A stretch of 64,000 nucleotides of DNA, from the NCBI GenBank assembly GCA_947497905.1, contig CANMIH010000013.1:1-64000 (forward strand), written 5' to 3'. Shown in pieces: positions 1 through 64,000 of this stretch (its first letter is position 1; every line of letters begins with the position of its first letter). The DNA comes from an uncultured Pelagimonas sp. (GTDB taxonomy: Bacteria; Pseudomonadota; Alphaproteobacteria; Rhodobacterales; Rhodobacteraceae). The translations under genes and the position numbers were made by a program. Below the pieces are notes generated by a model, which saw only the letters and a list, made by a program, of their open reading frames with translations, had not been told where the DNA came from and made no database searches.

Positions 1-2
1 GC

Positions 3-77
3 GCTCCGTTCGTCTATCGGTTAGGACGCCAGGTTTTCAACCTGGAAAGAGGGGTTCGATTCCCCTACGGAGTACCA
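3..77 (+). tRNA. tRNA-Glu (TTC), copy 1 of 3
   Basis: A 75-nt cloverleaf with the 3' CCA encoded. The acceptor arm pairs GCTCCGT with ACGGAGT (first pair G-T), and the T-arm contains GGTTCGATTCC. The anticodon stem CCAGG/CCTGG encloses the loop TTTTCAA, which gives anticodon TTC. It is identical in sequence to the next two copies. The window begins two bases upstream, so further copies before it cannot be excluded. Confidence 0.97.
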
Positions 78-111
78 TTGGTGTAAAAGTACCGGCACAT
101 GTCGATAATGT

Positions 112-186
112 GCTCCGTTCGTCTATCGGTTAGGACGCCAGGTTTTCAACCTGGAAAGAGGGGTTCGATTCCCCTACGGAGTACCA
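112..186 (+). tRNA. tRNA-Glu (TTC), copy 2 of 3
   Basis: This copy is identical to the first tRNA-Glu, with anticodon TTC and encoded CCA. The 34-nt spacer before it and the 30-nt spacer after it share words such as GGCACATG, which suggests the array grew by tandem duplication of a unit of roughly 105-109 bp. The three genes are probably co-transcribed. Confidence 0.97.
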
Positions 187-216
187 TCGATGTAACATCG
201 GCACATGCGACAGTGT

Positions 217-291
217 GCTCCGTTCGTCTATCGGTTAGGACGCCAGGTTTTCAACCTGGAAAGAGGGGTTCGATTCCCCTACGGAGTACCA
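217..291 (+). tRNA. tRNA-Glu (TTC), copy 3 of 3
   Basis: Third identical copy with anticodon TTC and encoded CCA. The 89 bp after it, up to the end of the convergent cobS gene, hold no gene that I can recognise and no clear hairpin terminator. Confidence 0.97.
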
Positions 292-380
292 CGCGGCTTT
301 CTCAAGAAAATCTGAATGTTTGGCGTGAGCTCTGGCTGTGGTTCTTTGCTTTGGCGGCCTGTGCGTAGGTCGCGACGGGC

Positions 381-1115
381 TCAGAGCAAAGCTGAGAGCA
401 CGATCCAACCTGTTGTTTCGCTGGCCAGCTGAACCGCGCCAAGCACGTCACCGGTTTGGCCGCCAATTCGGCGTTTCGCGATATGCGACAAGGCCCAGGC
501 GGTGGCGATCATTGGTAGCAGAGCCCAAACTGCGGCCAATCCAATCAGAGGAAGCACCGCAAGGCAAAGCAGAGCGCCGGGCAAAAGTACCTGCAGGGGC
601 TGGCGCCCGGCCATATGTCCCATGCCGTCTGTGCGCGCAGGGGGGACAAGAACAAGAACGCCCAGCATGATCAGGCGGCTTGCGATGGCTGTAAAGACAA
701 AGGCAGGCAGCAACGCGGGCGCATAGCTCGCGATACTTGTGCCCATCAGAGCCAGCGCAAGTCCCAAAGCCAGAACACCATAAGATCCTATGCGGCTGTC
801 CCGCATGATCTCCATCACGTGGTCCCGATCGCGACCTCCGCCCATGCCATCGGCGTAATCCGCCAGCCCGTCGTGATGTAATCCGCCGGTCACAAGCCCA
901 AGGGCCGTGATGCCCAAAAGTCCGGCAGTGGCGGGAGATGCCCCAATGGCCAAAGCGGCGGTTGCGATCAGCCCGGCAATCAGGCCAATAGGAAGGCCGA
1001 TCAGGGGAAAGGCCCACTGGGTGTCTTTCAGTTCTGGAGCTTTGCCCTCAATGCGTCCGGCGGGCAGTCGGGTCAGCAACATCAAGGCGATTCGGAGTTC
1101 GTTGAAGCGGCGCAT
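381..1115 (-). CDS. cobS: Adenosylcobinamide-GDP ribazoletransferase (cobalamin synthase)
   Basis: Membrane enzyme of the nucleotide-loop pathway that joins adenosylcobinamide-GDP and alpha-ribazole to give adenosylcobalamin (CobV in the Pseudomonas denitrificans nomenclature). The protein is 244 aa and mostly hydrophobic. It carries the family-typical acidic segment HHDGLADYADGMGG followed by RDSRIGSYG. I start at the Met of MRRFNELRIALM, because the 11 codons upstream fall in the cobT-cobS intergenic hairpin and an AAAGG lies just before this ATG. It is the last gene of the cobU-cobT-cobS minus-strand unit, 59 bp after cobT. Confidence 0.95.
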   Translation of the reverse strand: MRRFNELRIALMLLTRLPAGRIEGKAPELKDTQWAFPLIGLPIGLIAGLIATAALAIGASPATAGLLGITALGLVTGGLHHDGLADYADGMGGGRDRDHVMEIMRDSRIGSYGVLALGLALALMGTSIASYAPALLPAFVFTAIASRLIMLGVLVLVPPARTDGMGHMAGRQPLQVLLPGALLCLAVLPLIGLAAVWALLPMIATAWALSHIAKRRIGGQTGDVLGAVQLASETTGWIVLSALL

Positions 1116-1137
1116 GGCTGACCTTTTGAGGTGGACA

Positions 1138-1160
1138 CGGCAGGGCAAGACACCCTGCCG
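1138..1160 (-). other. Intercistronic hairpin between cobT and cobS
   Basis: Perfect 8-bp inverted repeat CGGCAGGG/CCCTGCCG with a 7-nt loop in the 59-bp gap between cobT and cobS. No T tract follows on the minus strand, so it looks more like an RNA processing or stability element than a true terminator. Confidence 0.5.
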
Positions 1161-1174
1161 CAGTGGTTCAAAGT

Positions 1175-2191
1175 TTAGGCGTCAGACACACCGGCTTCTG
1201 CGAAGGTGGCCATGCCATTGTGGCAGGCCAGTGCACCGCGCAGGATATTCAGTGCGAGCGCGGCCCCGGACCCTTCCCCAAGCGCCATTTTGAAATCAAG
1301 CACTGCCTCTTTTCCCATGCCGTCCAGCAACAGGTGGTGGCCGGGTTCGGCGCTGGCATGGCCCACAAGGCAGTGGTCGAGAAGGCCAGAATCAGTGGCA
1401 TGCAGCGGCGCGACCGAGGCGGTGCAGATGTAGCCATCCAACATGACAGGGATTCGTAGCGCGCGGGCGGCCAGTACCGCTCCGCAGATCGCGGCCTGTT
1501 CGCGACCACCAACGGCCTGCAGAATCTCCATCTTTTCAGCGCTGCCATGCAGAGTGACTGCGCGGCTGACCACATCCGCCTTGCGGCGGACACCTTCGTC
1601 GTCAGAGCCTGTGCCACGGCCAACCCAGGCGCGGGCCTCGCCGCCGAACACAGCATGTGCAAGTGCGGCTGCGGTGGTCGAATTGCCAATCCCCATTTCG
1701 CCAAGAACCAAGATATCCGCTTCGGGATCAACCGCATCGGCCCCGGCTTGCATCGCGGCCAGACATTCGCTTTCGGTCATGGCGCGCGAAGTTGTAAAAT
1801 CCTGCGTCGGGTTGTCGAGATCAAGCGCAACCACCGACAGGTCTGCTCCGGCAACTTTGCAGAGCTGGTTGATTGCGGCGCCCCCGGCTTTGAAGTTGGC
1901 GACCATCTGGTGCGTCACTTCCTGCGGGAAAGGGTTGACCCCCTGAGCGCAGATGCCGTGGTTTCCAGCGAAAACAATGGCTTGCGCTTTGTTGATTTCG
2001 GGCTGTGCGGTGCCGCGCCATCCTGCCATGAACACAGCGAGCTCTTCCAGCCGGCCCAGAGAGCCGGGCGGTTTGGTCAGTGTGTTCTGACGGGCCACGG
2101 CGGCCTCGGCTGCGGCAGAGTCGTAGCTTGGCAGATCGGCTGTCAGGGCCGAGACGGCCTCAAGTGAGCTGAATTTGGGCAAGGATGTCAT
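1175..2191 (-). CDS. cobT: Nicotinate-nucleotide-dimethylbenzimidazole phosphoribosyltransferase
   Basis: Makes alpha-ribazole phosphate from nicotinate mononucleotide and 5,6-dimethylbenzimidazole, the base supplied by BluB in the neighbouring operon (named CobU in P. denitrificans). The 338-aa protein has the expected family length. It shows NTLTKPPGSLGRLEELA near residues 36-52, FAGNHGICAQGV, LGEMGIGNSTTAAAL in the centre, and the C-terminal ALGEGSGAALAL whose Glu fits the catalytic base. The start codon lies inside the 3' end of cobU with a 32-bp overlap, which indicates translational coupling. It should not be confused with the unrelated cobaltochelatase CobT. Confidence 0.97.
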   Translation of the reverse strand: MTSLPKFSSLEAVSALTADLPSYDSAAAEAAVARQNTLTKPPGSLGRLEELAVFMAGWRGTAQPEINKAQAIVFAGNHGICAQGVNPFPQEVTHQMVANFKAGGAAINQLCKVAGADLSVVALDLDNPTQDFTTSRAMTESECLAAMQAGADAVDPEADILVLGEMGIGNSTTAAALAHAVFGGEARAWVGRGTGSDDEGVRRKADVVSRAVTLHGSAEKMEILQAVGGREQAAICGAVLAARALRIPVMLDGYICTASVAPLHATDSGLLDHCLVGHASAEPGHHLLLDGMGKEAVLDFKMALGEGSGAALALNILRGALACHNGMATFAEAGVSDA

Positions 2192-2699
2192 TCGGTTTCA
2201 CCTTCACTGGATAGCCCGAAACGGTCAGATAGACCTCGTCACAGGCGGTGGCGATTTCCTGGTTCACAAGCCCGGCGGCGTCACGAAACGCCCGGGCCAA
2301 TTTATTCTCGGGCACGATACCGGCGCCCACCTCATTGGTTACAAACACCACCGGAGCGGTGAACTCCGGCAAAGCAGCGGCAAGCTCAGCCACGGCCGCG
2401 CGCCAATCGCGTTCTGCCAGCATCAGGTTGGTCAGCCACAGCGTCAGGCAATCCACAAGGCGCGGTTCGCCGCCGTCGCTGTCACGCAGGACACGCAGCA
2501 GATCATACGGTTCTTCGTAGGTTTGCCATTCGGCACCGCGGCGCGATTGGTGCAGAGCGACACGTTCCCCTATTTCAGCGTCAAAGACCTGGCTTGTGGC
2601 GATGTAAACGCCTTTACCAGATTGGCTAAGGGTGATTTGCTCGGCCAAAGTGCTTTTGCCCGACCGTGCGCCCCCTGTGATGAGTATCGACTTTCCCAT
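2160..2699 (-). CDS. cobU: Bifunctional adenosylcobinamide kinase / adenosylcobinamide-phosphate guanylyltransferase
   Basis: Phosphorylates adenosylcobinamide and then transfers GMP from GTP (CobP in P. denitrificans). The protein is 179 aa from MGKSILITGG. It has a P-loop GGARSGKS at residues 9-16, the RVALHQSRRG segment whose His50 matches the guanylylated histidine, and the following WQTYEEP. The longer reading frame upstream is not used, because it would run into bluF, which diverges only 44 bp away. First gene of the cobU-cobT-cobS unit. Confidence 0.96.
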   Translation of the reverse strand: MGKSILITGGARSGKSTLAEQITLSQSGKGVYIATSQVFDAEIGERVALHQSRRGAEWQTYEEPYDLLRVLRDSDGGEPRLVDCLTLWLTNLMLAERDWRAAVAELAAALPEFTAPVVFVTNEVGAGIVPENKLARAFRDAAGLVNQEIATACDEVYLTVSGYPVKVKPNDILAQIQLT

Positions 2700-2743
2700 G
2701 GCCGTGTGACAAAGCACGTTCCCGAAGTCAGGGAAAGAGGCAT

Positions 2744-3325
2744 ATGGCACAACCCGGAGCAAATGAGCTGGTTTTGATCCGCCATGCCCCTGCCGATCAC
2801 GGCGGGCGGCTGTGCGGTCGTACTGATGTACCGGCGGTCATCGACCCGGTGCTGGCCGAAGTGATGCGCGCGGTGATGGCAGATGTTCCTCAGCATCGGA
2901 TGAGCCCGGCGCTGCGCTGTCGTCAAACGGCGGCGGCGATTTTCCCTGAAATCGAGATCACCCAGGATGCCCGTCTTTGGGAGCAGGATTTTGGCGTGCA
3001 GGACGGCATGCGCTTTGAAGATCTGCCTGACCTGGGGAGCCTTGAACTTGAAGAACTGGCCGAACTGAGTGCGGAAAATGGTGAGAGCTTTGCCGACATG
3101 GTTGCACGGGTTCAGCCCGCTTTGATGGAGTGTGCTGAGGCCGTGCGCCAAAGCGGCACGATGGCGGTTGTGGCCCATGCCGGGACAGTGCGCGCGGCTC
3201 TGGCCTTGGCCATGGGGCGTTTGCCTGAAGCGCTGAGTTTTGAAGTTGGAAACATGTCGGTCACGCGGCTTCGGGTGCTGGACGGTGGATTTTCAGTGAT
3301 CTGCACCAATTGGAGCCCGCTGTGA
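2744..3325 (+). CDS. bluF: Histidine phosphatase family protein, probable alpha-ribazole-5'-phosphate phosphatase
   Basis: 193-aa cytosolic protein of the phosphoglycerate-mutase-like histidine phosphatase superfamily. The N-terminal LIRHAPADHGGRLCGRTD supplies the phosphorylated His, although the usual RHG is RHA here. The C-terminal VVAHAGTVRAAL supplies the second His. Its place at the head of a bluFEDCB-type operon suggests that it dephosphorylates alpha-ribazole phosphate, as CobC does in Salmonella; that role is inferred from context. An AAGAGG lies upstream of the ATG. Its stop overlaps the next start (GTGA). Confidence 0.85.
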   Translation: MAQPGANELVLIRHAPADHGGRLCGRTDVPAVIDPVLAEVMRAVMADVPQHRMSPALRCRQTAAAIFPEIEITQDARLWEQDFGVQDGMRFEDLPDLGSLELEELAELSAENGESFADMVARVQPALMECAEAVRQSGTMAVVAHAGTVRAALALAMGRLPEALSFEVGNMSVTRLRVLDGGFSVICTNWSPL

Positions 3326-4110
3326 GCGTGCGGGTGGCCGGTCACTTTGGTGAATGGTTGCAGGGGCGTTTGGGGGCGGATGGTCCGGTTGCCTTGGTGA
3401 CATTGGCCTGCCCGGCATTGGGTGTGCGGGCGACAATTACCCCAGCTGAGCTTTCCCTGACCCAATCCGCGCCGGTGATGGATCTGGCACGTTTGCGCAG
3501 TTTTCTGCACCATCTGGGGCAAGATGAGACAGGTGCCGTTTCGCTGGACATCGAAATGCCGCTTGGCGGTGGGGCTGGGGCGTCGACCGCCTCATTGGTG
3601 GCGATTGGACGTGCTCTGGGCTGTGACACCGATTTGATTGCGCGCGCCTGTGTGGCCACCGAAGGCGCAAGCGATCCGGTGATGTTCGATCAGCCTGATA
3701 CGATTCTATGGGCGCCGCGTGTGGGACAGGTGATTGCGCCGATGGCTGCGGTGCCTGCCTGCGATATAGTTGGCGGCTTCTGGGGTGCCCATCAGCGCAC
3801 CGATCCCTCAGATGTGAATTTTCCAGATATTGGCGATTTGGTACGGGCCTGGGGGCTGGCCGATCGGCTGGACGGATTCGCAGCGCTTGCCACAGAAAGC
3901 GCAGAACGCACCCGCATGTTGCGTGGTCCCTATGATGATCCAATGCTGCATCTCGCGAAAGATCTGGGCGCATTGGGCTATGCCCGTGCGCATACCGGCT
4001 CGGCGCGGGGATTGATTTTTGCCCCCGGCTCTGGCGTACAGGCCGAAACGGCGCTGCGCGAGGCGGGATTGAGCGGTGTGCTCAGGTTCCAGACAGGAGG
4101 TCAGACATGA
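3322..4110 (+). CDS. bluE: GHMP-type L-threonine kinase (BluE/PduX-like) for the aminopropanol linker
   Basis: Phosphorylates L-threonine to L-threonine-3-phosphate, the substrate of the decarboxylase encoded two genes downstream. It is a 262-aa GHMP-superfamily kinase with N-terminal VRVAGHFGEWLQGRLG and the glycine-rich ATP loop PLGGGAGASTAS near residues 81-92. I choose the GTG at 3322 because it overlaps the bluF stop as GTGA and has a TGGAG ribosome-binding site. An in-frame TTG at 3310 would add only four residues. Rhodobacterales are known to use a BluE kinase in this position of the blu operon. The downstream gene overlaps by ATGA. Confidence 0.88.
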   Translation: MSVRVAGHFGEWLQGRLGADGPVALVTLACPALGVRATITPAELSLTQSAPVMDLARLRSFLHHLGQDETGAVSLDIEMPLGGGAGASTASLVAIGRALGCDTDLIARACVATEGASDPVMFDQPDTILWAPRVGQVIAPMAAVPACDIVGGFWGAHQRTDPSDVNFPDIGDLVRAWGLADRLDGFAALATESAERTRMLRGPYDDPMLHLAKDLGALGYARAHTGSARGLIFAPGSGVQAETALREAGLSGVLRFQTGGQT

Positions 4111-5042
4111 GTTTTGCAGCCATGATGTTGGTGGCACTGGCCATTGATGCGGCGGTTGGATGGCCGGACGCGCTGTATCGCAAAATCGGACATCCCGTGG
4201 TCTGGTTGGGCGATCTGATTTCGCGGTACGAAAAACTCTGGAACCATGGGACAGAGTCCTCTCGTCGTTGGAAAGGTGTGATGATCACCCTATTGGTGAC
4301 GCTGGCGGCGGCGGTGCCTGCCGTGCTGCTCCAGAGCCTTCTGCCTGACGGTCTGTTTGGCATTCTTCTAGGCGGTGTATTGGCCTGGCCGTTGGTTGCG
4401 GTCCGCTCGATGTACACCCATGTCGCGGCGGTGGCCGAGCCACTTCAAGCGGGGGATCTGTCGGGTGCTCGCCATGCCGTTTCGATGATTGTGGGGCGTG
4501 ACCCCAATCAATTGGATCAGGCAGGCGTTGCCCGATCTGCGCTGGAAAGCCTCGCTGAAAACACCTCGGATGGCATTGTGGCCCCGGTGTTCTGGGGGCT
4601 GGTGTTCGGATTACCGGGGATTGCGGCCTACAAGGCGATCAACACGATGGATTCGATGATCGGCCATCGCAACGACCGCTATGAAATGTTTGGTAAAGCG
4701 GCGGCTCGGTTGGACGATCTTGTGAATCTGATCCCTGCGCGGCTTACGGGTGTGTTGTTTGCCGCCGTGTCGGGGCGGTTTGGTGAGGCATGGGCCGTGA
4801 TGCGTCGGGATGCGCCCAAACACCGCTCGCCCAACGCGGGCTGGCCCGAAGGGGCGATGGCCGCCGGGTTGCAGGTGCGCCTGTCGGGACCGCGTGTCTA
4901 TGGTGACCGGATTGCCGAAGAACCGTGGCTCAATGGCACGTCTCCAGATCCCATTCCTTTGTCGCTATCAGAGGGGCTTGCGCTCTATACCCGCGCCATG
5001 ATGCTGATGGCGGGGGCGCTGGCCCTCATGGCTTTGATATAA
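4107..5042 (+). CDS. cbiB: Adenosylcobinamide-phosphate synthase (CbiB/CobD family, BluD position)
   Basis: Membrane protein that attaches (R)-1-aminopropan-2-ol phosphate to adenosylcobyric acid to form adenosylcobinamide phosphate. It is 311 aa with several hydrophobic helices. It contains DAAVGWPDALYRKIGHPVVWLG at the N-terminus, the conserved ESLAENTSDGIVAPVFWG around residues 149-166, and YKAINTMDSMIGHRN. The ATGA overlap with bluE and the 9-bp gap to the decarboxylase place it in the bluFEDCB operon. The family is called CobD in P. denitrificans and CbiB in Salmonella. Confidence 0.96.
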   Translation: MSFAAMMLVALAIDAAVGWPDALYRKIGHPVVWLGDLISRYEKLWNHGTESSRRWKGVMITLLVTLAAAVPAVLLQSLLPDGLFGILLGGVLAWPLVAVRSMYTHVAAVAEPLQAGDLSGARHAVSMIVGRDPNQLDQAGVARSALESLAENTSDGIVAPVFWGLVFGLPGIAAYKAINTMDSMIGHRNDRYEMFGKAAARLDDLVNLIPARLTGVLFAAVSGRFGEAWAVMRRDAPKHRSPNAGWPEGAMAAGLQVRLSGPRVYGDRIAEEPWLNGTSPDPIPLSLSEGLALYTRAMMLMAGALALMALI

Positions 5043-5051
5043 GAGGCAGCA

Positions 5052-6059
5052 ATGCGCGATCACGGTGGCAATCTTGACTGGGCCATGCGCCAGTTTGGTG
5101 GGGAAGATTGGATTGACCTTTCGACGGGAATCAATCCGGTGGCCTATCCTGTGGGGGACATCCCGGCGCGGTCTTGGGAAGTTTTGCCGACGCGCAGTGA
5201 TATGGCGGGCCTGAGTGCTGCGGCGCAGGCGGCGTACCGCACGGGGGCACAGCTGGTGCCGCTGGCGGGCGCACAGTCTGCGATTCAGTTGGTGCCTTAT
5301 CTGCGTGAGATCGGCGAAGCCCGCATTTTGGTGCCAACCTATAATGAACACGCGGCTGCGCTGCGCCACGCAGGATGGCCGGTGCAAGAGATTTCAGACA
5401 CTGGGGGTGGCTCCGCTGCGCGTCTGGCCCAGCTTGAAGGCGCGGATCTTGCGGTTGTGGTCAACCCCAACAATCCCGACGGGTCGCGCTATAGCCCCGA
5501 GGATTTATTGGCCCTTGCTGACAAGGTCGGGTTGCTCGTCGTGGATGAAAGCTTTGGCGACCCTGAGCCGGAGCTGTCGATTGCGACCCACGTGACGGAA
5601 GACACCCAAAACATCGTTGTGATGCGGTCTTTTGGCAAGTTTTACGGCCTGGCAGGGGTGCGCCTCGGGTTCGCGCTCACGGGGGCAGAAATGGCTGAAA
5701 CACTCCGCGGCATGGCGGGGCCATGGCCGGTTCCGGGACCAGCAATCGCCATCGCAACCCGCGCTTTGGCCGATCAAGCGTGGCAGAGTGAAACCTGTAT
5801 TCGGTTGCGTGAAGATGCGGCGCGACTGGATGCTTTGGCCGCGCACGCGGGATGGCGACTGGTCGGAGGATCACCACTGTTTCGGACATATTCGACCCCC
5901 AATGCCGAGGAGGCGCAGCGTCACTTGGCAGAGCGGCAAATCTGGTCGCGCATTTTTCCGTGGTCGCCGGACTGGATCAGGTTAGGATTGCCTGCCGGAG
6001 CGGCGCAGTGGGCCCGGTTGCAAGAGACGCTGGCAGGAGAGGTCGCGCATGGAATTTGA
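5052..6059 (+). CDS. cobC: L-threonine-O-3-phosphate decarboxylase (PLP enzyme)
   Basis: Fold-type I PLP enzyme of 335 aa that decarboxylates threonine phosphate to aminopropanol phosphate for CbiB. Seen are the N-terminal WIDLSTGINPVAYPV, the cofactor-contacting VVNPNNPDGSRY, VVDESFGDPEPE, and the Schiff-base segment RSFGKFYGLAGVRLGF containing the catalytic Lys. It corresponds to CobC of P. denitrificans, CobD of Salmonella and BluC of the blu operon. Its 3' end overlaps bluB by 11 bp. Confidence 0.95.
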   Translation: MRDHGGNLDWAMRQFGGEDWIDLSTGINPVAYPVGDIPARSWEVLPTRSDMAGLSAAAQAAYRTGAQLVPLAGAQSAIQLVPYLREIGEARILVPTYNEHAAALRHAGWPVQEISDTGGGSAARLAQLEGADLAVVVNPNNPDGSRYSPEDLLALADKVGLLVVDESFGDPEPELSIATHVTEDTQNIVVMRSFGKFYGLAGVRLGFALTGAEMAETLRGMAGPWPVPGPAIAIATRALADQAWQSETCIRLREDAARLDALAAHAGWRLVGGSPLFRTYSTPNAEEAQRHLAERQIWSRIFPWSPDWIRLGLPAGAAQWARLQETLAGEVAHGI

Positions 6060-6672
6060 CACCAGCACCTTTGACGCGATGACTGAAGTTCTGCGGTGGC
6101 GCCGGGATGTGCGCCATTTCAGAACCGATCCCATTCCCGAGGTGGATCTGGATATTCTCAAGGCCGCAATGGATTTGGCGCCCTCTGTCGGCAATGCGCG
6201 GCCCTGGCGGGTGTTGCGTGTGCGCGATCCCAAGGTGATGGCCGAGGCGCGGGCGATTTTCGAAGCCTGCAATGCGGCCGCCGCTGGCAGCTATGACGGG
6301 GATCAGCGCGACGATTACATGGCGTTGAAACTGTCCGGTCTGGACGATGCGCCGGTGCAGCTTTGTGTGTTTACCGAAACCGCGCCGGAAGAAGGCCATG
6401 GGCTGGGCCGGGCCACCATGCCGGAAACGCTCGGACAATCGACGGCCATGGCGGTTTACTCCATGATGTTGACCGCGCGGGCGATGAACATCGGCGCGGG
6501 CATGGTGTCGATCTTGGAGCCGGGCAAGATCGAGGCGCTGTTTGAGGTGCCAGAGACCTGGCAGTTCTCAAGCTGGATCTGTGTGGGCTATCCGCAGAAA
6601 ATGGATGACACGCCGCTGCTGCACCGAAGTGGGTGGCAGGAGAACACCACCACGGTTTGGGAAGACCGATAA
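6049..6672 (+). CDS. bluB: 5,6-dimethylbenzimidazole synthase
   Basis: Flavin-destroying, oxygen-dependent enzyme of the nitroreductase fold that converts reduced FMN to the lower ligand 5,6-dimethylbenzimidazole. The protein is 207 aa. Family features are RWRRDVRHFRTDPIP near residue 16, MDLAPSVGNARPWR, and GWQENTTTVWE at the C-terminus. Last gene of the blu operon, starting inside the end of cobC. Presence of BluB implies that this organism makes true B12 with its own base when oxygen is available. Confidence 0.96.
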   Translation: MEFDTSTFDAMTEVLRWRRDVRHFRTDPIPEVDLDILKAAMDLAPSVGNARPWRVLRVRDPKVMAEARAIFEACNAAAAGSYDGDQRDDYMALKLSGLDDAPVQLCVFTETAPEEGHGLGRATMPETLGQSTAMAVYSMMLTARAMNIGAGMVSILEPGKIEALFEVPETWQFSSWICVGYPQKMDDTPLLHRSGWQENTTTVWEDR

Positions 6673-6675
6673 GCG

Positions 6676-6702
6676 ATCAGGGGAGGGGCATTGCCCCCTG
6701 AT
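6676..6702. terminator. Hairpin between convergent bluB and cobQ
   Basis: Perfect inverted repeat ATCAGGGG/CCCCTGAT with an 11-nt loop, starting 4 bp after the bluB stop and 39 bp from the cobQ stop. It is well placed to end both convergent transcripts, but it lacks a T tract on either strand. Its core GGGGCATTGCCCC resembles the first hairpin of the two-hairpin repeat seen at 21156. Confidence 0.5.
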
Positions 6703-6740
6703 GCGTGGTATGTCTGCCAGAGTGTTAGTGACTTAGAGTT

Positions 6741-8186
6741 TTAGCGTGCGCAGGCCAAAAGGCCGTCGACGTCCAGATGAGTTTCCATGTGATCCGCCAG
6801 CCGGTCGAGCGTGGTCTCGACTGTGGCGTCATAGCTGTCACCGCTGCTGGAGCCGCCGACGCTCTCCAGCCATGCCGCGCGAAACGCATCGTCTCGGAAC
6901 ATCCCGTGAAGATAGCTTCCCGCGATTTTGCCGTTGGCGCTGATGGCACCCTCTGGACTGCCGTCGATTATGCCAAAGGGGCGGGCGCGGTCAGGGCCAG
7001 AGGATCGCCCGATATGGATTTCATACCCATGAAAGGCTTTGCCGCTCGGGGCGTGAACAGCCTCCACTTCGGTCAGGCGTTTGTCGCCGGTCATTTCGGT
7101 CTCAATATCAAGCAGGCCCAGACCCGGGGTTTCGCCTGCGGGGCCTTCGATACCTTGAGGGTCGCGGATGATCTGACCCAACATCTGATAGCCGCCGCAG
7201 ATCCCCAGAACATGGCCACCCCGCCGCATATGGGCTTGAAGATCAATGTCCCAGCCCTGCGCACGCAGGAAGGCCAGATCGCCAATCGTGGATTTGCTGC
7301 CGGGTAGGATGACCACATCCGTGTCGCCGGGCAGGGGCTGGCCTGCGCGCAGCATGGTTAGGCGAACACCGGGTTCCTGTGCGAGCGGGTCGAGATCGTC
7401 AAAGTTTGCCATACGCGACAGGCAAAGGCAGACAACGTGCAATCCGTTGTCACGGGTCGGTGTGCCAACATCCAGCGCATCTTCGGCTGGCAGTTGCCAG
7501 GCGTCAGCGAACCAAGGTGCCACACCAAAGCCGCGCCAGCCGGTGTGATCAGCGATCATCTGATACCCATCGTCGAACAGGCTCGGATCGCCGCGAAACT
7601 TGTTGATCATAAAGCCCGCCACCAGAGCAGCATCGTCTGGGGCAATCACAGCCTGCGTGCCCACGATCTGCGCAATCACACCGCCGCGGTCGATGTCACC
7701 GCATAGAATCACGGGGACCTGGGCGGCCTGCGCAAAGCCCATATTGGCGATGTCGCCCTTGCGCAGATTGACCTCTGCGGGGCTGCCTGCGCCTTCAACA
7801 ATCACAAGATCATATTTTGATTTGAGCCGCTGAAAGCTCTCTTGAACCGCCTGCATCAGCGTGGGTTTGAGCTTGGCATAATCACGGGCCTTGGCGGTGG
7901 TCAGGCGTTTTCCCTGTACCACAACCTGCGCGCCAACATCGGTTTCGGGCTTCAAAAGCACCGGGTTCATATCTGTGTGGGGGCGCAGACCACAGGCCAG
8001 CGCCTGAAGCGCCTGCGCGCGGCCAATTTCACCTCCGTCCGAGGTCACGGCGGCGTTGTTTGACATGTTTTGCGGCTTAAAAGGCGCAACCGACAACCCC
8101 CGCCGGGTTGCGGCCCGGCACAGCCCAGCCACCAGCATGGATTTCCCGACATTTGAGCCGGTGCCTTGGATCATCAGCGCTGTCAT
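6741..8186 (-). CDS. cobQ: Cobyric acid synthase (adenosylcobyrinate a,c-diamide amidotransferase)
   Basis: Amidates four side chains of the corrin ring using glutamine and ATP. The 481-aa protein has an N-terminal dethiobiotin-synthetase-like domain with the P-loop [21 protein letters not shown] and [15 protein letters not shown]. The C-terminal class I glutamine amidotransferase domain has [12 protein letters not shown] containing the nucleophilic Cys. I start at [10 protein letters not shown] because the eight residues upstream precede the conserved fold. It ends the minus-strand unit cobO-lin0512-lin0512-cobQ, 87 bp after the second Lin0512 gene. Confidence 0.96.
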
Positions 8187-8273
8187 TTGCGTACCCTCAT
8201 CTTGCCGCAAGTCTGCCCCTAAACCCGTTTCACGTCTGAGGCAATCGCGGCAAAATGAAAGGCTGTCGCGGCG

Positions 8274-8618
8274 TCAGGCCTGCATTGGCATAAAGGCCTC
8301 AACTGCGGCTTGGGCGATTACGGTGATCTCGCCTGTGTCTGGATTGGTGACGTTTAGACCGCCAAACACGGCTTTGACCTCGGCCCGGCCACGCGGCAGG
8401 GTTTTGGCAAGCTCAGCGCAATCCACCTGATCCGGGTCTTGCACGGCGACCGTGACCTGCACCCGCATTTCGGTGTGTGGAATGTTCAATGCACCAAACA
8501 TAGGGATCGAGCTGTGACGCAGCGCGTCCTGGATCGCCCGGCCTGCGGCTTTGGTATAATCCATCCCATGCAGGTCATTGCCCATACCCATTTCGATGAT
8601 GAAACGCTGGTCGCTCAT
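8274..8618 (-). CDS. Lin0512 family conserved protein, motif-retaining paralog
   Basis: A 114-aa protein of the Lin0512 family, whose biochemical function is unknown. The family signature GxGxDxHG is intact here as GMGNDLHG near residues 11-18, followed by DYTKAAGRAIQDALRHSSI. I start at MSDQRFIIEMG because this ATG overlaps the upstream gene's stop as ATGA and is preceded by GGAGGAG. It lies between cobO and cobQ together with a paralog lacking the motif, so a link to corrinoid metabolism is a reasonable inference only. Confidence 0.85.
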   Translation of the reverse strand: MSDQRFIIEMGMGNDLHGMDYTKAAGRAIQDALRHSSIPMFGALNIPHTEMRVQVTVAVQDPDQVDCAELAKTLPRGRAEVKAVFGGLNVTNPDTGEITVIAQAAVEAFMPMQA

Positions 8619-8965
8619 GTCCGCTCCTCCACATCCAATGAGACCGAGATCGCGACATTGGCCATCACAGTCGGAGCACCGCCATCGGCTCGGGGGGCGT
8701 CTAACCCACCGGCGTGACACTGCACGGTGACCTGTCCATAGGGGAAGGTGGCGGCTACTTTGTCGGTGTCGACCTGTTCGGGCTGCGCCACGCCCACATC
8801 CACATGAATAATCATCTCGGATTTGTCTTTGCCAAACAACTCAGCAAGATTGATCGAGTTGTGCCACAGCGCATCTTTCACAGCACGCACCGCAGCTTCG
8901 GTATAGTCCTGACGGCGCAGGGACGATCCCATGCCGAATTCGGTCAACAGACGTTTGACGGGCAC
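8615..8965 (-). CDS. Lin0512 family conserved protein, motif-degenerate paralog
   Basis: A 116-aa paralog of the next gene. The two align at RLLTEFGMGSSLRRQDYTEA versus RFIIEMGMGNDLHGMDYTKA, and at AVKDALWHNSI versus AIQDALRHSSI. The signature GxGxDxHG is lost here (GMGSSLRR). The GTG start at 8965 is chosen because AGGAG lies six bases upstream; no ATG gives a plausible start. The pattern of one intact and one altered copy, translationally coupled, suggests a heteromer. Function unknown. Confidence 0.83.
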   Translation of the reverse strand: MPVKRLLTEFGMGSSLRRQDYTEAAVRAVKDALWHNSINLAELFGKDKSEMIIHVDVGVAQPEQVDTDKVAATFPYGQVTVQCHAGGLDAPRADGGAPTVMANVAISVSLDVEERT

Positions 8966-9017
8966 ATCTTTCTCCTGAAGGCAGTTTTGCCCCACGCTAG
9001 ACCGGGTTCAGAATGGG

Positions 9018-9041
9018 GACCAGAGCGAATGCGCTCTGGTC
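9018..9041 (-). other. Strong intercistronic hairpin after cobO
   Basis: Perfect 10-bp stem GACCAGAGCG/CGCTCTGGTC closing a 4-nt loop, between the cobO stop and the first Lin0512 gene. No T tract follows on the minus strand. It may protect or process the cobO mRNA, giving cobO a different level from the genes after it. Confidence 0.55.
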
Positions 9042-9084
9042 TTATGAGCAGTCTCAGGGTGGGCGGGATGAAGCCAAGTTTCGC

Positions 9085-9693
9085 TTAAAACTCGACGCCT
9101 TTCTGCGCTTTGATGCCATCGCGGAAGGGGTGCTTGATCAGGGTCATCTCGGTCACCAGATCTGCCGCTTCGATCAGCTCGTCTTTGGCGTTGCGTCCGG
9201 TCAGACAGACGTGGGTCATGTCGGGCTTTTGTTCCAGCAGGAAGTCGACGACTTCGTCAATGTCGAGATAGTCATTGCGCAGCGCGATGTTGATCTCATC
9301 CAGCAGGACAAACTGGATATTGGGATCAAGGATCATCTCTTTGGCCAGATCCCAGCCGCGCTGGGCGGCGGCGATGTCGCGCTCGCGGTCCTGACTTTCC
9401 CAGGTGAACCCTTCGCCTGACACCTCAAATCGGCACTCTTTGGCAAACTTGGTTTTGAGAAGTTCGGCCTCACCGGTCATCCAGTTGCCTTTGATGAATT
9501 GCACCACGCCACAGGGCATGCCATGGGCAATGCAGCGCATGATCATACCGAATCCGGACGAAGATTTGCCTTTGCCTTTGCCGGTATGAACAAGGATCAG
9601 ACCCTTTTCTTCGGTCTTGGTCTCCATCATTCGATCGCGTGCGGCTTTGATTTTGCGCATCTTTTCGGCGTGGCGGGCGTTGACGTCTTCCAT
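9085..9693 (-). CDS. cobO: Cob(I)yrinic acid a,c-diamide adenosyltransferase (corrinoid adenosyltransferase, CobO type)
   Basis: Transfers the adenosyl group of ATP to Co(I) corrinoids. The 202-aa protein starts at MEDVNARHAEKM. It has the P-loop-like VHTGKGKGKSSSGFGM near residues 34-49, VVQFIKGNW, and FVLLDEINIALRNDYLD. The longer open frame upstream runs backwards through the cobalamin riboswitch and is not used. It is the first gene of the minus-strand unit, with its start only 56 bp from the riboswitch of the divergent operon. Confidence 0.96.
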   Translation of the reverse strand: MEDVNARHAEKMRKIKAARDRMMETKTEEKGLILVHTGKGKGKSSSGFGMIMRCIAHGMPCGVVQFIKGNWMTGEAELLKTKFAKECRFEVSGEGFTWESQDRERDIAAAQRGWDLAKEMILDPNIQFVLLDEINIALRNDYLDIDEVVDFLLEQKPDMTHVCLTGRNAKDELIEAADLVTEMTLIKHPFRDGIKAQKGVEF

Positions 9694-9709
9694 GGGGCGT
9701 TCCTTGCGC

Positions 9710-9738
9710 TTGACAATGACCTGTTGCGACGCGCATCT
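9710..9738 (+). promoter_or_regulatory. Possible promoter of the riboswitch-controlled cob operon
   Basis: A perfect TTGACA at 9710-9715 is followed 17 bp later by the weak -10 candidate GCATCT (9733-9738), with a start of transcription expected near 9745, just before the riboswitch aptamer at about 9750. The -35 match and position are good, but the -10 match is poor. Confidence 0.35.
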
Positions 9739-9749
9739 GGCACCAAGCT

Positions 9750-10012
9750 GGTGCCTGTGTAAAGCAGGTGAAAAGGGAATGTGACGCAAAGCCTGCTTTG
9801 CCAAGTACAGCCGCCCCCGCGACCGTGACCGGAGAGGTCTCTCACCCGCCACTGGCACTTGCCGGGAAGGCCGAGGGACCAACAGCGCCAGATCTGCGCT
9901 GACATCCGCAAGCCGGGAGACCTGCCAGCGTCTGAGACGCAACCGGACGGGGTGTTCCGGGTGTCGGTGGCCTGGGGCCTCCGCCATCCTGCCCACGTCC
10001 CCTGACAGGGAC
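9750..10012 (+). promoter_or_regulatory. Cobalamin riboswitch with RBS-sequestering hairpin
   Basis: The aptamer spans about 9750-9926. It begins with GGTGCC, contains AAAAGGGAA at 9771, GCCGCCCCCGCGACCGTGA and GCCACTGG, and ends in the B12 box AAGCCGGGAGACCTGCC at 9910-9926. The expression platform ends in GTCCC(9997)/GGGAC(10008), a hairpin that covers the AGGGA ribosome-binding site of the DUF1636 gene at 10018. There is no terminator T tract, so control is probably at translation start. The 324-bp gap between cobO and the DUF1636 gene is otherwise filled by this element. Confidence 0.95.
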
Positions 10013-10017
10013 AAAGA

Positions 10018-10395
10018 ATGAGCGAACCGCAACAGCCGACCGAATTGATGGTCTGTGTGAAATGTCTGCGCGGGTTGGATAAACCGGAAGAGGGGCAGCG
10101 CCCCGGTGAGATCTTGTTTGACAACCTCAAAACCGCAGAGATGCCCGAAGGGGTCAAACTGACACCTGTGGAATGCCTGCAAAACTGCGATCAGGGTGTG
10201 TCGATGGTTTTGCGCGGTGGGGCCAAACGGTGGACCTATGTGTACGGCAACCTTCATGAAGTGTCGCATCTGGACGTGATTCTAGATGGGGCTTCGCGGT
10301 ATCACGCCACGACGGATGGGGTTATCCCGTGGCGGGAACGTCCGGAGCACTTCAAACGTAACTGCATCGCGCGCATTCCGCCCGAAGCGACCTAA
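10018..10395 (+). CDS. DUF1636 family ferredoxin-like metal-binding protein
   Basis: A 125-aa cytosolic protein with four cysteines arranged as CVKC (residues 13 and 16) and CLQNC (53 and 57), which fits the thioredoxin-like 2Fe-2S ferredoxin pattern of the DUF1636 family. It is the first gene of the riboswitch-controlled operon, 18 bp before cobW. The gene order suggests a role in cobalt insertion or corrin-ring redox chemistry, but no reaction is established. The start ATG follows AGGGACAAAG, the site sequestered in the riboswitch platform. Confidence 0.82.
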   Translation: MSEPQQPTELMVCVKCLRGLDKPEEGQRPGEILFDNLKTAEMPEGVKLTPVECLQNCDQGVSMVLRGGAKRWTYVYGNLHEVSHLDVILDGASRYHATTDGVIPWRERPEHFKRNCIARIPPEAT

Positions 10396-10413
10396 GGCCA
10401 AGGAGAATTAGAT

Positions 10414-11469
10414 ATGGCAGATTTGGCAAAACTTCCTGTGACCGTGATCACCGGCTTCCTTGGCTCGGGCAAGACCACGCTTGTGCGCAACCTGATGCAG
10501 AACCCCGGCGGCAAACGTCTGGCGATTGTGGTCAATGAATTTGGCGATGTGGGTGTTGACGGTGAGATCCTGAAATCCTGTGCGATCCCGGATTGCCCGG
10601 CGGAAAACATCATGGAGCTGGCCAATGGCTGCATTTGCTGCACCGTGGCCGATGATTTCATCCCGACCATCGAGGCGCTGATGGCGCTTGAGCCGCGCCC
10701 CGATCACATCCTGATCGAAACCTCGGGTCTGGCACTGCCCAAGCCGCTGCTCAAAGCGTTTGACTGGCCGGATATCCGGTCGAAAATCACCGTGGATGGC
10801 GTGATTGCTCTGGCCGATGCCGAAGCTGTGGCCGCAGGCCGCTTTGCCACAAACGTGGCGGCTGTGGATGCTCAGCGCGCGGCGGATGACAGTCTCGATC
10901 ACGAAACGCCTTTGTCAGAGGTGTTTGAGGATCAGATTTCCTGTGCCGATATCGTGCTTCTGACCAAGCCCGATCTAGCCGGTCCTGAGGGCGTGGCGAA
11001 AGCCAAAGAGATTGTGCTGGCCGAAGCGCCGCGCCCGCTGCCCGTTGTAGAAGTGGCCGAAGGTGTTGTGGACCCCCGCGTTATTCTGGGTCTTGAGGCC
11101 GCTGCCGAAGATGACATGGATGCCCGCCCAAGCCATCACGACGGCCACCACGATCATGAGCATGATGACTTTGAAAGCATCGTTGTTGATACTCCTGAGC
11201 TGGCTGACCCGTCCGAGCTTGTGACCGCGATCGAAAAGCTTGCGAATGAAAACAACATTCTGCGCGTCAAAGGCTATGCGGCCGTTGCGGGTAAACCGAT
11301 GCGTCTGCTGGTGCAGGCGGTTGGCGCCCGTGTTCGTCACCAGTTTGATCGCCCATGGAAGCCAGAAGAAGGCCGTCAGGGACGCATCGTGGTGATCGCT
11401 GAACACGACGACATCAAAACCGATGTGATCCGCGCCGCGCTGGGTGCGCAGGTGGAAGCGGCGGAGTAA
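10414..11469 (+). CDS. cobW: CobW-type GTPase metallochaperone for cobalamin synthesis
   Basis: G3E-family GTPase of 351 aa, thought to deliver cobalt to the CobN chelatase. Walker A GFLGSGKTT lies at residues 14-22, the metal-binding CICC at 73-76 within ELANGCICCTVADD, and the GTP-specificity motif LLTKPDL near 185. A His/Asp/Glu-rich stretch HHDGHHDHEHDD near residues 238-249 precedes the C-terminal CobW domain and could bind metal. RBS AAGGAG lies upstream. cobN follows after 6 bp, consistent with the proposed chaperone-chelatase partnership. Confidence 0.95.
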   Translation: MADLAKLPVTVITGFLGSGKTTLVRNLMQNPGGKRLAIVVNEFGDVGVDGEILKSCAIPDCPAENIMELANGCICCTVADDFIPTIEALMALEPRPDHILIETSGLALPKPLLKAFDWPDIRSKITVDGVIALADAEAVAAGRFATNVAAVDAQRAADDSLDHETPLSEVFEDQISCADIVLLTKPDLAGPEGVAKAKEIVLAEAPRPLPVVEVAEGVVDPRVILGLEAAAEDDMDARPSHHDGHHDHEHDDFESIVVDTPELADPSELVTAIEKLANENNILRVKGYAAVAGKPMRLLVQAVGARVRHQFDRPWKPEEGRQGRIVVIAEHDDIKTDVIRAALGAQVEAAE

Positions 11470-11475
11470 GCCCAA

Positions 11476-14400
11476 ATGCATGTCATCTTTCGCGAAAGTC
11501 ATGGGTTGGATGAGGCGGATACGCCGCAGGATCTGGGGCAAAGCCCGGCGGATCTTGTGGTGCTGTCCTTTTCAGACAGTGACCTTGGGGCTTTCGCCGA
11601 AGGGTGGCATCGCGGCCGTGGGAAAGAGGGCAAATTGCCCACCCTGCGGCTTGCCAACCTGAGCAAACTGAAACACCCGCTGTCTGTCGACACCTATGTT
11701 GAACAGACACTGGAGGGCGCCAAAGGTATTCTGATCCGCTTGATCGGTGGGGTGTCTTATTGGTCTTACGGATTGCAGCAGGTCCGGGCGCTGGCGCAGG
11801 CCAAGGGCATTGCGCTGGCGGTTCTGCCCGCAGACGGGCGTGAAGACAAACAGCTGGATGCCTATTCGACCTTGCCGGTGTCGACGCTGAGACGCCTGTC
11901 GCATCTTTGCGACGAAGGGGGCACGGTTGCGGCTCAGGCGGCTTTGGCGCAGATGGCACTTGCTGCAGGCTGTTACGCTGGGCCGGTGATCGGGTCCAAA
12001 ACTGTTCCACGCATGGGGGTTTGGGAACCCGTCCGTGGCGTGGTGCCTGAGCTTCTGGCGGAGGGGGGGCTGTCTGCCCCCGCGCCCGATGGGCGCTCCC
12101 CCGAGAGTATTTCTGAAAAGAAGAAACCCGAAGACAAACCCGCGCTTTTGATGGTGTTTTACCGGTCTTACTTGGTTGCGGCGGATCTTGCCCCGGTGGA
12201 GGCGCTGTATCGGTCGTTTGAGGCCAAGGGATTTACGGTGACAGCGCTGTTTGCGCCTTCGCTCAAGGTGCCTGATGTGGCGCAATGGATGCGCGGAAAG
12301 GTGCAAGAGATTGCACCGGTGGCGGTGGTGAATGTCACCTCGTTTTCTGGCAAGGGCAAAGATGGCACATCGCCCTTGGACATTGGCGATGTGCCGGTGT
12401 TTCAGGTCGCGCTGGCCACTTCCAATCGTGAGGCCTGGGCCGAGGCGGATCGCGGGCTTTCGCCTGCGGATCTGGCGATGCATGTGGTTTTGCCGGAGGT
12501 GGATGGGCGCATTTTTGCGGGCATTGCCTCGTTCAAAGAACCTGGGATTTTTGACGAAGATCTGCAGTTCGCGCGTCTGGCCCATCAGCCGGATCCGGCG
12601 CGGATCGCAGCGATTGTGGATCATGTCTGCGGCTGGACCCAGCTGGCGGCGTTGTCGCCTGCAGACCGGCGGGTGGCTCTGGTGCTGTCCACTTATCCAG
12701 GTAAAGACTGGAACATGGGCCATGCGGTGGGCATGGATGCCCTCGCCTCAGTTGAGGCGATGCTGGGGGACCTGTCTGAGGCAGGGTATGGCGTGGACAC
12801 CACCTCGGTCACCGAAGGTTTGCAGGCGCGTCAGTTCCATTGGTCTCTGGCGGCATACAAATCGGCCTTGGATGGGGTTCCGCAGGAGCTGCGCGAGGAT
12901 CTGGCTGAAGTCTGGGGTGCCCCCGAGGACGATATCGATTTCATCGACGGTGGGTTCCGCTTTTCCGTTGTAGAACGTGGCACTGCGGTTGTGGCGCTCC
13001 AGCCCGAGCGCGGCTTTGTTGAGGCGCGGGACGAGGATTACCACGATGTGTCGCGCACGCCGCGTCATGCATATGTGGCCTTTTACCTTTGGCTCAAAAC
13101 CCGCGCCGATGCTTTGGTGCATGTTGGTGCGCATGGAACATTAGAGTGGCTGCCGGGGAAGTCGGTGGGACTGTCAGAGTTGTGCTGGCCCGAGGTATTG
13201 ACCGGCAATCTTCCGGTGATTTACCCGTTTATTGTCAACGATCCGGGTGAAGCGGCGCAGGCCAAGCGCCGGATTGGGGCGGTGACTTTGGGCCATGTGC
13301 CCCCGCCCTTGAAACAAAGCGAAACGCCGGATCGGTTGGCGCGGCTTGAGGCGCTGTTGGACGAGTTTTCCAACGCCGATGGCCTCGACCCCAAACGACG
13401 CGACAGGTTGCAGGGTGACATCCGCGCCGAGGCTCAGGCCTTGGGCGTTGAGGACGATCTGGGGCTGGATCGCGCGTCGAGCACGGCAGAAGCGATCACA
13501 CGCATTGATCGCTTTGTTTGTGACATCAAAGAAAGCCAGTTTGGCGACGGGTTGCATATCTGGGGCCGGGCGGAAGCCGGATCCATCGACACCACCGCCT
13601 CTGCGGCGGCAGAGAAAGCGGCGTTGCCGCGCGCCCTAGATGGTCGTCGGATTGAGCCCGGGCCATCGGGATCGCCATATCGCGGTCGCTCAGACGTGTT
13701 GCCGACGGGCCGTAATCTGTTCACGACAGATCCGCGCAGCGTGCCAACCCGCGCGGCCTATGCGCAGGGCGTTACTCTGGCAGAAGAACTTGTGCGCCGG
13801 CATTTGCAGGATGAGGGCGATTACCCGCGTGGTTTGATTGTCGATCTCTGGGGATCGGCGACGATGCGGACGGCGGGTGAAGAGTTTGCCATGGCGCTGC
13901 ATCTGCTGGGGGTGCGGCCAATCTGGGACAAAGGCTCGGAACGGGTTTCCGGTATCGAGGTCCTGCCGATTGCTGAGCTGGACCGCCCGCGTATCGATGT
14001 GACGCTTCGGGTGTCGGGGCTGTTCCGGGATGTGTTTCCAACGTTGTCGGGGCTGTTTGCCCAAGGCGTCAAGGCTTTGACCCAGCGTGATGAGGCCGAG
14101 GACTGGAACCCCTATGTGGGCAAATCCGGTGCGCGTGTGTTTGGCCCGGCGCCGGGCAGCTATGGACTTGGAATGGGCCATGCGATGGAAGACTATTCCG
14201 ACGAAGGGCGGCGTCAGGCGGGCGAAGCCTGGCTGGCGGCCAGTTCTTGGTCGCTGGATGGGCAGGAACCTGTGAGGGACGAAGAGGCCTTGCGCGAACG
14301 GGTGTCGCAGGCAGATAGCTTTGTGCACATGCAGGACCTGCCGGAAACCGATATTCTGCTGGCCGGAGACTATGCTGCCCATGAGGCGGGTTTTGCGGCG

Positions 14401-14814
14401 GCGCAGGCGATCACCGGAGGCAAAGCCGCGCTGTATCACATGGATATCACCGATCCGTCCAAGCCGCGCGCACGTGCGTTGACCGAGGAAATTGCGCGGG
14501 TTGTTCAGGCGCGCGCCAGCAATCCGGCGTGGATCGCAGGCATGCAGCGGCATGGGTTCCGGGGCGGCGCGGAAATCGCGGCGACTTTGGACAATCTTGC
14601 CGCTTTTGCGCATCTGGCGGCTGTGGTGCCTGCGCATCTGTTTGACCTCTATTTCGATGCCACTTTGGGGGCCGAGGACGTGGTTGATTTTCTGCGTCGT
14701 GAAAACCCAGACGCGCTTCAGGCGATGCGTGATCGGTTTGCCGCGCTTTATGAAGCGGGTCTCTGGCAGACACGGCGCAACTCGATCCTCGCCGAGATGG
14801 AGGCGCTTGCATGA
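11476..14814 (+). CDS. cobN: Aerobic cobaltochelatase large subunit CobN
   Basis: Large subunit that binds hydrogenobyrinic acid a,c-diamide and cobalt. Insertion needs the AAA+ partners CobS and CobT, which are not in this window. The protein is 1112 aa, shorter than the roughly 1270 aa of the P. denitrificans protein. Family segments include VHVGAHGTLEWLPGKSVGLS, NDPGEAAQAKRRIGAVTLGH and VYPFIVNDPGE-like sequence, with VDLWGSATMRTAGEEFAMAL later. Residues 196-217 are encoded by a palindromic repeat that also occurs outside genes (see 12063-12125). The stop overlaps cobG by ATGA. Confidence 0.96.
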   Translation: MHVIFRESHGLDEADTPQDLGQSPADLVVLSFSDSDLGAFAEGWHRGRGKEGKLPTLRLANLSKLKHPLSVDTYVEQTLEGAKGILIRLIGGVSYWSYGLQQVRALAQAKGIALAVLPADGREDKQLDAYSTLPVSTLRRLSHLCDEGGTVAAQAALAQMALAAGCYAGPVIGSKTVPRMGVWEPVRGVVPELLAEGGLSAPAPDGRSPESISEKKKPEDKPALLMVFYRSYLVAADLAPVEALYRSFEAKGFTVTALFAPSLKVPDVAQWMRGKVQEIAPVAVVNVTSFSGKGKDGTSPLDIGDVPVFQVALATSNREAWAEADRGLSPADLAMHVVLPEVDGRIFAGIASFKEPGIFDEDLQFARLAHQPDPARIAAIVDHVCGWTQLAALSPADRRVALVLSTYPGKDWNMGHAVGMDALASVEAMLGDLSEAGYGVDTTSVTEGLQARQFHWSLAAYKSALDGVPQELREDLAEVWGAPEDDIDFIDGGFRFSVVERGTAVVALQPERGFVEARDEDYHDVSRTPRHAYVAFYLWLKTRADALVHVGAHGTLEWLPGKSVGLSELCWPEVLTGNLPVIYPFIVNDPGEAAQAKRRIGAVTLGHVPPPLKQSETPDRLARLEALLDEFSNADGLDPKRRDRLQGDIRAEAQALGVEDDLGLDRASSTAEAITRIDRFVCDIKESQFGDGLHIWGRAEAGSIDTTASAAAEKAALPRALDGRRIEPGPSGSPYRGRSDVLPTGRNLFTTDPRSVPTRAAYAQGVTLAEELVRRHLQDEGDYPRGLIVDLWGSATMRTAGEEFAMALHLLGVRPIWDKGSERVSGIEVLPIAELDRPRIDVTLRVSGLFRDVFPTLSGLFAQGVKALTQRDEAEDWNPYVGKSGARVFGPAPGSYGLGMGHAMEDYSDEGRRQAGEAWLAASSWSLDGQEPVRDEEALRERVSQADSFVHMQDLPETDILLAGDYAAHEAGFAAAQAITGGKAALYHMDITDPSKPRARALTEEIARVVQARASNPAWIAGMQRHGFRGGAEIAATLDNLAAFAHLAAVVPAHLFDLYFDATLGAEDVVDFLRRENPDALQAMRDRFAALYEAGLWQTRRNSILAEMEALA
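12063..12125 (+). repeat. Two-hairpin palindromic repeat inserted in frame in cobN
   Basis: The sequence has a first stem GGGGGC/GCCCCC, a second stem GCGCCC/GGGCGC, then CTCCCCCGAGAGTATTT and GAAAAGAAGA. It matches, in the same order and orientation, the intergenic copy at 21156-21215. Translation of this copy adds a Gly/Ser/Pro then Lys-rich segment (about residues 196-217 of CobN) between conserved CobN blocks, without changing frame. Confidence 0.8.
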
Positions 14815-15962
14815 GTGAACCCGTCATTCGCGGTTGGTGCCCCGGGGCGCATCGTCCGATGATGTCGGGGGATGGGCTTGTGGTGCGCGTGCGCCCTTGG
14901 CTGTCGCGGGTGACGGCCAAACAGGCGCGCGGACTTTCGGCGCTGGCGGTTCAGTTCGGCACCGGTTTTCTTGAGATGACCTCGCGGGCAAATTTGCAGA
15001 TCCGGGGCGTGACGGAAGAGGGGTTCCCCGAGCTTCTGACGGGTTTGGAGGCCTTGGGGCTTCTCGACAATGATGTGTCGGCAGAGAGCAACCGCAATAT
15101 TGTCACCACACCCTTTCGGAGCGCCGATCACGACGCCATGGCGCAGGCACTGACCTCTGCTTTGGCTGCACAGGATATGCCCAAGCTTCCGGGCAAGTTT
15201 GGCTTTGTGATTGATGCGGAGGGGCGGCGCGATCTGGCTCAGATCAGCGGCGATATTCGAATCGAACAGGGAGAAAGCGGCTGGCTTGTGCGGGCCAATG
15301 GCAATGAGACTGGGCGTTCGGTTGACGGGCCGGAGGCGGCCGTTGAACTGGCCCTTGAGATCGCGCGCTGGTTTGTGGCCTCCGGTGGCATCGGCGCAGA
15401 CGGTCGGGGGCGCATGGCTCGGCATCTGGCAAAGGGGCATATGCTGCCCGACGCTCTGATGGGGGACGCCACGCCATTTCCCGCTTCTGACGACCCAGAC
15501 CCCGGGCTCCAGCATGGTGGTATGGCGGTATCAGCCAGTTTCGGGCTGCTGCCCGCAGCCGCGCTCGCTGCACTTGCGGATCTGACGGATGACATTCTGA
15601 TCACGCCGTTTCGGATGTTGTTTTTGCCTGCGATCTCAAAACTACCTGAAATCGAGGGTTTGATCACCCGAGCCGACGACCCGATGCGCCGCGTTGTGGC
15701 CTGTTCCGGTGCGCCCTATTGCCCGCAGGCTGAGGCCGATACACGTCTTCTTGCCGCGCGGCTGGCGCCGCAGGTGGAGCCAGGGCGGCTTTTGCATGTG
15801 ACGGGATGCGCCAAGGGATGCGCCCATCCAATGGCCTCTGACCTGGTGCTGATTGGCACTCAGGGAAAATACAATCTTGTGACCGACGGCTGTCCATGGG
15901 ATCAGCCTATTCAATTCGGCTTAGACGCCGACGACCTATCACTTCTGGAAAGCCGGACCTGA
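14811..15962 (+). CDS. cobG: Precorrin-3B synthase (CobG)
   Basis: Oxygen-dependent monooxygenase that converts precorrin-3A to precorrin-3B; its presence marks the aerobic cobalamin route. The 383-aa protein belongs to the sulfite/nitrite reductase-like family. It carries the ferredoxin-like half-domain LQIRGVTEEGF and C-terminal iron-sulfur cysteines in CSGAPYCPQAE and HVTGCAKGCAHP. It overlaps cobN by ATGA, and its TGA overlaps the cobH ATG by one base. Confidence 0.94.
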   Translation: MSEPVIRGWCPGAHRPMMSGDGLVVRVRPWLSRVTAKQARGLSALAVQFGTGFLEMTSRANLQIRGVTEEGFPELLTGLEALGLLDNDVSAESNRNIVTTPFRSADHDAMAQALTSALAAQDMPKLPGKFGFVIDAEGRRDLAQISGDIRIEQGESGWLVRANGNETGRSVDGPEAAVELALEIARWFVASGGIGADGRGRMARHLAKGHMLPDALMGDATPFPASDDPDPGLQHGGMAVSASFGLLPAAALAALADLTDDILITPFRMLFLPAISKLPEIEGLITRADDPMRRVVACSGAPYCPQAEADTRLLAARLAPQVEPGRLLHVTGCAKGCAHPMASDLVLIGTQGKYNLVTDGCPWDQPIQFGLDADDLSLLESRT

Positions 15963-16591
15963 TGCCTTATACCTATGAAACAAATGGCGCTGCCATCTAT
16001 GCTGAATCCTTTGCCACCATCCGGCGCGAGGCAGATCTGGCGCGCTTTACACCGGAAGAAGAGCCCGTTGCCGTGCGCATGATCCATGCCGCTGGCATGG
16101 TGGGGCTGGAAGAGTTTGTGCATTTCTCTCCAGACTTCGCAGTGAACGCGCGTCAGGCGCTGATCGACGGTGCGCCGATCCTGTGTGATGCGCGGATGAT
16201 TTCCGAAGGGATCACAAAGAAACGCATGCCTGCGGACAACGAAATTGTCTGCACTCTGTGGGATCCCAAAGTGCCGGAAATGGCCGCCGAGATGCAAAAC
16301 ACCCGGTCGGCTGCGGCGCTTGAGCTGTGGCGTCCCAAGCTGGAGGGTGCAATTGTCGCCATCGGCAATGCCCCCACCGCGCTGTTTCATCTGCTGAACA
16401 TGCTGGAAGATCCAGATTGCCCGCGACCGGCGGCGATTATTGGCTGTCCTGTGGGCTTTGTCGGTGCAGTTGAAAGCAAAGACGCCCTGTGGGAGGCCCA
16501 GCCCGTGCCCAGCATGATTGTCAAAGGTCGCTTGGGTGGTAGCGCGATGACCGTTGCGGCGGTCAATGCTTTGGCGAGCTACGCGGAATGA
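15962..16591 (+). CDS. cobH: Precorrin-8X methylmutase (CobH)
   Basis: Moves the methyl group from C-11 to C-12 to form hydrogenobyrinic acid. The 209-aa protein has the catalytic His42 in RMIHAAGMVGLEEF, CDARMISEGITKKRMP, and AIIGCPVGFVGAVESK. The start at 15962 is chosen because the ATG overlaps the cobG stop as TGATG and precedes MPYTYETNGAAIY, the expected N-terminus. An open frame of 22 more codons upstream lies inside cobG. It overlaps cobI by ATGA. Confidence 0.95.
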   Translation: MPYTYETNGAAIYAESFATIRREADLARFTPEEEPVAVRMIHAAGMVGLEEFVHFSPDFAVNARQALIDGAPILCDARMISEGITKKRMPADNEIVCTLWDPKVPEMAAEMQNTRSAAALELWRPKLEGAIVAIGNAPTALFHLLNMLEDPDCPRPAAIIGCPVGFVGAVESKDALWEAQPVPSMIVKGRLGGSAMTVAAVNALASYAE

Positions 16592-17316
16592 GTAAGGGCA
16601 CCATCTATGGCGTGGGCCTTGGCCCGGGCGATCCCGAGCTGATGAGCGTGCGGTCAGATCGTCTGACACGCACCACCAAACATGTGGCCTTTTTCCGCAA
16701 AGAAGGCCGCCGTGGGCGGGCTTTTGGGATTGTGGACGGGATGATGCGCGAGGATCGCATTGAATTCCCTATGGAATACCCCGTGACCACCGAGATCCCT
16801 TTGTCGGACCCGCGCTATAACGAAGTTCTGTCGCAGTTCTATGAAGACTGCTGCGCGCATCTGCGGGCTTTGGCGGAAGAGGGTCACGATGTAGCGGTGC
16901 TCTGTGAGGGGGATCCGTTTTTCTACGGCTCTTTCATGCATCTATATACTCGTTTGAAAGACCATGTTCCGGTGCAGGTTGTGCCGGCCATCACCGGGAT
17001 GGCAGCGGCCTGGACTGCTACGGGTGCGCCGATCACCTGGGGTGACGACGTCATGTCGACCATCATGGGCACGCTCGACGAAGAGACCATGACCCAGCGC
17101 ATGACGGATGCGGATGCGATCATTGTCATGAAGATTGGACAGAACATCGACAAGATCCGCCGCTCGCTCAAGGCCGCGGGCCGGTATGAGGATGCGTGGA
17201 TCGTGGAATATGCCGCAATGGCAGAACAGACAGTCACCCGATTGGCGGAATGTGAGGGCAAAGTGACCCCGTATTTCTCAATTGTTGTGGTGCATGGACA
17301 GGGGCGCAGACCATGA
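16588..17316 (+). CDS. cobI: Precorrin-2 C(20)-methyltransferase (CobI)
   Basis: SAM-dependent tetrapyrrole methyltransferase of 242 aa acting on precorrin-2. It has YGVGLGPGDPELMSVRSDRL at the N-terminus, AVLCEGDPFFYGSFMHLY near residue 103, and VVPAITGMAAAWTATGAPI, all in family order. It overlaps cobH and cobJ by ATGA, so translation is coupled across cobG-H-I-J. Confidence 0.95.
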   Translation: MSKGTIYGVGLGPGDPELMSVRSDRLTRTTKHVAFFRKEGRRGRAFGIVDGMMREDRIEFPMEYPVTTEIPLSDPRYNEVLSQFYEDCCAHLRALAEEGHDVAVLCEGDPFFYGSFMHLYTRLKDHVPVQVVPAITGMAAAWTATGAPITWGDDVMSTIMGTLDEETMTQRMTDADAIIVMKIGQNIDKIRRSLKAAGRYEDAWIVEYAAMAEQTVTRLAECEGKVTPYFSIVVVHGQGRRP

Positions 17317-18068
17317 CGGGTTGGGTAGCCATTGCCGGACTGGGGCCGGGACGTGAGGATCTTGTCACCGAAGAGGTGCGCGCGGTTTTGGAAGAAGCCA
17401 CCGATGTAGTGGGCTATATCCCCTATGTGGCGCGGGTGGCAGAACGTCCGGGCCTGACACTGCATGCCTCTGATAATCGGGTTGAGCTTGATCGCTCGCA
17501 GCACGCGCTTCAGATGGCTTCCGAAGGCCGCAAGGTGGTTGTTGTGTCCTCCGGGGATCCCGGTGTTTTTGCCATGGCGTCGGCTGTGCTTGAAGCGGTT
17601 GACGATGGCCCGGAAGAATGGCGCGAGCTTGATATTCGTGTCCTGCCCGGCATCACGGCTATGCTCGCGGCCAGTGCGCGCTGTGGTGCGCCTTTGGGGC
17701 ATGATTTCTGCGCCATCAACCTGAGCGACAATCTCAAACCGTGGTCTCTGATCGAAAAACGTCTGCGTCTGGCGGTCGAGGGTGATTTTGCGATGGGATT
17801 CTACAACCCTCGTTCCAAATCACGCCCCGAAGGGTTTGAGCGCATGCTCGAAATCCTGCGTGAAACCTGTGAGCCTGAGCGCCTGATCATCTTTGCCCGT
17901 GCGGTCACAACGCCGGAAGAAGAGATCAAAGTGGTGCCTCTGTCCGAGGCCACGCCGGATATGGCGGATATGCGCACCATGGTTCTGGTGGGCTCCAGCC
18001 GGACAAAAGTGATCGCCCGCCAAACCGGAGCTGATTTCGTCTATACGCCGCGGTTCACACCAGAATGA
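17313..18068 (+). CDS. cobJ: Precorrin-3B C(17)-methyltransferase (CobJ)
   Basis: SAM-dependent ring-contracting methyltransferase of 251 aa. Typical segments are GLGPGREDLVTEEVRAVLEE, VVGYIPYVARV, VVSSGDPGVFAMASAVLEA, GITAMLAASARCGAPLGHDF and FYNPRSKSR. The last 28 bp overlap the 3' end of cobK, which is read on the other strand. That overlap leaves no room for a separate terminator. Confidence 0.96.
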   Translation: MTGWVAIAGLGPGREDLVTEEVRAVLEEATDVVGYIPYVARVAERPGLTLHASDNRVELDRSQHALQMASEGRKVVVVSSGDPGVFAMASAVLEAVDDGPEEWRELDIRVLPGITAMLAASARCGAPLGHDFCAINLSDNLKPWSLIEKRLRLAVEGDFAMGFYNPRSKSRPEGFERMLEILRETCEPERLIIFARAVTTPEEEIKVVPLSEATPDMADMRTMVLVGSSRTKVIARQTGADFVYTPRFTPE

Positions 18069-18793
18069 TCCAACCAGTCCAGAACGCCCTGGACCGAGTG
18101 GGTCTCGGTGCGTGGGGGCAGGGTAGGGCGGTCGATCATCACGATCGGCAGCCCAAGGTGCCGTGCGGCGTCAATCTTGGCCCGCGCGCCGGTGCCTCCC
18201 GAGTTCTTGGACACGATCAGATCAATCCGATGATCGCGCAACAGCGCGCAGTCTTCGTCAAACCCAAAGGGGCCCCGGGCAATGATCGCCTGAGCCTTGG
18301 GAAACGGCAAAGCGTCGGGCGCATCGACCAGACGCAGCACGTAGTGGTGCTGGGGATTGGGTGCGAAGTCGTCGAGATGCATGCGCCCAACCGCCAGAAA
18401 CACGCGCTTGGCCTCTCCTTGCAGGGCCGCAACCGCGCCGGAGATGTTGGGCACATGGTGCCAGATGTCGCCGTCCTGAGCCTGCCACGGGGCGCGGGTC
18501 AGCGCGCACAGCGGCGTGTTGGTCTCTGCGCAGGCGGAAATTGCGTTTCGGCTCATTTGATCGGCAAAGGGATGCGTGGCATCAATCACATGGGTGATCC
18601 CCTCGTTGCGGATGTAGTCGCGCAGACCCGCCACACCCCGAAAGCCCCCCACACGCGTGGGCAGCGGCAGCGGTTTGGGATTGGCCACACGGCCCGCAAG
18701 CGAGACAATCGCCGGGTCCTGCCGCTCGGCCAAGGCACGGCACAGGGCGCTGGCTTCGGTGGTGCCACCCAGAACAAGAAGGCTGTGGGACAT
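18041..18793 (-). CDS. cobK: Precorrin-6A reductase (CobK), inverted inside the cob operon
   Basis: NADPH-dependent reduction of precorrin-6A to precorrin-6B. The 250-aa protein starts MSHSLLVLGGTTEASALCRAL with the nucleotide-binding GGTTEA motif. It also has THVIDATHPFADQMSRNA and VSKNSGGTGARAKIDAA. Unlike its neighbours it lies on the minus strand. Its 3' end overlaps cobJ by 28 bp, and its start codon shares the bases CATG (18791-18794) with the start codon of cobL. Any promoter must therefore lie inside cobL, and its transcript is antisense to the long operon mRNA. Confidence 0.94.
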   Translation of the reverse strand: MSHSLLVLGGTTEASALCRALAERQDPAIVSLAGRVANPKPLPLPTRVGGFRGVAGLRDYIRNEGITHVIDATHPFADQMSRNAISACAETNTPLCALTRAPWQAQDGDIWHHVPNISGAVAALQGEAKRVFLAVGRMHLDDFAPNPQHHYVLRLVDAPDALPFPKAQAIIARGPFGFDEDCALLRDHRIDLIVSKNSGGTGARAKIDAARHLGLPIVMIDRPTLPPRTETHSVQGVLDWLDHSGVNRGV

Positions 18794-19997
18794 GTCTGAC
18801 GCTCCGCTCTCAAAAACACCGTGGTTAACCATCATCGGATTGGGCGAAGATGGTCCGGCGGGACTGTCTAGCGCAAGCCTGAGCGCCTTGGAAGAGGCTG
18901 AGGTGGTCATGGGCCCACCGCGTCATTTGTCGCTTTTGCCCGAAGGGCGCGCCGAACGCATCGCATGGCCTGTGCCGTTTTCAGACGGGTTAGAGGTTTT
19001 GGACGGATTGCGGGGGCGGCCAACGGTTGTTCTGGCCTCAGGCGATCCCTTTTGGTTTGGCGCAGGCAGCGTCATGGCGCGTCGGTTTGAACCGGGCGAG
19101 TGGCGGGCCTTCCCCGGCGCATCGGTCTTTTCCATGGCGGCGGCGCGTCTGGGCTGGCCTCTGGAAAAAACCGAGTGTCTTGGATTGCATGCGGCCCCTC
19201 TGTCACGCCTGCGCCCTGTTCTGGCCCCGGGCAAGCGGATCATTGTGACTCTTCGGGATGGCGAGGCAGTTGCCGCATTGGCGGCTTATCTGGATGGCGC
19301 AGGGTTTGGAGCCTCGGAACTGGCGATTTTTGAAGCGCTGGGCGGACCGCGTGAGAGGCGCACAGTGGGGCGTGCGGATGCGCTGACCGGTGATTTTGGT
19401 CATCCGGTCTGTGTCGCGATTGCCGTGGAGGGTGACGGCGCTGTTCTGTCGCGTGGGTCTGGCCAGTCGGATGAGATTTTCGACAGCGACGGTGTGATGA
19501 CCAAACGCCCGGTGCGGGCGCTTACCCTGTCGGCACTGGCGCCGAAACCCTTTGAAACCCTGTGGGACATTGGCGGCGGGTCTGGGTCGATTGCCATTGA
19601 GTGGTTGCTGAGTGACCCATCCACGCAGGCCATCAGCATCGAAACCCGCGCAGACCGTGCCGAGCGTATTCGCGACAACGCGCGGGATCTTGGCGTGGAT
19701 CGATTGCAGGTCGTGGTGGGCAAAGCGCCCGACGCGCTTGGAGATTTGGCCAGACCGGATGTGATCTTTGTCGGTGGGGGCCTGTCGGATGCACTGATGG
19801 ACGAGCTCAAAGGGTTCACTGGCGTGCGTTTAGTGGCCAATGCGGTGACGCTTGAAAGCGAAGCCTGCCTGATCCGCTGGCAATCACAGCTGGGTGGAGA
19901 GCTGTTGCGCATCGAACTGGCGCAAGCTGCCCCTCTTGGGCCGCGTCTGGGATGGAAATCGGCCTACCCGGTGGTGCAATGGAGTGTCACGCTGTGA
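18792..19997 (+). CDS. cobL: Precorrin-6Y C(5,15)-methyltransferase (decarboxylating), CobL
   Basis: Fusion of the CbiE-like and CbiT-like enzymes, 401 aa. The N-terminal half is a tetrapyrrole methylase with TIIGLGEDGPAGLSSASL and VLASGDPFWFGAGS. The C-terminal half is a Rossmann-type SAM methyltransferase with DIGGGSGSIAIEWL near residues 262-275. I start at MSDAPLSKTPWL because upstream codons lie in the cobK gene. This ATG overlaps the divergent cobK start by two bases. The stop overlaps cobE as GTGA. Confidence 0.95.
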   Translation: MSDAPLSKTPWLTIIGLGEDGPAGLSSASLSALEEAEVVMGPPRHLSLLPEGRAERIAWPVPFSDGLEVLDGLRGRPTVVLASGDPFWFGAGSVMARRFEPGEWRAFPGASVFSMAAARLGWPLEKTECLGLHAAPLSRLRPVLAPGKRIIVTLRDGEAVAALAAYLDGAGFGASELAIFEALGGPRERRTVGRADALTGDFGHPVCVAIAVEGDGAVLSRGSGQSDEIFDSDGVMTKRPVRALTLSALAPKPFETLWDIGGGSGSIAIEWLLSDPSTQAISIETRADRAERIRDNARDLGVDRLQVVVGKAPDALGDLARPDVIFVGGGLSDALMDELKGFTGVRLVANAVTLESEACLIRWQSQLGGELLRIELAQAAPLGPRLGWKSAYPVVQWSVTL

Positions 19998-20356
19998 TCG
20001 TCGCGGGGTTTGGGTTTCGTACCTCAGCCACGGTTGAGAGCCTGCGCGAGGCATTGTCGCTGACCGGTGGCTCACCCGATGCGCTGGCCACAGCAGAGGA
20101 CAAAGCCCGCCAGCCCGTGTTTCAGGCGCTGGCCAAAGAATTAAACCTGCCCGTGATCGCCGTTGACAGCGCGGCGCTGGTTGCGCAGGAGGTCACAACG
20201 CAGTCTCAGGCGGCGCTTGCCGCCCGTGGGACCGGCAGCGTGGCAGAGGCTGCGGCATTGGCCGCTTTGAAACACCCCGCGCAGGTGCTCTGCGCACGAC
20301 AGATATCGAACGACCGGCAAGCGACCTGTGCGCTGGCTGAAGGAGACAGGACATGA
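19994..20356 (+). CDS. cobE: Cobalamin biosynthesis protein CobE
   Basis: Small protein (120 aa) of the CobE/CbiG C-terminal domain family, required in the aerobic pathway; its precise reaction is unsettled. Seen are [43 protein letters not shown] and [16 protein letters not shown] use the GTG at 19994, which overlaps the cobL stop as GTGA with a GGAG upstream. An ATG 15 bp upstream would lie inside cobL. It overlaps cobM by ATGA. Confidence 0.9.
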
Positions 20357-21147
20357 CGGTACATTTCATTGGTGCAGGCCCCGGGGCGGCTGATCTGCTG
20401 ACACTGCGCGGACGCGATATCATCGCCTCGTGCCCTGTTTGTCTTTACGCCGGATCTCTGGTGCCCGAGGCGATTTTGGGCCACTGCCCCGAAGGCGCAA
20501 AGATCGTGAACACGGCGGCGCTGGATCTGGATCAGATCATGGCCGAAATTCAGGCCGCCCATGCCGAGGGTAAAGATGTGGCGCGTCTGCATTCCGGTGA
20601 TCTCTCGGTCTGGTCTGCACTGGGTGAACAGCTGCGCCGGCTGCGCGAGCTGGAAATTCCCTATTCTGTTACCCCCGGTGTGCCGGCCTTTGCGGCGGCT
20701 TCGGCGGCTTTGGGACAAGAGCTCACCCTGCCGGGTGTGGCGCAGTCGGTCATCCTGACCCGCACACCGGGCCGCGCTTCGAGCATGCCCGATGGGGAAA
20801 CCCTTGAGAACTTTGGGCGCACCGGTGCGACCCTGGCGTTGCATCTGTCGATCGGCAATCTGGCGAAGGTCGTGGAAGATCTGGTGCCACATTACGGGGC
20901 CGAGTGTCCGGTGGCTGTGGTTTACCGCGCAAGCTGGCCGGATGAGAAGATCATCCGAGCGACGCTCAGCACAGTAGAAGAGAGCATTGGCGAGGGTATC
21001 ACCCGTACGGCGCTGATCCTTGTTGGACCTGCCCTTGCGGCAGAAGGGTTTCAGGAAAGCTGTCTCTATTCGGTAGATTATGACCGCCGCTATCGTCCGC
21101 AAAGCGCAGAGAGCCCCTGGGCCAGCTGGCAGCACGGCGACGATTGA
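20353..21147 (+). CDS. cobM: Precorrin-4 C(11)-methyltransferase (CobM)
   Basis: SAM-dependent methyltransferase of 264 aa. It has the N-terminal [49 protein letters not shown], and [20 protein letters not shown]. It overlaps the end of cobE by ATGA and is followed by a 91-bp gap with a palindromic repeat, the largest break within this operon after the riboswitch. Confidence 0.96.
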
Positions 21148-21155
21148 TCGGGATC

Positions 21156-21215
21156 GGGGGCGCTGCCCCCGTCGCCCTAGGGCGACTCCCCCGGAGTATT
21201 TTGGAACAGAAGACG
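21156..21215 (+). repeat. Two-hairpin palindromic intergenic repeat
   Basis: The first stem is GGGGGC/GCCCCC, the second GTCGCCC/GGGCGAC, followed by TCCCCCGGAGTATTTTGGAA and CAGAAGAC. It shares layout and conserved 3' tail with the copy inside cobN at 12063-12125, while both second stems keep pairing despite sequence change. Similar GGGGGC-type elements are, to my knowledge, common after genes in roseobacters. Confidence 0.8.
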
Positions 21216-21238
21216 CGCACTGAGCTTGGGAGAGGCAA

Positions 21239-22552
21239 ATGATACAGGGCATAATGGTTTCAGCCCCCTCGTCGGGGACAGGGAAAACCACGGTCATGTT
21301 GGGCCTGCTCCGGGCACTGGCCGATGATGGGATGACGGTGCAACCGTTCAAATCGGGGCCGGATTACATTGACCCGGCTTTCCATCAGGCGGCCTGTGGG
21401 CGCGCTTCGTTCAACCTTGACACCTGGGCGATGGACGACGGGCTGTTGAATGCGATTTCTGCACAGGCGGAAGGCGCCGAGATCTGTGTCGGCGAAGGTT
21501 CGATGGGCCTGTTTGACGGGGTGGCGACGCGCGGCCAGAGCGGGTTTGGCTCAAGCGCCGAGACCGCACAGCGTCTGGGTTGGCCGGTTGTTTTGGTGGT
21601 CGATGTGGGTGGTCAGGCGCAGTCAGCGGCGGCTGTGGCGCTTGGGTTCAAGATGTACAATCCAGAGGTCAAAATTGCCGGCGTGATCTTGAACCGGGTA
21701 GCCAGCCCGCGCCACGAACGTCTAACCCGTCTGGGGATGGATCAGGCTGGATTGCCTGTGCTGGGCGTGCTGCCGCGTCGCGGGGATCTGGCGCTGCCCG
21801 AGCGGCATCTGGGGTTGATCCAGGCCGTGGAACACCCGGATCTGAACGCCGCCATTGCGGGCTATGCCGAGTTTTTGCGCGAACACGTGGATCTGGATGC
21901 CATCAAAGCGGCGGCTTTGGGGCATGATTTGCCAACGGGAGGCGCATTGCCCAAGCCTCCGGCGCAACGGATTGCCTTGGCGCGGGATGCCGCGTTTTCC
22001 TTTACCTATCCGCATCTTGTGGCCGGTTGGCGTGCGGCGGGTGCTGAGATCCTGCCCTTTTCGCCGCTGGCGGATGAAGCGCCAGATGTAGAGGCCGATC
22101 TGGTCTGGTTGCCCGGCGGCTATCCAGAGCTGCATGCGGGGAAACTTGCAGCGGCACAGACCTTTCTGACCGGATTGCGCAAACACGCCGAAACCAAGCC
22201 TGTGCATGGAGAATGCGGGGGCTATATGGCGCTGGGCGCGGGGTTGATCGACAAAGACGGCACGCGTCATGAAATGGCGGGGCTACTTGGGTTGGTCACC
22301 AGCTATGAAAAGCGCAAATTCCATCTGGGCTATCGCCGTGCGGTTCTGAACGATGGCGGCATGCCGGGCTTTGGAGCGGGTGCCGCGTTGCGCGGGCATG
22401 AGTTCCACTATTCCAGCATCCTTGAACAGCCTGATACGCCTTTGGCGCAGGTCTTTGATGCGGATGGCAACCCTGTGCCTGAAACCGGGTCACGCCGGGG
22501 CCATGTCACGGGAACTTTTTTTCACTTGATCACGGAGGAGGCGGCAGGATGA
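21239..22552 (+). CDS. cobB: Hydrogenobyrinic (cobyrinic) acid a,c-diamide synthase (CobB)
   Basis: Glutamine-dependent amidation of the a and c side chains before cobalt insertion by CobN. The 437-aa protein has P-loop VSAPSSGTGKTTVMLGLL at the N-terminus, KSGPDYIDPAFH, and VGEGSMGLFDG. The C-terminal glutamine amidotransferase domain includes WLPGGYPELHAGKLA and HGECGGYMALG with the nucleophilic Cys. A GAGAGG lies before the ATG. It overlaps cobA by ATGA. Confidence 0.96.
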   Translation: MIQGIMVSAPSSGTGKTTVMLGLLRALADDGMTVQPFKSGPDYIDPAFHQAACGRASFNLDTWAMDDGLLNAISAQAEGAEICVGEGSMGLFDGVATRGQSGFGSSAETAQRLGWPVVLVVDVGGQAQSAAAVALGFKMYNPEVKIAGVILNRVASPRHERLTRLGMDQAGLPVLGVLPRRGDLALPERHLGLIQAVEHPDLNAAIAGYAEFLREHVDLDAIKAAALGHDLPTGGALPKPPAQRIALARDAAFSFTYPHLVAGWRAAGAEILPFSPLADEAPDVEADLVWLPGGYPELHAGKLAAAQTFLTGLRKHAETKPVHGECGGYMALGAGLIDKDGTRHEMAGLLGLVTSYEKRKFHLGYRRAVLNDGGMPGFGAGAALRGHEFHYSSILEQPDTPLAQVFDADGNPVPETGSRRGHVTGTFFHLITEEAAG

Positions 22553-23286
22553 GCACGCCCTTGGTGAGCTTTGTCAGTTCCGGCCCGGGTGATCCCGAGC
22601 TGTTGACCGTCAAAGCGGTGGATCGGCTGCAGAAGGCCGATGTTGTGTTGTTCGATGATTTGTCCTCTGGGCCAATCCTGTCCCATGTGCGCCCTGAGGC
22701 CGATCTGATTGGTGTGGGCAAACGGGCCGGACGGCCAAGCCCCAAACAGGATCATGTCAGCCAGCTTTTGGTGGATTATGCCGAAACCGGACAGCGGGTG
22801 GTGCGCCTGAAATCTGGGGACAGCGGGCTGTTTGGTCGGTTGGAAGAAGAGATGGTGGCGCTTAAGGCTGCGGGTCTCGACTATGAGATTATTCCGGGCA
22901 TCCCCTCGGCGGTGGCGGCTGCTGCGGCCTGTGGTATTCCACTCACCCGGCGCCTGACCGCGCGCCGTGTGCAGTTTGCCACCGGGCATGATGTGACCGG
23001 AGAATTGCCGCCAGACACCAATCTGGATGCGCTGGCCGATCCAAAGGCCACAACCGTGATTTTCATGGGCAAGCGCACCTTCCCTAAACTGGCTGCAGCA
23101 CTAATTGAGCGGGGGCTGCCTGCGGATATGCCTGCGGTTCTCGCCGAAGCGGTCTCGACGCCTGAGCAAAAGCTGACACGCCTGACGGTGCAGGGGTTGG
23201 CGGATCAATTGGCGGATGAGATTGGTGATAAACCCGCGCTGGTGCTTTATGGGCCGCTGGCCGAGATGGAGAGCGCAGATGATTGA
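22549..23286 (+). CDS. cobA: Uroporphyrinogen-III C-methyltransferase (CobA)
   Basis: First committed enzyme, making precorrin-2 from uroporphyrinogen III with two SAM. The 245-aa single-domain protein has VSSGPGDPELLTVKAVDRL, VLFDDLSSGPILSHV, and VGKRAGRPSPKQDH. The loop usually written GGDPFVFGRG reads SGDSGLFGRL, and IPGIPSAVAAAAACGIPLT follows. No CysG-type dehydrogenase/chelatase domain is fused. It overlaps cobB by ATGA and cobF by 8 bp. Confidence 0.93.
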   Translation: MSTPLVSFVSSGPGDPELLTVKAVDRLQKADVVLFDDLSSGPILSHVRPEADLIGVGKRAGRPSPKQDHVSQLLVDYAETGQRVVRLKSGDSGLFGRLEEEMVALKAAGLDYEIIPGIPSAVAAAAACGIPLTRRLTARRVQFATGHDVTGELPPDTNLDALADPKATTVIFMGKRTFPKLAAALIERGLPADMPAVLAEAVSTPEQKLTRLTVQGLADQLADEIGDKPALVLYGPLAEMESADD

Positions 23287-24019
23287 TCTCTGGCTGATCG
23301 GCATTGGCACGGGCAACCCGGATCATGTGACCGGCGAGGCGCAAAAGGCACTGCGCGAGGCCGCGCTTATTCTGGTGCCGCGCAAAGGCCCGGATAAGGC
23401 TGATCTGGCAGGACTGCGCCACGATATTCTGACCGCAGCTGGGGCGACCGCCAAGGTGGCGGAATTTGATATGCCGGTGCGCGATCCCGCGCTGCCGTAT
23501 CAGGAACGCGTGGCGCAGTGGCACGATGAGATCGCAGAGATCTGGAAGGCCACCATGGCAGACTACGCGGTAGACGGACCCGTTGCCTTGCTGGTCTGGG
23601 GCGATCCGGGGCTCTATGACAGCACACTGCGCATCGCGGATCGGTTCACGCCAAAGCCCAATATCCGTGTGGTGCCCGGAGTGACCGCGCTGCAGGCACT
23701 GACATCGGCCCACGCCATTCCGTTTAACACGGTCAACGGCGCGGTTGTGGTGTCAACCGGACGGCGTCTGCGCGATCATGGCTGGCCGGATGGAGCCGAG
23801 ACTGTGATTGTGATGTTGGATGGCGAATGCAGCTTTCAACAGCTTGATCCCGCAGGGATTCAGATCTGGTGGGGCGGGTTCCTTGGCATGAAGGAACAGG
23901 TGCTTGAGCATGGGGATCTGGCCGAAGCGGGCCCGCGCATCGTTGCAACCCGTGCGGCTGCGCGTGAGGCCCATGGCTGGATCATGGACACCTATCTGCT
24001 GCGCAAGCTTGCTCAGTAA
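23279..24019 (+). CDS. cobF: Precorrin-6A synthase (deacetylating), CobF
   Basis: SAM-dependent C-1 methyltransferase that also expels the acetyl group, specific to the aerobic pathway. The 246-aa protein begins MIDLWLIGIGTGNPDHVTGE and has LVPRKGPDKADLAGLRHDIL, LLVWGDPGLYDSTLRIADR and VVPGVTALQALTSAHAIP. I choose the Met at 23279 because upstream codons lie inside cobA and GGAGAG is suitably placed. Last gene of the operon; only 3 bp separate its stop from the stop of the convergent binding-protein gene. Confidence 0.93.
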   Translation: MIDLWLIGIGTGNPDHVTGEAQKALREAALILVPRKGPDKADLAGLRHDILTAAGATAKVAEFDMPVRDPALPYQERVAQWHDEIAEIWKATMADYAVDGPVALLVWGDPGLYDSTLRIADRFTPKPNIRVVPGVTALQALTSAHAIPFNTVNGAVVVSTGRRLRDHGWPDGAETVIVMLDGECSFQQLDPAGIQIWWGGFLGMKEQVLEHGDLAEAGPRIVATRAAAREAHGWIMDTYLLRKLAQ

Positions 24020-24022
24020 CGC

Positions 24023-25054
24023 CTAGGGCAATGCCTGAAACAGAGAGTTTTCCCAGTTCTTGAGAAAACTTTCGCGTTTCAACTGATCTAAAAAGACCAA
24101 AAGCCCCGGTCCAAAGCGGATCGGGCGCAGCGCGCTATTGGCTTGCAACTCGGCGGGATCAATGGCGGGCAGGCCGCTGGCTTTGACAAGGTCGGGCCGG
24201 TTGCGCAGGGTGATGAGAAAATCAATCATATCCTGCGCGGCGGCGGTGTTCTTGGCGTTGTGAGGTACAAGTGCGGTGCGCGACATCACGTTCACATAGT
24301 CGTTGAGCGGGATGATGTGAAATCCGCCGTCTTTGAGGTGCGCCGCCGCATATGATCCCAGCACGTTATAGGCCACGGCGAGTTTGCCCGAGGCCACGTC
24401 CCGGATCATATCCGAGGAACAACAATAAAGCTTGGCCTCTAGCCGCCCCATAACCTCCATCAACCGCCAGAAGGCTTCAGAGTTGCGACTGTCCTGAGTG
24501 GCCATCAGATAGCCAAAGCCTGAACTGCGCACATCATAGGTGCCAATCCGGCCCATAAACCGAACAGGTTCGGCGCGCAGAGCGGTGACAAGCTCATCCC
24601 GGGTGCGCGGTGCCGTTTCGGGGGTAAAGAACGACTCTGAAACCACAATAACTGCTGGCTCCTGCGTGAAGGCATAGAGCTGATTGCGCCATGTGGCCCA
24701 ATCCGGCAGTTCGGTTGCGGCGGCGGAGACATAAGTCTGTGCAAAGCCATCGTTGGCGAGTTTGGTCTGCAAATCCATTGCGGAGGAAATGGCCAGATCG
24801 AAGCTGGCCCCATCGTCATAGATCGCGGTCATCAACTCGGTTGTGGAAGTGACGGTATAATCCACGGTCAATCCCGGTTGATCGGTCAAAAAAGCGCGAA
24901 TGACGGGGTCAAACACATCAAGATCTGCGGTTGAGATCACGCGAAGGACCGCGCGTTCATCCTCTGCTGGATAGACCCGGTGGGCTTCAATTTCAAAGGC
25001 GCTGAGGGCCGTGGCCCAGCCCAGAATCACAGCGGCAAGATAAGTGAGACGCAT
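24023..25054 (-). CDS. Periplasmic extracellular solute-binding protein linked to a two-component system
   Basis: A 343-aa exported binding protein with signal peptide MRLTYLAAVILGWATALSA. The body resembles iron/polyamine-type binding proteins (VLRVISTADLDVFDPVIRAF, ATWRNQLYAFTQEPAVIVV, VRSSGFGYLMATQDSRNS, VAYNVLGSYA). No ABC permease or ATPase accompanies it. It overlaps the histidine kinase gene by 28 bp. I infer that it presents a ligand to the kinase rather than feeding a transporter; direct evidence is lacking. The ligand is unknown but may be the carboxylate taken up by TctCBA. Confidence 0.8.
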   Translation of the reverse strand: MRLTYLAAVILGWATALSAFEIEAHRVYPAEDERAVLRVISTADLDVFDPVIRAFLTDQPGLTVDYTVTSTTELMTAIYDDGASFDLAISSAMDLQTKLANDGFAQTYVSAAATELPDWATWRNQLYAFTQEPAVIVVSESFFTPETAPRTRDELVTALRAEPVRFMGRIGTYDVRSSGFGYLMATQDSRNSEAFWRLMEVMGRLEAKLYCCSSDMIRDVASGKLAVAYNVLGSYAAAHLKDGGFHIIPLNDYVNVMSRTALVPHNAKNTAAAQDMIDFLITLRNRPDLVKASGLPAIDPAELQANSALRPIRFGPGLLVFLDQLKRESFLKNWENSLFQALP

Positions 25055-26397
25055 GCGCCAGCTCCGTTCGGGTTGGGGGACAGGGCAAGACGGCCTCCAT
25101 GGGCGCGCACCACCTCATCCGCGATCGTCAGGCCAAGACCGGATCCGACCACGCCGCTTGTGTTTTCGCCGCGCGAGAACCGGCGTGTCAGGCGGCGCAG
25201 ATCCATGTTGCCAAATCCCGGTCCCTCATCCAAAATTGTCATATGAATATCTTCATCGACGGTGAGCGAAGCCGTGATGTCGCTGTCCTCAGGGGAATAT
25301 TTGATCGCATTATCAAGGATGTTTTGCAGAGCAGCCTGAATCAGGATGCCGTCCCCTCGAAAGGGCACCGGATGCTCGGGCAGATCGCGTTGCAAGGCAA
25401 TTTCCTTGAGGGCCGCAGTGGGCGACAGACGGGCGCAGGTGTCCAGCATCAAGGCCCGCAGATCCAGTTCATCGCGCGCCAGACTGTCGGCGCGAAAGGT
25501 GACCATGGCATGGTCCAGCATCTGTTCTGCGGAGCGCGAGCTTTCGTCAATAGCACTGATCATCTCGCGGATGGCCTGTCGGTGATGCGGTTTGTTGAGT
25601 TTGCGGTGGGTGACTTCAGCCTGCACCCGGACCGTTGCCAGTGGGGTGCGCACCCGATGCGCGGCCTCTGCGATGAAATCTTCGGTGCGTGACAGGGAAC
25701 TGCGCAACCGAGCCATAAAGGAATTGAGCGCCAGAACCAGCGGAGCAAGTTCGTCCGGAGTCTCAGCCGTCACCGGGCGCAGGTCATTGGGGCCGCGTCG
25801 GGTGATTGTGTCGGTCAACCGGGTGATAGGGTCCAGCGCAGCGCGGGCCGCGAGCAGAGAAAGCGCTGTTGCCAAAAGGAAAAACCCAATGCCGACACCG
25901 GTGGCTGTCGCAGTGATCTGTCTTGAGATTTTGGCAAGCCCGTGACGGGTCTGAGCGACCGTTACGATGACATTGGTGGTATTTGATGCTGGTCCGATGG
26001 GGCGCACCACCGATACGGCGCGCACCTCTTCGCCGCGATAGACCAAGGTGGTGAACGCGGGTTGATCCAGGTGAGGCGGGGCCGCGGGCAGGGGCAGATC
26101 GTCATAGCCGGTCAATGTGCCCTGCGCTGTTGCAATGCGGTAGAATACACGGTCCTGATTGGTCGATCCCAGCATTGACAAAGCAGAATAAGGCAGATCA
26201 AGCGTGACCTCTCCATTGACGCTGCGCAGACTGTCGGCAATGGCGATTGCGGAAGCCCCCAGAATACCATCCTGTGTGCCCACGGCGGCCCGTTCGGCCA
26301 CCTCGCGCACCACAAGGATAAACGCCAACGACAACAGCGCGGCAACGCAGCCCAATTGCACAAACAACCGGCGTCGTATGGAGGGCCGAGGCGTCAT
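25027..26397 (-). CDS. Sensor histidine kinase, TctE-like
   Basis: Inner-membrane kinase of 456 aa. Membrane helices are at about residues 12-30 and 163-184 with a periplasmic sensor between, then a HAMP-like linker. The dimerisation/phosphoacceptor box EAAHRVRTPLATVRV has His247, the N-box is QNILDNAIKYSPE, and the G-boxes are ILDEGPGFGNMD and GLGLTIADEVV. The sensor layout and the divergent tctCBA operon indicate a TctE-type carboxylate sensor. It overlaps the regulator gene by ATGA and the downstream binding-protein gene by 28 bp. Confidence 0.92.
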   Translation of the reverse strand: MTPRPSIRRRLFVQLGCVAALLSLAFILVVREVAERAAVGTQDGILGASAIAIADSLRSVNGEVTLDLPYSALSMLGSTNQDRVFYRIATAQGTLTGYDDLPLPAAPPHLDQPAFTTLVYRGEEVRAVSVVRPIGPASNTTNVIVTVAQTRHGLAKISRQITATATGVGIGFFLLATALSLLAARAALDPITRLTDTITRRGPNDLRPVTAETPDELAPLVLALNSFMARLRSSLSRTEDFIAEAAHRVRTPLATVRVQAEVTHRKLNKPHHRQAIREMISAIDESSRSAEQMLDHAMVTFRADSLARDELDLRALMLDTCARLSPTAALKEIALQRDLPEHPVPFRGDGILIQAALQNILDNAIKYSPEDSDITASLTVDEDIHMTILDEGPGFGNMDLRRLTRRFSRGENTSGVVGSGLGLTIADEVVRAHGGRLALSPNPNGAGACVSLILPL

Positions 26398-27059
26398 GCC
26401 GCCATCAATCGATAGCCCAGCCCCCGCACCGTTTCGATGCGCGCCCCGCTGCCATCCAGCCGTTTGCGCAGCCGTCCGATATAAACTTCAATCGCGTTTT
26501 CGCTGGCATCTTCGTTGAGCGAATAGAGCCGGTCCATCAGATGCGATTTCGAAAACACCTGACCCGGGGCACCAAACATGACCTCAAGTAGGCGCAATTC
26601 ACGGTTGCGCAGTGCGACGGATTTCCCCCCGAATCGCAGCTCGGCGGAGGTTGGGTCTAATTCGGTTTCAAAAACGCGCAAAAGATTCGCAGCAACCCCA
26701 GAATGCCGCCGCAAAACGGCGCGACATCGGGCATTCAGCTCGGCGAAATCGAAGGGTTTTGTCAGGTAATCATCGGCCCCAAGATCCAACAATCCGATAC
26801 GATCGGAGACCGCAGATCGTGCGGTGATGACAATCACGGGCGTGGGTTTTTCCGCCTGTCTCTGGGCGTTCAAAAAGTCACGACCATCGCCATCTGGCAA
26901 CATAATATCCAACAATATCAAATCGTAATCGGTCACCGCCGTAAAGCCCTGTGCCTGATCTAATGTCGGCGCATGGTCCACGGCATGGCCGTCCAATTGC
27001 AGGTGTTCCACCACCGCATTGGCCAGCTTTTCATTGTCTTCGATCAGCAGACATCGCAT
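26394..27059 (-). CDS. OmpR-family response regulator, TctD-like
   Basis: Transcription regulator of 221 aa. The receiver domain carries phosphoacceptor Asp51 in LILLDIMLPDGDG and the Lys in YLTKPFDFAEL. The C-terminal winged helix has RNRELRLLEVMF and VYIGRLRKRLDGSGARIETVRGLGYRL. First gene of the minus-strand unit, reading away from tctC. The intergenic region to tctC carries a direct repeat with 11-bp period that suits binding of a regulator of this class. Confidence 0.93.
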   Translation of the reverse strand: MRCLLIEDNEKLANAVVEHLQLDGHAVDHAPTLDQAQGFTAVTDYDLILLDIMLPDGDGRDFLNAQRQAEKPTPVIVITARSAVSDRIGLLDLGADDYLTKPFDFAELNARCRAVLRRHSGVAANLLRVFETELDPTSAELRFGGKSVALRNRELRLLEVMFGAPGQVFSKSHLMDRLYSLNEDASENAIEVYIGRLRKRLDGSGARIETVRGLGYRLMAA

Positions 27060-27078
27060 CGCGCAAATTTTCCAGAAG

Positions 27079-27099
27079 TGACAGGTTGGTGTCAGGTTG
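27079..27099. promoter_or_regulatory. Tandem direct repeat, candidate binding site of the TctD-like regulator
   Basis: TGACAGGTTG at 27079-27088 and TGTCAGGTTG at 27090-27099 differ at one base and are offset by 11 bp, close to one helical turn. This arrangement is usual for OmpR-family regulators. The site lies in the 98-bp divergent gap, 20 bp from the regulator start and about 60 bp from the tctC start. Confidence 0.6.
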
Positions 27100-27157
27100 A
27101 CGGCGTTTGTTCAAAGCATGGGCAGGTCCAACTGCCATGTCAAACGGGAGGAAAACC

Positions 27158-28123
27158 ATGACAAAACGTCTTTTCGGAGCGCTCATGACGAGCGCCGTTC
27201 TTTCAGTTGCCGCGTTCAGCGCACAGGCCGCAGAATGCATCGCACCCGCGAACCCGGGCGGTGGCTGGGACTTCACCTGCCGTCAGATTGGCAAAATCAT
27301 GCATGACATCGGCGCCGTGGATAAGCCGGTTCAGGTCACCAACATGGCCGGTGGCGGCGGTGGTCTGGCCTTTGGTCACGTTGTGGCCGAGCGTAAAGAT
27401 GACAGCGACCTGATCGTGGCCGCGTCCTCGGCAACCGCAACCCGTCTGGCCCAGAACGCCTATGCCGGTATGACCGCCGATCAGGTGCGTTTTGTTGGTG
27501 CGATTGGCGCCGATCCGGGTGTGATCGTTGTGGCCGCCGATAGCCCCTATCAGTCGCTGAATGATCTGGTTGATGCGATCAAAGCGCAGCCCGGTGAGCT
27601 TTCCTTTGCGGGTGGTTCGGCTGTGGGTGGATTTGACCATCTCAAGCCGCTGATGATCCTGCAGCGTGCCGGTGTGGAAGATGTGCGCGCCGTGAAATAC
27701 ATCGGTGTTGATGGTGGCGCGGATGCAATCACTCAAACCGTGGGTGGCTTCACCACGGCGATGTCTGGCGACATGTCCGAAATCGTTGGCTTCCTCAAAT
27801 CGGGTGACGTGCGCGCAATTGCGGTTCTGACTGAAGACCGTGTACCGGGCTTTGACGACATCCCAACCGCTAAAGAGCAGGGCATCGATGTGGTCGCCGT
27901 GAACTGGCGTGGTCTCTATGTGCCCAAAGACATCAGCGACGACGATTTCAACGCCTGGGCCGACAAGCTGCAGAAGGTTGCGGATAGCGACGAATGGCAG
28001 GCGGCTATGGCGGCCAACGGTCTGGCGCCTTTCACCAAAGTGGGTGCAGATTTCCAGAACTATGTTGACGGCGTTGTAGGCGAGATCCGTGAGCTTTCGA
28101 AAGAAATTGGGGTGATCCAGTAA
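27158..28123 (+). CDS. tctC: Tripartite tricarboxylate transporter substrate-binding protein (TctC family)
   Basis: Periplasmic carboxylate receptor of 321 aa. It has signal peptide MTKRLFGALMTSAVLSVAAF with cleavage near AQA, then ECIAPANPGGGWDFTCRQIG, the typical binding loop, and FAGGSAVGGFDHLKPL. I begin at 27158 because a strong GGGAGG lies seven bases upstream; an in-frame ATG 51 bp further upstream would delay the signal peptide. Its stop overlaps tctB by one base (TAATG). The substrate is not predictable from sequence alone. Confidence 0.92.
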   Translation: MTKRLFGALMTSAVLSVAAFSAQAAECIAPANPGGGWDFTCRQIGKIMHDIGAVDKPVQVTNMAGGGGGLAFGHVVAERKDDSDLIVAASSATATRLAQNAYAGMTADQVRFVGAIGADPGVIVVAADSPYQSLNDLVDAIKAQPGELSFAGGSAVGGFDHLKPLMILQRAGVEDVRAVKYIGVDGGADAITQTVGGFTTAMSGDMSEIVGFLKSGDVRAIAVLTEDRVPGFDDIPTAKEQGIDVVAVNWRGLYVPKDISDDDFNAWADKLQKVADSDEWQAAMAANGLAPFTKVGADFQNYVDGVVGEIRELSKEIGVIQ

Positions 28124-28563
28124 TGACCTCTGACCGCATCTTTGGCGCGGTCGCGACTGTGGTGGCATTGGCGTTTATCGCCAGTGCCACTCAGATCCAG
28201 ACCAGCTTTTTGGCTGATCCCGTGGGCCCCAAGACCTTTCCCATGCTGATCGGTGCGGTGGCTGCCCTGTGTGGCATCACCCTGATGATCCGGCCCGATC
28301 CGGATCCGGAATGGCCTGAACTGGCCACGCTTGGCGCGCTTGCCATCGCTGTGGTTGTTCTGGTTGGATATGCATATGCACTTAAGCCGCTTGGCTTTTT
28401 GCTGCCCACGGCGATCGCCGCAGGCATTCTGAGCTATCAGATCTCACCGCGCCCCAAGATGGCGATGGTGTCGGGAATTGGCCTTTCGGTCGGGCTGTTC
28501 CTCGTCTTCAAATTTGCATTGGGTCTCAGCCTTGTAGGGTTGCCCAAAGGCCTGACCGGCTAA
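28123..28563 (+). CDS. tctB: Tripartite tricarboxylate transporter small membrane subunit (TctB family)
   Basis: A 146-aa inner-membrane protein with four predicted helices (around residues 8-25, 40-56, 68-92 and 108-140) and the family-like DPVGPKTFPMLIGAVAALCG. It partners with TctA downstream and is translationally coupled to tctC. Confidence 0.9.
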   Translation: MTSDRIFGAVATVVALAFIASATQIQTSFLADPVGPKTFPMLIGAVAALCGITLMIRPDPDPEWPELATLGALAIAVVVLVGYAYALKPLGFLLPTAIAAGILSYQISPRPKMAMVSGIGLSVGLFLVFKFALGLSLVGLPKGLTG

Positions 28564-28573
28564 GGATACCGAC

Positions 28574-30079
28574 ATGGAGTTGCTGACTAATCTGGCGACC
28601 GGTTTCGGCGTCGCCCTGTCCCCCTTTACCCTCATGCTGGCTGTGTTTGGGTGTTTTATCGGGACAATCATTGGCGCGCTGCCCGGTCTGGGCCCGTCCA
28701 ACGGCGTGGCCATTCTGATCCCTTTGACCTTTTCGATGGGGCTTGATGCCACCAGTGCGCTGGTTCTGATGACTGCCGTGTATTACGGCGCAATGTACGG
28801 CGGCCGGATCAGTTCGATCCTGCTTAACATTCCCGGTGATGAACCGGCACTGATGACCACCCTTGACGGCTATCCCATGGCCAAAGCGGGTCGAGCCGGT
28901 GACGCGCTGGTGATCTCAGGGGTTGCGTCATTTGTCGGGGCCTTTCTGGCGACCATCGGCTTGATGCTCTTGGCCCCCATTCTGGCGGATGTGGCTTTCC
29001 TCTTTGGTCCGGCGGAATACTTTGCGCTTTACCTGCTGGCCTTTGCCACGCTGGGTGGTCTGGCCTCGAACAATCAGGCCAAGGCGGCGCTTGCCTCGTG
29101 CATTGGTCTGGGCATCGCCATGATTGGTGTCGATAACAACTCGGGCCTGCCGCGCCTTACAGGGGGCAATCTGCACCTCTTTGATGGCGTAGATTTCCTT
29201 GTGGCTATCGTGGGCCTCTTTGCTATCGCCGAAGTGTTCTTTTTCATCGAAAGCCACGGCAAAAACACCTCGATTGGTGTGAAGCTTGAGAAAGTGACTG
29301 TGCCAGTGAAAGAGATCATCGGGTCAGGCATGACCATGCTGCGCGCCTCTGTTGTGGGCTTTGTTGCTGGCGTTCTGCCGGGGGCGGGCGCGTCTTTGGG
29401 ATCGTTCCTCAGCTACATGACCGAGAAATCAATCGCGGGCGAAAAAGGTGGCTTTGGCACGGGCGTTGCAAAAGGTGTCGCGGCACCGGAAGCAGGCAAC
29501 AACGCCGCCGCAGGCGGGGCGCTTGTGCCGATGCTGACGCTGGGTGTTCCGGGATCAGGAACGACCGCTGTCTTGCTCGCGCTCTTGATGACCTTGAACA
29601 TCACGCCGGGTCCAACCCTGTTCACTGAACGGCCAGAAGTGGTCTGGGGTCTGATCGCCTCACTTCTGATCGCAAACTTTGTGCTGCTTCTGATGAACGT
29701 GCCGATGGTGAAGATCTTTGTGAAGATCCTCAGCGTGCCACCTTGGGTTCTGCTGCCGGGTGTGACCATGATCAGCTTTGTGGGCATCTATTCGCTCTCG
29801 GGCAGCTACTTTGACCTGCTGTTGATGGTGGCCTTTGGTGTGCTGGGCTATGTGTTGCGCAAGCTGGATGTGCCCACTGTGCCGATCATCCTTGGCATTC
29901 TGCTGGGCGGGCATATGGAAGATGCGCTGCGTCGGGCCATGGTGCTGTCGAGTGGCGATTGGACCTATCTGTTCAGCTCGGGCATCTCGATCACACTTTG
30001 GATCGTGGCTGTTGTGGGCTTTGTTGCGCCGATGTTCCTGCGCAAGGTGCTCACCAAACCGCAAAGGATAACAGACTGA
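28574..30079 (+). CDS. tctA: Tripartite tricarboxylate transporter large permease (TctA family)
   Basis: The 501-aa, roughly 12-helix permease of a TTT carboxylate transporter. Family signatures are GTIIGALPGLGPSNGVAIL near residues 28-46, YYGAMYGGRISSILLNIPGD, and VLPGAGASLGSFLSYMTEK with the following GAAAPEAGNNAAAGGALVP-like segment. TGATG overlap with the AtuA-family gene shows that transport and metabolism of the substrate are co-expressed. Confidence 0.95.
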   Translation: MELLTNLATGFGVALSPFTLMLAVFGCFIGTIIGALPGLGPSNGVAILIPLTFSMGLDATSALVLMTAVYYGAMYGGRISSILLNIPGDEPALMTTLDGYPMAKAGRAGDALVISGVASFVGAFLATIGLMLLAPILADVAFLFGPAEYFALYLLAFATLGGLASNNQAKAALASCIGLGIAMIGVDNNSGLPRLTGGNLHLFDGVDFLVAIVGLFAIAEVFFFIESHGKNTSIGVKLEKVTVPVKEIIGSGMTMLRASVVGFVAGVLPGAGASLGSFLSYMTEKSIAGEKGGFGTGVAKGVAAPEAGNNAAAGGALVPMLTLGVPGSGTTAVLLALLMTLNITPGPTLFTERPEVVWGLIASLLIANFVLLLMNVPMVKIFVKILSVPPWVLLPGVTMISFVGIYSLSGSYFDLLLMVAFGVLGYVLRKLDVPTVPIILGILLGGHMEDALRRAMVLSSGDWTYLFSSGISITLWIVAVVGFVAPMFLRKVLTKPQRITD

Positions 30080-31431
30080 TGGTCAAGGTTTTGATCCCTT
30101 CGGGGGCCTTGGGATTGGGCTATGACCGGGCCGCTTTGGCCCGGGGCATAGCCCTGACCCCCGACATCATCGCCATCGACGGGGGGTCCACGGATAGTGG
30201 GCCCCATTACCTTGGCACGGGAACCTCCAAATACTCGCGAGGATCAACCAAAGCGGAATGGGCCGAGTTGATGCAGGCCCGCGCCGAGGCAGGTGTCCCT
30301 TTGGTCATTGGCACCGCAGGGACCTGTGGCGCGGATGATGCGGTGGATTGGCTGGTGGATATCACCCGAGAGATTGCGAGCGAGACCGGCCAGAGCCTCA
30401 AACTGGCGGTTCTGAAAAGCGGGCAGGCGGCCGAGACGCTGGTGACTGCGCTTGCGGATGGTCGGATCACACCGCTTGAGGTCGCGCCGGAGATTTCTGA
30501 CGATGTTCTGCGCAACTGTACCAATATCGTCGCGCTGGCAGGGGCGGAACAGATTCAGGCCGCGCTGGCCACGGGTGCGGATATCGTCATCGCGGGGCGC
30601 ACCACTGATACTGCAATTATTTCTGCGATGCCTCTCGCGATGGGGTGTAACCCCGGTGGCGCTTGGCATGGGGCCAAGATTGGCGAATGCGGGGCGCTTG
30701 CCACCACAAGCCCAAACTCCGGCACCATTCTGATCGACTTTGATGCCGAAGGGTTCACCATCACCCCGATGGGGGATGAGGCCCGCGCCACGCCACACAC
30801 TGTTTCGGCGCATATGTTGTATGAGAACTCGGACCCCTATGTTCTGTATGAACCCGGTGGCCATTTGGATGTGACCGGCGCCATCTATACGGCACTGGAT
30901 GATCGTCGGGTGCGGGTGACCGGAAGCACTTGGGTGCCAAGTGAGGATTACACTGTCAAACTCGAAGGCGCGCGCGTGGCGGGCTATCAAACCGTATCTT
31001 TGGTTCTTGTGCGCGATGCGCGTTATGTCGAAAACATCGAGGTCTGGTGCGCGGATATTCTGGACCGCTGTCAGGAGAAGGCTACAGCCCGACTTGGGCG
31101 GGATGATTTTTCAATCGAGCTACGCCTGATCGGTGCGACGGCAACCTTGGGCGCGTTGGATGTGCGGGCGCAAAAAGGCAGCGAAATAGGAGTGATGGGA
31201 ATCATCACGGCCCCCAGCGAGGCGCTGTCCCGCGAGGTGGCCAAGATGCTCAACCCCTACCTCCTGCATCATCCGCTCACAGAGCAGGAAGAAATGCCAA
31301 CCTTCGCCTTCCCGTTTTCGCCCCCGGAAATGCCGCGTGGCGCTGTGCATGAGTTTTGCCTTAATCACCTGCTGCATCTGAGCGACCCGATGCAGGCGTT
31401 TGAGCTGACGGTTGAGGAGATTGCACCATGA
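30079..31431 (+). CDS. AtuA family (DUF1446) protein of carboxylate catabolism
   Basis: A 450-aa cytosolic protein with the DUF1446/AtuA signatures VLIPSGALGLGYDRAALARG, IAIDGGSTDSGPHYLGTG, VIAGRTTDTAIISAM and LYENSDPYVLYEPGGHLDVT. AtuA is named for acyclic terpene utilisation in Pseudomonas, but the reaction catalysed is not clear. I start at the ATG sharing a base with the tctA stop; upstream codons lie within tctA. It overlaps the DUF4387 gene by ATGA. The genetic link suggests that it processes the compound imported by TctCBA. Confidence 0.88.
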   Translation: MVKVLIPSGALGLGYDRAALARGIALTPDIIAIDGGSTDSGPHYLGTGTSKYSRGSTKAEWAELMQARAEAGVPLVIGTAGTCGADDAVDWLVDITREIASETGQSLKLAVLKSGQAAETLVTALADGRITPLEVAPEISDDVLRNCTNIVALAGAEQIQAALATGADIVIAGRTTDTAIISAMPLAMGCNPGGAWHGAKIGECGALATTSPNSGTILIDFDAEGFTITPMGDEARATPHTVSAHMLYENSDPYVLYEPGGHLDVTGAIYTALDDRRVRVTGSTWVPSEDYTVKLEGARVAGYQTVSLVLVRDARYVENIEVWCADILDRCQEKATARLGRDDFSIELRLIGATATLGALDVRAQKGSEIGVMGIITAPSEALSREVAKMLNPYLLHHPLTEQEEMPTFAFPFSPPEMPRGAVHEFCLNHLLHLSDPMQAFELTVEEIAP

Positions 31432-31727
31432 CCACATTGGGAGACATCGCAACAAAAGTCAGGTCAAAGAACGCCGGGCCTTTCTGGCTGACAGTCGATA
31501 TATTTTGCGGAACCGAACGCGCGTTTCAGGAGATCAGCCAAGGTTTGCAAACCTCGGAAGTCGCCCGGATTTTTCAAATTGAGCCGACGAATTTGAAGCG
31601 GTTTGATATTCCGGACCTTGCCGTAATCAAGCTGAGTATGCCTCGGCCTCAGGTGCAGGGCACTGCAGCCGATCGTGATATGCATGGCGCGTCTTTTGCC
31701 AATTTACTGGTAGAAATGCCTATATAA
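31428..31727 (+). CDS. DUF4387 domain protein, partner of AtuA-family protein
   Basis: A 99-aa soluble protein with NAGPFWLTVDIFCGTERAFQ and IPDLAVIKLSMPRPQVQGTA, typical of DUF4387. It is coupled to the AtuA-family gene by an ATGA overlap. The same domain is often found as the small companion of AtuA-like proteins, so the two probably form one enzyme. Function is not established. The operon ends with the hairpin at 31738. Confidence 0.85.
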   Translation: MTTLGDIATKVRSKNAGPFWLTVDIFCGTERAFQEISQGLQTSEVARIFQIEPTNLKRFDIPDLAVIKLSMPRPQVQGTAADRDMHGASFANLLVEMPI

Positions 31728-31737
31728 ACAAGAGTTT

Positions 31738-31772
31738 TGGGCGCGCCTTCGCTGCGCGCGCCCAGGGCTGGT
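31738..31772 (+). terminator. Terminator of the tct-atuA operon
   Basis: A perfect 9-bp stem TGGGCGCGC/GCGCGCCCA with a 9-nt loop lies 11 bp after the DUF4387 stop and is followed by a short TTTTA tract. A TTGACA at 31812-31817 downstream could belong to the promoter of the next gene, but I see no good -10. Confidence 0.65.
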
Positions 31773-31901
31773 TTTATACCGTTAGTTTTGCGTTCATTCC
31801 TGTTTCACGTGTTGACAAGGAATGTCTCCAAAGTCAGAAATTTGTCTGAGTGTGGGGATTTCCCTTTTTTAATTGGTTCTCTTTTGTGTGGGATATTTGT
31901 G

Positions 31902-34900
31902 ATGTCTAATTTTCACCTGTCGCGTGAATCGCGCGATAAAAATTCACGGTCTATTCTCGCTGCATTCCGCAAAATCCATGAAATGAAGGCGAAATCGCTC
32001 TTTTCGCTCGGTGGTGCGGTTTTGGTTTTGCCCCTGTTGGCGCAGGGTGCCGAGGCTGCTGCTTCTTTGGGTGGCATTGAAGGCGTTGCTGGCTTCCGTG
32101 TTCTCGAAGATGGATCTGTTGAGGTTGTCCTGAATTCGGGCGCCACCGTTGTTGTTGATGCCTCCAATGTGGAAAGCATCGATGGCAATCAGGTGATTGT
32201 CTCTGATGTGGCCGTGGCGGAGCTGTCGTCGCTGGCGGCTGGCAACGGAGCGGTTGCGGGTGCGTTTGGAAATGCTGGCGCGGCTGTGGGTGGTTTGCTT
32301 GGGCTGGGTCTCGCTGTTGGTGGCGGCGGCGGTGGTGGAGGTGGCGGTGGGTCGACCGCGATCTCCAAAACACTAAGCGTCATCGATGCACCTCTTGAGA
32401 ACGCTCTGGTCTTTTATGATAGCAATTCCGATGGTAACCCGGATCAATCCGAATTTCTGGGCCTGACCAATGCGCAGGGGGGGATCGACGTCAATTATAC
32501 CCCTGTGGATGGCGGGAAATTCATCATCATCCCCTCTCCGGTTGTTGATGCAAGCATCTATGGGTGGGACAGCGCGTTTGCCGCGACCTATGCGCCGGAT
32601 GCGGCGAACCCGATCATCACCCGCGATGTTGTCACCGATAACAGCTTTACACAGGTTCTTCTGGCCAATGACACAGGTGCCGGAACCGATCAGGTGGTGT
32701 CACCAGTGTCGACCCTTGTGTCCAGTGGCATGGATGAAGCGGTTCTTAAACAGGTTCTTGGCCTGCCGGCTGAAACAGATCTGAACACGCTTAACTTCTT
32801 CGAAGATCTCTCTTCTGGGGACAGTGCGGCTCAGGAGGCTGCGTCGAAAGTGGCCGGGTTCGCGGCGGCCATGGCCAAGGTTGTTGATGCTGCGGTGTCT
32901 GCGGCTTCAAGCAGCGGGACATTGACCGAAGCCGAGCTTCAGCAGATCACCCAAGATGCCTTTGCCGATGCGGGCAAAGTGCTCGCCGTGGCGACCGAAG
33001 GTGGTGTGAGCCTGGAAGATGCGCTTGAAGCCGCCTCGGCAGTTGCCGTAGCTGGTGCCATCAGTGACGGTGTGAACACTGATGATATGGCGGCAGAAAT
33101 CATCGCTGCAGCCGGGGGCGGTGCCTCGATTGACGACGCGATCACCACGGCTGTGACCACGCAGGCCACGGCGGGCAACTTGACCAGCGATCAAGTTGAC
33201 GGTGTGGAAGAAATCTCAGAGGCGGTGGCCACCGCTTCAACGGCCATCATCGAGATCTTCGAAGACGCGGTCATTCCGACGGGTGCCACTCTGGATGACA
33301 TCGAAGAACTGCTGAAGACCTCTCTGGACGATGCAACCGACGCGGCGGATGCGGCGATCAACGATGCGGTGAATGAACAGCTGCTCGGCGTGAAGCTGGA
33401 GGCGGATAGCAACGAGGCCACGGAAGGCCAGGTTGCTATTTTGAAAGGCAACGTGCTTGCAAACGATCTGAACGAAGATGGCACGGCGCTGGACTCCAAC
33501 ACGCGTGTGGACTCGGTCAATGGTCTGGATATGGCCGAAGGAGGCACCACCGACGGCACCTCAAGCTCGTTTGTGATCAGCACCCGCGATTGGGCCACAC
33601 CGGAACGGACTGTCTCGGTCCAAAGCATCGATGACGCTATGGGCTTGAACGGTGTCTTTCCTGAGGCCCGTCCCTTTGGTTCGCCTACTCGTGGCTCGGC
33701 AGTGATCGCCGAGATCACAGTTGGGGCAGGGGATACCATCAGCTATGACTATATCTTCGCCTCCTATGACTATATCCCTTACAATGACTACAGCTTCTTT
33801 GCGGTTCAGAACGTGGCAGGCGGCGCAGGCGTTGTGCTGCGGGGCGAAACCGGCGAAAGCACGGCAGGTCCGGCAGATGTACGTGACCTGAAAGGGCCGG
33901 GATATTACGTCAACGCAGGTGTTGAAACCAACACCTCCAAGAGCTTCAGCTACACCTTCACCGAAGCAGGGACCTACAAAATCGCCATTGGTGTAACGGA
34001 TGTCCGAGACACCATCGTCGACAGCAAAATCTCGGTCAGCAATATCGAACTGACCCCGAACGGTGGGACGGCGCAGCCGGTCACCGGCTTCACCGAACAC
34101 GGGAACGTTCAGGCCGAGGCGCCAACGGTAACCGCGCTCTCCGAGACCCTGTTGACCGGGTTCTATGGCACGCTGATCATCAATGAAACGGGCGATTACA
34201 TCTATCAGGTTGGCGGGCCGAATGCCGAGCCGATTGCCGAGGGTGAGGTTGTCACCGACAACTTCGACTACACCGTCAAACTGCCGGATGGCACCTTGGC
34301 GACCCAGACGCTGAGCATCAAAGTCACCGGGACGGCAGATGCGGCGGTGGATGCGCCGACCATTCTGCTGGATGTCAGCCCGATCAATGGGGCGGACATG
34401 ACGGCTGCGGTCTTTGCAGGTAGCACAACCAACGCTGTTGGTGAGACGATTGTTCTGACCATTTCGGACCAAGACCCGACCACCAGCGACATCATCATCT
34501 CGGACATCGTGGTGGACAGCGACGGCAACTTCGTGACCACACAGGATGTCTCGGGTTTGACCGATGGCGAGCTCTCGGTCACGGCCACAGTGAACACCAC
34601 CAACGGCTCGGCCTCATCGACAGCACAGGCCGAACTGGATCGCACGGCGGATGAGGGGGGCGACTACGCTCTGACCTATTCGCCTGCGGTGGATGGAATT
34701 ACCACCATTGATGTTACTGGGTTGGACGCCGATGCCCTGCTAACGATCACGGCGACCGATGGGGTTGTGACCGAGACCTTCGAAATCGCTGCAAACGGAA
34801 CAGGGTATTCCTTCGATGTCAGTGCTCTGAACCCGGCTTTGACTTGGACCGGTTCTGCAATCATCGTCGATAACCTCGGCAATGAGCAGACCTTCCCGGC

Positions 34901-37900
34901 CGAAACCGTGTATCAGCCTCAAGTGTCGGTGGATATTACTGGTGGTGTCATTAACCAACTGGAAGCAAACTCTGTTTTGATCTTGGGCACATCCACTGTG
35001 CCCAATGGGATTGTCACACTTGATGTTGGCGGGATTGTTGTGTCCGGTGTGACCACAGGTGCAGATGGGTCGTTCTCCGCAACCGTCGATGTCTCGGGGT
35101 TGCCAAATGATGGCCAGATCACGGCCTCCGCGTCGGTGACATTTGGAGGTGTCACCACTGCACCGGCCACGGATACAGCTACATTGGACCGCACGGCTGA
35201 TGCGGATACACCTGCAACCATGAAGATCGTCGCTATCGGTCCGGATGTTCTGGTAACCATTGCCGGGCTGGATGATGATGCCACAGCTCAGGTTACACTC
35301 AACGATGTCTTTTTAGGCGCAGCGGGCAATGGGTCCTTCACCGTGACCGGTGCAAACACGGGCAGTGTCCTTTCGGGACATCTGAATATTTCAGATGCCG
35401 CCGGGAACTCAGCGCTCGTTTTTGCGGACCCGGGGTTTGCTCCAACCATCAATCTTGTCATCCCAACGGTGACTGCCGCGAACGCAGGTTCGGTTGAAAT
35501 CACCGGGACAACAACGGCTACGGTCGGCACCATGCAGCTGACCATTTCGGATGCGGATGGCGCGACGGTTGACGTCATGCCAGCAGCGGTGACTGTTGCC
35601 GCCGATGGGACGTTCACGGTGACGGGTATTGATCTCTCTGGTCAGGTTGACGGGGCTCTGACGGTCACGGCAGTGCAAACCTACGAGGGGTTGACCTCGT
35701 CTTCGGACGACGCCGGGGTGAAAGACACCGATGCCGGTAGCGTAACAGTCACACCGTCGGGCTTTGCGATTGTGGCCGGTGAAGCAATGGTCAACATCGA
35801 TGTTTCCAACCTCGAACCAGGGGCCAGCGTGGTGGTTTCCATGACCGCTCCGGGTGAAGCTCCTGTCAGTGTGACAGCAAATGCCAATGGCACGGTGTCT
35901 GTGCCATTGGGCGGTGCAGATGGAGGTGAAACACTCAGCTTCAGCTATGTCCTGACCGATCCGGTTGGAAACACGGCTTCGGGTACCGCACCAGACGCCA
36001 TTGCTCCGCGCGTGATCAACACTGATACGGGAGAAGGCTTCCAGACGCTGCAGGCTGCAATTGATGCGGCGGCGGATGGGGAAACGCTGCAGATGGACAG
36101 CGGGCAGTTCAACGAAGATGTCACCGTCGACAAACAGCTGACCATCAAAGGCGCACAGGCAGATGTCTCGGCCAAGTTTACCCCGGGACAGCTTGATCCA
36201 AACATGGATGGGTCGCCCCGCGGGGATGAGACCGAGATCCTCGGGACCGTGACCATTGCCTCCGACGACGTGACCTTGAACGGTCTGGCACTCGAAGATC
36301 CTGATGAGCCTCTGACCTGGGACGAAAGTCTTCTGGCGGGCAATCCAGGGGCGCTTGATAACTTTACGATGATCAACACGATCATCGAAGGGTTCAAAGC
36401 CTCAGGATCGCCGACCTTCAATGCCGGATCCACCGCAACCCGGGGCAGCTATGACGGTCCTGCCGTTGCAGATGGCTGGGTGATCGAGAACAACTTCATT
36501 GGTGGGGTGACCGAGGGCAACGGTGGTGCGCTGTACCTCAGCGGTCTGTCCAATGCTTCGATTTCCGACAACATGTTCTGGCGCCCCGCCGCTGGCCATA
36601 TGTATGTGTCTTCGCTGACAGACATCGAGATTGATGGAAACTTCTTCTATCACGGTGTCCATGCGGGTGGCGCGGACTTTGACGGATTTGGCGATGAGTT
36701 CTCGGGCAACGGGTATGGTTACGGCTATGGCTACGGTGCGGGTGGCGCGCCATCGGATCCCTTCTTTGGCCGGAACTTCTGGATCGAGATGAAAGGTGAC
36801 AACGACGGTGTGATGATCACCGGCAACGATGGTCAGTTCAACTCGGGCGGCATTCAGCTTTATGGTCAGGACTTGGCCTACGACTTTGACAACATCACAA
36901 TCAGTGGCAACACCTTCCGTGATTTCGTCAATGCCGATCCGTTTGGTGTGCTGGAAGGCAACGGCAAATCGGGCTTTATGGGCGCGATCAACGTTGCGGG
37001 TCTCGATGGCAGCCAGGTTGAAAATCTGGTCATCACCGGAAACACGATCACCGGCAACGCTGATCAGATCTATTCCGACAGGGATGTCTTCAGCCTGATC
37101 GTGTTGCAGGGTGACATCGTCGGCGCAGTGATCGATGACAACATTCTGACCTGGGACACCTCCAGCACCGATATCACCACGGTCCTGCAGACGCTTGGGG
37201 CGCCAACGAGCCTGTTTGATGGTGGCTTGGGAGCCATCGGTATGTCGGGTGGCTTGAGTGGTGTTATCAATATCGAAGGCAACACCTTTTCTGAATCGGT
37301 ACCAAGCGGACCGGGAGAACCTGGGCAGGTGATTGGCGTACTTGTCTTCGCTTCAGACGCGAGTGGGACCTTCCAGGCGGAGTTGACTGAAGTCGGCAAT
37401 GACTTTAGCGGCTGGACGGATCCCAATGCCCTTGATCTGGTGTTTGTGAATATCCCAGAGGGATACACCCCACCAGAAATCAGCCTTGAAACACCCGATA
37501 CCTTTGTTTTTGCAGGTGGTGTTTTGATCCCGCTGCGTCTGGGAGACGATACCGCCAATACGCTCACAGGCACAGGGAACAACGAACTGTTCTTCGGAGC
37601 GGGGGGAGACGACGCGATCAGCCTGGGTGGTGGACAAGACATTGTGGTGGTGGATCCAAGCGATCCAGCGGCCAATGGAACGGATACCATCACAGGGTTT
37701 GACACCGGCGCGTTTGGGTCTGGTAATCCCGATGGGATCTTCTTTGCCAGCCTGTCCCAGGGGGATCTCCGCGGCGATGGTTCGGGCTCTCAGAAGATCG
37801 ATGATGTTTCCGATGCGATCAACGTCAATGCTGGGTTGCTGATCTTTGACAACAGTATGAGCGCGGCGGATGTAACAACCGTTCTGACTTCGCTTGGAGG

Positions 37901-38060
37901 GGACAGTGTTCTCTTCGCGACAAGCGATGGGGCCAACACTGAAATCGGCCTGTGGGATGGATCCTCAACATCGGATCTGGCGGTTCTCAACGGAATTGCG
38001 AACCCAAGCGATCTGGACAGCTCGCAGTTCCTGCAGTTTGCGACCTTGCCAGAGGTTTAA
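31902..38060 (+). CDS. Giant type I-secreted surface protein with Ig-like repeats and beta-helix
   Basis: A 2052-aa acidic protein. From residue 28, MKAKSLFSLGGAVLVLPLLA is a hydrophobic N-terminal segment, then a BapA-prefix-like region (GSVEVVLNSGATVVVDASNV), a poly-Gly run near 140-150, an Ala-rich helical region, and a jelly-roll 'choice-of-anchor'-like domain about 550-720. Three Ig-like repeats (about 810-1360) each end in DRTAD or a variant. A parallel beta-helix starts at FQTLQAAIDAAADGETLQM (about 1370-1850). One RTX-like turn, FFGAGGDDAISLGGGQD, and a C-terminal type I secretion-type tail follow. The ATG at 31983 is the alternative start. Adhesin or S-layer-like role inferred; Ca2+ binding likely at the RTX turn. 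Confidence 0.88.
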   Translation: MSNFHLSRESRDKNSRSILAAFRKIHEMKAKSLFSLGGAVLVLPLLAQGAEAAASLGGIEGVAGFRVLEDGSVEVVLNSGATVVVDASNVESIDGNQVIVSDVAVAELSSLAAGNGAVAGAFGNAGAAVGGLLGLGLAVGGGGGGGGGGGSTAISKTLSVIDAPLENALVFYDSNSDGNPDQSEFLGLTNAQGGIDVNYTPVDGGKFIIIPSPVVDASIYGWDSAFAATYAPDAANPIITRDVVTDNSFTQVLLANDTGAGTDQVVSPVSTLVSSGMDEAVLKQVLGLPAETDLNTLNFFEDLSSGDSAAQEAASKVAGFAAAMAKVVDAAVSAASSSGTLTEAELQQITQDAFADAGKVLAVATEGGVSLEDALEAASAVAVAGAISDGVNTDDMAAEIIAAAGGGASIDDAITTAVTTQATAGNLTSDQVDGVEEISEAVATASTAIIEIFEDAVIPTGATLDDIEELLKTSLDDATDAADAAINDAVNEQLLGVKLEADSNEATEGQVAILKGNVLANDLNEDGTALDSNTRVDSVNGLDMAEGGTTDGTSSSFVISTRDWATPERTVSVQSIDDAMGLNGVFPEARPFGSPTRGSAVIAEITVGAGDTISYDYIFASYDYIPYNDYSFFAVQNVAGGAGVVLRGETGESTAGPADVRDLKGPGYYVNAGVETNTSKSFSYTFTEAGTYKIAIGVTDVRDTIVDSKISVSNIELTPNGGTAQPVTGFTEHGNVQAEAPTVTALSETLLTGFYGTLIINETGDYIYQVGGPNAEPIAEGEVVTDNFDYTVKLPDGTLATQTLSIKVTGTADAAVDAPTILLDVSPINGADMTAAVFAGSTTNAVGETIVLTISDQDPTTSDIIISDIVVDSDGNFVTTQDVSGLTDGELSVTATVNTTNGSASSTAQAELDRTADEGGDYALTYSPAVDGITTIDVTGLDADALLTITATDGVVTETFEIAANGTGYSFDVSALNPALTWTGSAIIVDNLGNEQTFPAETVYQPQVSVDITGGVINQLEANSVLILGTSTVPNGIVTLDVGGIVVSGVTTGADGSFSATVDVSGLPNDGQITASASVTFGGVTTAPATDTATLDRTADADTPATMKIVAIGPDVLVTIAGLDDDATAQVTLNDVFLGAAGNGSFTVTGANTGSVLSGHLNISDAAGNSALVFADPGFAPTINLVIPTVTAANAGSVEITGTTTATVGTMQLTISDADGATVDVMPAAVTVAADGTFTVTGIDLSGQVDGALTVTAVQTYEGLTSSSDDAGVKDTDAGSVTVTPSGFAIVAGEAMVNIDVSNLEPGASVVVSMTAPGEAPVSVTANANGTVSVPLGGADGGETLSFSYVLTDPVGNTASGTAPDAIAPRVINTDTGEGFQTLQAAIDAAADGETLQMDSGQFNEDVTVDKQLTIKGAQADVSAKFTPGQLDPNMDGSPRGDETEILGTVTIASDDVTLNGLALEDPDEPLTWDESLLAGNPGALDNFTMINTIIEGFKASGSPTFNAGSTATRGSYDGPAVADGWVIENNFIGGVTEGNGGALYLSGLSNASISDNMFWRPAAGHMYVSSLTDIEIDGNFFYHGVHAGGADFDGFGDEFSGNGYGYGYGYGAGGAPSDPFFGRNFWIEMKGDNDGVMITGNDGQFNSGGIQLYGQDLAYDFDNITISGNTFRDFVNADPFGVLEGNGKSGFMGAINVAGLDGSQVENLVITGNTITGNADQIYSDRDVFSLIVLQGDIVGAVIDDNILTWDTSSTDITTVLQTLGAPTSLFDGGLGAIGMSGGLSGVINIEGNTFSESVPSGPGEPGQVIGVLVFASDASGTFQAELTEVGNDFSGWTDPNALDLVFVNIPEGYTPPEISLETPDTFVFAGGVLIPLRLGDDTANTLTGTGNNELFFGAGGDDAISLGGGQDIVVVDPSDPAANGTDTITGFDTGAFGSGNPDGIFFASLSQGDLRGDGSGSQKIDDVSDAINVNAGLLIFDNSMSAADVTTVLTSLGGDSVLFATSDGANTEIGLWDGSSTSDLAVLNGIANPSDLDSSQFLQFATLPEV

Positions 38061-38069
38061 AATCAATCA

Positions 38070-38104
38070 CCTGCGCCGGATATTGTCCGGCGCAGGTTTC
38101 TTTT
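38070..38104 (+). terminator. Strong hairpin terminator after the giant surface protein
   Basis: A perfect 11-bp stem CCTGCGCCGGA/TCCGGCGCAGG with a 5-nt loop is followed by TTTCTTTT. It starts 10 bp after the stop codon and ends directly before the CAGGAGG of the next gene, so read-through would be needed for co-transcription of that gene. Confidence 0.88.
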
Positions 38105-38118
38105 CAGGAGGTCATTTT

Positions 38119-38985
38119 TTGTCCACGTCATTGAACCTGTGGGGTCAGTCCGTTTTGGGATTGGCCCTAACCGCATTTTTAGCGCCCGCCTCTGTCAACG
38201 CGCAGACTGCCACCATTAGTGGCGAAGATTATCTGGCTTATTTATCCTCACTAACGTCACAGACGTCCGCCACCAGCCGGACCCGCACCCGTGGTGCAAG
38301 TACGGTGGGGGTGCCAAGCGGCTTTACCCTCGCGAAAAATATGGGGTTTGCGGCGGTTGCGTTATCCGATCGCCGCGAACGTACTGCGACGCGAGAGGCG
38401 GATGGCTCATTTGCCTTTGGTGTCGGATTTGGAGACGCGCGTAAGTCTGTCGGCTTCGAAGCGATTGTCGGCTTGAGCAGCGTCGGCGCGGGGGTCGGTA
38501 GCAAATTCGACCTTGGTGACTTTGGGGATTCCGGCTCTCTCAACTTCAAGCTTTCGCGTGAAGTTACGTCCATTTTCGATGGGGAAATTGCAAGCGTGGC
38601 CTTTGGTGTAGGGCGAGCTGTGCGCTGGGGGGATATGACGAATGAAGACCCCAATTACTACCTGGCCTATTCCAGCACCTTTGCGGTGCCGATGTCCGAG
38701 TATCGCGACATGTCAGGGCTTTTGACCTTCGGCGTTGGCTCGGCGATCGGCACTCAGGAAGACAAATCCGGGGCGTTTCTGGGCGTTGGCCTGGGCGTGA
38801 CCGATTGGCTTTCGGTGGGGGGATCTTGGTATGGAGACGAGTTCACCGCAGGTGTGTCGTCGACAATCGATCTGCGCAAAGATCTGAGCCTTCAGGTCGG
38901 GGTGAGCTATGGCGACGTGACGAAAAAGAATTCAGATGGGCGGTGGAACCTGACCTTCGCCTTGGTGGATGCCAAACTTTTTTAA
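38119..38985 (+). CDS. Putative outer-membrane beta-barrel protein
   Basis: A 288-aa exported protein. I start at the TTG at 38119 because a strong CAGGAGG lies seven bases upstream and the result is a clean signal peptide, MSTSLNLWGQSVLGLALTAF, with cleavage near VNA/QT. After a Ser/Thr/Arg-rich linker (about residues 55-65), the body consists of short alternating strands with Gly turns (FGVGFGDARKSVGFEAIVGL, LSLQVGVSYGDV) and ends in Phe, as outer-membrane barrels do. Family not recognised. Position directly after the giant secreted protein suggests an anchoring or export-related role. Confidence 0.72.
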   Translation: MSTSLNLWGQSVLGLALTAFLAPASVNAQTATISGEDYLAYLSSLTSQTSATSRTRTRGASTVGVPSGFTLAKNMGFAAVALSDRRERTATREADGSFAFGVGFGDARKSVGFEAIVGLSSVGAGVGSKFDLGDFGDSGSLNFKLSREVTSIFDGEIASVAFGVGRAVRWGDMTNEDPNYYLAYSSTFAVPMSEYRDMSGLLTFGVGSAIGTQEDKSGAFLGVGLGVTDWLSVGGSWYGDEFTAGVSSTIDLRKDLSLQVGVSYGDVTKKNSDGRWNLTFALVDAKLF

Positions 38986-39007
38986 CTCAAGGAAGGAAAC
39001 CCAAGTT

Positions 39008-39472
39008 ATGCGACAGTTGATTTCCATTGTGACAGCAGGGGTGCTGGCAGGTCCGGCTCTTGCGGGGCAGATCGCCGTTGTGACCCCTCCAAACATTGTT
39101 GTGCCGACCCCAAGCCCGGTTGTCGCGCCTCCCGCACCGGCACCCACCGTTCCCCCTGTGGTCGCAGCCCCGGTGACGCCAGTGACGCAACCCGCGTCTC
39201 CAGCCGTAACACCGGGCGTCGCCACGCCTGGGGCGACACCGGGCGCCACACCCAGAGCAAGACAGGTCGCGATTGCGCCTTCCGTTGGAGGGGGCAGTTC
39301 CGTGCCGCTGACCTCAGTCCAGAGCTTTAATGTCGGCAGTCTTTCAACTCCTCAGGCGCAGGAAGCTGTGGGTCTGATCCAGCAGGCTCTGAGATCTGGC
39401 AATCTCAGCCGCGCAGAGCGACAGGTTCTGACAGGTCAGCTTGGCCAGCTTCGGGCACAGCTGGGTCAGTAA
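39008..39472 (+). CDS. Small exported Pro/Ala/Thr-rich protein
   Basis: A 154-aa protein with signal peptide MRQLISIVTAGVLAGPALAG. A stretch rich in Pro, Val, Ala and Thr follows (residues 25-85, with PTPSPVVAPPAPAPTVPPVV), then a helical C-terminus (TPQAQEAVGLIQQALRSGN, LTGQLGQLRAQLGQ). The start follows AAGGAAA; an ATG 39 bp upstream lacks a signal sequence. No family recognised. The Pro-rich part could span the cell wall, and the gene sits between the surface-protein genes and their secretion system. Confidence 0.7.
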   Translation: MRQLISIVTAGVLAGPALAGQIAVVTPPNIVVPTPSPVVAPPAPAPTVPPVVAAPVTPVTQPASPAVTPGVATPGATPGATPRARQVAIAPSVGGGSSVPLTSVQSFNVGSLSTPQAQEAVGLIQQALRSGNLSRAERQVLTGQLGQLRAQLGQ

Positions 39473-39506
39473 TCGTCTGTGATCTGAGGCAATCCGTGCG
39501 CCTGAT

Positions 39507-39535
39507 CAGGCCTTTCGCTATTCGCGGAAGGCCTG
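39507..39535. terminator. Convergent terminator between the Pro-rich protein gene and hlyD
   Basis: Inverted repeat CAGGCCTT/AAGGCCTG with additional inner pairs CGC/GCG lies in the 45-bp convergent gap. It overlaps the last codons and stop of hlyD (39518). The plus-strand side is followed by TTCTTTG. Confidence 0.7.
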
Positions 39536-40822
39536 TTCTTTGACTTTGATGACCGGTCGAGTGATGTAGTCCATCACAGTTTTGCGCCCGGCCAGAATAT
39601 CGACCTGCGCAATCATGCCCGGCATAATCTGCACCGCTTCTCCCGCCGCGTCCAAGATGGTGGTATCGGTGCGAATTTCTGCGACAAACACCTCTTCTTC
39701 GCTGCGCTGCGAGCGCTGGATCGTATCCGCGCCGATCCGCACGATCTCGCCGTTCAGCCCGCCATATCGGGCAAAGTCATAGGCGGTGATTTTCACCTTT
39801 ACCTGTTGTCCGGGATAGATAAAGGCAATGTCATTGGGCAGAATATAGGCCTCGACCAGAAGGCTGTCATCCAGGGGCACAAGCTCGACAAGCTCATCCC
39901 CGGCGCGGGCGGTGCTGCCAATGGTGGTGCGGTGAATGCGGTTGACGATGCCGCGTACATGGGCATGGATCTGCGCCCGGTCGGCCCGCTGTTCCAAAGC
40001 AGGTAGGCTGGCTTTGAGCGCAGCCAGCTCTGCGGTGGAAATGGCCAATTCGGTCAGGGCATCCGCTTTGTACCGGCGCCGTTGCGCCGCGATCTTTTCG
40101 TCAATCTCGGCCAGAGCGGCGTCAATCCCGTCAATCGAGGCCTGCGCCTGCACCTTGCGACCTTCCCATTCGGCTTCATTGCGGCGCAGTGACAAAAGGG
40201 TGGTTTGCGGTTCAATTCCGCGCTCAACCAACGGTTCCATCATGGCGCGTTCTTCTTTCAGCACTTCGATGGTCAGCTTGGCCGTTTCGAAATCAACCAG
40301 AAAGGCTTTGTGGTCGTTTTCACGCTGGCTGCGCTGATTGTCCAAAATGGCAATTTCGGTGGCCAGAGCGTCCAATCGTCCGCGATAGAGCGCGGCCTCG
40401 GATTTGACGACATCTGCGGCTTTGACCACCAGATCCTCGTCAAACAGCAGGTCCCCTCCGCCAATTTCGGTTTCAAGGCGCTGGATACGGGCCATCAACC
40501 CAAAGGCGCGTTGCATTTCCTGATCGAGCTTGGAGGTCAGTTGGACTCCATCCAGCTCCATCAACAAGGTGCCTTTTTCAACGATTTCACCTTCCGAAAC
40601 ATGCAGTGTTTTCAGAACACCGTTTTCCGCTGCTTCAATGACCTGTACATCGCCCGAGGGCACAATCCGCCCATCCGCCCGGGTGACATCATCGATCTCG
40701 GTCAATGCGGCCCAGGCGCCGGCTGCGCCCAAAAACAGTATGATCGCCAGCAACAGCAGACTGTTGCGCAGGGGTGAACGGCCCTTCATGGAACGGGCCA
40801 ATGCGTCAAAATCCTGGCTCAT
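39518..40822 (-). CDS. hlyD: Type I secretion membrane-fusion protein (HlyD family)
   Basis: A 434-aa periplasmic adaptor with one N-terminal membrane helix (about residues 20-40, LLLLAIILFLGAAGAWAAL). A lipoyl/barrel-sandwich half follows (GRIVPSGDVQVIEAAENGVL, VSEGEIVEKGTLLMELDG), then a long coiled coil (about 150-280) and the second half with IHAHVRGIVNRIHRTTIGS. It bridges the ABC transporter and TolC-type channel. It starts by ATGA overlap with the ABC gene. It is SapE/LapC-like by position. Confidence 0.94.
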   Translation of the reverse strand: MSQDFDALARSMKGRSPLRNSLLLLAIILFLGAAGAWAALTEIDDVTRADGRIVPSGDVQVIEAAENGVLKTLHVSEGEIVEKGTLLMELDGVQLTSKLDQEMQRAFGLMARIQRLETEIGGGDLLFDEDLVVKAADVVKSEAALYRGRLDALATEIAILDNQRSQRENDHKAFLVDFETAKLTIEVLKEERAMMEPLVERGIEPQTTLLSLRRNEAEWEGRKVQAQASIDGIDAALAEIDEKIAAQRRRYKADALTELAISTAELAALKASLPALEQRADRAQIHAHVRGIVNRIHRTTIGSTARAGDELVELVPLDDSLLVEAYILPNDIAFIYPGQQVKVKITAYDFARYGGLNGEIVRIGADTIQRSQRSEEEVFVAEIRTDTTILDAAGEAVQIMPGMIAQVDILAGRKTVMDYITRPVIKVKEQAFRE

Positions 40823-42945
40823 GAGCTGGCCTCTTTCTGGGGTGCACCGCGCTGCAGGATCGATTTGGGTCCGTCAGCCTGAATTTTGCCGTCGCCAATG
40901 ACAATCACGCGGTCTACCAGATCCAGAAGGCTGGTTCTGTGCGTGATGATCACCATGGTGCTGTCCTGCATCTGGGTTTTGATATTGTTGATGACCTCAG
41001 CTTCTTTCTGCACATCCATCGCGCTGGTGGGTTCATCCAGAAGAAGCATGGGCGGCGCACCGACAAGCGCACGGGCGAGGGTGATGGCCTGTTTTTGCCC
41101 CCCCGACAGGCCTTCGCCCTTTTCGCCTAGCGGCATGTCATAACCCGCCGGGTGCCGGGCGGCGAACTCTTCCACACCGGCGATACGTGACGCCCGCAAG
41201 ATTTCCTCGTCACTTGGGCGGATGCCGCCGATTGAGATGTTGTCGCGCAGCGTGCCGGAAAATAGCCAGACATCCTGAAGCACGGATCCGACGTTGCGCC
41301 GCAGGTCGCCGGGATCAATCTGGCGAATGTCCACGCCATCAACCCGAACTGCGCCTTTTGACGGTTGATACAGCCCCAGCAACATGCGCGCGATGGTGCT
41401 TTTGCCCGATCCGATGCGGCCCAGAATAGCGACCTTTTCCCCCTGCTTGATGGTAAAGGACACACCTTTGAGCGTTTCAACCAGTTGATCGGGGTAAGTG
41501 AAATGCACATCCTCAAAGGTGATATCGCCTTTGAGGGTGGGGCGCGAAATCCAGTTGCGATCGTCGGGGCGTTCTGAGGCGGACTGCATCATCTCGTTGA
41601 GATTGCGATACGAGCTGCGCACCTGATTGACCCGCGTCAGGGTCTGGGCGAGCTGCGCCAAGGGTGCCAGACAGCGCCCGGTGAGGATCACCGCAGCAAT
41701 CAAGGCCCCCATGCTGGTGACACCTTCCGAGATGAGGAATACCCCGTAGAAGATGATCATCACCTGCGCCGCTTGCTGGGTGAAGGCGGTGGCATTGAGC
41801 GCAAACTGTGTCAGCGCCCGGCTTTTGCCGCTGTGCTGGGCCTGTTTGCTGATGGATTCTTCCCAACGCGCCCGCATATAGCGCGCGGCCCCCGAGGATT
41901 TGATGGTCTCAAGCCCGGTGATGGTTTCGATCAGGACGGCCTGTTTCGACTGACCATCCTGCGCGGAACGATCTGCGAGACGACGCAGGAAAGGCTGGAC
42001 CAGCATGCCAATCACCAGAACCAGAGGCACCGCGATGGCCGGGATCAGTGCCAGTGGCCCACCAATCAGATGGATCACAAAGATGAACATGACAATGAAC
42101 GGCAGGTCGACCACCGCAACAATACTTGCCGAGGTGAAGAAATCCCGCACCGTCTCAAACTCGCGCAGCGTATTGGCCATGGCCCCGGTTGAGCCTTTGC
42201 GCTCGGCCATTTGTAGATCGAGGAGTTGGTCAAATATCCGCCGCCCCATCAGCAGGTCGGCCTTTTCACCGGCTTTGTCGATAAATCCTGCCCGCATCAT
42301 CTTGATCAGGAAGTCAAAGATCAGGGCGATGGCGATGCCGCTTGTCAAAGCCACCAGAGATTCCATGGCCTCATTCGGCAGGATGCGGTCGTAGACCACC
42401 ATGGTGAAAATCGAAGTCGAGAGCCCAAGAATTGAAGTCAGGATCGCGGCCAGAACCACCTGAAGATATGACCAGCGGTTGGCAGCCATCGCCGACCAGA
42501 ACCAATGTCCGCGCGTGGTTTTGCGGTGCGTCAGGTCTTCGCTGAAATCTGCACGCAGCAACAGGGCATAGCCGGAATAGGCATCTTTCAGTTTCTCGCG
42601 CGAAATCTCTCCAAGCGTGTCCCCAAGCTCGGGGTCGTAGACCACATAGGTCTTTTTGCGCACCTTGTGCAGGACAACCGCTCGGTCGTTGTCCAGAAAC
42701 AGGATGGCCGGGGTCAGGCTGTCGTCAAACGTACTGAGTTTGCGTTTGCCAAAGCCGGCCTGCACACCCGCCCGTTCGGCCACCTGCAGGGCATCGGGAA
42801 CTGACAGAAAGCCTTTGGGGTCCGAGATGGCAGAAAACAGCGCCGCATGGGTGATCGGGCGATCAAGTTCAGAGGTGACATGCAGCAGACAGGCTTCGAG
42901 CGCAGACAGGGCACGGTCGGGGATCAGGGACAGGTCAGGAGTCAT
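40819..42945 (-). CDS. Type I secretion ABC transporter with C39-like domain (LapB/SapD type)
   Basis: A 708-aa fused permease-ATPase. Residues 1-120 form a C39 peptidase-like domain without the catalytic Cys (VLHKVRKKTYVVYDPELGD), typical of exporters of large non-processed adhesins. The membrane domain spans about 150-430. The ATPase has Walker A LGRIGSGKSTIARMLLGLY, signature LSGGQKQAITLARALV, and Walker B PPMLLLDEPTSAMD. It is coupled by ATGA to both tolC upstream and hlyD downstream. The likely substrate is the giant surface protein encoded convergently. Confidence 0.95.
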   Translation of the reverse strand: MTPDLSLIPDRALSALEACLLHVTSELDRPITHAALFSAISDPKGFLSVPDALQVAERAGVQAGFGKRKLSTFDDSLTPAILFLDNDRAVVLHKVRKKTYVVYDPELGDTLGEISREKLKDAYSGYALLLRADFSEDLTHRKTTRGHWFWSAMAANRWSYLQVVLAAILTSILGLSTSIFTMVVYDRILPNEAMESLVALTSGIAIALIFDFLIKMMRAGFIDKAGEKADLLMGRRIFDQLLDLQMAERKGSTGAMANTLREFETVRDFFTSASIVAVVDLPFIVMFIFVIHLIGGPLALIPAIAVPLVLVIGMLVQPFLRRLADRSAQDGQSKQAVLIETITGLETIKSSGAARYMRARWEESISKQAQHSGKSRALTQFALNATAFTQQAAQVMIIFYGVFLISEGVTSMGALIAAVILTGRCLAPLAQLAQTLTRVNQVRSSYRNLNEMMQSASERPDDRNWISRPTLKGDITFEDVHFTYPDQLVETLKGVSFTIKQGEKVAILGRIGSGKSTIARMLLGLYQPSKGAVRVDGVDIRQIDPGDLRRNVGSVLQDVWLFSGTLRDNISIGGIRPSDEEILRASRIAGVEEFAARHPAGYDMPLGEKGEGLSGGQKQAITLARALVGAPPMLLLDEPTSAMDVQKEAEVINNIKTQMQDSTMVIITHRTSLLDLVDRVIVIGDGKIQADGPKSILQRGAPQKEASS

Positions 42946-44309
42946 AGCTCAGCCAGATAAATGCCAAAAGCGTCAATGATATCACCGGTCAGGGCGAGGG
43001 CCTGATATCCCGTCAGGATATGTTCCCTGTCAGCCTCAACCTTGGTCTGCTGCGCCCGCACATAATCTCGCTGGGCGTCGAGCACCTCCAGAAGGGTGCG
43101 ACGGCCAATGGTGAATTCCTCCAGCGCGGCGTCCACCGTTTTCTGGTTTGCGGCCACAGCGGTACGCGCGGTGCGCAGGCGTTTGCTTCCTGCGGTGCGA
43201 TCAGAGGCCAGAAAATCCAACGCGCGTTTGATGTCGCGGCGCAGGCGTTCGCGTTCTGCTGTCACGCGGGCGACCTCGGCCGTTGCGCGGTCAATCGCGG
43301 CCTTGGCCTCGCGCCGGTTGTCGAAACTGTAGTTGACGGACAAATCAAACTTAACATCCGCGCCGCCGCCGTTGCCCTGACGGGCCGTGCTGCCAAATTC
43401 GATGCTAGGCGCCCGTTCGGCTTTGGCCTGAAGTTCACGCGCAACGGCAACGTCGTATTCCGAGTTGATGGCGCGCATGCGGGGACTGGCGTAAATGGCG
43501 ACCTCCGAGGTCCGGTCTATTGTTGGAGCTTGCGGAGGGCGGGGTAGGGTGCCTGCCACCAATCCAAAGGTTTCTTCATAGCGGGCGCGGGCCTGATCCA
43601 GCGAGTTTTCTGCATCGGCAACCTGGGTTTGGGCATCGGCCAATCGGGCACGGATGATCAGCACATCGCTTTCGGACCCGGCTCCGAGCCTCCGACGCTC
43701 TTCCACCTGATTGAGAAATCTGCGGTGCGTGCCCAGATTGCGCCGCACCAGACCCAGCATATCCTGAGCGGCCAGCACGTTCAGATAGGCTTCAACCGCA
43801 GCCATTGCGGTGCTGGAGGCGGAAACCATGCGATCATCGCGGGCTTTCACGGTGCTGGCCTGCGCTGCCACCTTGTTGTGCCGCGCTGCCCCCCCGTCAT
43901 AGATCAGCTGTGAGATGCGCAAATAGGGCCCGCTGGAGTCATCAAAGCTGTCAGAGCTTGCGTTGTAGCTTGTGGCCAGATTGGCCCCGACCGAAACCGA
44001 CGGGCGAAACGCCCCAGATGCGGATTCCAGATCTGCGCTGGCCGAGGCAATCAGGGCATTTGAGCTGCTCAGATCGGGATGGCTGACCACCGCCGTGGCC
44101 ACGGCCCGCCCGAAACTGGTTTTGCTCACCGCAGCAGAGACACGCGGTTTTTCTGGGAAGGGGGCGGCGTCGGTCAACGTGACCTGTTCGGTGATTTCAA
44201 CAGGTGTGTTGAGGTCAGCGGGTGTTTCTTCGTTTGAACCCAACTGGGCGCAGGCGGAGAGTGTTACTCCGGTTATCACCCCGAACAATGGCAGCATCCG
44301 GTAAGTCAT
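42942..44309 (-). CDS. tolC: TolC-family outer-membrane channel of the type I system
   Basis: A 455-aa outer-membrane efflux protein. The N-terminus MTYRMLPLFGVITGVTLSAC looks like a lipoprotein signal with lipobox LSAC. Two repeated OEP domains follow with long alpha-helical segments (MVSASSTAMAAVEAYLNVLA, VDAALEEFTIGRRTLLEVLD) and the usual YVRAQQTKVEADREHILTGY near the C-terminus. It overlaps the sapC stop by ATGA and the ABC transporter start by ATGA. Confidence 0.92.
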   Translation of the reverse strand: MTYRMLPLFGVITGVTLSACAQLGSNEETPADLNTPVEITEQVTLTDAAPFPEKPRVSAAVSKTSFGRAVATAVVSHPDLSSSNALIASASADLESASGAFRPSVSVGANLATSYNASSDSFDDSSGPYLRISQLIYDGGAARHNKVAAQASTVKARDDRMVSASSTAMAAVEAYLNVLAAQDMLGLVRRNLGTHRRFLNQVEERRRLGAGSESDVLIIRARLADAQTQVADAENSLDQARARYEETFGLVAGTLPRPPQAPTIDRTSEVAIYASPRMRAINSEYDVAVARELQAKAERAPSIEFGSTARQGNGGGADVKFDLSVNYSFDNRREAKAAIDRATAEVARVTAERERLRRDIKRALDFLASDRTAGSKRLRTARTAVAANQKTVDAALEEFTIGRRTLLEVLDAQRDYVRAQQTKVEADREHILTGYQALALTGDIIDAFGIYLAEL

Positions 44310-45115
44310 GTGCGGTCCATCTCGTCATATTGAATTTCAGAGGCTTCAGCGTCAAAGGCCGTGGCCATGGCCGATAGAAATGTTTCGGCGGTGGCCTCAG
44401 GTTTGACTGTTTGAGTGGGGGCAGGCGCAGAAAGGGCAACGGAAAGCCGTTGCATCGAAATCAGCTGAGCAAAGGCCACTTCCAATCCACCGGTCTGCAT
44501 CAGTTTCAGCATGCGGGGTGCAGAAAGGGCATAAAGCGCGGTGCGGTTGAGGATGTATTTCCGGTCGAACATCGGATCATCCAGCGAGGCATAGCCGCGC
44601 AAGGGGCGCAAAACCTTGCCCTTGAGCAGTGATTGTGTGGCGTCCTGCAGTCGGAAATAGTCAGCGTGGAAGTCGCGCATCACATCGGTGACCGGAGATA
44701 CGTCATTTGCCGGGGCGCCCGTTGCGGACCAAAGCTCAAGCCCACCTGATGCGGTCAGGAGATTCGGGCTGTTTTCGAGATATCCCGGGGCAAATGTGGC
44801 GCGCTGAGACAGGTCGGGTGCAAAGGGGTGCATCCGCAGCAACGCAGGGACATATCCCGCCCGCCACTGTCCGGATGGATCGACAACAGACTGCCCTTGT
44901 GCGCCAAATGACAAGAGCGCCTCAAGCCGGTGGCAGGTCCCGGTGTCGACAAGGCAAAGAGGGAGATGCGCCGCAGCACGGTGGAGTTCGCTCCAGGCCA
45001 GAGGCACCGAGACATAGGATCGAGCAAAGGCGAAGGATTCGTATCGTGTCCAAGACCGTGGACCGGAGGCGGAAAAGGTAAGTTCTTTAAAATGCGCGAA
45101 AAAATCGCGTTCCAT
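44306..45115 (-). CDS. sapC: SapC family protein (S-layer-associated)
   Basis: A 269-aa protein with the SapC-family pattern: AFARSYVSVPLAWSELHRAA, LPLCLVDTG, a GQSVVDPSGQWRAGYVPALLRMHPF block around residues 80-105, then LFSATGAPA-like sequence and FHADYFRLQD. I begin at MERDFFAHF, because the preceding 34 codons do not resemble the family and no ribosome-binding site favours a longer form; even here the site is weak. It heads the sapC-tolC-ABC-hlyD operon. In Campylobacter fetus, sapC is adjacent to the type I secretion genes sapDEF of the S-layer protein. Biochemical role unknown. Confidence 0.85.
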   Translation of the reverse strand: MERDFFAHFKELTFSASGPRSWTRYESFAFARSYVSVPLAWSELHRAAAHLPLCLVDTGTCHRLEALLSFGAQGQSVVDPSGQWRAGYVPALLRMHPFAPDLSQRATFAPGYLENSPNLLTASGGLELWSATGAPANDVSPVTDVMRDFHADYFRLQDATQSLLKGKVLRPLRGYASLDDPMFDRKYILNRTALYALSAPRMLKLMQTGGLEVAFAQLISMQRLSVALSAPAPTQTVKPEATAETFLSAMATAFDAEASEIQYDEMDRT

Positions 45116-45350
45116 GGTACACAAGGCACTAATCAACCAAACAAAAGTCACAAAAAAACAGCTGCACCCCCGCGCAGCCTGCCCGTGAATTCTGTGCGGA
45201 AGTTCAACGGAAAGCAAGAGTTAGTTTTTTGTTAACGATGGCGGGGAGGGCATGGATTTTTGAGAGGGCGCGCTGTACTAATATTTTAGAGGTGATGCGG
45301 AGCGCTTCACCCTTCAAAGAAAAGTGACGCGGGGCCAGTTGTCAAAAAAA

Positions 45351-45368
45351 CTGTTGCGAAACGTCATA
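45351..45368 (+). promoter_or_regulatory. Weak Pho-box-like site upstream of ugpB
   Basis: CTGTTGC and CGTCATA are 11 bp apart with a GAAA spacer, resembling a PhoB-type tandem of CTGTCAT half-sites with mismatches. ugp operons are commonly phosphate-starvation induced. The match is imperfect and may be chance. Confidence 0.25.
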
Positions 45369-45448
45369 TTGTTGTGATGATAGCGCCCTACATGCACACG
45401 AGTGCAGTGGAGGATTCTTGTTTGTCTCAGCTTTTTGGGCCAGCAACG

Positions 45449-45467
45449 CGAAAATCACTGATTTTCG
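45449..45467. promoter_or_regulatory. 19-bp perfect palindrome, candidate operator upstream of ugpB
   Basis: CGAAAATCACTGATTTTCG is a perfect inverted repeat of 9-bp arms around one central base, exactly 99 bp before the ugpB start. No T tract follows, so it is not a terminator. The odd-length dyad suits binding of a dimeric helix-turn-helix regulator. No regulator gene is adjacent. Confidence 0.6.
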
Positions 45468-45566
45468 TGAACCCGACACTGCGTTCTGCGCTTGGCCGGC
45501 ATTGCGTCGGTACGGACAAAAACTTGATCTGCCGTGTATCTGCGGTGGGCTTTATCGGAGTCTGAC

Positions 45567-46868
45567 ATGAAACTTTTTCAGATTGCTGCGACCGCTGCCT
45601 TCGGTCTCACCAGCTCGGTGGCATTTGCCGAAACCGAAATCACTTGGTGGCACGCCATGGGTGGCGCACTGGGCGACACCGTCAACCAGATTGCGGCTGA
45701 TTTTAACGCAAGCCAGGATGACTACAAAATCACCCCGGTTTTCAAAGGTTCCTACGAAGAGACCCTGACCTCGGGCATTGCGGCCTTCCGTGCCGGCGAA
45801 CAGCCAAACGTTCTGCAGGTTTTTGACGCTGGCGCGGCCACCGTTATCGGTGCCAAAGGCGCAACCATTCCTGTTCAGGATCTGCTGTCCGACAATGGCG
45901 TTGACTTCGACATCAACGACTACATCGCCGGTGTGCGTTACTTCTACGCTGACACCGACGGCAAAATGATCGGCATGCCGTTCAACTCGTCGACGCCGAT
46001 CATGTACTTCAACACCGACGCTTTGGAAAAAGCCGGTGTGACCCCGCCGAAAACCTGGGAAGAGTTCCAGGAAACCACGGCTCCGGCTCTGAAAGCAGCG
46101 GGCTACACTGCTCTGGCTCAGTCGCACCTGCCATGGATCTTCACCGAGAACTTCATGTCGCGCCACAACCTGCCGTTTGCGACCAACGACAACGGCTACA
46201 CCGGCTCCGACACCAAGATCCTGGTGAACAACGACGCCATCAAAAGCCACTTCACCGCTCTGACCGAGTGGCAGAAAGAAGGCTTCTTTGAGTGGTTCGG
46301 CACCGGCTGGAGCGACAACCAGGCCAAGTTCGAAGAAGGCGAAGTTGCCATGTGGCTGGGTTCGTCGGGTTCGTTTGGCGGTCTGATGAAAAAAGACCTG
46401 CCGTTTGAGTTCTCGGCCACCTATCTTCCTTACTGGGAAGCTGTGACCACCGAGCCTACTCAGACCTTCATCGGTGGCGCGTCGCTCTTCGCGATGGCTG
46501 GCAAGTCGGACGAAGAAAACAAAGCAACTGCTGAATTCTTCCGCTTCCTGACCTCGGCTGAGACCCAGTACTTCTGGCACCAGTCGACCGGTTATGTTCC
46601 GATCACCGAAGCTGCCTACAAACTGGCAGGTGAAGATGGTCACTACGGTCGTTTCCCAGCTGCCGAAATCGGCATCAAACAGCTGACCCTGCCAGCCGGT
46701 GACAACACCAAAGGCTACCGCATGGGCTTCTACGTTCAGATCCGTGACGTGATGAACCGTGAGTACGGCCGCATCCTGACCGGTGAAACCGACGTGGAAA
46801 CCGCCTTTGCAGCAATCGAAGCAGAATCGAACAAACTGCTGGAACGCTTCGCAAAAACTCAGAAGTAA
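45567..46868 (+). CDS. ugpB: sn-Glycerol-3-phosphate ABC transporter substrate-binding protein
   Basis: Periplasmic receptor of 433 aa with signal peptide MKLFQIAATAAFGLTSSVAF cleaved near AFA/ET. It matches UgpB pattern blocks: ITWWHAMGGALGDTVNQ, YKITPVFKGSYEETLTSGIA, FRAGEQPNVLQVFDAGAAT and MPFNSSTPIMYFNTDALEKA. A strongly biased codon choice and the terminator directly after the gene imply much higher expression than the permease genes. I start at MKLFQIA; upstream in-frame codons give no signal peptide. Confidence 0.94.
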   Translation: MKLFQIAATAAFGLTSSVAFAETEITWWHAMGGALGDTVNQIAADFNASQDDYKITPVFKGSYEETLTSGIAAFRAGEQPNVLQVFDAGAATVIGAKGATIPVQDLLSDNGVDFDINDYIAGVRYFYADTDGKMIGMPFNSSTPIMYFNTDALEKAGVTPPKTWEEFQETTAPALKAAGYTALAQSHLPWIFTENFMSRHNLPFATNDNGYTGSDTKILVNNDAIKSHFTALTEWQKEGFFEWFGTGWSDNQAKFEEGEVAMWLGSSGSFGGLMKKDLPFEFSATYLPYWEAVTTEPTQTFIGGASLFAMAGKSDEENKATAEFFRFLTSAETQYFWHQSTGYVPITEAAYKLAGEDGHYGRFPAAEIGIKQLTLPAGDNTKGYRMGFYVQIRDVMNREYGRILTGETDVETAFAAIEAESNKLLERFAKTQK

Positions 46869-46891
46869 TTCTGAAATTCTTACAACACTGT

Positions 46892-46925
46892 CTGGTGGCT
46901 GCCCCGTGCAGCCACCAGTTTTCTT
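46892..46925 (+). terminator. Hairpin terminator/attenuator between ugpB and ugpA
   Basis: A perfect 11-bp stem CTGGTGGCTGC/GCAGCCACCAG with loop CCCGT is followed by TTTTCTT. It lies 23 bp after the ugpB stop and before ugpA, a common way to give excess binding protein over permease. Confidence 0.88.
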
Positions 46926-46941
46926 CTGAGAGGCTCCCCCT

Positions 46942-47823
46942 TTGAAACGCGCTGGATTTGCCACAAAATGGCTGCCGATCCTGCTGCTTCTCCCGCAGCT
47001 CGCGATCATCGTCATTTTCTTCTACTGGCCCGCAGCCCACGCCGTGCAGTCGTCTTTCTACCTGCAAGACCCCTTCGGCTTTGGCTCGACCTTCGTTGGT
47101 CTGGAAAACTACAGTGACCTGCTTGGCAATGCCGAGTATCGCAAGGTCGCCTGGTTTACCGTGATCTTCACCCTGCTTGTGACCTTCTTCTCGCTTGCGC
47201 TGGCGTTGCTGTTGGCGGTCAAAGCGGACAATGTGCTGCGCGGCGCCAAGTCCTACCGCACGCTGTTGATGTGGGTCTATGCCGTGGCCCCTCCTGTGGC
47301 TGGCTTCATTGGTCTGATCATGTTCGACCAGACATGGGGTCCATTGACCAATCTGTTCGGCTTCTTTGGCTGGGAATTTGTGCTGGGCGTGAACTTCAAC
47401 GACACCGCCTTTGCCATGGTTCTGGTTTCGGTCTGGAAACAGGTGCCGGTCAACTTCATCTTCTTCCTGTCCGGTCTACAGTCGATCCCGCGCTCGGTGC
47501 GTGAGGCGGCTCTGATCGACAACCGCTCGGGCTTTAGCCGCTTCTGGGATATCACCTTCCCGCTGCTGGCACCGACCGGTTTCTTCCTGCTCATCACCAA
47601 CATCACCTATTCGCTGTTCGACACCTTTGGTGTGGTCGACACCCTTGTGAAAGGCGAGCCCGGCAACAACCCGATGACCCTTGTGTACAAGGTTTATGTC
47701 GATGGGTTCCGTGGCAACGACCTTGGTGGGTCCTCGGCCCAGTCGGTGATCTTGATGGTGCTTGTTCTTGCGTTGACGATCTTCCAGTTCAGGCTGGTCG
47801 AAAAACGCATTCACTACACGTAA
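46942..47823 (+). CDS. ugpA: sn-Glycerol-3-phosphate ABC transporter permease UgpA
   Basis: A 293-aa, six-helix inner-membrane permease. It has LLLPQLAIIVIFFYWPAAHA at the N-terminus and the cytoplasmic ATPase-contact loop SIPRSVREAALIDNRSGFSRF near residues 182-202. The start is a TTG (46942), giving MKRAGFATKW, with GAGAGG upstream; no ATG is available near the conserved N-terminus. 10 bp before ugpE. Confidence 0.93.
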   Translation: MKRAGFATKWLPILLLLPQLAIIVIFFYWPAAHAVQSSFYLQDPFGFGSTFVGLENYSDLLGNAEYRKVAWFTVIFTLLVTFFSLALALLLAVKADNVLRGAKSYRTLLMWVYAVAPPVAGFIGLIMFDQTWGPLTNLFGFFGWEFVLGVNFNDTAFAMVLVSVWKQVPVNFIFFLSGLQSIPRSVREAALIDNRSGFSRFWDITFPLLAPTGFFLLITNITYSLFDTFGVVDTLVKGEPGNNPMTLVYKVYVDGFRGNDLGGSSAQSVILMVLVLALTIFQFRLVEKRIHYT

Positions 47824-47833
47824 GGGGCGCATC

Positions 47834-48718
47834 ATGGCTGATACAATGCAAAACCCGCCCAAAATCAAACGCCGCATTCGCTGGAGCACGGTCAGTGACC
47901 ACGCGATCCTGATTGCAGGTTCGCTGTTCATGCTGATCCCGCTGTTGATGGTCATGCAGACCACAACGGTGCCGGATGCCGAGATCATCAAATACGGTCC
48001 GCAGCTGAAAATCGGCAGCGAGCTTCCGGCAAACTTTGACAAAGCGATGTTCGAAGCGACCGGGTTCTCGGGCGCAAACACCGGCATGCGGATGCTGCTG
48101 AACTCGTTCATCCTTGGCATCGGCTTTGCTCTGGGCAAAATCCTACTGGGAATGATGGCGGCTTATGCGCTGGTGTACTTCCGTCTGCGCTTTGCGTCGG
48201 CAGCGTTCTGGCTGATTTTCACCACGCTGCTGTTGCCGCTCGAAGTGCGGATTCTGCCCTCTTATGAAGTTGTGCAGAAGCTGGGCATGCTCAACACCTA
48301 TCAAGGTCTGATCATTCCGCTGGTGGCCTCGGCCACGGCCACATTCTTCTTCCGGCAGTTCTTCCGCTCGGTCCCAGAAGAATTGGTCGAAGCCGCGCGC
48401 ATCGATGGTGCAGGTCCAGTTAAGTTCTTCGTGGATATTCTGGTGCCGCTGTCGAAAACCATGATCGCCGCGATGTTCATCATCATGTTTGTGTTTGGTT
48501 GGAACCAGTATCTCTGGCCCACCATGATCACCACGGATGAGGACATGTACACCCTGGTACGGGGCATCAAACAGATCACTCAGGTGCTTGAAGGCGCAAG
48601 CGTGCCTGAATTTGGCCGGTCGAACCTCTTGGCGCTGATCGCCATTCTCCCGCCGGTCTTCATCGTCATTTTCTTCCAGAACTGGTTCGTCAAGGGCCTG
48701 ACGGAATCGGATAAGTAA
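47834..48718 (+). CDS. ugpE: sn-Glycerol-3-phosphate ABC transporter permease UgpE
   Basis: Second inner-membrane permease, 294 aa, with an N-terminal helix at about 25-45 (DHAILIAGSLFMLIPLLMVM) and the EAA loop VPEELVEAARIDGAGPVKFF near 178-197. A ribosome-binding AAGGGGCG precedes the ATG. ugpC follows after 12 bp. Confidence 0.93.
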   Translation: MADTMQNPPKIKRRIRWSTVSDHAILIAGSLFMLIPLLMVMQTTTVPDAEIIKYGPQLKIGSELPANFDKAMFEATGFSGANTGMRMLLNSFILGIGFALGKILLGMMAAYALVYFRLRFASAAFWLIFTTLLLPLEVRILPSYEVVQKLGMLNTYQGLIIPLVASATATFFFRQFFRSVPEELVEAARIDGAGPVKFFVDILVPLSKTMIAAMFIIMFVFGWNQYLWPTMITTDEDMYTLVRGIKQITQVLEGASVPEFGRSNLLALIAILPPVFIVIFFQNWFVKGLTESDK

Positions 48719-48730
48719 GGAACTACTCTT

Positions 48731-49777
48731 ATGGCAAATGTCACACTGGATCGGATCCGCAAGGTCTATCCCAATGGGTTCGAAGCGGTCACCCCGACCA
48801 GCTTTGAGATCCCCGATGGCGAGCTGGTAGTTCTGGTTGGCCCCTCGGGCTGCGGAAAATCCACCCTGCTGCGCATGATCGCGGGCCTCGAGGACATCTC
48901 GGAAGGGTCGCTGTCGATTGGGGACAACGTCGTCAATGACGTTGATCCCGCCAACCGCAACATCGCGATGGTGTTCCAGAACTACGCGCTTTACCCGCAT
49001 ATGACCGTGGCCAAAAACATGGGCTATGGCTTGAAAAACCGTGGGACGTCGAAGGCGGAGATCGAAAAGAAGGTCCAGGAGGCAGCGAAGATGCTGAACC
49101 TCACAGACTATCTCGATCGTCGCCCCAGCCAGCTTTCTGGTGGTCAGCGTCAGCGTGTGGCCATGGGCCGCGCGATTGTGCGTGAACCCGCGTTGTTCCT
49201 GTTCGACGAACCTTTGTCGAACCTCGATGCGAAACTGCGCAACCAGATGCGGATCGAGATCCGCGCGCTGCAGCGTCGCCTTGGCACCACCTCGGTTTAT
49301 GTGACCCACGATCAGGTCGAAGCCATGACTATGGCTGATCGGATCATCGTGTTGAACGGTGGGCGCATCGAGCAGATGGGCACCCCGGCTGAGATCTATA
49401 ACAGTCCGGCCTCAACCTTTGTTGCCAGCTTCATGGGCGCACCGCCGATGAACATCATCAGCGGCACCGTCTCAAATGGCGCGGTGGCTCTGGCGGATGG
49501 CACAGCCTTGCCCGAGAGCGCGCCAGAGGGCGCCAATGGCGCGGTTCAGGTGGGCATTCGCCCTGAGGATGTTCTTTTGGGGCAGGGCGGCGTGCCTTTC
49601 ACCATCGACATCATCGAAGAGCTTGGCGCGCACCGTTTGCTGCACGGCAAACTGGGCGGCGAAGACTTCTCGGTTGCGATCAACAAAGATGAAAGCGCGG
49701 AACTGGGCGCCACCACCGTTGGTGTCAAACCCGGCGCTGTGCACTTCTTTGATGCCAACGAGGGAAAACGTCTGTGA
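48731..49777 (+). CDS. ugpC: sn-Glycerol-3-phosphate ABC transporter ATP-binding protein UgpC
   Basis: A 348-aa ATPase of the MalK/UgpC class. It has Walker [18 protein letters not shown] at about residue 37, the Q-loop [10 protein letters not shown], signature [16 protein letters not shown], Walker [14 protein letters not shown] and H-loop [13 protein letters not shown]-terminal OB-fold regulatory domain ([13 protein letters not shown] onward) follows. The stop overlaps the next gene as GTGA. Confidence 0.94.
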
Positions 49778-50781
49778 CCCAGATCGTTGATGTGTTGCCG
49801 CTGGTCACAGAAGACCAGCGCGCGCGCATTCTAAAGGCCCCTCGCACCGCCGAAGCGCATGGCGCGCTTCTGGCGGAGGTTCCGGCGATGAACATGCTTG
49901 AAGTGGGAGGCACCGCCAGTGCCTCTCAGCTCCCAGCCTCGTTTGGGGTTGCCGCCTGGAACGTCGAACGTTGCCTGTTTCCGCAGGCCAGCGCAGATCA
50001 TCTGCTGGCGAAGAATGTTGCGGTAGTGCTGTTGTCGGAGATGGACAATGGCATGGCACGCACCGCGCAGAACAACACCACGGCCGAATTGGCCAAGGCC
50101 ATGGGCATGCGCTACACCTATGGGGTCGAGTTCTATGAACTGGATCTCGGCGGCCCCACCGAGCGTCCTTTTTGCACCGATGATTTCAATGCGGCGGGCT
50201 GGCATGGGAACGGCATCCTGTCGTCCGTACCTTTTTCTCGACTGTCCTTGCTACGTCTGGACAAACGCGGGCATTGGTTCCTGACCGGTGAAGACGGGGG
50301 CTCCGGTGACCCAGAACAGCCGCGCATGGGGGGCCGTATGGCGATCCTTGCCGAGCTGCCAACGGAAAACGGACCTATCTGTGTTGTTTCGACCCATCTG
50401 GAAAGCGCAACGGGGTTTGAGCTGCGCCATGCTCAGTTCGAGACGATCCTTGATGCGGTAGAAGCTTTTGCGCCGGGAATGCCGGTGTTGATTGGCGGGG
50501 ACCTGAACACAGGCAACCACCTGCCGCCGGACTTCGACCACCGCAAGGAAACTCTGTTTGCGATGGCCGAAGAGCGTGGATTTGCGTGGGATCTGACGGC
50601 AGAGGGGGTGACCACCCGCAATAGCCTGATCACTCCGCATGACACGCGCCGAATGAAACTGGATTGGTTTTGCCACCGTGGGCTATCGGGTGCAGCCCGG
50701 CCTCTCTTGGCTTCGCTTGATCCAGACGGGCGACCGCTTTCAGATCACGAATGTATCCTGTGTGATATCACAGTTGGATAA
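49774..50781 (+). CDS. Endonuclease/exonuclease/phosphatase-family enzyme of the ugp operon
   Basis: A 335-aa Mg2+-dependent phosphodiesterase/phosphatase-fold protein without a signal peptide. Motifs are [45 protein letters not shown] and a terminal PLSDHECI. The start is a GTG overlapping the ugpC stop. Because it is the last gene of the glycerol-3-phosphate uptake operon, I infer that it hydrolyses a glycerophosphodiester or related phosphorus source in the cytoplasm. Nuclease activity cannot be excluded. Confidence 0.82.
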
Positions 50782-50785
50782 GACA

Positions 50786-50818
50786 GACGCCCCGGTTTTC
50801 GACTGGGGCGTTTCTTTT
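50786..50818 (+). terminator. Terminator of the ugp operon
   Basis: Stem ACGCCCC/GGGGCGT with an 11-nt partly paired loop is followed by TTTCTTTT, 5 bp after the last stop of the operon. Confidence 0.85.
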
Positions 50819-50841
50819 GTGGGCTGATGTCACTGGCGTCT

Positions 50842-51333
50842 CTAGCTGTCGGGGCCAAACCTCAGACGTTCCAGCGTGACCTGACCCGAAGCGTCGCTGC
50901 GGATGATATGCAGGTCTCCGTAATTGAGGGGGGCAGGCTCAGGCAGTGAGAGGTCTTCCCAGATCCGTCGGATATTGCCTTTATTCCCCACCCAGATCAC
51001 GGTTTTGCCTGCGCCCCGGCGCGTCAGCGGCCCAGTGGGGGTTTCAGCCGGTATGCGCGAGAGCGACAACCCACGGGCCTGTTCCAGAGGTGCAGCAGTG
51101 TCGAGATTGCGTTTGATGCCGGGTGAGTAAATGCCATCTAGCGGCAGGTTTTCCAGTGCAGCAACAAGGGCATGAGAGCGTTCAATACCCTTCGCTGTCA
51201 GATCTTCGCCCTCGCGGTCCGAATGGCGCACAACAATCAGAGTGGAGTTGGGGGCGATCGCAAAGCTGCCCGGCACTTGAGGGCTACAGGCAGAGATCGC
51301 CAATAGAGACAATACGAAACGTCTTCTTAACAC
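50842..51333 (-). CDS. Histidine-phosphatase-like lipoprotein lacking the second catalytic His
   Basis: A 163-aa protein with a lipoprotein signal (FVLSLLAISAC, lipobox ISAC), so probably membrane-anchored in the periplasm. The first catalytic block IVVRHSDREGEDLTAKGIER is intact. At the place where the family has GHS/GHK, this protein reads WVGNKGNIRRIW, so the second active-site His appears replaced. The GTG start follows AGGAG by seven bases. A single-gene unit, convergent with the ugp operon. It may be a pseudo-phosphatase or an unusual subgroup. Confidence 0.78.
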   Translation of the reverse strand: MLRRRFVLSLLAISACSPQVPGSFAIAPNSTLIVVRHSDREGEDLTAKGIERSHALVAALENLPLDGIYSPGIKRNLDTAAPLEQARGLSLSRIPAETPTGPLTRRGAGKTVIWVGNKGNIRRIWEDLSLPEPAPLNYGDLHIIRSDASGQVTLERLRFGPDS

Positions 51334-51453
51334 TTTGTTCTCCTTAATACGCCTGCCGTTAGGTTATCCCAGTTTCCCATTTGCCCAAAGAGAAAGGCTT
51401 GACGGGGAAATAGGCACACGTAACGCTGGGACTTATTTGATTGGATTACCCTC

Positions 51454-52368
51454 ATGATTGATATGAAATCCGGGTCTGGTGGATTCGAAAACGCTTTGAC
51501 CATTCTGGAAAATTCGAGAAGCCTTGAGCTGAAGCGCGAACTAAAGATGGCCCTGAAAGACATCCAAGCAGGGCAGGATGCTCAGGCGCATAAACGGCTG
51601 GCGGCCCTGCTGGATCGGTTGGATGCACCCTCTGATCTCTGGTTGCACCGCAAATGGGATCGCCGTCTGGACCAACAGGCCGCTGCCCTGTCATTCGCCG
51701 ACCAAGACCGTACTGTATTAAAACGCAAACTGAGACGCGCGTTTCTCGACCGGTTTGATCGGGCCGAGAGAGGCACAGATCCGTTCCCTTATTTCACTGC
51801 GCCTCAGACCCTACCCGATGAAATGTACCTGGCCCTGCTTCTGGCCGCGCCGCATGTGAGTGCCTTTCGCGCCCACACCAATGCGGACTACCTGCAACAG
51901 GGCCAGTTTCAGAGGTACTTCACTGCGATCACCCCAGAGGCTCTAAGCGCCTCACATCCGCGGTCACAGAGCCTGTGGATGGCGGTAAAAGAGGTGTTTC
52001 ACGACCCGGATATCATTGCGCGGATGTGTGAATGTCTGGATATCGTTGTGCCGCCCCGGTGGCGGGTTGTGACACGGCTTCAACTGGACCGCTGTGGCGC
52101 CCTTATCGCCCCACATCTGGATGGCGAACATGGGGGGCTGTTCACGTTTCAGATGTATTTCCCGTTGAACAAAGACAATTTCGACACCGGCACATCGCTT
52201 TTCCGCAAGCAAGGCAGCGCCTTTGAAACGGTGCATAAATTCACCTATGCGCCCAATTTTGCCTATGGGTTCAAGATTTCTGACAGCTCCTGGCATGGTG
52301 CTTTGGAAGGTTTAGATCCATTGGCGGAGGGCCGTATGAGCCTCGTTGTGCGTCTGTTCAAAGACTAG
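51454..52368 (+). CDS. 2-oxoglutarate/Fe(II)-dependent oxygenase-like protein
   Basis: A 304-aa cytosolic protein. An N-terminal helical region of about 110 aa is followed by a double-stranded beta-helix domain. The metal ligands fit His221 and Asp223 in APHLDGEHGG and His281 in DSSWHGALEG. An Arg in RMSLVVRLFKD fits the 2-oxoglutarate contact. This resembles oxygenases that hydroxylate small molecules or sugars in polysaccharide loci, but the substrate is unknown. No clear ribosome-binding site is seen. Monocistronic, with a bidirectional terminator downstream. Confidence 0.75.
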   Translation: MIDMKSGSGGFENALTILENSRSLELKRELKMALKDIQAGQDAQAHKRLAALLDRLDAPSDLWLHRKWDRRLDQQAAALSFADQDRTVLKRKLRRAFLDRFDRAERGTDPFPYFTAPQTLPDEMYLALLLAAPHVSAFRAHTNADYLQQGQFQRYFTAITPEALSASHPRSQSLWMAVKEVFHDPDIIARMCECLDIVVPPRWRVVTRLQLDRCGALIAPHLDGEHGGLFTFQMYFPLNKDNFDTGTSLFRKQGSAFETVHKFTYAPNFAYGFKISDSSWHGALEGLDPLAEGRMSLVVRLFKD

Positions 52369-52383
52369 GCTGCAGCTAGGAGG

Positions 52384-52419
52384 CAAAAGAAAAGGCGACC
52401 CTTTGGGGCCGCCCTTTTT
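52384..52419. terminator. Bidirectional terminator between the oxygenase gene and ileS
   Basis: Stem GGCGACCC/GGGCCGCC (one A-C mismatch) is flanked by CTTTTT on the plus strand and by CTTTTCTTTTG when read on the minus strand. It therefore ends both the oxygenase transcript and the convergent ileS transcript. Confidence 0.82.
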
Positions 52420-52443
52420 AAGTTTCACCGTTCAAACGGGGTG

Positions 52444-55356
<2,913 letters not shown>

Positions 55357-55627
55357 AAGGGGCGTCCTTGGATCAGCATCTTTTCAGGAAAATGTGGGGC
55401 GGCGCGGCAGTCCATACGCCTTGTCCCGGCGGCTCAAGCAGCGAGCGCCGGGCATATAATTCGAATAATGATCGCGAACGGATGCATCATGGGGGCGTTA
55501 TAGGCGCCTGTGGGGCCGGGGTCCAGAGGCTACGGGCGCGCACGGGCACTGACCCATTGTGAGCCTCTTCGATTCCGCTAAACTGGTGAGCAGCGTTTAT
55601 TAGACGCATGGCTATAGGATTGAGAGT

Positions 55628-55975
55628 ATGAAAAATCTTGGTTTCAGCATTCTAGCTTTACAGGTGATTGCAGCGGGCGCCTCGGCCGACACAACTTTGT
55701 CCGGTTCGGAGATCCGAACATTTCTGACCGGCGCGACGGTTGTGTTTGAAGATGGCGAGCAAAAGTGGATGTCAGGTGGCAAGACCATTTCGACGTTCTT
55801 TAGCAGTCAGGGCCGCGAAGATGTGAATGGATCCTGGGCTGTCGAGGGGAATAAATTATGTGAGACCTTTCCCCGAACCGGACGGCAATGTCTGACCGTT
55901 GTGGTCCTCAACGGTGGCGATATTCGGTTCATCCCAAGGGATGGAAATCACTATACCGGCTCGAAACTTGACTAG
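55628..55975 (+). CDS. Small exported protein of unknown function
   Basis: A 115-aa protein with signal peptide MKNLGFSILALQVIAAGASA. The mature part has SGSEIRTFLTGATVVFED, MSGGKTISTF and GSWAVEGNKLCETFPRTGRQ with a pair of Cys (in KLCETF and RQCLTV) that could form a disulfide. The pattern resembles small periplasmic proteins with a DUF995-like fold, but I do not assign a family with confidence. GAGAG lies before the ATG. Apparently monocistronic. Confidence 0.7.
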   Translation: MKNLGFSILALQVIAAGASADTTLSGSEIRTFLTGATVVFEDGEQKWMSGGKTISTFFSSQGREDVNGSWAVEGNKLCETFPRTGRQCLTVVVLNGGDIRFIPRDGNHYTGSKLD

Positions 55976-56046
55976 ACCTTGATCGCGCAGCGCGCCTAGT
56001 CAGATCGCGGCCAAAACAGACGCAATTCCTAAGATGGAGAGATCTT

Positions 56047-56463
56047 ATGTCTGCAATTCCTCCGCGATTTGATATCACGGGCGCGTCCATTGATCAGGTC
56101 GTTCAAACCTTCTACGCGCGGGTGCGGGCGCATCCCGAGCTTGGGCCGGTCTTTGGCAACCACGTCGGGACAACAGATGCCGATTGGGATGCGCATATCG
56201 CCAAGATCACCAACTTCTGGCGCAACGCGATCCTGCGCGAACCGGTGTACAACGGCAATCCGATGCAGGTGCACATGCAGGCGCGCGATGTGCGTGTGGG
56301 GCATTTTGACCCCTGGCTTGGATTGTTTGAAGAGGTGTTGCGGGCGGAACTGCCCAAGGACGTCGCCGAGACCTGGCTGGCTCTGACCCATCGCATTGCG
56401 CGCGGGTTTAAAATACAGCTGGCAGATCGCGACAATCCAAGCGGTATTCCCGCTTTGGGATAA
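56047..56463 (+). CDS. Group III truncated hemoglobin
   Basis: A 138-aa heme protein of the TrHb3 class related to Campylobacter Ctb. The alignment by eye gives Tyr23 (B10) in TFYARV, LGPVFGNHVGTTDADW, NFWRNAIL, the proximal His76 in YNGNPMQVHMQ, and Trp90 (G8) in FDPWLGLF. It may handle oxygen or nitric oxide; the exact role is unknown in alphaproteobacteria. GGAGAG lies upstream. It is followed by the CTGGC-rich noncoding region. Confidence 0.92.
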   Translation: MSAIPPRFDITGASIDQVVQTFYARVRAHPELGPVFGNHVGTTDADWDAHIAKITNFWRNAILREPVYNGNPMQVHMQARDVRVGHFDPWLGLFEEVLRAELPKDVAETWLALTHRIARGFKIQLADRDNPSGIPALG

Positions 56464-56469
56464 AGCAGG

Positions 56470-56853
56470 CTGGCGTCCTGGCGGTAAGCTGGGGGGCTGG
56501 CGTGTGTTGAAAAGTCATAAAGTTGAAAAGCGAGCGGAGCGGCCTTGCGCGTGGCGAGGTGGCTTGCTTGCCGGAATGCTTTGAACTGCCTGCACCAGCG
56601 GGAGGAGTGGGCCGCGTGATGTGGGTGGTCTGCGTGTCTTGGCGGGCGGCGCTGGCTGGCGACTGACACGTATAAGGTATCTCAAGGCTCAGATCTGGCT
56701 GGCGATGCGACCTGGCGATTGGCTAGGTGGCTGGCGTGCTGACGTCTGAACAAAGCAAACCATGGCGGTCAACGCGTGAATTTCATGGATGCAAGGAAGG
56801 CTGGCTTGCAGTGAACTGGCTGGCGGTTGCTGGCGATGTTCAAGCTGCTGGCT
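56470..56853 (+). repeat. Strand-biased CTGGC(G/T) motif array in a noncoding region
   Basis: The 528-bp gap 56464-56991 has no convincing gene. Within it CTGGCG occurs at 56470, 56478, 56497, 56656, 56699, 56712, 56731, 56820 and 56830, and CTGGCT at 56652, 56695, 56801, 56816 and 56848. I see no GCCAG on the same strand. Several copies are in the form CTGGCTGGCG. The spacing is irregular. It could be a small-RNA gene, a protein-binding array or a decaying repeat. Confidence 0.65.
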
Positions 56854-56991
56854 TGCTGTCTTGAGATTGAACTTAGGGGCCGTGCGGCGGACCGTCAATA
56901 GGAAAAATGCAATAAAATCATATACTTGATAGATTTACTCGGGAATGTTGCGCCTGCATTTCCTGACTATTTTAGTCATTTGGCTATCCCC

Positions 56992-57471
56992 TTAAAACCA
57001 TTCAAAAACTGGTCGAGCCAGCATCAGCCACAGGATCGCAGCCACGGCAAAGAAGGCGGGAAAACCGCAGGCGAACCAGATGCGGAACAGAAAAAAGTAG
57101 CGTGGGGGCAGGTCGGTGTCCGTTGCCACGGCCACCCGTGCCAGATCGCGCAGCCGAATCTGTATCCAGACCACCGGCAGCCAGAACAGGCCGGTGATCC
57201 CATAAAGGATCAACGACAGCGCAATCCAGGGCTCGGTCAGGTCCCAACCGAGCTCACGGGCCAAGAGATAGCCGGTGATTGGCTGCACAACCACGGCGCT
57301 GGCGGTGAACAGCGTATCCGCCACAACAACCACTCCCGCCGTATGTGCAATCAGGCGTGCATCGCGGGTGCGATGGGCCATCAGCATGAAAAAGGCGATG
57401 CCCGCGCCGGTCCCCAGCAGAACAGTGGCGCCAACAACATGCATCCAACGCAGGGCAAGCTCGTAGAGCAT
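56992..57471 (-). CDS. DUF2269 family integral membrane protein
   Basis: A 159-aa membrane protein with four helices (about residues 5-27, 45-66, 79-101 and 130-152). Family-like features are MLYELALRWMHVVGATVLLG, the GYLLARELGWDLTEPWIALS loop and FWLPVVWIQIRLRDLA. I start at the ATG that overlaps the upstream stop by one base (TGATG); the open frame continues further but lies within the upstream gene. Translationally coupled to the SDR-DoxX gene. Function unknown. Confidence 0.86.
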   Translation of the reverse strand: MLYELALRWMHVVGATVLLGTGAGIAFFMLMAHRTRDARLIAHTAGVVVVADTLFTASAVVVQPITGYLLARELGWDLTEPWIALSLILYGITGLFWLPVVWIQIRLRDLARVAVATDTDLPPRYFFLFRIWFACGFPAFFAVAAILWLMLARPVFEWF

Positions 57472-58769
57472 CAGCGGTCCTCCAGCAGGTGCGCCGTGAC
57501 TAGGGCCAGCATCAGCGCCGGTCCGATTTTGGCAAGCGGCCCAAGAGGGTCTGCCCAAAGATGCGGTGTCACCACCGTTCCCATCACCAGATAGATCGCG
57601 CTGACACCGGCCATGGCGAGCGCCGCTTTTTGCGCCCACGGGCGGTACAAAAGCGCTGCGGCAAGGAGGATGTCGATAACCGACCAGAACAGAACCGAGA
57701 GTTTTGCCAGTCCCGCGCTCCAGCCCATTTCAAGCAGGGTGCGCATGGCCGCAGGTAGGCTTAGAACCCCCATCACTCCCGAAAATCCCCAGAACAGAGC
57801 CAGTGTCGAGACGCAAAGTGGCATAAGCAGCGCGGCCCGGGCCTGTGCACGGTGTTCCGGGCCAAGCTGTAACTGCTCCAGGCTCTGTTCAAGTGTGGGG
57901 ACCGCAGAGGCCAGACGGCTCCATGGCGCTGGGTCGCCAATAGGCGTGTTTTTGAGCACTGAAATGGCTGTGCTGCGCAGGGGACTGCGCCAACCGAGGC
58001 GGCCAAGGAGATCAGCGGATTTGGCGGTCATAGGGATCATCCAACCGGGCAACGTGAGGGTGGCACGGGCTGGCGAAAGACCAAGGGCATGCCGATGGGT
58101 GGCAATGATCTGGGGTAGGCTCTGGGGGGTGGTCTCAACGAGATCCAGCTGCTGACCCAGCAGATCATCGGTTTCAATGGCGCGCAGAACGGCGGTGCAG
58201 ATGTCGGCGGTTCCGACGCTTTGAAGTTTGGCTTCTGGCAGCGCAAGGGGCTGAATAAGTGGCACAGAAGCGAGCATGCGGATTAAGGTCGTCCCGCCAT
58301 AGGCACTGCGCGCCAAAACCAGACCGGGCCGCAGGACCGTGGCCTCGGCACCAGATGCCAGAAGCGCCATGTCACCCCGGGCTTTGCTGGCAAGGAAAGG
58401 GATCGGGCTGTCAGGAGAGGCCCCAACCGCCGAGATCTGCACCACGCGTGTGTTCGACCTGCAGGCCGCTATGCCCAGCGCGGCAAGCGCATGATGATGC
58501 AGCGCTTCAAGATCGGCGTCAGGCCCATCCTGAAGGGCACCTGCGCAGTTCACAACGGCATCAAAGCCTTGCAACATGTGCCAAGCCCCGGGGGAGGTGG
58601 TTTGCGCCATGTCCAGAGTGAGGAACTCCACACCGGGCAGGCGGCGATGGGCCGCTCTGGAACTGCGCCCGGCGCCTGTCACCCGATGGCCCGCGCGGCG
58701 CAGGGCTGTGACAACCTCAGCCCCAATCAATCCATAGGCCCCCAGAACCAGAATGTGTTTCTCGGTCAT
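57471..58769 (-). CDS. NAD(P)-binding SDR-family protein fused to a DoxX-like membrane domain
   Basis: A 432-aa two-domain protein. The N-terminal 290 residues are an atypical short-chain dehydrogenase of the NmrA/epimerase type with nucleotide-binding GAYGLIGAEVV (Gly10, Gly13, Gly16), VNCAGALQDGPD and VQISAVGASPDSPIPFLASK. The C-terminal 130 residues contain four hydrophobic helices of DoxX-like type. The start is chosen for AGGAGA upstream and the immediate Rossmann strand. It is coupled to a DUF2269 membrane protein, and the two probably work together at the membrane. Substrate unknown. Confidence 0.87.
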   Translation of the reverse strand: MTEKHILVLGAYGLIGAEVVTALRRAGHRVTGAGRSSRAAHRRLPGVEFLTLDMAQTTSPGAWHMLQGFDAVVNCAGALQDGPDADLEALHHHALAALGIAACRSNTRVVQISAVGASPDSPIPFLASKARGDMALLASGAEATVLRPGLVLARSAYGGTTLIRMLASVPLIQPLALPEAKLQSVGTADICTAVLRAIETDDLLGQQLDLVETTPQSLPQIIATHRHALGLSPARATLTLPGWMIPMTAKSADLLGRLGWRSPLRSTAISVLKNTPIGDPAPWSRLASAVPTLEQSLEQLQLGPEHRAQARAALLMPLCVSTLALFWGFSGVMGVLSLPAAMRTLLEMGWSAGLAKLSVLFWSVIDILLAAALLYRPWAQKAALAMAGVSAIYLVMGTVVTPHLWADPLGPLAKIGPALMLALVTAHLLEDR

Positions 58770-58891
58770 TTTGCGCTCTCCTGACGACAGGACATCACGA
58801 AATTGGGGGCGGGACACTGTGGTGTTGTAGCGCGGCGGGATGCGTGCACGCGCCATTTCTCACTGTTTGAGCCAGAAGACATTTGGGTGGT

Positions 58892-59899
58892 TTAGGATTT
58901 CTCCGACTGAAACAGGCCGCCCAGGGCGCCGCGGATGATGCCGCGCACCGAGGGGCGCTTGCCTTCGCCAAAGGGCAGGGGGCGGCAGACCTCCATGGCG
59001 GCAACGCCAACACGGGCGGTGAGTGAACCATTGACCAACCCTTCGCCAAACCGGCGTGAGAGTTTGCCCAAGAGGCCGCCCCCCAGAAGCGGTTCCAGCA
59101 TGTCATCGCCCACGGCAACCGCACCGGTGGCCACGAGATGGGACATGACCGCACGGGTCAGGCGCCAGCTTCCCAAGGTGCCCGAACGCCCGCCATAGAT
59201 CTCTGCAATCCGGCGGATCATGCGTAGGTTGGCGGAGAGAGCTGTGACAACATCAACCAAGGCCAAGGGCACAAGCGCGGTCACGGTGGCCACTTGGCGT
59301 GCGGCCGCCTCAACTTCGGCACGTGCGGCCAGATCAAGCGGGGTCATCAGCTCGGTCTCCGCCATGGCAATTTGCCCTGCGGCATCAAACACCTCGTCGC
59401 GGCGGGATTTCAGACGATCCCGGCCCCAACTGGTGTCCTCGCGCCCGGTGTAGAGCGCCACCAGACTGTCATTGAAGCGGCGCGCGGCTTCGAGATCATC
59501 ATTGGCAAGCGCGTCTTTGGCCTGATGCTGCAACTTGTCCAAACGGGACAGGCGGGCAAAGGCGGCGACCTCTTTTACAGCAATGGCCAGTGCGACAAGC
59601 ACAAAGACCGCAATCAACCCGGTCACCGCCCAGCCAAGCAGCGGAGTGGCGGCGATCAGACTGGTGGTGTAATTCCACGCCGCGATGGACACCACCGTGC
59701 CCACAAGGGCCATGAGCAATCGCCAGAACCAGCGCGCAAGTGCCGAGGGTTTGCGCGCGGCCAGAACGGCGGCGGTGGCCATGGCTTTGCCTTGGGGGGC
59801 AGGCTCGGACAGCAGTTCGGGGACCGGCGCGGCCTCTGAGGGGCTGGGGGCCGTTGTTGTGTCACTGTCCAGATCGATCAGAACCGGGCCTTTGGTCAT
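58892..59899 (-). CDS. TIGR01620/YcjF-like inner-membrane protein (DUF697)
   Basis: A 335-aa protein with a low-complexity Pro/Ala/Glu N-terminus (residues 1-50). Two membrane helices are at about 65-115, and a C-terminal DUF697 region has LVPLALVDVVTALSANLRMI and RRIAEIYGGRSGTLGSWRLT. It forms one operon with the GNAT gene (ATGA overlap) and ycjX, and YcjX-YcjF pairing is also known in enterobacteria. Function is not established, though a stress link is known for the enterobacterial pair. Confidence 0.86.
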   Translation of the reverse strand: MTKGPVLIDLDSDTTTAPSPSEAAPVPELLSEPAPQGKAMATAAVLAARKPSALARWFWRLLMALVGTVVSIAAWNYTTSLIAATPLLGWAVTGLIAVFVLVALAIAVKEVAAFARLSRLDKLQHQAKDALANDDLEAARRFNDSLVALYTGREDTSWGRDRLKSRRDEVFDAAGQIAMAETELMTPLDLAARAEVEAAARQVATVTALVPLALVDVVTALSANLRMIRRIAEIYGGRSGTLGSWRLTRAVMSHLVATGAVAVGDDMLEPLLGGGLLGKLSRRFGEGLVNGSLTARVGVAAMEVCRPLPFGEGKRPSVRGIIRGALGGLFQSEKS

Positions 59900-60327
59900 G
59901 GTGCTTCCCATTGAAAATGAATGTCAGGCAGCTGTTCTTCGTTGCGGCTGCCGTCGGTGCGGTGCGTTTCAGAAAACCCGTGACGCTCGTAAAACCGCTG
60001 GGCGCCTGTGTTCTCGACAAAGGTCCAGAGGTCCAGCTTGCTGCGCTTGCTCATCGCGTCTTGCAAAAGTGCAGAGCCAACGCCTTGGTTCTGTGCCGTT
60101 TCATCCACAAACAGGGCGTGGATGTAGTCTTCTTCTCGAGCCAGAAACCCCAAAACTCGGGTGTCTTCTGCGACGGTGACCCAGCCGTAGTCAATCAAGC
60201 GTCCCATATGGGCGATGTCTTCGGCGCCGGTGTGCAGCAGCGGTTTCCAGTCACGTGCCGCCACGGCCTGCGTGATCATCGCGCCAAGCTTGCCGGCATC
60301 GGTTGAACGGGCAGGGCGCAGGATCAT
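59896..60327 (-). CDS. GNAT family N-acetyltransferase
   Basis: A 143-aa single-domain acetyltransferase. It has MILRPARSTDAGKLGAMI, the central strand YIHALFVDETAQNQGVGSAL with the acetyl-CoA loop QNQGVGS, and FVENTGAQRFYERHGFSET. It overlaps ycjX and the YcjF-like gene by ATGA on both sides. Acceptor unknown. Insertion between the ycjX and ycjF homologs suggests a common regulator rather than a common reaction. Confidence 0.9.
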   Translation of the reverse strand: MILRPARSTDAGKLGAMITQAVAARDWKPLLHTGAEDIAHMGRLIDYGWVTVAEDTRVLGFLAREEDYIHALFVDETAQNQGVGSALLQDAMSKRSKLDLWTFVENTGAQRFYERHGFSETHRTDGSRNEEQLPDIHFQWEAP

Positions 60328-61739
60328 AACTTGTCTCCAAACAAAAACTGGGCCGCGCGGTCGAGCCGAATATGGGGCGGGCCTTCGCCGGGTTGCAGCG
60401 TCAGAGGCGCGGGGGCGAAGTTCATCACCTGATAGTCCTGATCCAGCCAACCCTCGGCCCCCTGACGGGCAGGCCCCAGAAGATGCGCCGGATCCTCGGG
60501 CAATTCGCCGGGGTAAAAGGCGGCCTGTTTGCCACTGTCCAGCAGTGTGCCGCGCACGACATTAAGATCCCGCCCCTGATGGGTGACGCTTTGTTCGGTG
60601 GTTGCCCGCAGGCTGGCCAGCGCAAGCGCCTGGGTTTCCGCCCCGGCAAACCGGGCCCGGTCGCGGGCCTCGCGGGTCATGGCCTCCATAATCGCCGACA
60701 GGCGCGCGTGCTGGGTGTGGTGCAGGTGATCGGCCTTGGTGGCGGCAAAGAGGATCTTTTCCACCCGCTTGCCCAGCAAAAGTTTGCTGAGCCACGCGTT
60801 TAACCCGGGACGATAGGCGGTAAGAATATCGGCCATGGTCTGGCGCAGATCCTCAACAGCACGGGGACCGGCATGGATCGCCCCCAGGGCGTCCACCAAC
60901 ACCACCTGACGGTCGATGCGCGAAAAATGATCGCGAAAGAACGGTTTCACGACGCGGGACTTATAGGCCTCAAAGCGGCGCTCCATTTCGCGGTAAAGCG
61001 AACGGCGCGGCGGGGTGCCCATGGGCGGCAGCGGGGCAAAGGTCAGCACGGGCGAGCCTTCGAGTTCGCCGGGCAGCAGGAACCGCCCCGGTGAACAGTC
61101 GGAAAACCCGGCCTTGCGCGCCGCATGCAATGCCTCTGTATAGGTCGCGGTGAGGGCGCGGGCGCGGGTCTCGTCAAAATCGGCATCGGCGGGTTCGGAT
61201 TTGGCCATCTCGACATAGTTCGGCCCCTCGGGGCGGCTCTCCATCCGGGTGAGCATCTGCGAGGACCAATCGGCAAAAGATTTGTCGAGCAGGGCCAGAT
61301 CCAGCAGCCATTCACCGGGATAGTCGATGATATCCAGATGCACCGTGCGCGGGCCCTGAAACCCGGACAGCAACCCATTGGGGCGCAGTTTCAGCGAGAG
61401 GCGCAACTCTGAAACCGCGCGGGTGCTGTCGGGCCACTGCGGTGTGCGGGCGGTCAGAGCCCCCAGATGCGTTTCATAGTCAAAGCGCGGCACCGTGTCG
61501 TCGGGCTGGGGCTGGAGATAACTCGACAGAATGCGACCCTCGGACTGGGCCACAAGTTGCGGCATGCGCCCGCGATCCAGAAGATTGGCAACCAGCGAGG
61601 TGATGAACACGGTTTTGCCGGCCCGCGCTAGGCCGGTGACGCCCAGACGAATGGTGGTTTCGCCAAAGGCATCGGACAGCGTATCGGTCACATTGCCCAG
61701 ACTTTGGGTCACCGAATTGGTCAATGTGCTGATCACCAT
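60324..61739 (-). CDS. ycjX: YcjX family GTP-binding protein (DUF463)
   Basis: A 471-aa P-loop NTPase with Walker A GLARAGKTVFITSLVANLL (Lys42, Thr43) near the N-terminus and DIIDYPGEWLLDLALLDKSF. Further segments are QVVLVDALGAIHAGP, FAATKADHLHHTQHARL and VRGTLLDSGKQAAFYPGELP. I start at MVISTLTNSVTQSL; the 17 residues upstream are not conserved-looking. First gene of the ycjX-GNAT-ycjF unit, divergent from the MFS gene. A role in stress response is suggested by the family only. Confidence 0.92.
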   Translation of the reverse strand: MVISTLTNSVTQSLGNVTDTLSDAFGETTIRLGVTGLARAGKTVFITSLVANLLDRGRMPQLVAQSEGRILSSYLQPQPDDTVPRFDYETHLGALTARTPQWPDSTRAVSELRLSLKLRPNGLLSGFQGPRTVHLDIIDYPGEWLLDLALLDKSFADWSSQMLTRMESRPEGPNYVEMAKSEPADADFDETRARALTATYTEALHAARKAGFSDCSPGRFLLPGELEGSPVLTFAPLPPMGTPPRRSLYREMERRFEAYKSRVVKPFFRDHFSRIDRQVVLVDALGAIHAGPRAVEDLRQTMADILTAYRPGLNAWLSKLLLGKRVEKILFAATKADHLHHTQHARLSAIMEAMTREARDRARFAGAETQALALASLRATTEQSVTHQGRDLNVVRGTLLDSGKQAAFYPGELPEDPAHLLGPARQGAEGWLDQDYQVMNFAPAPLTLQPGEGPPHIRLDRAAQFLFGDKL

Positions 61740-61859
61740 AAAATGCCTTTCGTCTCTTTGATGCTGTGAACCTAAGCATTGAGGCCACACTTAGCTAGGG
61801 CAACAACAAGGGGGAATTGCGCGTCTTGTGCTTCCTAAAACAAAGGTCATGGTGGCGGC

Positions 61860-63089
61860 ATGAGTGTATTTAAACGCAACCCGGGATTCGCCCGGCTTTT
61901 CTTCGCCTCGTCTATTACTAATCTGGGCGACGGTGTTTCGGTTCTGGCCTTTCCGTGGCTTGCCTCTCTGATCACCCGCGATCCCTTTCTGATCTCACTG
62001 GTTGGATTTGCCACGCGCCTGCCTTGGCTGTTGTTCACGCTGCCTGCGGGGGTGATCACCGACCGCGCCAATCGGCTGCGCCTGATTGTGAATGCCGATC
62101 TGCTGCGCTTTGTGCTGACGGCTTTGGTCGTTGGGGTGATCCTGGTGATCCCCGAATTTCCGCCCGCGCAGCCGGGCCTGTGGATAGCCGCGCTGGCGGC
62201 TTTGGCCTTTTGTCTTGGCAGCGCCGAGGTTCTCCGGGACAACGCGGCGCAAACGCTGTTGCCCTCGATTGTGCGCAAAGAGGATCTTGAGGTCGCCAAT
62301 GGGCGGCTTTGGACCATCGAACATATCATGGGCCATTTTGTGGGCCCGCCTTTGGCTGGTGTGCTGATTGCGCTGGCACTGCCCTTACCCTTTGCGTTGG
62401 ACGCGGTCAGTTTTCTGGTGGCGGCGCTACTGATCCTGCGCATTCCCGTGACCCCGCGGGCCGCCCGGCCTCTGCGCAAACCCCGAGAAGAGGTGGCCGA
62501 GGCCTGGAGCTGGCTCAAGGCGCATCCGGTGATCCTGCGTTTGGCGGTGATGCTGGGTTTTATGAACCTCATCTCGATGATGAGCCTCACGCTGATTGTT
62601 CTGATTTCGCAGGATATTCTTGGACTTGATGCGGCCCAGCACGGTCTGCTTCTGGCCGTGGCCGCCTTTGGCGGCGTCGCCGGGGGGCTTTGGGGGCCGA
62701 AGGTCATCGGCTGGATGGGCAATCAGATCAGCCTCTTTGTGGCAATTGTGCTGATTGCGCTGGGCCTTGCCTTGATCGCGCTGACCAACCAGATCTGGGT
62801 CGTTGCCATGGCGCTGTTTGTAGAAAGCTTTGCTGCGCTTTTGTGGAACATCGTCACGGTGTCCTATCGTCAGCGTGTGATCCCCGATGATCTCCTGGGG
62901 CGGGTCAATTCGGTGTACCGTTTCTTTGGCTGGGGCGGTGCCCCGATAGGCGCGCTTCTGGCGGGGGTGTTGGTCAGCGTGAGCGAGCCGGCGCTGGGCC
63001 GCGAGATGGCGCTGCGTCTGCCCTATATGCTGGGGGCAGGTGGTATGGGGGTGATCCTGATCTATGCGCTCAGACGCTTGCGGCTCTGA
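61860..63089 (+). CDS. MFS transporter, probable drug or metabolite exporter
   Basis: A 409-aa inner-membrane protein with about 12 helices. The N-terminus reads RNPGFARLFFASSITNLGDG, the loop 2-3 motif is PAGVITDRANRLRLIVNADL, and a second-half motif is YRQRVIPDDLLGRVNSVYRF. This pattern fits the MFS_3/enterobactin-exporter-like subgroup. The substrate cannot be read from the sequence. No strong ribosome-binding site is seen. 23 bp before truA. Confidence 0.86.
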   Translation: MSVFKRNPGFARLFFASSITNLGDGVSVLAFPWLASLITRDPFLISLVGFATRLPWLLFTLPAGVITDRANRLRLIVNADLLRFVLTALVVGVILVIPEFPPAQPGLWIAALAALAFCLGSAEVLRDNAAQTLLPSIVRKEDLEVANGRLWTIEHIMGHFVGPPLAGVLIALALPLPFALDAVSFLVAALLILRIPVTPRAARPLRKPREEVAEAWSWLKAHPVILRLAVMLGFMNLISMMSLTLIVLISQDILGLDAAQHGLLLAVAAFGGVAGGLWGPKVIGWMGNQISLFVAIVLIALGLALIALTNQIWVVAMALFVESFAALLWNIVTVSYRQRVIPDDLLGRVNSVYRFFGWGGAPIGALLAGVLVSVSEPALGREMALRLPYMLGAGGMGVILIYALRRLRL

Positions 63090-63112
63090 GCATCACAGGC
63101 TAAGCCCCGCCC

Positions 63113-63880
63113 ATGCCCAGATACGCACTATTGGTAGAATATGATGGCCGTCCCTTTGCGGGGTGGCAGCGACAGAAAGATCAACCCTCGGTTCAGGGGG
63201 CGATTGAGGCTGCGCTGGCCAAGCTTGAAAAACGCGACCACACCATCGCCGCAGCGGGTCGAACCGATGCCGGTGTGCATGGGCGCGGGCAGGTGGCCCA
63301 TTGCGACATGGAAAAGGACTGGGATCCGTTCCGCTTGTCCGAGGCGCTGAACTATCATCTCAAACCCAATCCGGTTGCCATTCTGCGCGCCGAACGGGTG
63401 GCGGATGACTGGCATGCACGGTTCTCGGCCATGGAGCGGCGTTATCTGTTCCGTCTGTTGACCCGCCGCGCGCCTGCGACGCTGGAAGAGGGGCATGTCT
63501 GGCAGGTCAAACACGAGCTGGATGTCGAGGCCATGCGGGCCGGGGCACGTCATCTCATTGGCCACCATGATTTCACCACCTTCCGCAGTGTGATCTGTCA
63601 GGCGCAATCGCCGGTCAAAACCATGGATGAGATATCGATTGAGGCGGTGCGGGGACCGGCGGGGATCGAAATTCAGTTCCGTTTGCGCGCCCGCAGTTTT
63701 CTGCACAATCAGGTGCGCTCGATTGTGGGTACTCTGGAACGGGTCGGTGCCGGGTCGTGGGACCCTGAGGATGTGCGCGACGCGCTTGAGGCCAAGGAAC
63801 GTGGTGCCTGTGGGCCGGTGTGTCCCCCCTTTGGGCTGTACCTAGACGGCGTTGGCTATCCTGTCGATCCATTTGTGTGA
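63113..63880 (+). CDS. truA: tRNA pseudouridine(38-40) synthase TruA
   Basis: A 255-aa enzyme that forms pseudouridine at positions 38-40 of tRNA anticodon stems. It has [18 protein letters not shown], the catalytic Asp52 in [14 protein letters not shown], and the C-terminal [20 protein letters not shown], all in family order. It may be transcribed with the upstream MFS gene, and a hairpin terminator follows. Confidence 0.97.
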
Positions 63881-63975
63881 CAGGCGCATATGGCTGTGCC
63901 CCGCGCGGTGAATCCGACGGGAGTGATGCGCGAGTGCAGGGGATGAAAACGGCGGCCGCCTGATGCGGATCCTGT

Positions 63976-64000
63976 ACAGGCTGTGCCAAAGCCTGTCTTT
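63976..64000 (+). terminator. Terminator after truA, at the window edge
   Basis: A perfect 7-bp stem ACAGGCT/AGCCTGT with loop GTGCCAA is followed by CTTT at the edge of the window. The 95 bp between truA and this hairpin show no gene. Confidence 0.65.

Follow-up and report, generated by a model that had tools for sequence, protein, structure and literature searches.

The protein family Lin0512, whose function is unknown, has members in Listeria, Nostoc and many alphaproteobacteria; its hallmark in the family description is the motif GxGxDxHG. No paper in the literature collection searched names Lin0512. The single-copy members from Listeria, Azospirillum and Bradyrhizobium are encoded by one gene and keep this motif (15/15 of those tallied, as well as the Listeria and Azospirillum proteins). 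In Listeria innocua (L240, 7980-9041), the gene with the motif GFGVDVHG has a helix-turn-helix regulator on one side and a type 1 glutamine amidotransferase on the other, and no cob genes were found in that stretch. The Nostoc punctiforme protein Npun_R1471 (PDB 3c8l, 'FtsZ-like protein of unknown function') consists of one chain type, which carries the DxHG part of the motif.

The window, i.e., the whole stretch of 64,000 nucleotides analysed here, differs from these systems in having two co-encoded paralogs and hence two chain types. The adjoining Lin0512-family (PF09585) genes, designated LinA and LinB, occupy positions 8274-8965 of the minus strand. LinA scored 114 bits and LinB 118 bits against PF09585 (cut-off 23.4), and 69 and 72 bits, respectively, against TIGR02058 (cut-off 56.85). 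The two proteins align end to end with about 37% identity and have their length, Glu9, Gly11, Gly13 and Arg27 in common with the single-copy proteins. The open reading frames and both family profiles thus confirm the original prediction of two coupled Lin0512 paralogs of 114 and 116 aa that align along their full length and overlap by ATGA. The placement of the pair between cobO and cobQ was equally borne out, as NCBIfam and Pfam profiles confirmed the identities of CobO and CobQ. Both genes are co-directional with the pair, cobO lying directly upstream of LinA and cobQ downstream of LinB, and the cob genes of the window around LinA and LinB make up a full aerobic cobalamin cluster (Table 1).

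Table 1. Features of the Lin0512 locus and its cobalamin neighbours, in window positions
Feature	Positions	Strand	Details
cobQ, cobyric acid synthase	6741..8210	-	NF001989 640.9 bits, TIGR00313 446.2 bits
LinB, Lin0512-family subunit	8274..8618	-	114 aa, motif GMGNDLHG
ATGA stop/start overlap, LinA-LinB translational coupling	8615..8618	-	sequence
LinA, Lin0512-family subunit	8615..8965	-	116 aa, GTG start, motif GMGSSLRR
Ribosome-binding site GGAGGAG of LinB	8624..8630	-	sequence within LinA 3' end; 5 bases 5' of ATG
Ribosome-binding site AGGAG of LinA	8972..8976	-	sequence; 6 bases 5' of GTG
cobO, corrinoid adenosyltransferase	9085..9675	-	TIGR00708 212.8 bits
Cobalamin riboswitch RF00174	9732..9943	+	90.2 bits

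At the left edge of the window, within a repeated stretch, positions 3-288 of the plus strand carry three consecutive tRNA genes of equal score (3-74, 112-183 and 217-288). Farther along, at 31737-45217, the list of open reading frames includes a repeat-type surface or secreted protein of about 2100 aa, which is followed by genes resembling those of type I secretion (for an ABC transporter, a membrane fusion protein and an outer-membrane protein).

The pair was sought in 150 genomes of the family to which the window belongs, and 45 of them proved Lin0512-positive. Two tandem matches were present in 44 of these 45. In the remaining positive genome (G142), the search had missed a strongly diverged LinB gene immediately downstream of LinA, so the tandem is kept in 45/45. 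This LinB (L204, 7203-7540; MGQGTDSEGD...) is very long-branched and lies beside a normal LinA, one subunit thus diverging fast. In the class sample, 29/290 Alphaproteobacteria genomes were positive, nearly all of them with pairs; the single-copy cases among the 290 represent a third type with an intact GxGxDxHG. Sampling outside Pseudomonadota was sparse. In trees of 61-71 sequences, LinA forms one clade (SH-aLRT 95) and LinB another (94), with the single-copy proteins outside both. The gene order in tandem pairs is LinA, then LinB, and a 4-base overlap occurs in 40/64. The LinA and LinB distances correlate at 0.66, a value also expected from common descent. The simplest account of these trees and gene orders is one early alphaproteobacterial duplication followed by long retention in tandem. 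The pair is an old, obligate two-subunit variant of a known family.

Residues were tallied over 64 LinA, 65 LinB and 17 single-copy sequences. At position 17, 98% of the LinA sequences have Arg, LinB is divided between His (53%) and Tyr (46%), and the single-copy proteins have His throughout (100%). At position 15, LinA has Ser (73%) or Asp (25%), and Asp is nearly universal in LinB (98%) and invariant in the single-copy sequences (100%). Trp occupies position 34 in 100% of LinA; position 36 is Asn in 100% of LinA and Ser in 100% of LinB, and Trp34-His35-Asn36 is fixed in LinA. Glu9, Gly11, Gly13, Asp20, Arg27 and His35 are conserved at 82-100% in every group.

The original prediction held that one paralog keeps the hallmark motif and that the other has lost it. 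The hallmark is indeed present in the LinB of the window and is not matched by its LinA, and the His is absent from every LinA sequence tallied, in contrast to the single-copy proteins with their His at the position of the LinA Arg. However, 'lost' is too strong a word for a position at which Arg is fixed at 98%, and what LinB keeps as a group is the Asp, its His being shared nearly evenly with Tyr. By profile and tree, LinA is a divergent branch of Lin0512 and a non-canonical member. Judged from its sequence, it is a specialised subunit and not a decayed one, because Arg17, Trp34 and Asn36 are fixed. The LinAs that retain Asp mostly read GMGTDIRG, and in the tree they stand apart from the main group, which has GMG[ST]SLRR; therefore, His was probably lost before Asp in this subunit.

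AlphaFold2 single-chain models had a pLDDT of 91.9 for LinA and 90.6 for LinB. Both predicted chains match 3c8l over their whole length (Z 17.4 for LinA and 16.0 for LinB), with 37-38% sequence identity. FtsZ chains come next after 3c8l in the Foldseek and VIA lists. The likeness concerns the C-terminal domain of FtsZ/CetZ, which matches LinA and LinB with a Z of about 7-8 across about 90 residues at 6-15% identity, and a Z of 7-8 can mean a common arrangement only. The N-terminal GTPase domain of FtsZ is absent from LinA and LinB, which are single-domain proteins of their modest length. Chorismate mutase and RidA also appear in the Foldseek list, and IspF (2-C-methyl-D-erythritol 2,4-cyclodiphosphate synthase) is a weak fold match to LinB (Z 6.2). 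Chains of IspF, chorismate mutase and RidA form trimeric rings with ligand sites at the subunit interfaces.

The comparison with IspF bears on the possibility of a pair in which only LinB has a metal site like that of IspF, formed by Asp15, His17 and His35, and in which LinA is non-catalytic and serves for regulation or as a scaffold. The spacing GxGxDxH in strand 1 is the same in LinB (GMGNDLH) and in IspF (GNGFDVH and similar), IspF is among the fold matches, and LinA always lacks the His and mostly lacks the Asp. However, Tyr replaces this His in almost half of the LinB sequences, and the near-invariance of Arg17, Trp34 and Asn36 in LinA goes beyond what a scaffold would need. Lin0512 proteins are also about 40 residues shorter than IspF. 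Homology to IspF by profile was rejected, the comparison of the IspF and Lin0512 profiles with hhalign giving a probability of <2% and hence no relation. An IspF-like metal site in LinB would thus be a motif analogy only, because the two profiles do not match, and this division of roles between a non-catalytic LinA and a metal-binding LinB appears quite improbable.

The best reading of the pair is a two-subunit complex with specialised halves, because the tandem pairing is strict and LinA has fixed residues of its own where LinB has kept Asp15. The pairing, the duplication and the split of residues suggest a heteromer with a composite site, to which a probability of about 0.6 is assigned. Early in the history of Alphaproteobacteria, the gene of a homomeric Lin0512 ancestor would have been duplicated once, in tandem, and the products LinA and LinB would have become obligate subunits of one heteromeric protein. 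Each chain is predicted to adopt the small alpha/beta fold of the Nostoc protein, which resembles the C-terminal domain of FtsZ and shows a remoter likeness to IspF and chorismate mutase. LinB would contribute to the composite site the acidic and His-or-Tyr end of strand 1 (Asp15, His/Tyr17), and LinA would contribute the fixed Arg at the same spot together with Trp34-His35-Asn36; Glu9, Asp20, Arg27 and His35 are common to both subunits. We infer that the complex probably handles a small metabolite, perhaps phosphorylated or metal-bound. The heteromer proposed originally, made of an active and an inactive partner, is well supported in its first part, although indirectly, by the duplication, the tandem pairing, the frequent overlap of the two genes and the separate, strong constraint on each subunit. 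Its 'active/inactive' division is doubtful because LinA has its own fixed residues.

An alternative possibility is that the pair has a general function in metabolite handling or detoxification, RidA-like in role, and that its linkage to cob genes reflects hitch-hiking in an operon. The neighbours of the pair are varied and include an acetolactate-synthase-like enzyme, FMN reductase, a glyoxalase-like protein, FAD oxidoreductase, an aminotransferase, a PLP enzyme and a Rieske oxygenase, which together with the presence of RidA among the Foldseek matches is consistent with such a role. The RidA matches are weak, however, with a TM of about 0.4 or less, and this explanation is considered rather unlikely.

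In 16 of the 45 positive family genomes, no more than about 6 kb separates the pair from cob genes. Mostly this is cobO, the cob gene most often found beside the pair in the tally of neighbours (G113 was counted as cob-linked from its cobQ positions). The gene order is of two kinds: the main cluster has cobO-LinA-LinB-cobQ, and cobN-cobO-(bluB)-LinA-LinB is found elsewhere. Adjacency to cob genes would be expected in about 1% of cases from the estimated share of the genome near cob genes, and the binomial P is about 5e-21 if the genomes are independent. In the tree of joined LinA and LinB sequences, however, most of the cob-linked genomes belong to a single supported clade, and the linkage changes state at least eight times. 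This distribution fits one gain with repeated losses, and therefore the excess over chance would not arise from independent events. On the other hand, cobO staying adjacent while other neighbours change argues for a local functional tie. In this clade of the window's family, the pair would have been recruited into the cobO operon and may assist corrinoid adenosylation there.

These data are relevant to the view that the pair is a dedicated corrinoid factor, which helps CobO in adenosylation, in Co(II)/Co(I) handling or in delivery of the corrin ring, and acts elsewhere with B12-dependent enzymes. The excess of cobO neighbours in two arrangements is in its favour, and so are the neighbourhoods of three related loci (L088-L090), in which a gene for an MttB-type methyltransferase follows LinB; in one of them (L090, from the genome G138 without CobQ), a gene for a B12-binding protein lies <=5 kb from the pair. 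CobQ is also found more often in Lin0512-positive than in negative genomes, both in the class (22/29 vs 111/261, P 0.0007) and, weakly, in the family (42/45 vs 84/105, P 0.05). Against this view, the linked genomes belong mostly to the single clade described above, the approximately 20 loci examined outside the family showed no cob genes around the pair, and both CobO/BtuR and full-length CobQ are missing from ten positive genomes. These ten genomes led to the rejection of a requirement for the B12 pathway. The B12-binding domain PF02310 is present in 10/10 of them but is uninformative, being common in most bacteria. Control of the pair by a riboswitch was rejected as well. The riboswitch of the window is on the opposite strand, ahead of the operon DUF1636-cobW-cobN, which diverges from cobO-LinA-LinB-cobQ. 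It serves the former operon and not the latter, and a scan of 20 other, non-cob loci yielded no cobalamin riboswitch. A dedicated corrinoid role is thus unlikely overall, possible in one clade and no general property of the pair.

The pair was checked for constant co-occurrence with cob genes and proved to lie mostly far from them, in 29 of the 45 positive family genomes and at all loci examined outside the family. By the refuting condition given with the original prediction, a general B12 role therefore fails. The corrinoid part of that prediction is weak; nevertheless, the link with cobO in one clade of the family is far above chance and persists where the surrounding genes are rearranged. 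The proposed heteromeric complex would be independent of B12 synthesis. A bolder version of the corrinoid view regards the pair as a heteromeric enzyme or chaperone of a kind not yet described, with corrinoids as the target of its composite Asp/His(Tyr)-Arg-Trp-His-Asn site; its action would be coupled to adenosylation by CobO in one group, and another group would couple it to corrinoid methyltransferases. It is improbable; if true, it would fill a gap among the accessory steps by which Alphaproteobacteria use B12. The pair warns against naming a B12 protein from a single gene cluster. An obligate two-subunit form of Lin0512, whose residues are divided between the subunits in a defined way and beside which cobO recurs in one clade, provides concrete residues and a concrete phenotype to test.

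Some neighbourhoods of the pair recur as sets. At seven loci (L202, L207, L209, L210, L218, L099 and L065), assigned to the second, cobN-cobO type of locus, the pair is accompanied by genes for an acetolactate-synthase-like enzyme (PRK08199), an NADPH-dependent FMN reductase, a glyoxalase-like protein and an FAD oxidoreductase. L065 comes from a genome without CobO and CobQ, and members of the TPP-enzyme and FMN-reductase families are retained beside the pair there. Another syntenic group (L060, L064, L069, L084, L205, L206 and L220) has two large genes of about 970 and 1130 aa before LinA and LinB, in most cases with a thioredoxin gene, and two shared genes of about 200 and 450 aa after them, which by their size are putative hslV and hslU.
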